11,360 bases of DNA from Candidatus Desantisiibacteriota bacterium (lineage in GTDB: Bacteria; JACRDZ01), in contig JACQWU010000218.1 of NCBI GenBank assembly GCA_016209155.1, positions 1-11,360 of the forward strand, written 5' to 3'. Position numbers and translations under genes: made by a program. Each line of letters begins with the position of its first letter. The first letter of the stretch is position 1. The notes below the pieces were generated by a model. It saw nothing but the letters and a program-made list of their open reading frames with translations. It ran no database searches and was not told where the DNA came from. This document shows, in pieces, positions 1 through 11,360 of the stretch.

Positions 1-254
1 AAAGTAATCCCTATTACGGCAAAAATAAAGGTAACAAGCATTACTGCATCCTGAACATCTCCGAGAAATAAATATATACCCCCGCTTCCAAGTAATAAGA
101 GGAGCATCGGTTCACAAAGTATCCCCGTTAATATATAAAACACATTTCTTTTTTTCTGAGAAGGGAGTTCATTAAAACCTTCGTTTTTTAATCTTTGCGG
201 TATATCATCTTCTGAAAGTCCTGAAATATTTGCAACATCAATTTTAGTTTTCAA
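1..254 (-). CDS. P-type cation-transporting ATPase, N-terminal part (cut by window edge)
   Basis: Only the first 84 codons are present. The minus-strand frame opens with TTG at 254-252, preceded by GGAG at 261-264 with 6 nt spacing, which fixes the start. The peptide has the Cation_ATPase_N pattern of calcium/cation P-type ATPases: a 'GLSEDDIPQRLKNEGFNELP' stretch, a basic 'SQKKRN' segment, then 'EPMLLLLLGSGGIYLFLGD' leading into the first transmembrane hairpin. Family members pump cations (Ca2+, Mn2+, or H+/Na+ in related groups) across the inner membrane using ATP. The catalytic DKTGT motif lies outside the window, so the ion cannot be assigned. The gene is transcribed divergently from tldD. 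Family assignment is firm; substrate is unknown. Confidence 0.85.
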   Translation of the reverse strand, partial: MKTKIDVANISGLSEDDIPQRLKNEGFNELPSQKKRNVFYILTGILCEPMLLLLLGSGGIYLFLGDVQDAVMLVTFIFAVIGIT

Positions 255-291
255 TTATTTCTCCGGGATAAAAAAATGTTCAATGTGGATT

Positions 292-320
292 AACATAGGA
301 TAAAATAATATTACTGTCAA
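292..320 (-). promoter_or_regulatory. Sigma-70-type promoter of the P-type ATPase gene
   Basis: On the minus strand a perfect -35 TTGACA (320-315) is followed by a 17-nt spacer and a -10 TATGTT (297-292, 4 of 6 matches). It lies about 40 nt upstream of the TTG start and is back-to-back with the tldD promoter. Predicted from motif match only. Confidence 0.6.
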
Positions 321-332
321 GTATTTCTTTTG

Positions 333-361
333 TTGACTTTATTTTGTTTTTTGTGTTTAAT
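333..361 (+). promoter_or_regulatory. Sigma-70-type promoter of the tldD operon
   Basis: -35 TTGACT (333-338), 17-nt spacer, -10 TTTAAT (356-361); both hexamers match consensus at 5 of 6 positions. It lies 34 nt before the tldD ATG, which has AAGGAG (383-388) 7 nt upstream. Start sites of this and the divergent ATPase promoter would be about 80 bp apart, so shared control is possible. Confidence 0.65.
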
Positions 362-395
362 TTGAATATATAAATTACTATTAAGGAGTAAAAAC

Positions 396-1781
396 ATGGA
401 TATATATGAACTAAAACCGTTTTTATCAGAACTTATAAATAAAATGGAACAGCGGGTTCCCTATGCTGCGGCACTTGCCACAGAGAATTCCGGTGAGAGA
501 ATTACTGTAAGCACGCGCCAGCAGCGCTCTGAAGCGGTTGATCCGTCTATCGGCGTTGTCTTTACTGTGTTTAACGGCCGTTATTTTAAAGAAGCGGCTA
601 CTAACGATCTTTCAAAAGAAAATTTAAAGAAAACAGCGATTGCTCTGGCAGAAGAAAGTGCCGTTGATTGTTCTGAAACGGGAATTACCATTAATCCCGG
701 TGATCCTGCAAACAGTGATTTTTTTGTAGATAGCAAAATTGATAATGCATCAATAAAACTTTCAGAAAAAGTAGCTAAATGTATTGAGTATAAAGACAGT
801 CTCCATTCTATGGACAGGAGAGTGGTAAGCGCAACAGGACATTATTCGTGGGTACGCATAAAAGAACTTTTTACAAACCGTACCAGACAACTCTTTCAGG
901 ATATCACACGCTCTCAGTCAATTGTACAGATAGTTATGGCAGAGGATAGCAGAACTGCAAGACTTCATGAAGGTCATTGTTTTCAGGGCGGATATGAACA
1001 TATTGACCTTAATAATAATATCCTCAATGAAATGATAAACGATTGTGCGCGAATTCTTAAAAGTAACCGGCTTACTCCCGGTACATACGATTGTATATTT
1101 TCGCCGGAATTTTCCGGAATTTTTGCTCATGAGGCTTTTGGTCATGGCACCGAGACCGATATGTTTCTTAAACATCGTGCCAGGGGACAGGAGTTTCTTG
1201 GCAGGCAGGTAGCTTCACCTCTGGTAAATATGTATGATTCACCTCTTCTGCCCGGACAGGGAGCTTCATTTTTCTTTGATCACGAGGGACAGGCCGCATC
1301 CGAGACTCAGATTATCAAAGACGGTATTTTGATATCAGGGCTTACCGAGATGAACTCTGCCATGCGTCTTAAGATTAATAGAACTGCCAACGGGCGCAGG
1401 GAGAGCTTTGATCATAAAGTGTACGCACGCATGACTAATACATTTTTCGGGCCGGGGAAAGATAATTTCGAAGATATGATAAAGGATATTGAATTCGGAT
1501 ATTTACTTACCCGTCCCAGCAACGGGATGGAGGACCCGAAAGGGTGGGGGATACAGCTTGAAGGGTATATTGCCATAGAAATAAAAAGCGGCAAACTAAC
1601 GGACAAATACTATTCGCCTGTTATTGTGACGGGATATGTTCCGGATTTGCTCATGTCTATAACAATGGTGGGTAATGATTTGAAAATATCAGGACTCGGA
1701 ATGTGCGGCAAAGGGCACAAGGAGTGGGTAAAAGTTACAGACGGCGGACCATATTTGCGCCTGAAAGCGAGGCTGGGATGA
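396..1781 (+). CDS. tldD: TldD family zinc metalloprotease
   Basis: 461 residues, close to the usual TldD length. The zinc-binding HExxxH motif is HEAFGH at residues 245-250 and is followed by 'GTETD', as in TldD. Downstream, 'GRRESFDHKVYARMTNTFFGPG' (split by a few residues) matches the conserved 'RMTNT' region, and the C-terminus carries the 'GMCGKG' and 'GPYLRLKARLG' patterns. TldD is cytoplasmic and forms a heterodimer with TldE/PmbA, cleaving unfolded or leader-containing peptides (for example microcin B17 maturation and CcdA degradation in Escherichia coli). ATG is chosen because AAGGAG lies 7 nt upstream. The stop overlaps the next start (ATGA at 1778-1781), so the pair is translationally coupled. 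The gene is intact, but its partner is not. No peptide substrate is visible nearby. Confidence 0.93.
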   Translation: MDIYELKPFLSELINKMEQRVPYAAALATENSGERITVSTRQQRSEAVDPSIGVVFTVFNGRYFKEAATNDLSKENLKKTAIALAEESAVDCSETGITINPGDPANSDFFVDSKIDNASIKLSEKVAKCIEYKDSLHSMDRRVVSATGHYSWVRIKELFTNRTRQLFQDITRSQSIVQIVMAEDSRTARLHEGHCFQGGYEHIDLNNNILNEMINDCARILKSNRLTPGTYDCIFSPEFSGIFAHEAFGHGTETDMFLKHRARGQEFLGRQVASPLVNMYDSPLLPGQGASFFFDHEGQAASETQIIKDGILISGLTEMNSAMRLKINRTANGRRESFDHKVYARMTNTFFGPGKDNFEDMIKDIEFGYLLTRPSNGMEDPKGWGIQLEGYIAIEIKSGKLTDKYYSPVIVTGYVPDLLMSITMVGNDLKISGLGMCGKGHKEWVKVTDGGPYLRLKARLG

Positions 1782-2859
1782 AGATGATAGATTTTATTAG
1801 AGACACATTGAATAATCAATCTGGACTTTCCGCATGGCAGATACGATATATAAAAAGCAGAAGCAGTCAGCTTTATATTATTGATCATGATACCGAATGT
1901 ATGCGTACTGTAGATATAAAGAAATTTGTTATTACTGTTTTTGTGGAACGTGAGACAGGCGGTAAAAAAGTGATGGGAGAATCGGAATTTCTTTTTGTTC
2001 AGGGTGAGGATCTAAAGTCAAAACTTGATGCGGCGGTTTCTATGGCGGGTTTAGTGGACAATGAACCGTTCATCCTGCCGGGACCGGCACAAAGCTATAA
2101 GGCTGTGAAAACAGCTGATCTCGAGATCAAAAATAATCCTGATAAAGTGATAATGCGGATACAAGATGATATATTTAAAGCAGTAGATAGAGAAAAGGGT
2201 ATCAGTTTAAGTACGGCCGAGATTTATGTGAATTTATTTAATATTGAGATTTTGAATTCCCGTGGTTTAGAAGTCGCAAGGGAGGATACAGAAATATATG
2301 TGGAATTTGTACTTATGGCCGGGAAAAAAGAGCATGAGGAGGTTGAGTCGGGGAAAGCCCAGAGAGCAAGATTCTACAGTAATCTTAAGATAGATGATGC
2401 AATAAAAGAATATGCGGGATATGCTTTAGATAGTCTAAGTGCAGAGCTTCCCCCTACCGGTAAGTTTGATGTGGTTTTTTCCGGTGAAGCGCTGGATACT
2501 TTATTTAACTGGTTTATAACCCAGTCAAGCGGTGCGGCGAAATACGAGCGCTGGTCTTTATTTGAGGAAGGCAGGGCAATATGTCAAGGGATGAACTCTT
2601 CCATTACGTACCTGTTCTTCATCTCTGCCGTTTCTCCACTTTTGAGCCAAACGGTGTAACAGGTTCATTCTCAGGAGAAATAAGGAGCGTTTGGCTGGTC
2701 GATAATGGACAAATAAAGCCTGTTAAGGGCGGAGCAGTGACAGGCACTATGCAGGAAGCATTTAAAAAAATATATTTTTCAAAAGAAATTGTACAGAGAG
2801 AATCATATAGAGGCCCTGCATATGTTAAGATTTGCGGACTCAGTATCGGAGGAGAGTAG
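1778..2859 (+). pseudogene. pmbA: PmbA/TldE family protein, frame-disrupted
   Basis: The N-terminal frame starts at ATG 1778 (overlapping the tldD stop) and runs to a stop at 2659. The family-like C-terminus, from about 'RFSTFEPNGVTGSFSGEIR' through 'VDNGQIKPVKG' to 'SIGGE', is in another frame that is open from 2566 to the stop at 2857-2859. The last family-like residues of the first frame are about 'SLFEEGRAICQG' (near 2555-2590). One missing G in the GGG run at 2588-2590 would restore the frame ('QGDEL'). Joined, the product is only about 360 residues, against about 450 for typical PmbA, and the central segment between the S-rich region and the C-terminal sheet seems absent. TldE subunits lack the metal motif and complete the TldD heterodimer, so a broken TldE would impair TldD. 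A deletion with frame loss, a sequencing or assembly error, or a divergent short subfamily plus one indel are all possible. Confidence 0.75.
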
Positions 2860-4098
2860 GGTGGGAACCTTAACCATAGATGCGATATAAGGTAAATTAT
2901 AGTATTCACTTTTTTTAATTTGATTTAAAATACTGAGGTTATAAGTTTTATTATGTCTTATAAGAAATTCTATATCAACTATAACATCGAGTAAAATATT
3001 TTCATCAAGAGGTTTATCAAGAACACTGCATCTTGCGACAGCCAAATATCTTATAAGAGTGAAGAAAAGAACAAATTTAAAATATGCATCAATGTATGAG
3101 TGTAAATAGAATTCTTTGGAAAATATAAAATTTATAAAATAATTTTCAAATATATGCTCAATTTCCTTTTTATACGGGTTGTAATAATTCGAATACATTC
3201 TCTGAAATTTTTGAATTTCATGATCCTGCATAAAATTGTCTTTAATATCTATTGATAAATTATATTTTTTATTCATAAATATTAAAAATTTTTTTGATAA
3301 AGGTTCAATTTTAGCTCTTTGAATCCATACTTCTTTTATAAGTTTTAACATATATCCTATATTTGATGATATTAATTTTAGTTTTTCAATTACCAGCCGA
3401 TTAATTTTTTCAAGCAATTCCCTGACCTCTTCATAATTATCATTTCGCATCTTATTTGCCAAGATTCCAATCAGCAAAATTCTTTCCTCGATTCCAATTT
3501 TTTTCAGCTGCATTGAGGCTATGAGCATTTCCTCATACTGAAAATAATATTGTTTTTCAATGTTTTTCCCGTCAATTATGCAATTGCATTTAGATAATTT
3601 TGGTAAGTGATATCCGGGGGGATCTTTATAGAAATTAACCGATTCTGTTTTTTTAAGAAGAAACGCCGCTTTTCTGCATGAGAACAGGATTGCTGGCTCC
3701 CATGCTTCTGTTGTAAGAGATATTAATCTGGGATATGATTTACATACATCGGATAGAATTTCTTCTCCATATTCTTTTTGAATCATACAAAGTTTTTCAG
3801 AAGTTAAAAATGGACAACCGGCTTTTTGTTTATCACCGTTCACCATATATTCATATGAAGAGTTATCTTCCGGCTCAGTCTCTGCTTCATGTCTTTTTAT
3901 TTTAATTTTGTTGTCAATATGAATTACATTTTTTTTAAGCAAATATAGAAAATTTTTATTATTTTTTGCAATTTCTTCTAACTTGTAATAAGATTTTTTA
4001 TCAAATTCAATATCCCAGTCACGACTGCAGCATTCACCGCACATCTGACATTTGAATTTAAGCAAATAATCAGGTACTAAATAATGAGCGCTGTCCAT
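2803..4098 (-). CDS. fliB: FliB-family protein (putative protein lysine N-methylase, cysteine-rich)
   Basis: 431 residues. The N-terminal C-x2-C-x2-CC cluster (C17, C20, C23, C24), followed by C95, C104, C119 and the 'C-x-SYPR' element at 119-124, is the signature of the FliB/YkgJ-type cysteine-rich family. FliB methylates lysines of flagellin in Salmonella; homologues in other bacteria have unknown targets, and the cysteines probably bind a metal or Fe-S cluster. The rest is helical and rich in Lys/Ile/Tyr. The ATG at 4098 has GGAGG (4108-4104) 5 nt upstream. It lies 94 nt downstream of the epimerase gene on the same strand, so co-transcription is possible. Its last 57 bases overlap the convergent pmbA end. 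No flagellin gene is in view, so the target is open. Family firm, function inferred. Confidence 0.75.
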   Translation of the reverse strand: MDSAHYLVPDYLLKFKCQMCGECCSRDWDIEFDKKSYYKLEEIAKNNKNFLYLLKKNVIHIDNKIKIKRHEAETEPEDNSSYEYMVNGDKQKAGCPFLTSEKLCMIQKEYGEEILSDVCKSYPRLISLTTEAWEPAILFSCRKAAFLLKKTESVNFYKDPPGYHLPKLSKCNCIIDGKNIEKQYYFQYEEMLIASMQLKKIGIEERILLIGILANKMRNDNYEEVRELLEKINRLVIEKLKLISSNIGYMLKLIKEVWIQRAKIEPLSKKFLIFMNKKYNLSIDIKDNFMQDHEIQKFQRMYSNYYNPYKKEIEHIFENYFINFIFSKEFYLHSYIDAYFKFVLFFTLIRYLAVARCSVLDKPLDENILLDVIVDIEFLIRHNKTYNLSILNQIKKSEYYNLPYIASMVKVPTLLSSDTESANLNICRASI

Positions 4099-4192
4099 TT
4101 TTACCTCCAGCTTAATTTTTCAAGATGTACCGGTCTTATTCTTAATTATTATTGGCTGGATTAATTAAATACTTAAGTGGATTTTTAGAGCA

Positions 4193-5317
4193 CTAAACAG
4201 TAAGTCCATAAAGTTCAAGTTCTTTTACTGCTTTATCTCCTTTATCGTCAGCGTTTTGTATGGCAACCCATGATATAAGCTCTTTCATCCCTTTTTCAAA
4301 AGTCACTTCCGGTATAAACCCGAGTGTTTTATTTATTTTTGAATTATCTGAATAACAATGGCGAACATCTCCTTTGCGGAATTTTCCTATTACATTTGGA
4401 GAAATATCCTTTCCCATATTTTTAGCTATTATTTTAGCTACATCCAGAACGCTTAATTTCCTTCCTGTCCCAACATTAAATACACTATAATCAGCTTTTT
4501 CATTTTCCATGGCAAGCATATTTGCCTGTACAACATCACTTACATGAATAAAATCCCGTGTTTGCAGTCCATCTTCATAAATGACAGGCATATTATTATT
4601 TAATAATCTGCCGGAAAAAATTGCCGCGACACCGGTATATGGATTTGAGAGTGCCTGTCTGCTTCCATAAACATTGAAATATCTGAATGCAACAGTGGGA
4701 ATATCATAAGCTCTGCCTACAACAAGAAACATTTCCTCATGATCTCTTTTTGTAATGGAATATATGGAATTAGGTATCACTTTTTTGTTTTCACTTGTCG
4801 GGATCGGTGATATTTCTTCTCCGCACTCCGGGCATTTCAATTCCCAATTGTGCTCCAGTAATTGAGGCATAGACCGTAATTCCGGTGCCAATCTTCCGCA
4901 TTTAGCGCAATTATATTCTCCTTCGCCATAAATTGACATTGACGAAGCTACAATAAGCTTGGATACCGAATGCTTTTCATTTGCCAATATATCAAGCAGA
5001 GTCGCTCCGCCAAGAGTATTTACTGAAACATAATGCTCAATTTTATACATTGATTGTCCAACACCAACCATTGCTGCTTTATGGAAAATTGTATCTATAT
5101 TTTTTATTGCTTTTTTTAATGTATTTCTGTCCCTGACATCAGCTTTAATAAATTTAATTTCTTTATTTAAATAATCAGGTATTTTCGCATTTATTCCGTG
5201 AACTTGAGGTTCAAGATTATCATAAACAGTGACATTATGACCTCTTTTTACCAGTTCATCCACAATATGCGACCCTATAAAACCAGCACCGCCTGTTACC
5301 AGAATATTTTTTTTCAA
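4193..5317 (-). CDS. NAD-dependent nucleotide-sugar epimerase/dehydratase (extended SDR) with four-cysteine insert
   Basis: 374 residues. The N-terminal GGAGFIG (residues 9-15) is the Rossmann dinucleotide-binding loop, with D33 at the end of strand 2 as in NAD-dependent members. The catalytic set is visible: 'ASSMSIYG' (124-131) and Y186-x3-K190. Between them is an insert with C137-x2-C140 and C162-x2-C165, a likely zinc ribbon. 'FRYFNVYGSRQ' (211-221), 'GLQTRDFIHVSDV' and 'FNVGTG' are standard UDP-glucose 4-epimerase-family motifs. Similar Cys4-containing proteins are sometimes annotated as dTDP-L-rhamnose 4-epimerase; substrate is not proven here. The product would feed surface polysaccharide or glycoprotein synthesis. 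Start is TTG, decided by AGGAGG (5330-5325) 7 nt upstream. Only 20 nt separate it from the upstream kinase stop, so the two are one operon. Confidence 0.88.
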   Translation of the reverse strand: MKKNILVTGGAGFIGSHIVDELVKRGHNVTVYDNLEPQVHGINAKIPDYLNKEIKFIKADVRDRNTLKKAIKNIDTIFHKAAMVGVGQSMYKIEHYVSVNTLGGATLLDILANEKHSVSKLIVASSMSIYGEGEYNCAKCGRLAPELRSMPQLLEHNWELKCPECGEEISPIPTSENKKVIPNSIYSITKRDHEEMFLVVGRAYDIPTVAFRYFNVYGSRQALSNPYTGVAAIFSGRLLNNNMPVIYEDGLQTRDFIHVSDVVQANMLAMENEKADYSVFNVGTGRKLSVLDVAKIIAKNMGKDISPNVIGKFRKGDVRHCYSDNSKINKTLGFIPEVTFEKGMKELISWVAIQNADDKGDKAVKELELYGLTV

Positions 5318-5337
5318 TTTTTTTCCTCCTGTAATAT

Positions 5338-6006
5338 TTATCTCGTACCGGGAAGTTTTATAAGAAATGTACTTCCCCCATTTGGTTTACTTTTTACTTT
5401 TATTTCCCCTTTAAAATCTTTGATAATTTCTGAAGTTATAAATAAGCCTAATCCATTTCCTTCAGTTGACAGTTTGCGGGTAAAAAACGGTGTGAATATT
5501 AGAGGTAAATCTTTTTTTGTTATCCCGCATCCGTTATCTTTTATTTTTATTTGTATTTTTTTTTTTATAATCGCAGTTGAGATTGCAATTTTTCCTTTAT
5601 CTTTATAGGCACAGGCAGATATAGCATTTTTTAATAAATTTACAATAACCTGTTTTAATTTATATTCATCTCCCCAAAAAAATATTTTTGATTCGCATAA
5701 TTGTTTATTTAAAAAAATCATATTTTCTATGAGCTGGGGTTTAAATATATATATAATTCCATCAATAACCTTATTAACATTTATATATTTATTCCGGGCG
5801 GATGTATTAGAATAATTCATCACAAGGTTCTTAATCCTGAGAGCCTCATTTTCAATTGCTTTTATCCTTTTTAAATCTTTATATTTTAAGTGATTTTCAA
5901 GTATTATATATTGAATGTTAGATATGATAGTTGTCAGCGGATTTTTAATTTCATGCAATGTCATATTTATTTTATCAATCTTAATAGCCGGTTCAGTAAT
6001 TAACAT
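5338..6006 (-). CDS. Sensor-less soluble histidine kinase
   Basis: 222 residues from the ATG at 6006. A GTG two codons upstream is less likely because GGAG (6017-6014) stands 7 nt from the ATG but only 1 nt from the GTG. The HisKA domain begins almost at once with 'LHEIKNP' (phospho-acceptor H18). The ATPase domain is complete: N box 'NLLKNA' (N127), G1 'DNGCG' (157-161), F box 'FTPFFT' (171-176) and G2 'GNGLGL' (183-188). There is no membrane segment, PAS or other input domain, so the signal must come from a partner, plausibly the receiver protein encoded upstream. The gene follows a 176-bp fold-back insertion and is followed after 20 nt by the epimerase gene. Kinase function is secure; partner is inferred. 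Confidence 0.9.
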   Translation of the reverse strand: MLITEPAIKIDKINMTLHEIKNPLTTIISNIQYIILENHLKYKDLKRIKAIENEALRIKNLVMNYSNTSARNKYINVNKVIDGIIYIFKPQLIENMIFLNKQLCESKIFFWGDEYKLKQVIVNLLKNAISACAYKDKGKIAISTAIIKKKIQIKIKDNGCGITKKDLPLIFTPFFTRKLSTEGNGLGLFITSEIIKDFKGEIKVKSKPNGGSTFLIKLPGTR

Positions 6007-6024
6007 TTTCACACTCCATATTCT

Positions 6025-6029
6025 TCATA
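6025..6029. repeat. Left copy of 5-bp target-site duplication (TCATA)
   Basis: TCATA directly abuts the left end of the inverted-repeat element and is repeated at 6206-6210 at its right end, as expected from a staggered-cut insertion. Five bases alone could match by chance; the exact abutment to both inverted-repeat ends raises confidence. Confidence 0.6.
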
Positions 6030-6030
6030 C

Positions 6031-6055
6031 CTGAATCTTGCATAGCAAGATTCAG
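6031..6055. repeat. Terminal hairpin, third copy of the element's end repeat
   Basis: CTGAATCTTGC (6031-6041) is followed, after a 3-nt loop ATA, by its exact complement (6045-6055). The left end of the element therefore carries its own perfect 11-bp hairpin besides pairing with the right end. At the right end only an imperfect version exists (CTGAATTTG at 6181-6189 against 6195-6204). Confidence 0.75.
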
Positions 6056-6106
6056 AAATCGCCAATACATCCCGAAATCCTGCGTCTTCGGCGATTTTGC
6101 TCCTCA

Positions 6107-6125
6107 CCGTACTGGTTAAGTACGG
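6107..6125. repeat. Apical hairpin of the fold-back element
   Basis: CCGTACT (6107-6113), loop GGTTA, AGTACGG (6119-6125): a perfect 7-bp stem located at the centre of symmetry of the 176-bp element. Confidence 0.7.
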
Positions 6126-6205
6126 CTGCGTCGTAAAATCACCTGCCAGACTTGTCTTTCGGGCGCCTGGGCGATTTTACCTGAATTTGAAGTGCAAGAT
6201 TCAGG

Positions 6206-6210
6206 TCATA
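6206..6210. repeat. Right copy of 5-bp target-site duplication (TCATA)
   Basis: Matches 6025-6029 exactly and abuts the right inverted repeat; it lies 1 nt beyond the stop codon of the receiver gene, so the insertion just spared that gene. Confidence 0.6.
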
Positions 6211-6211
6211 A

Positions 6212-6598
6212 TCAATTGAGCAGTAATTTTTTCTCCATCCGGAAATATTTATCTTCAACTTTATTTATTACATATTTTAATTCTTCTATCCCAAATGGTT
6301 TATGCAGGAAGGCAAAGGGTGATATCCCTTTAAAGGATATTTCATTACTGCCTGATCCTGACATTATAATTACAGGTTTATTTAAATGAATATTTTTTAA
6401 ATAATTTTTAGATTCCTTTGCATTGCCGCCCTGTAGAAAGAGGTCAAGTAATACAAAGTGAAAATCAGATTTTTTTATTTTTTTTATAGCTTCAGATTTA
6501 CTGGTAGCTGTTGAAACCTTAAAACCAAGATGATGTAAAATATCTTTTAATATATTTATCAAGTATTTTTCATCTTCAATGACAAGAACTTTTAGCAT
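6212..6598 (-). CDS. Single-domain response regulator (CheY-like receiver)
   Basis: 128 residues, the length of one receiver domain with no output domain. The acidic pocket is 'IEDE' (E8, D9), the phospho-acceptor is D52 in 'VLLDLF', the switch serine is S80 in 'IIMSGSG', and the conserved lysine is K100 in 'HKPF'. The ATG at 6598 has AAGGA (6612-6608) 9 nt upstream. It is the first gene after the sigma-54 promoter at 6646-6663 and precedes the sensor-less kinase, from which it is separated by the fold-back insertion. It may pass phosphate or bind a partner instead of DNA; its cognate kinase is probably the downstream one (inference). Confidence 0.9.
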   Translation of the reverse strand: MLKVLVIEDEKYLINILKDILHHLGFKVSTATSKSEAIKKIKKSDFHFVLLDLFLQGGNAKESKNYLKNIHLNKPVIIMSGSGSNEISFKGISPFAFLHKPFGIEELKYVINKVEDKYFRMEKKLLLN

Positions 6599-6645
6599 AT
6601 AAATTTATCCTTTTTAAATTTACAGCAAAGATAGACTATTTATAT

Positions 6646-6663
6646 ATGCAAATATAATACCAA
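6646..6663 (-). promoter_or_regulatory. Sigma-54 (RpoN) promoter of the receiver-kinase-epimerase operon
   Basis: On the minus strand the sequence reads TTGGTATTATATTTGCAT. The invariant GG (6661-6660) and GC (6649-6648) are exactly 10 nt apart, and TTGCAT matches the -12 element well; the -24 element has TTGGTA in place of TTGGCA. It lies about 48 nt upstream of the receiver ATG. A palindrome at 6715-6728 sits 54 nt beyond it. Confidence 0.72.
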
Positions 6664-6714
6664 AAATAAAAACATATAAATACAAGGGATTTATTTTTTA
6701 AGATAAATATTTTA

Positions 6715-6728
6715 TGGAATGGATTCCA
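6715..6728. promoter_or_regulatory. Candidate enhancer (activator-binding) site, TGGAA-N4-TTCCA
   Basis: TGGAA (6715-6719) and TTCCA (6724-6728) form the core; the full inverted repeat is TATGGAAT-GG-ATTCCATA (6713-6730). The same core with the same following ATATTTT occurs at 8139-8152 upstream of the other sigma-54 promoter. Its position 54 nt upstream of the -24 box is on the short side for an enhancer but workable. Confidence 0.62.
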
Positions 6729-6751
6729 TATTTTAAGGAAAGGACGAACCA

Positions 6752-7624
6752 CTATTCAATATGATATCTTTTAATTTTATTGAATAATGTCTTGTAGTCA
6801 ACATTCAGCATCGTAGCGGTTTTGCGTTTATTCCAATGTGTTTCATTTAACTTTGCGAGGATCAAATTTTTTTCAATAGCTTCAGTATGTGCACGTGAGA
6901 TTTCTTTTAACGAAGACGGTTTTTGCTGGAGTTTAGGGATCTTATGGCTCTGTGAAACAATTTCTATAGGAATGTGTCTTATATCTATTGATTCTTCTGC
7001 AAGAAGAACAGCTCTTTTTATTACATTTTTTAATTCCCGGACATTCCCATACCATGAATAATTCAAGAAAATTTCATGCGCTTTAGGAGTAAAATCTTTT
7101 ATTTCTTTATGGAATTCAAGATTAAATTCATCTAAAAAATGTTTCATTAAAAGAGGAATATCTTCTTTCCTTTCCCGTAAAGGAGGGATATGCAGGGAAA
7201 ATTCGTTAAGTCTGAAAAATAAATCCTCTCTGAATTTTCCTTCAGCGATGCTTTTTTTTAAATCAACATTTGTTGCTGTAATGAACCTGGCATCGATTTT
7301 TATACGTTTTCTTCCACCTATACGCTCTATTTCTCTTTCCTGGAGCAATCTTAAAAGTTTAATTTGGATATTATGAGACAAATTCCCAATTTCATCCAGA
7401 AAAATTGTTCCTCCCTGAGCTAATTCTATTTTCCCGATGTTGAGTTTATCCGCACCGGTAAAAGAACCTTTCTCAAAACCAAAAATTTCACTTTCTACAA
7501 GTGTTTCCGGCAGTGTAGAACAATCGATCGGTACATAAGAACGTGTGGAACGGTTACTTTCAAAATGAATAACCCTTGCTACCAGTTCTTTACCTGTACC
7601 GCTTTCACCTGTAATTAATATTTG
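6752..7624 (-). pseudogene. NtrC-family sigma-54 activator: AAA+ and Fis-type HTH portion, out of frame with its receiver
   Basis: The frame is open from 7624 to the stop at 6752 (290 codons). From its start it shows Walker A 'GESGTGKE' (residues 6-13), 'GSFTGA' at 53-58 (a variant of the sigma-54 contact loop GAFTGA), Walker B 'TIFLDE' (73-78), the 'FREDLFFRL' arginine-finger region, 'NVRELKN' and a C-terminal Fis-type helix-turn-helix ('TATMLNVDYKTLFNKIKRYHIE', about the last 22 residues). Three stop codons in a row precede the first codon and no ATG, GTG or TTG precedes Walker A; the first usable start (TTG at 7381) would yield a protein without Walker A. The normal AAA+ N-terminal helices and linker are missing. 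It is therefore the 3' part of a broken gene, unless the sequence is misassembled. Confidence 0.8.
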
Positions 7625-7881
7625 TCATTATCAAGCAATAAAAAAATAACAGTATAAGGGTTTATTATTTTAATTTTATTTATTGTTTCCTGAAAGTTTT
7701 TTGCAGGAAGTCCCAGGTCTAAAAAAATTAAATCAGGGTTCAGCCCGGGGATCTTTTCTATACCGTCTTCGATGCATGTGGCAGTTTCAATTGTTGAAAT
7801 ATAATCTTTCATGGTTTTATTTAAAAAATTTTCTGTTTCCAGGTTTTTGTCAATCACAAGAATTCTAAGACATTCTTTCAT
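7615..7881 (-). pseudogene. NtrC-family sigma-54 activator: truncated receiver portion
   Basis: 88 residues from the ATG at 7881, which has AAGGA (7892-7888) 6 nt upstream; a TTG at 7899 is a weaker option. It covers strands 1-4 of a receiver domain: D11 in 'LVIDKN', phospho-acceptor D55 in 'PDLIFLDLGLP', and 'NPYTVIFLLLDND' at about 74-86. It then stops at 7615, losing the switch residue, conserved lysine, helix 5 and the linker. The AAA+ part resumes within 10 nt in another frame. The visible lesion implies loss of roughly 80-90 codons. A functional full-length regulator cannot be made from this sequence. No slippery heptamer is present to suggest programmed frameshifting. Confidence 0.78.
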
Positions 7882-8081
7882 AATATTTCCTTTTCCCAAT
7901 GCCTGTCTCGGGGGTATTTCATTGAAAATATTTAAAGATTACCTGATTTTAATGAATTAAATAAATAAAAGTTCAAATATTTAATCATCACTTAAATAAA
8001 CCGTTAAAAAAAAGAACAACTCCCTCTTATTGTATTGCCACAAAATATCTTTTGTCTCTTAAAAAATATTGAATTATAAAA

Positions 8082-8110
8082 ATATTAATACAAATGAAAA
8101 GTATTGTCAA
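8082..8110 (-). promoter_or_regulatory. Sigma-70-type promoter of the NtrC-like regulator
   Basis: On the minus strand: perfect -35 TTGACA (8110-8105), 17-nt spacer, -10 TAATAT (8087-8082, 4 of 6 matches). It is the best match upstream of the regulator; no sigma-54 promoter faces that gene, which fits constitutive expression of an activator. Confidence 0.5.
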
Positions 8111-8138
8111 GCGAAGTATTAATTAATTTCTCATTTTG

Positions 8139-8152
8139 TGGAAATATTTCCA
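8139..8152. promoter_or_regulatory. Candidate enhancer site, TGGAA-N4-TTCCA (14-bp palindrome)
   Basis: TGGAAATATTTCCA is a perfect palindrome followed by TATTTT, ending 86 nt before the GG of the -24 box at 8239. That is a typical distance for an NtrC-family upstream activating sequence. The core and right flank are shared with 6715-6728. Confidence 0.65.
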
Positions 8153-8236
8153 TATTTTTCGGTCAAAAATTTATAATTTTAAAATTATTTATTAAAATTT
8201 CCTTATGATTTTTATAATAAATTTTTTTTAAGATTT

Positions 8237-8254
8237 TTGGCATACTAAATGCAT
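8237..8254 (+). promoter_or_regulatory. Sigma-54 (RpoN) promoter of the small protein-TPR-kinase-regulator operon
   Basis: TTGGCATACTAAATGCAT: GG (8239-8240) and GC (8251-8252) are exactly 10 nt apart, with TTGGCA matching the -24 consensus and ATGCAT near the -12 consensus. Transcription would start near 8264, which rules out the ATG at 8263 as start of the first gene and supports ATG 8299. Confidence 0.78.
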
Positions 8255-8298
8255 ATTAAAAAATGCACGTGAAAATACTAAAATTAATGGAGGTAATT

Positions 8299-8535
8299 AT
8301 GAAAACAGCTCAGCAGGATTTTATTTTTAATAGAACTAAACTTACAATAAATCATCACAAAAAAATTATGAAAAGAACTGAAGAATTGGATGACAGCGTA
8401 ACAAAGCTTATTTCTAAATGGAGTAATATCCATATATCTTCTTTAGAGGATAATAGAAGGTTAAGTAATGAGATAAAAGATTTAGTAAAAAAAATAGTTG
8501 TCGGCAGAAACATAATTGAATCCAAGAATATTTAG
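8299..8535 (+). CDS. Small helical protein of unknown function, first gene of a sigma-54 operon
   Basis: 78 residues from ATG 8299, which has GGAGG (8289-8293) 5 nt upstream. An upstream in-frame ATG at 8263 falls at the predicted transcription start and has no ribosome site. I do not recognise the family. The sequence is charged and probably all alpha-helical: 'HHKKIMKRTEELDDSVTKLI' in the middle and 'LSNEIKDLVKKIV' near the end have heptad-like hydrophobic spacing, suggesting a coiled coil or helical bundle. It has no Cys, signal peptide or membrane segment. It is the promoter-proximal gene, so probably the most highly made product of the operon. 37 nt separate it from the TPR gene. It could be a regulatory partner of the downstream kinase or a structural helper; this is open. 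Confidence 0.72.
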   Translation: MKTAQQDFIFNRTKLTINHHKKIMKRTEELDDSVTKLISKWSNIHISSLEDNRRLSNEIKDLVKKIVVGRNIIESKNI

Positions 8536-8572
8536 TTATTATATGTATGTTAATAAAAGGTGAAATTTTTCA

Positions 8573-10558
8573 ATGATAAATAAAAAAAACAGCAATTTAT
8601 TTTTTATTTTTATTGTGATTATAATTTTTTTATTTGTTTTTATTTCTATATTATCGGCGGATAATATATTGATTAAAACATTTGAGCAGGCAGAAGCATT
8701 TCAAAAGAAAAATGATTTTTTAAATGCAAATAAAATTTATTTGCAAATTTTTAATCAGGATGGAATTGATCCTGTGAAAAAGAGTGAAATTGCATTTAAA
8801 ATAGCTGAAAATTACACAAAATTAGGCGATGTTATTAATAATAGAAGATATTTAATTTTAGCGATAAAATTTGAATCCAAAGATATTAAATCCCGCGCTT
8901 ATTACAAGCTTGCCGAAAGTTTTTTTTATGATAAAAAAAATTTAAAAAAATCATTGCGTATTTATGAATTTGCATTAAAAAATTTTTATTTAAAAGAAGA
9001 AGATGAAAAAACAAATTTTAATCTTGGAATTTTATTTCAGGATCTGGATACGGGAGAACATGCCTACAGACATTGGAAAAAATTTTTAGTATCATTTCCT
9101 GAATCAAAATATATTTTTCAAGTTAAACTATATCTCGGGAAAATAGCTAACAGAGAAAAAAGATTTATGGAATCGGCTAAATATCTTAATGAAATAATCA
9201 GTTCCCCCCTCATTAAATCAGACTCTGCCCCTTCGGTTTTTTATGCCGAGGTCTTTTTGGAATTAGCTTATTCACTTAATAATCAGAAAAAATATAAGGA
9301 AGCAGTTGCAGTTTTAGAAAATTATATGGAAATGTTTCCCGATAATTTTTTTATTCCAAAAATATTTATGGCAATCGGAGAAATATATGAAAAAACTGAT
9401 AAGTCTAAAGCACGTCAATACTATCAGAAAATAGTTGAAATATTTTCTGACAGCAGTGATGCTCCGAATGCTTTGCTTAAAATGGCTAAAATCGATTATG
9501 ACAACGGTGAATATAATTTATCTTCAGAAAATTTAGTTAAACTCATTAATGATTATAATCAGGGTTCAATAGTTAAAGATGCAATGTATTTTCTAATAGA
9601 AGTTTTTTTTTATTTTGCCAAAGATATAAAAGTGCAGGATATAAAACTTATGGCAGGAGATTATTATTATGTTAACAAAGCTTTTACCAAAGCTTTAAAA
9701 GAATATATTTCATTTTTAAATAGTAATCCTAAATGTCAAAAACGCGATGAGATTTTATTTAAGGCAGGTCTTTGTTTTATAGAATTAAATAATTATTCGA
9801 AAGCCTGGGGGTTTCTTGAGGAAATTCAGGAAAATTATCCTCAAAGCATTTTTATACCGGAATCTATTTTAATCATGGCAGAATATTTATTCAAAAATAA
9901 TAATTTTATTGAAGCAGGAGATATGTTCTCTAAATATTGTACCCAATTTCCTTTTTCCGATAAAGCAAAAGAGATTAAATTAAAAACAGCATATTGTTAT
10001 TATCAAGCAGGTTTTACCCGTGAAGCAGTGAATATTTATCAGGAATTATTAAAAGAGGATCCTGAATCGCAGGAAGCCGCAAAGGGAATTGCAGATATAT
10101 ATTTTGAAGAAGAGAAATACAGACTTGCAAATGAAGTATATAATAAAATACTTCTTAAAAAAATACCATCTGAAACAGAAGCCAATATAACGCTTAAAAC
10201 AGCGGAGTGTCTCTTGAAATTAGGAAATTATAAAAAAGCAATTGATATATGTAATTCTTATTTGCAAAAAAATAAAAATAATTCCATATTTAAGCTTAAG
10301 CTTGGAAATATTTATAAAACACTTGGACAATATGATACTGCTCTTTCATATTATGAAAATTACGCGGTTTCCACACCTATTGATTCAACTAATGCAGTGA
10401 ACTTCATCGGTTATGCGGATTCTTTATATTACCAAAAAAGATTTAGCGTTGCGTTACAACTATATGATACTCTTGCAAATTTCAATATGTATAAAAAATT
10501 TTTCATCAGAGTTCTGGGGAAAAACAGCTGTTATGGTAAAAAAATGAAGAACCCGTGA
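8573..10558 (+). CDS. Secreted or membrane-anchored tetratricopeptide repeat protein
   Basis: 661 residues. Residues 1-8 are polar/basic and about 9-28 form one long hydrophobic stretch, i.e. an uncleaved anchor or signal peptide, so the rest should be outside the cytoplasm. The remainder is a chain of roughly 12-14 TPR-like helical hairpins; clear units include 'AYSLNNQKKYKEAVAVLENY', 'AYCYYQAGFTREAVNIYQEL', 'AECLLKLGNYKKAIDICNSY' and 'GNIYKTLGQYDTALSYYENY'. Such solenoids scaffold envelope assemblies (BamD, YbgF/CpoB, PilF and others), but no specific family is evident. The ATG has AAAGGTGA (8556-8562) about 10 nt upstream. It is the second gene of the sigma-54 operon and is followed within a few bases by a kinase gene. 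Coding bias is strongly AT-rich with many A and T homopolymers. Confidence 0.85.
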   Translation: MINKKNSNLFFIFIVIIIFLFVFISILSADNILIKTFEQAEAFQKKNDFLNANKIYLQIFNQDGIDPVKKSEIAFKIAENYTKLGDVINNRRYLILAIKFESKDIKSRAYYKLAESFFYDKKNLKKSLRIYEFALKNFYLKEEDEKTNFNLGILFQDLDTGEHAYRHWKKFLVSFPESKYIFQVKLYLGKIANREKRFMESAKYLNEIISSPLIKSDSAPSVFYAEVFLELAYSLNNQKKYKEAVAVLENYMEMFPDNFFIPKIFMAIGEIYEKTDKSKARQYYQKIVEIFSDSSDAPNALLKMAKIDYDNGEYNLSSENLVKLINDYNQGSIVKDAMYFLIEVFFYFAKDIKVQDIKLMAGDYYYVNKAFTKALKEYISFLNSNPKCQKRDEILFKAGLCFIELNNYSKAWGFLEEIQENYPQSIFIPESILIMAEYLFKNNNFIEAGDMFSKYCTQFPFSDKAKEIKLKTAYCYYQAGFTREAVNIYQELLKEDPESQEAAKGIADIYFEEEKYRLANEVYNKILLKKIPSETEANITLKTAECLLKLGNYKKAIDICNSYLQKNKNNSIFKLKLGNIYKTLGQYDTALSYYENYAVSTPIDSTNAVNFIGYADSLYYQKRFSVALQLYDTLANFNMYKKFFIRVLGKNSCYGKKMKNP

Positions 10559-10584
10559 AGAGTTAAATGAAAAGGCAGGTGCAA

Positions 10585-11337
10585 ATGGAAAATCAAAGCA
10601 TGAATTTTTCTTTTATACAAACAACCGGAACTTCCGCAAAAAAAAAGACAAAAATACAAAACAATCATGAAAATTTAAGTGAAATAATTTTAAATATGAC
10701 ACATGAAATCCGTAATCCTTTAAGTGCAATTCAACTATTTGCTTCTCTTCAATATGAAGAACTAAATTCCAAAAAGCAGGACACCTCTTTTGTAATGGAT
10801 ATAATGGCAGGAGTTAATAAAATAAATAATGTAATTACCAATTTATTATATTATGCATGTCTGCCTGAACCTAAATTTGAGAGAATAAAATTAAAGGAAG
10901 TAATAGATGAGACATTGCTGTTTACAAGCTTCGCGTTAAAATTAAGTAATATTAATATTTCCATTACGGATAATGAGGATGATTTATGGATTAGAGGCGA
11001 CAGAGAGCAGATTAAGCAGTGTTTTATGAATTTAATACTTAATTCTCTTAAAAATCTTCCTGACGGCGGTAAGATAAAAATAAATTCGAAAGCTAAAAGT
11101 TTAAATGAAAAAAAAACATGGATTTGTGTTGAATTTTCTGATTCGAGGAGTACAAAAAATAAAAACAGTACAGCAGATACGGGGCTGCCTATTACTCAAA
11201 AAATAATATCAAAACATAACGGAAAAATAAAAATAACAGAATCCTCAAATTTTAAATTTAATATTTATTTACCTTCAGAAGTTTTGGAAAAGGAAGATGA
11301 AAAAGGAGAAAAAATATGTTTACACGACAAGCACTAA
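10585..11337 (+). CDS. FlrB/FleS-like cytoplasmic histidine kinase with degenerate ATP lid
   Basis: 250 residues from ATG 10585, supported by AAAGG (10571-10575) 9 nt upstream; an in-frame ATG at 10567 is possible but has only a weak ribosome site. No membrane segment. The dimerisation/phospho-acceptor part 'MTHEIRNPLSAIQLFASL' (H40) and the following helix resemble the FlrB/FleS kinases of polar flagellum regulation. An N box 'NLILNSLKN' is present (149-157). The G1 box is degraded ('EFSDSRST', no glycines), there is no F box, and G2 is reduced to 'TGLPI' (199-203), so the ATP lid is about 15 residues short. ATP binding may be weakened, or this is a divergent subtype. The next gene, a response regulator, starts inside its 3' end (22-bp overlap), so the two are a cognate pair. 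Confidence 0.82.
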   Translation: MENQSMNFSFIQTTGTSAKKKTKIQNNHENLSEIILNMTHEIRNPLSAIQLFASLQYEELNSKKQDTSFVMDIMAGVNKINNVITNLLYYACLPEPKFERIKLKEVIDETLLFTSFALKLSNINISITDNEDDLWIRGDREQIKQCFMNLILNSLKNLPDGGKIKINSKAKSLNEKKTWICVEFSDSRSTKNKNSTADTGLPITQKIISKHNGKIKITESSNFKFNIYLPSEVLEKEDEKGEKICLHDKH

Positions 11338-11360
11338 TAGTTGATGATGAACCTCTTATG
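11316..11360 (+). CDS. Response regulator, N-terminal end (cut by window edge)
   Basis: Only 15 codons are present: 'MFTRQALIVDDEPLM', the first strand of a receiver domain with the DDE acidic pocket. The ATG has AGGAG (11304-11308) 7 nt upstream and overlaps the kinase stop by 22 bp. After an FlrB-like kinase the expected protein is an FlrC/FleR-type sigma-54 activator; this cannot be confirmed inside the window. Confidence 0.75.
   Translation, partial: MFTRQALIVDDEPLM

Follow-up and report, generated by a model that had tools for sequence, protein, structure and literature searches.

A fold-back MITE family in a Candidatus Desantisiibacteriota genome and the probable deletion products of its insertions

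The 176-bp element described here is one of many dispersed copies in its genome, and the family is best explained as a non-autonomous fold-back MITE whose insertions have mostly collapsed in place by hairpin-stimulated slippage, a reading to which a probability of roughly 0.65 may be attached. The window, which is the whole stretch of 11,360 nucleotides that was analysed, is contig C143 of an assembly of 3.08 Mb in 352 contigs that is 79% complete. A direct reading of the sequence places the element at 6030-6205 of the window with its two target duplications outside of these boundaries. The features of the locus are as follows.

5338-6012, minus strand: host gene, HisKA/HATPase_c histidine kinase (PF02518, 3e-27)
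6025-6029, no strand: left target-site duplication TCATA, from sequence reading; 5-bp duplications recur at other copies
6028-6038, plus strand: direct repeat 1, left copy TACCTGAATCT, identified from the consensus; right copy starts at 6178
6030-6056, plus strand: L unit, left terminal palindrome CCTGAATCTTGC-ATA-GCAAGATTCAGA, 27 nt, of which the outer 12 nt are the terminal inverted repeat (TIR)
6045-6055, plus strand: direct repeat 2, left copy GCAAGATTCAG; right copy at 6194-6204
6057-6179, plus strand: internal fold-back region with arms ATCGCC.. / ..GGCGATTTTA that pair across the element, from folding
6090-6098, plus strand: direct repeat 3, left copy GGCGATTTT; right copy at 6170-6178
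6107-6125, plus strand: central hairpin CCGTACT-GGTTA-AGTACGG, from folding
6180-6205, plus strand: R unit, right terminal palindrome CCTGAATTTGAAGTGCAAGATTCAGG, 26 nt, of which the outer 12 nt are the TIR
6206-6210, no strand: right target-site duplication TCATA, from sequence reading
6212-6598, minus strand: host gene, Response_reg receiver-domain protein (PF00072, 1.7e-14)

The original prediction had described perfect 12-bp TIRs, abutting TCATA duplications, a G+C content above that of the surroundings, a fold-back structure and a position between a receiver gene and a kinase gene, and all of these descriptions hold. The TIRs are CCTGAATCTTGC at 6030-6041 and its inverted copy GCAAGATTCAGG at 6194-6205; with the flanking A/T included, the arms extend to 14 nt and are still perfect. 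The 176 bp between the duplications contain no listed ORF. Their G+C content is 48.9%, whereas the 200-bp flanks have 26.5% and the window as a whole has 31.9%. Both host genes are on the minus strand, and the TGA stop codon of the receiver gene lies 1 nt from the target duplication, as had been claimed. The nested fold-back is strong both as DNA (-44.3 kcal/mol, z = -7.9) and as RNA of either strand (-79 to -86, z = -8.3 to -8.8), with none of 200 shuffled sequences folding equally well. What is new in this analysis is that the ends are full palindromes and that solo copies of them are dispersed in the genome. Two other genes in the window are irregular. Downstream of a TldD/PmbA-family gene on the plus strand, a gene at 1703-2859 is split over two frames near 2560-2640, an apparent frameshift, which could stem from a mistake in sequencing or mark a gene that is broken. 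On the minus strand, the gene at 6752-7899 looks internally deleted: the stretch that would join its receiver domain (7615-7899) to the sigma-54 activator domain downstream, which begins in another frame at LITGESGTGKE, is missing.

A search of the element's own genome, which the original prediction had proposed as a check on a mobile, non-coding, MITE-like reading, identified nine near-full-length copies on nine contigs with 85-96% identity (C143, C320, C316, C317, C321, C163, C120, C112 and C233; BLAST). Truncated copies were identified by BLAST on C47, C149 and C66, and the copies on C218 and C277 are shortened in their interior. The element is thus not single-copy, and the mobile reading is supported by dispersed copies that have the same ends and, in many cases, 5-bp duplications of their own. 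Nor did the converse pattern appear, in which copies at orthologous positions in distant relatives would point to a structured RNA: no copy of the element was found when 59 other genomes were searched, including three from the same phylum, which were the closest relatives covered, and the palindrome was likewise not found in those three. Plasmid and phage records also held no copy of the element. A 20-base palindrome pattern matched 13 stretches in GTDB genomes and two in IMG/VR. The 13 GTDB matches proved on inspection to be scattered single sites plus an unrelated repeated-element hairpin in Bacteroidales MAGs. This hairpin, AGGACTGAATCTTGCAAGTCAGATTCAGTCCT, is repeated near ends GTGTCCGATAAAA in Paludibacteraceae and Bacteroidales MAGs (L047-L058). 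It has 20 bases in common with the R palindrome and seems to be part of some other, unrelated mobile element. The idea of an uptake sequence was also dropped, since nearly all CTGAATCTTGC 11-mers sit within palindromes.

The family consensus ends are CCTGAATCTTGC-ATA-GCAAGATTCAG(A/G) on the left (L) and CCTGAATCTGAAGTGCAAGATTCAGG on the right (R), each of them palindromic. Solo palindromes consisting of one end type occur at 33 further sites, 22 of which are R-type (26 bp) and 11 L-type (27 bp), and a few diverged examples exist beyond these. The consensus contains exactly three direct repeats of at least 7 bp, namely TTACCTGAATCT (12 bp), GCAAGATTCAG (11 bp) and GGCGATTTT (9 bp), while a shuffled consensus contains 0.05 direct repeats of at least 9 bp. 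Deletion between the copies of each repeat is predicted to leave cores of 26, 27 and 96 bp, and the short forms in the genome match these lengths: the 26-bp form is present 22 times, the 27-bp form 11 times and the 96-bp form once or twice. The 96-bp form is that of C218; C277 has the same interior deletion, and its junction GCGTCTTGGCGATTTTACC is consistent with slippage inside a longer imperfect repeat, GCGTCTT(C)GGCGATTTT. The order of abundance of the short forms is also the order of direct-repeat length. In the window element itself, the right copy of direct repeat 1 carries one substitution (GAATTT). Subfamily variants GAAGAGC and ATGG are present in full and solo forms alike. In single copies, both arms of a palindrome have changed together (C120 2776-2802, L007; C297 1599, L089; C112 177-204, L008), with CTGAATC/GATTCAG becoming CTTAATC/GATTAAG and ATCT/AGAT becoming ATCC/GGAT, and the left end of the C112 copy bears right-end sequence. 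These observations hint at arm-to-arm copying within the hairpin.

Target duplications accompany full and solo forms alike. When the 5 nt on each side were compared at 43 sites, perfect duplications were found at 21 (22 with the register of the C321 copy corrected), compared to a mean of 5.9 and a maximum of 14 when the right flanks were dealt randomly in 20,000 trials. By class, perfect duplications flank 4/10 full copies, 12/22 R-type solos and 5/11 L-type solos, all with the common consensus TAWTA. Weighing against the insertion reading, roughly half of the sites have an imperfect duplication, and the DNA around them is rich in A and T. At C155, AAATA stands on both sides, which suggests that the outer base is part of the duplication and that its length is 5 bp rather than 3. 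Solos on C70 and C256 share a neighbouring repeat; their origin by joint duplication was rejected because the offsets differ and C70 has its own perfect duplication. A further dispersed repeat, of about 130 bp and with hairpins (ATGAAGAACCCTGCGG...GGAATTCTTTATTATTTATTTT...CCCTGCCTT...AATGGCAC), is present at C70 10080-10222 (L094), C256 16886-17024 (L029), C120 2198-2323 (L007), C155 1133-1217 and C40 13256-13320. It had no Rfam match where searched, and by its looks it is either a structured RNA or a small mobile element of another family.

Copies of the family are mostly intergenic, with 8 of 43 sites inside called ORFs. By crude gene calls, 10 of the 35 non-ORF copies touch or nearly touch a stop codon; for TAWTA sites elsewhere outside ORFs, the figure is 7 of 221 (p = 6e-6). 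Because TAA is contained in TAATA, insertions at stop codons leave the stop intact; selection against gene damage may be an added cause of the excess.

From these data, a model of insertion followed by collapse may be proposed. A putative transposase, probably a DDE enzyme, would insert the element with a 5-bp stagger at TAWTA, often directly after a stop codon. Once inserted, the long hairpin would be unstable, and replication slippage between the short direct repeats, which sit at the bases of nested hairpins, would remove the interior. Such settings are known to promote deletion between short direct repeats, as in the nearly precise excision of Tn10. Slippage between the copies of TACCTGAATCT would yield the 26-bp R-type palindrome, between those of GCAAGATTCAG the 27-bp L-type palindrome and between those of GGCGATTTT the 96-bp form, and the original 5-bp duplication would stay in place after each collapse.

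The data show directly that the copies are dispersed, that they have duplications and that the short forms match the direct repeats; the slippage step and the passage from full to solo forms are what we infer from the copies as they stand. In a rival reading, the bare 26/27-bp palindrome might itself be what moves, producing a 5-bp duplication on insertion, and the 176-bp element would be a composite that travels as an inverted pair. Solos outnumber full copies by about 3 to 1 and their duplications are at least as good, and very small repeats thought to be mobile, the SDRs, have been reported in cyanobacteria (Elhai 2008, cited in PMC3116915). Sequence decay gives no clear direction because the trends for the two ends are opposite: R-type solos are 94.5% alike compared to 96.9% for the R units of full copies, and L-type solos 93.5% compared to 90.5% for L units. 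The 26- and 27-bp solos equally fit independently moving end palindromes, and it takes the rare 96-bp form to tell the two readings apart. Against a mobile palindrome, deletion between the element's direct repeats accounts for the same end sequences, and it alone accounts for the 96-bp form. A 26-bp unit would presumably also have to bind transposase at both of its abutting 12-bp ends. Overall, a mobile palindrome is considered rather unlikely; if true, the palindrome would rank with the smallest DNA units that transpose with target duplication.

Two further readings are much less probable. The architecture resembles that of REPINs and REP singlets, with a short-palindrome pair inverted around a spacer, a hairpin fold and solos elsewhere (PMC3116915), such that a Y1 (RAYT) transposase could have moved the full copies as REPINs, with the solos as REP singlets that are now defunct. 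The genome does have several Y1_Tnp genes; however, no palindrome pair was present at the ten Y1 loci examined, no neighbouring RAYT gene was found for the family, and its ends are without the GTAG tag typical of REPs. The family has 5-bp target duplications, and neither REPINs nor IS200/IS605-type movement are known to generate these. The duplications and the unlinked Y1 genes argue against membership, which is therefore regarded as improbable. A conserved structured RNA or terminator family that is not mobile would account for the strong fold on both strands and for the excess at stop codons. Against it, target duplications are present, there was no Rfam match for the element, a terminator scan of it returned nothing, and it was not found in the three same-phylum genomes. 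Covariation in the fold is also scarce, with a two-sided change in 1/46 pairs. This is the least probable of the readings considered.

As a further check, the original prediction had proposed a search for a transposase gene bounded by the element's ends, CCTGAATCTTGC. None was found among the DDE_Tnp_1, Tn3, Y1 and IS1380-type genes searched in this 79%-complete assembly. Four DDE_Tnp_1 genes were above the cut-off, and CCTGAATC ends are lacking in all of them: one has the TIRs AGGAGGCTGTCC, another has CAGCAATTCCG, and the four in general have other ends or none that were recognised. Neither Tn3 nor IS1380-type transposases had a match in the 352 contigs. These searches do not establish that a partner is absent, as they covered four transposase families in an assembly that lacks one fifth of the genome. 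Ends that match an autonomous transposon are usual for MITEs and not required. Tn3-derived MITEs (TIMEs) and IS1380-type elements such as ISEcp1 have duplications of about 5 bp that are AT-rich, as does the family, and ISEcp1 ends, like those of the family, begin with CCT; TIMEs, however, have 38-bp ends that begin with GGGG rather than CCTGAATCTTGC. A second family of repeats, GGGGCTGTCCAAAAAGGTGC ... CACCTTTTTGGACAGCCCC, which encloses a ATTCCCGCGAAGGCGGGAAT hairpin, was observed at L014 (C277), L002/L099 (C320, about 15003-15133), L023 (C27), C256 (about 16726-16880) and C66 (about 2678-2816). At C277 and C27 it adjoins copies of the fold-back element that are truncated. A transposase gene on C59 (L108) has ends, AGGAGGCTGTCC, that resemble this second family.

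The family has four features by which MITEs are recognised: it is short and non-coding, and it has perfect TIRs of 12-14 nt, target duplication and multiple dispersed copies. Bacterial MITEs such as ERIC, NEMIS/Correia, RUP, Chunjie and QMITE are likewise multicopy, intergenic fold-back sequences, and size variants are common among them (PMC10969869; PMC2229807). In contrast, each end of the present element is a palindrome over its full length, and three direct repeats determine the classes of short forms, which keep their duplications. Markedly truncated copies of QMITE2 are described as losing both DRs and TIRs, unlike the short forms here, and several of those families usually have TA-dinucleotide ends rather than a 5-bp TAWTA duplication. 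The nearest parallel to the proposed collapse is the nearly precise excision of Tn10 (discussed in PMC12524634), in which inverted repeats also stimulate deletion between short direct repeats and the ends are left in place; for Tn10 this was seen experimentally in a large transposon, whereas here it is proposed from natural MITE copies.

The family is a new one of an ordinary MITE kind, from a phylum that has been poorly sampled, and its probable deletion products form a series that can be read unusually well. Under the collapse model, if correct, a single genome would preserve a natural record of hairpin deletion, with intact, half-collapsed and fully collapsed insertions, in which the product classes are set by direct-repeat length. 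This suggests that some short palindromic repeats of bacteria may have no function as sites and instead be the scars that larger mobile elements left behind. A simple test for such scars would be target duplications that flank solo palindromes, together with lengths that match the direct repeats of a parent element.
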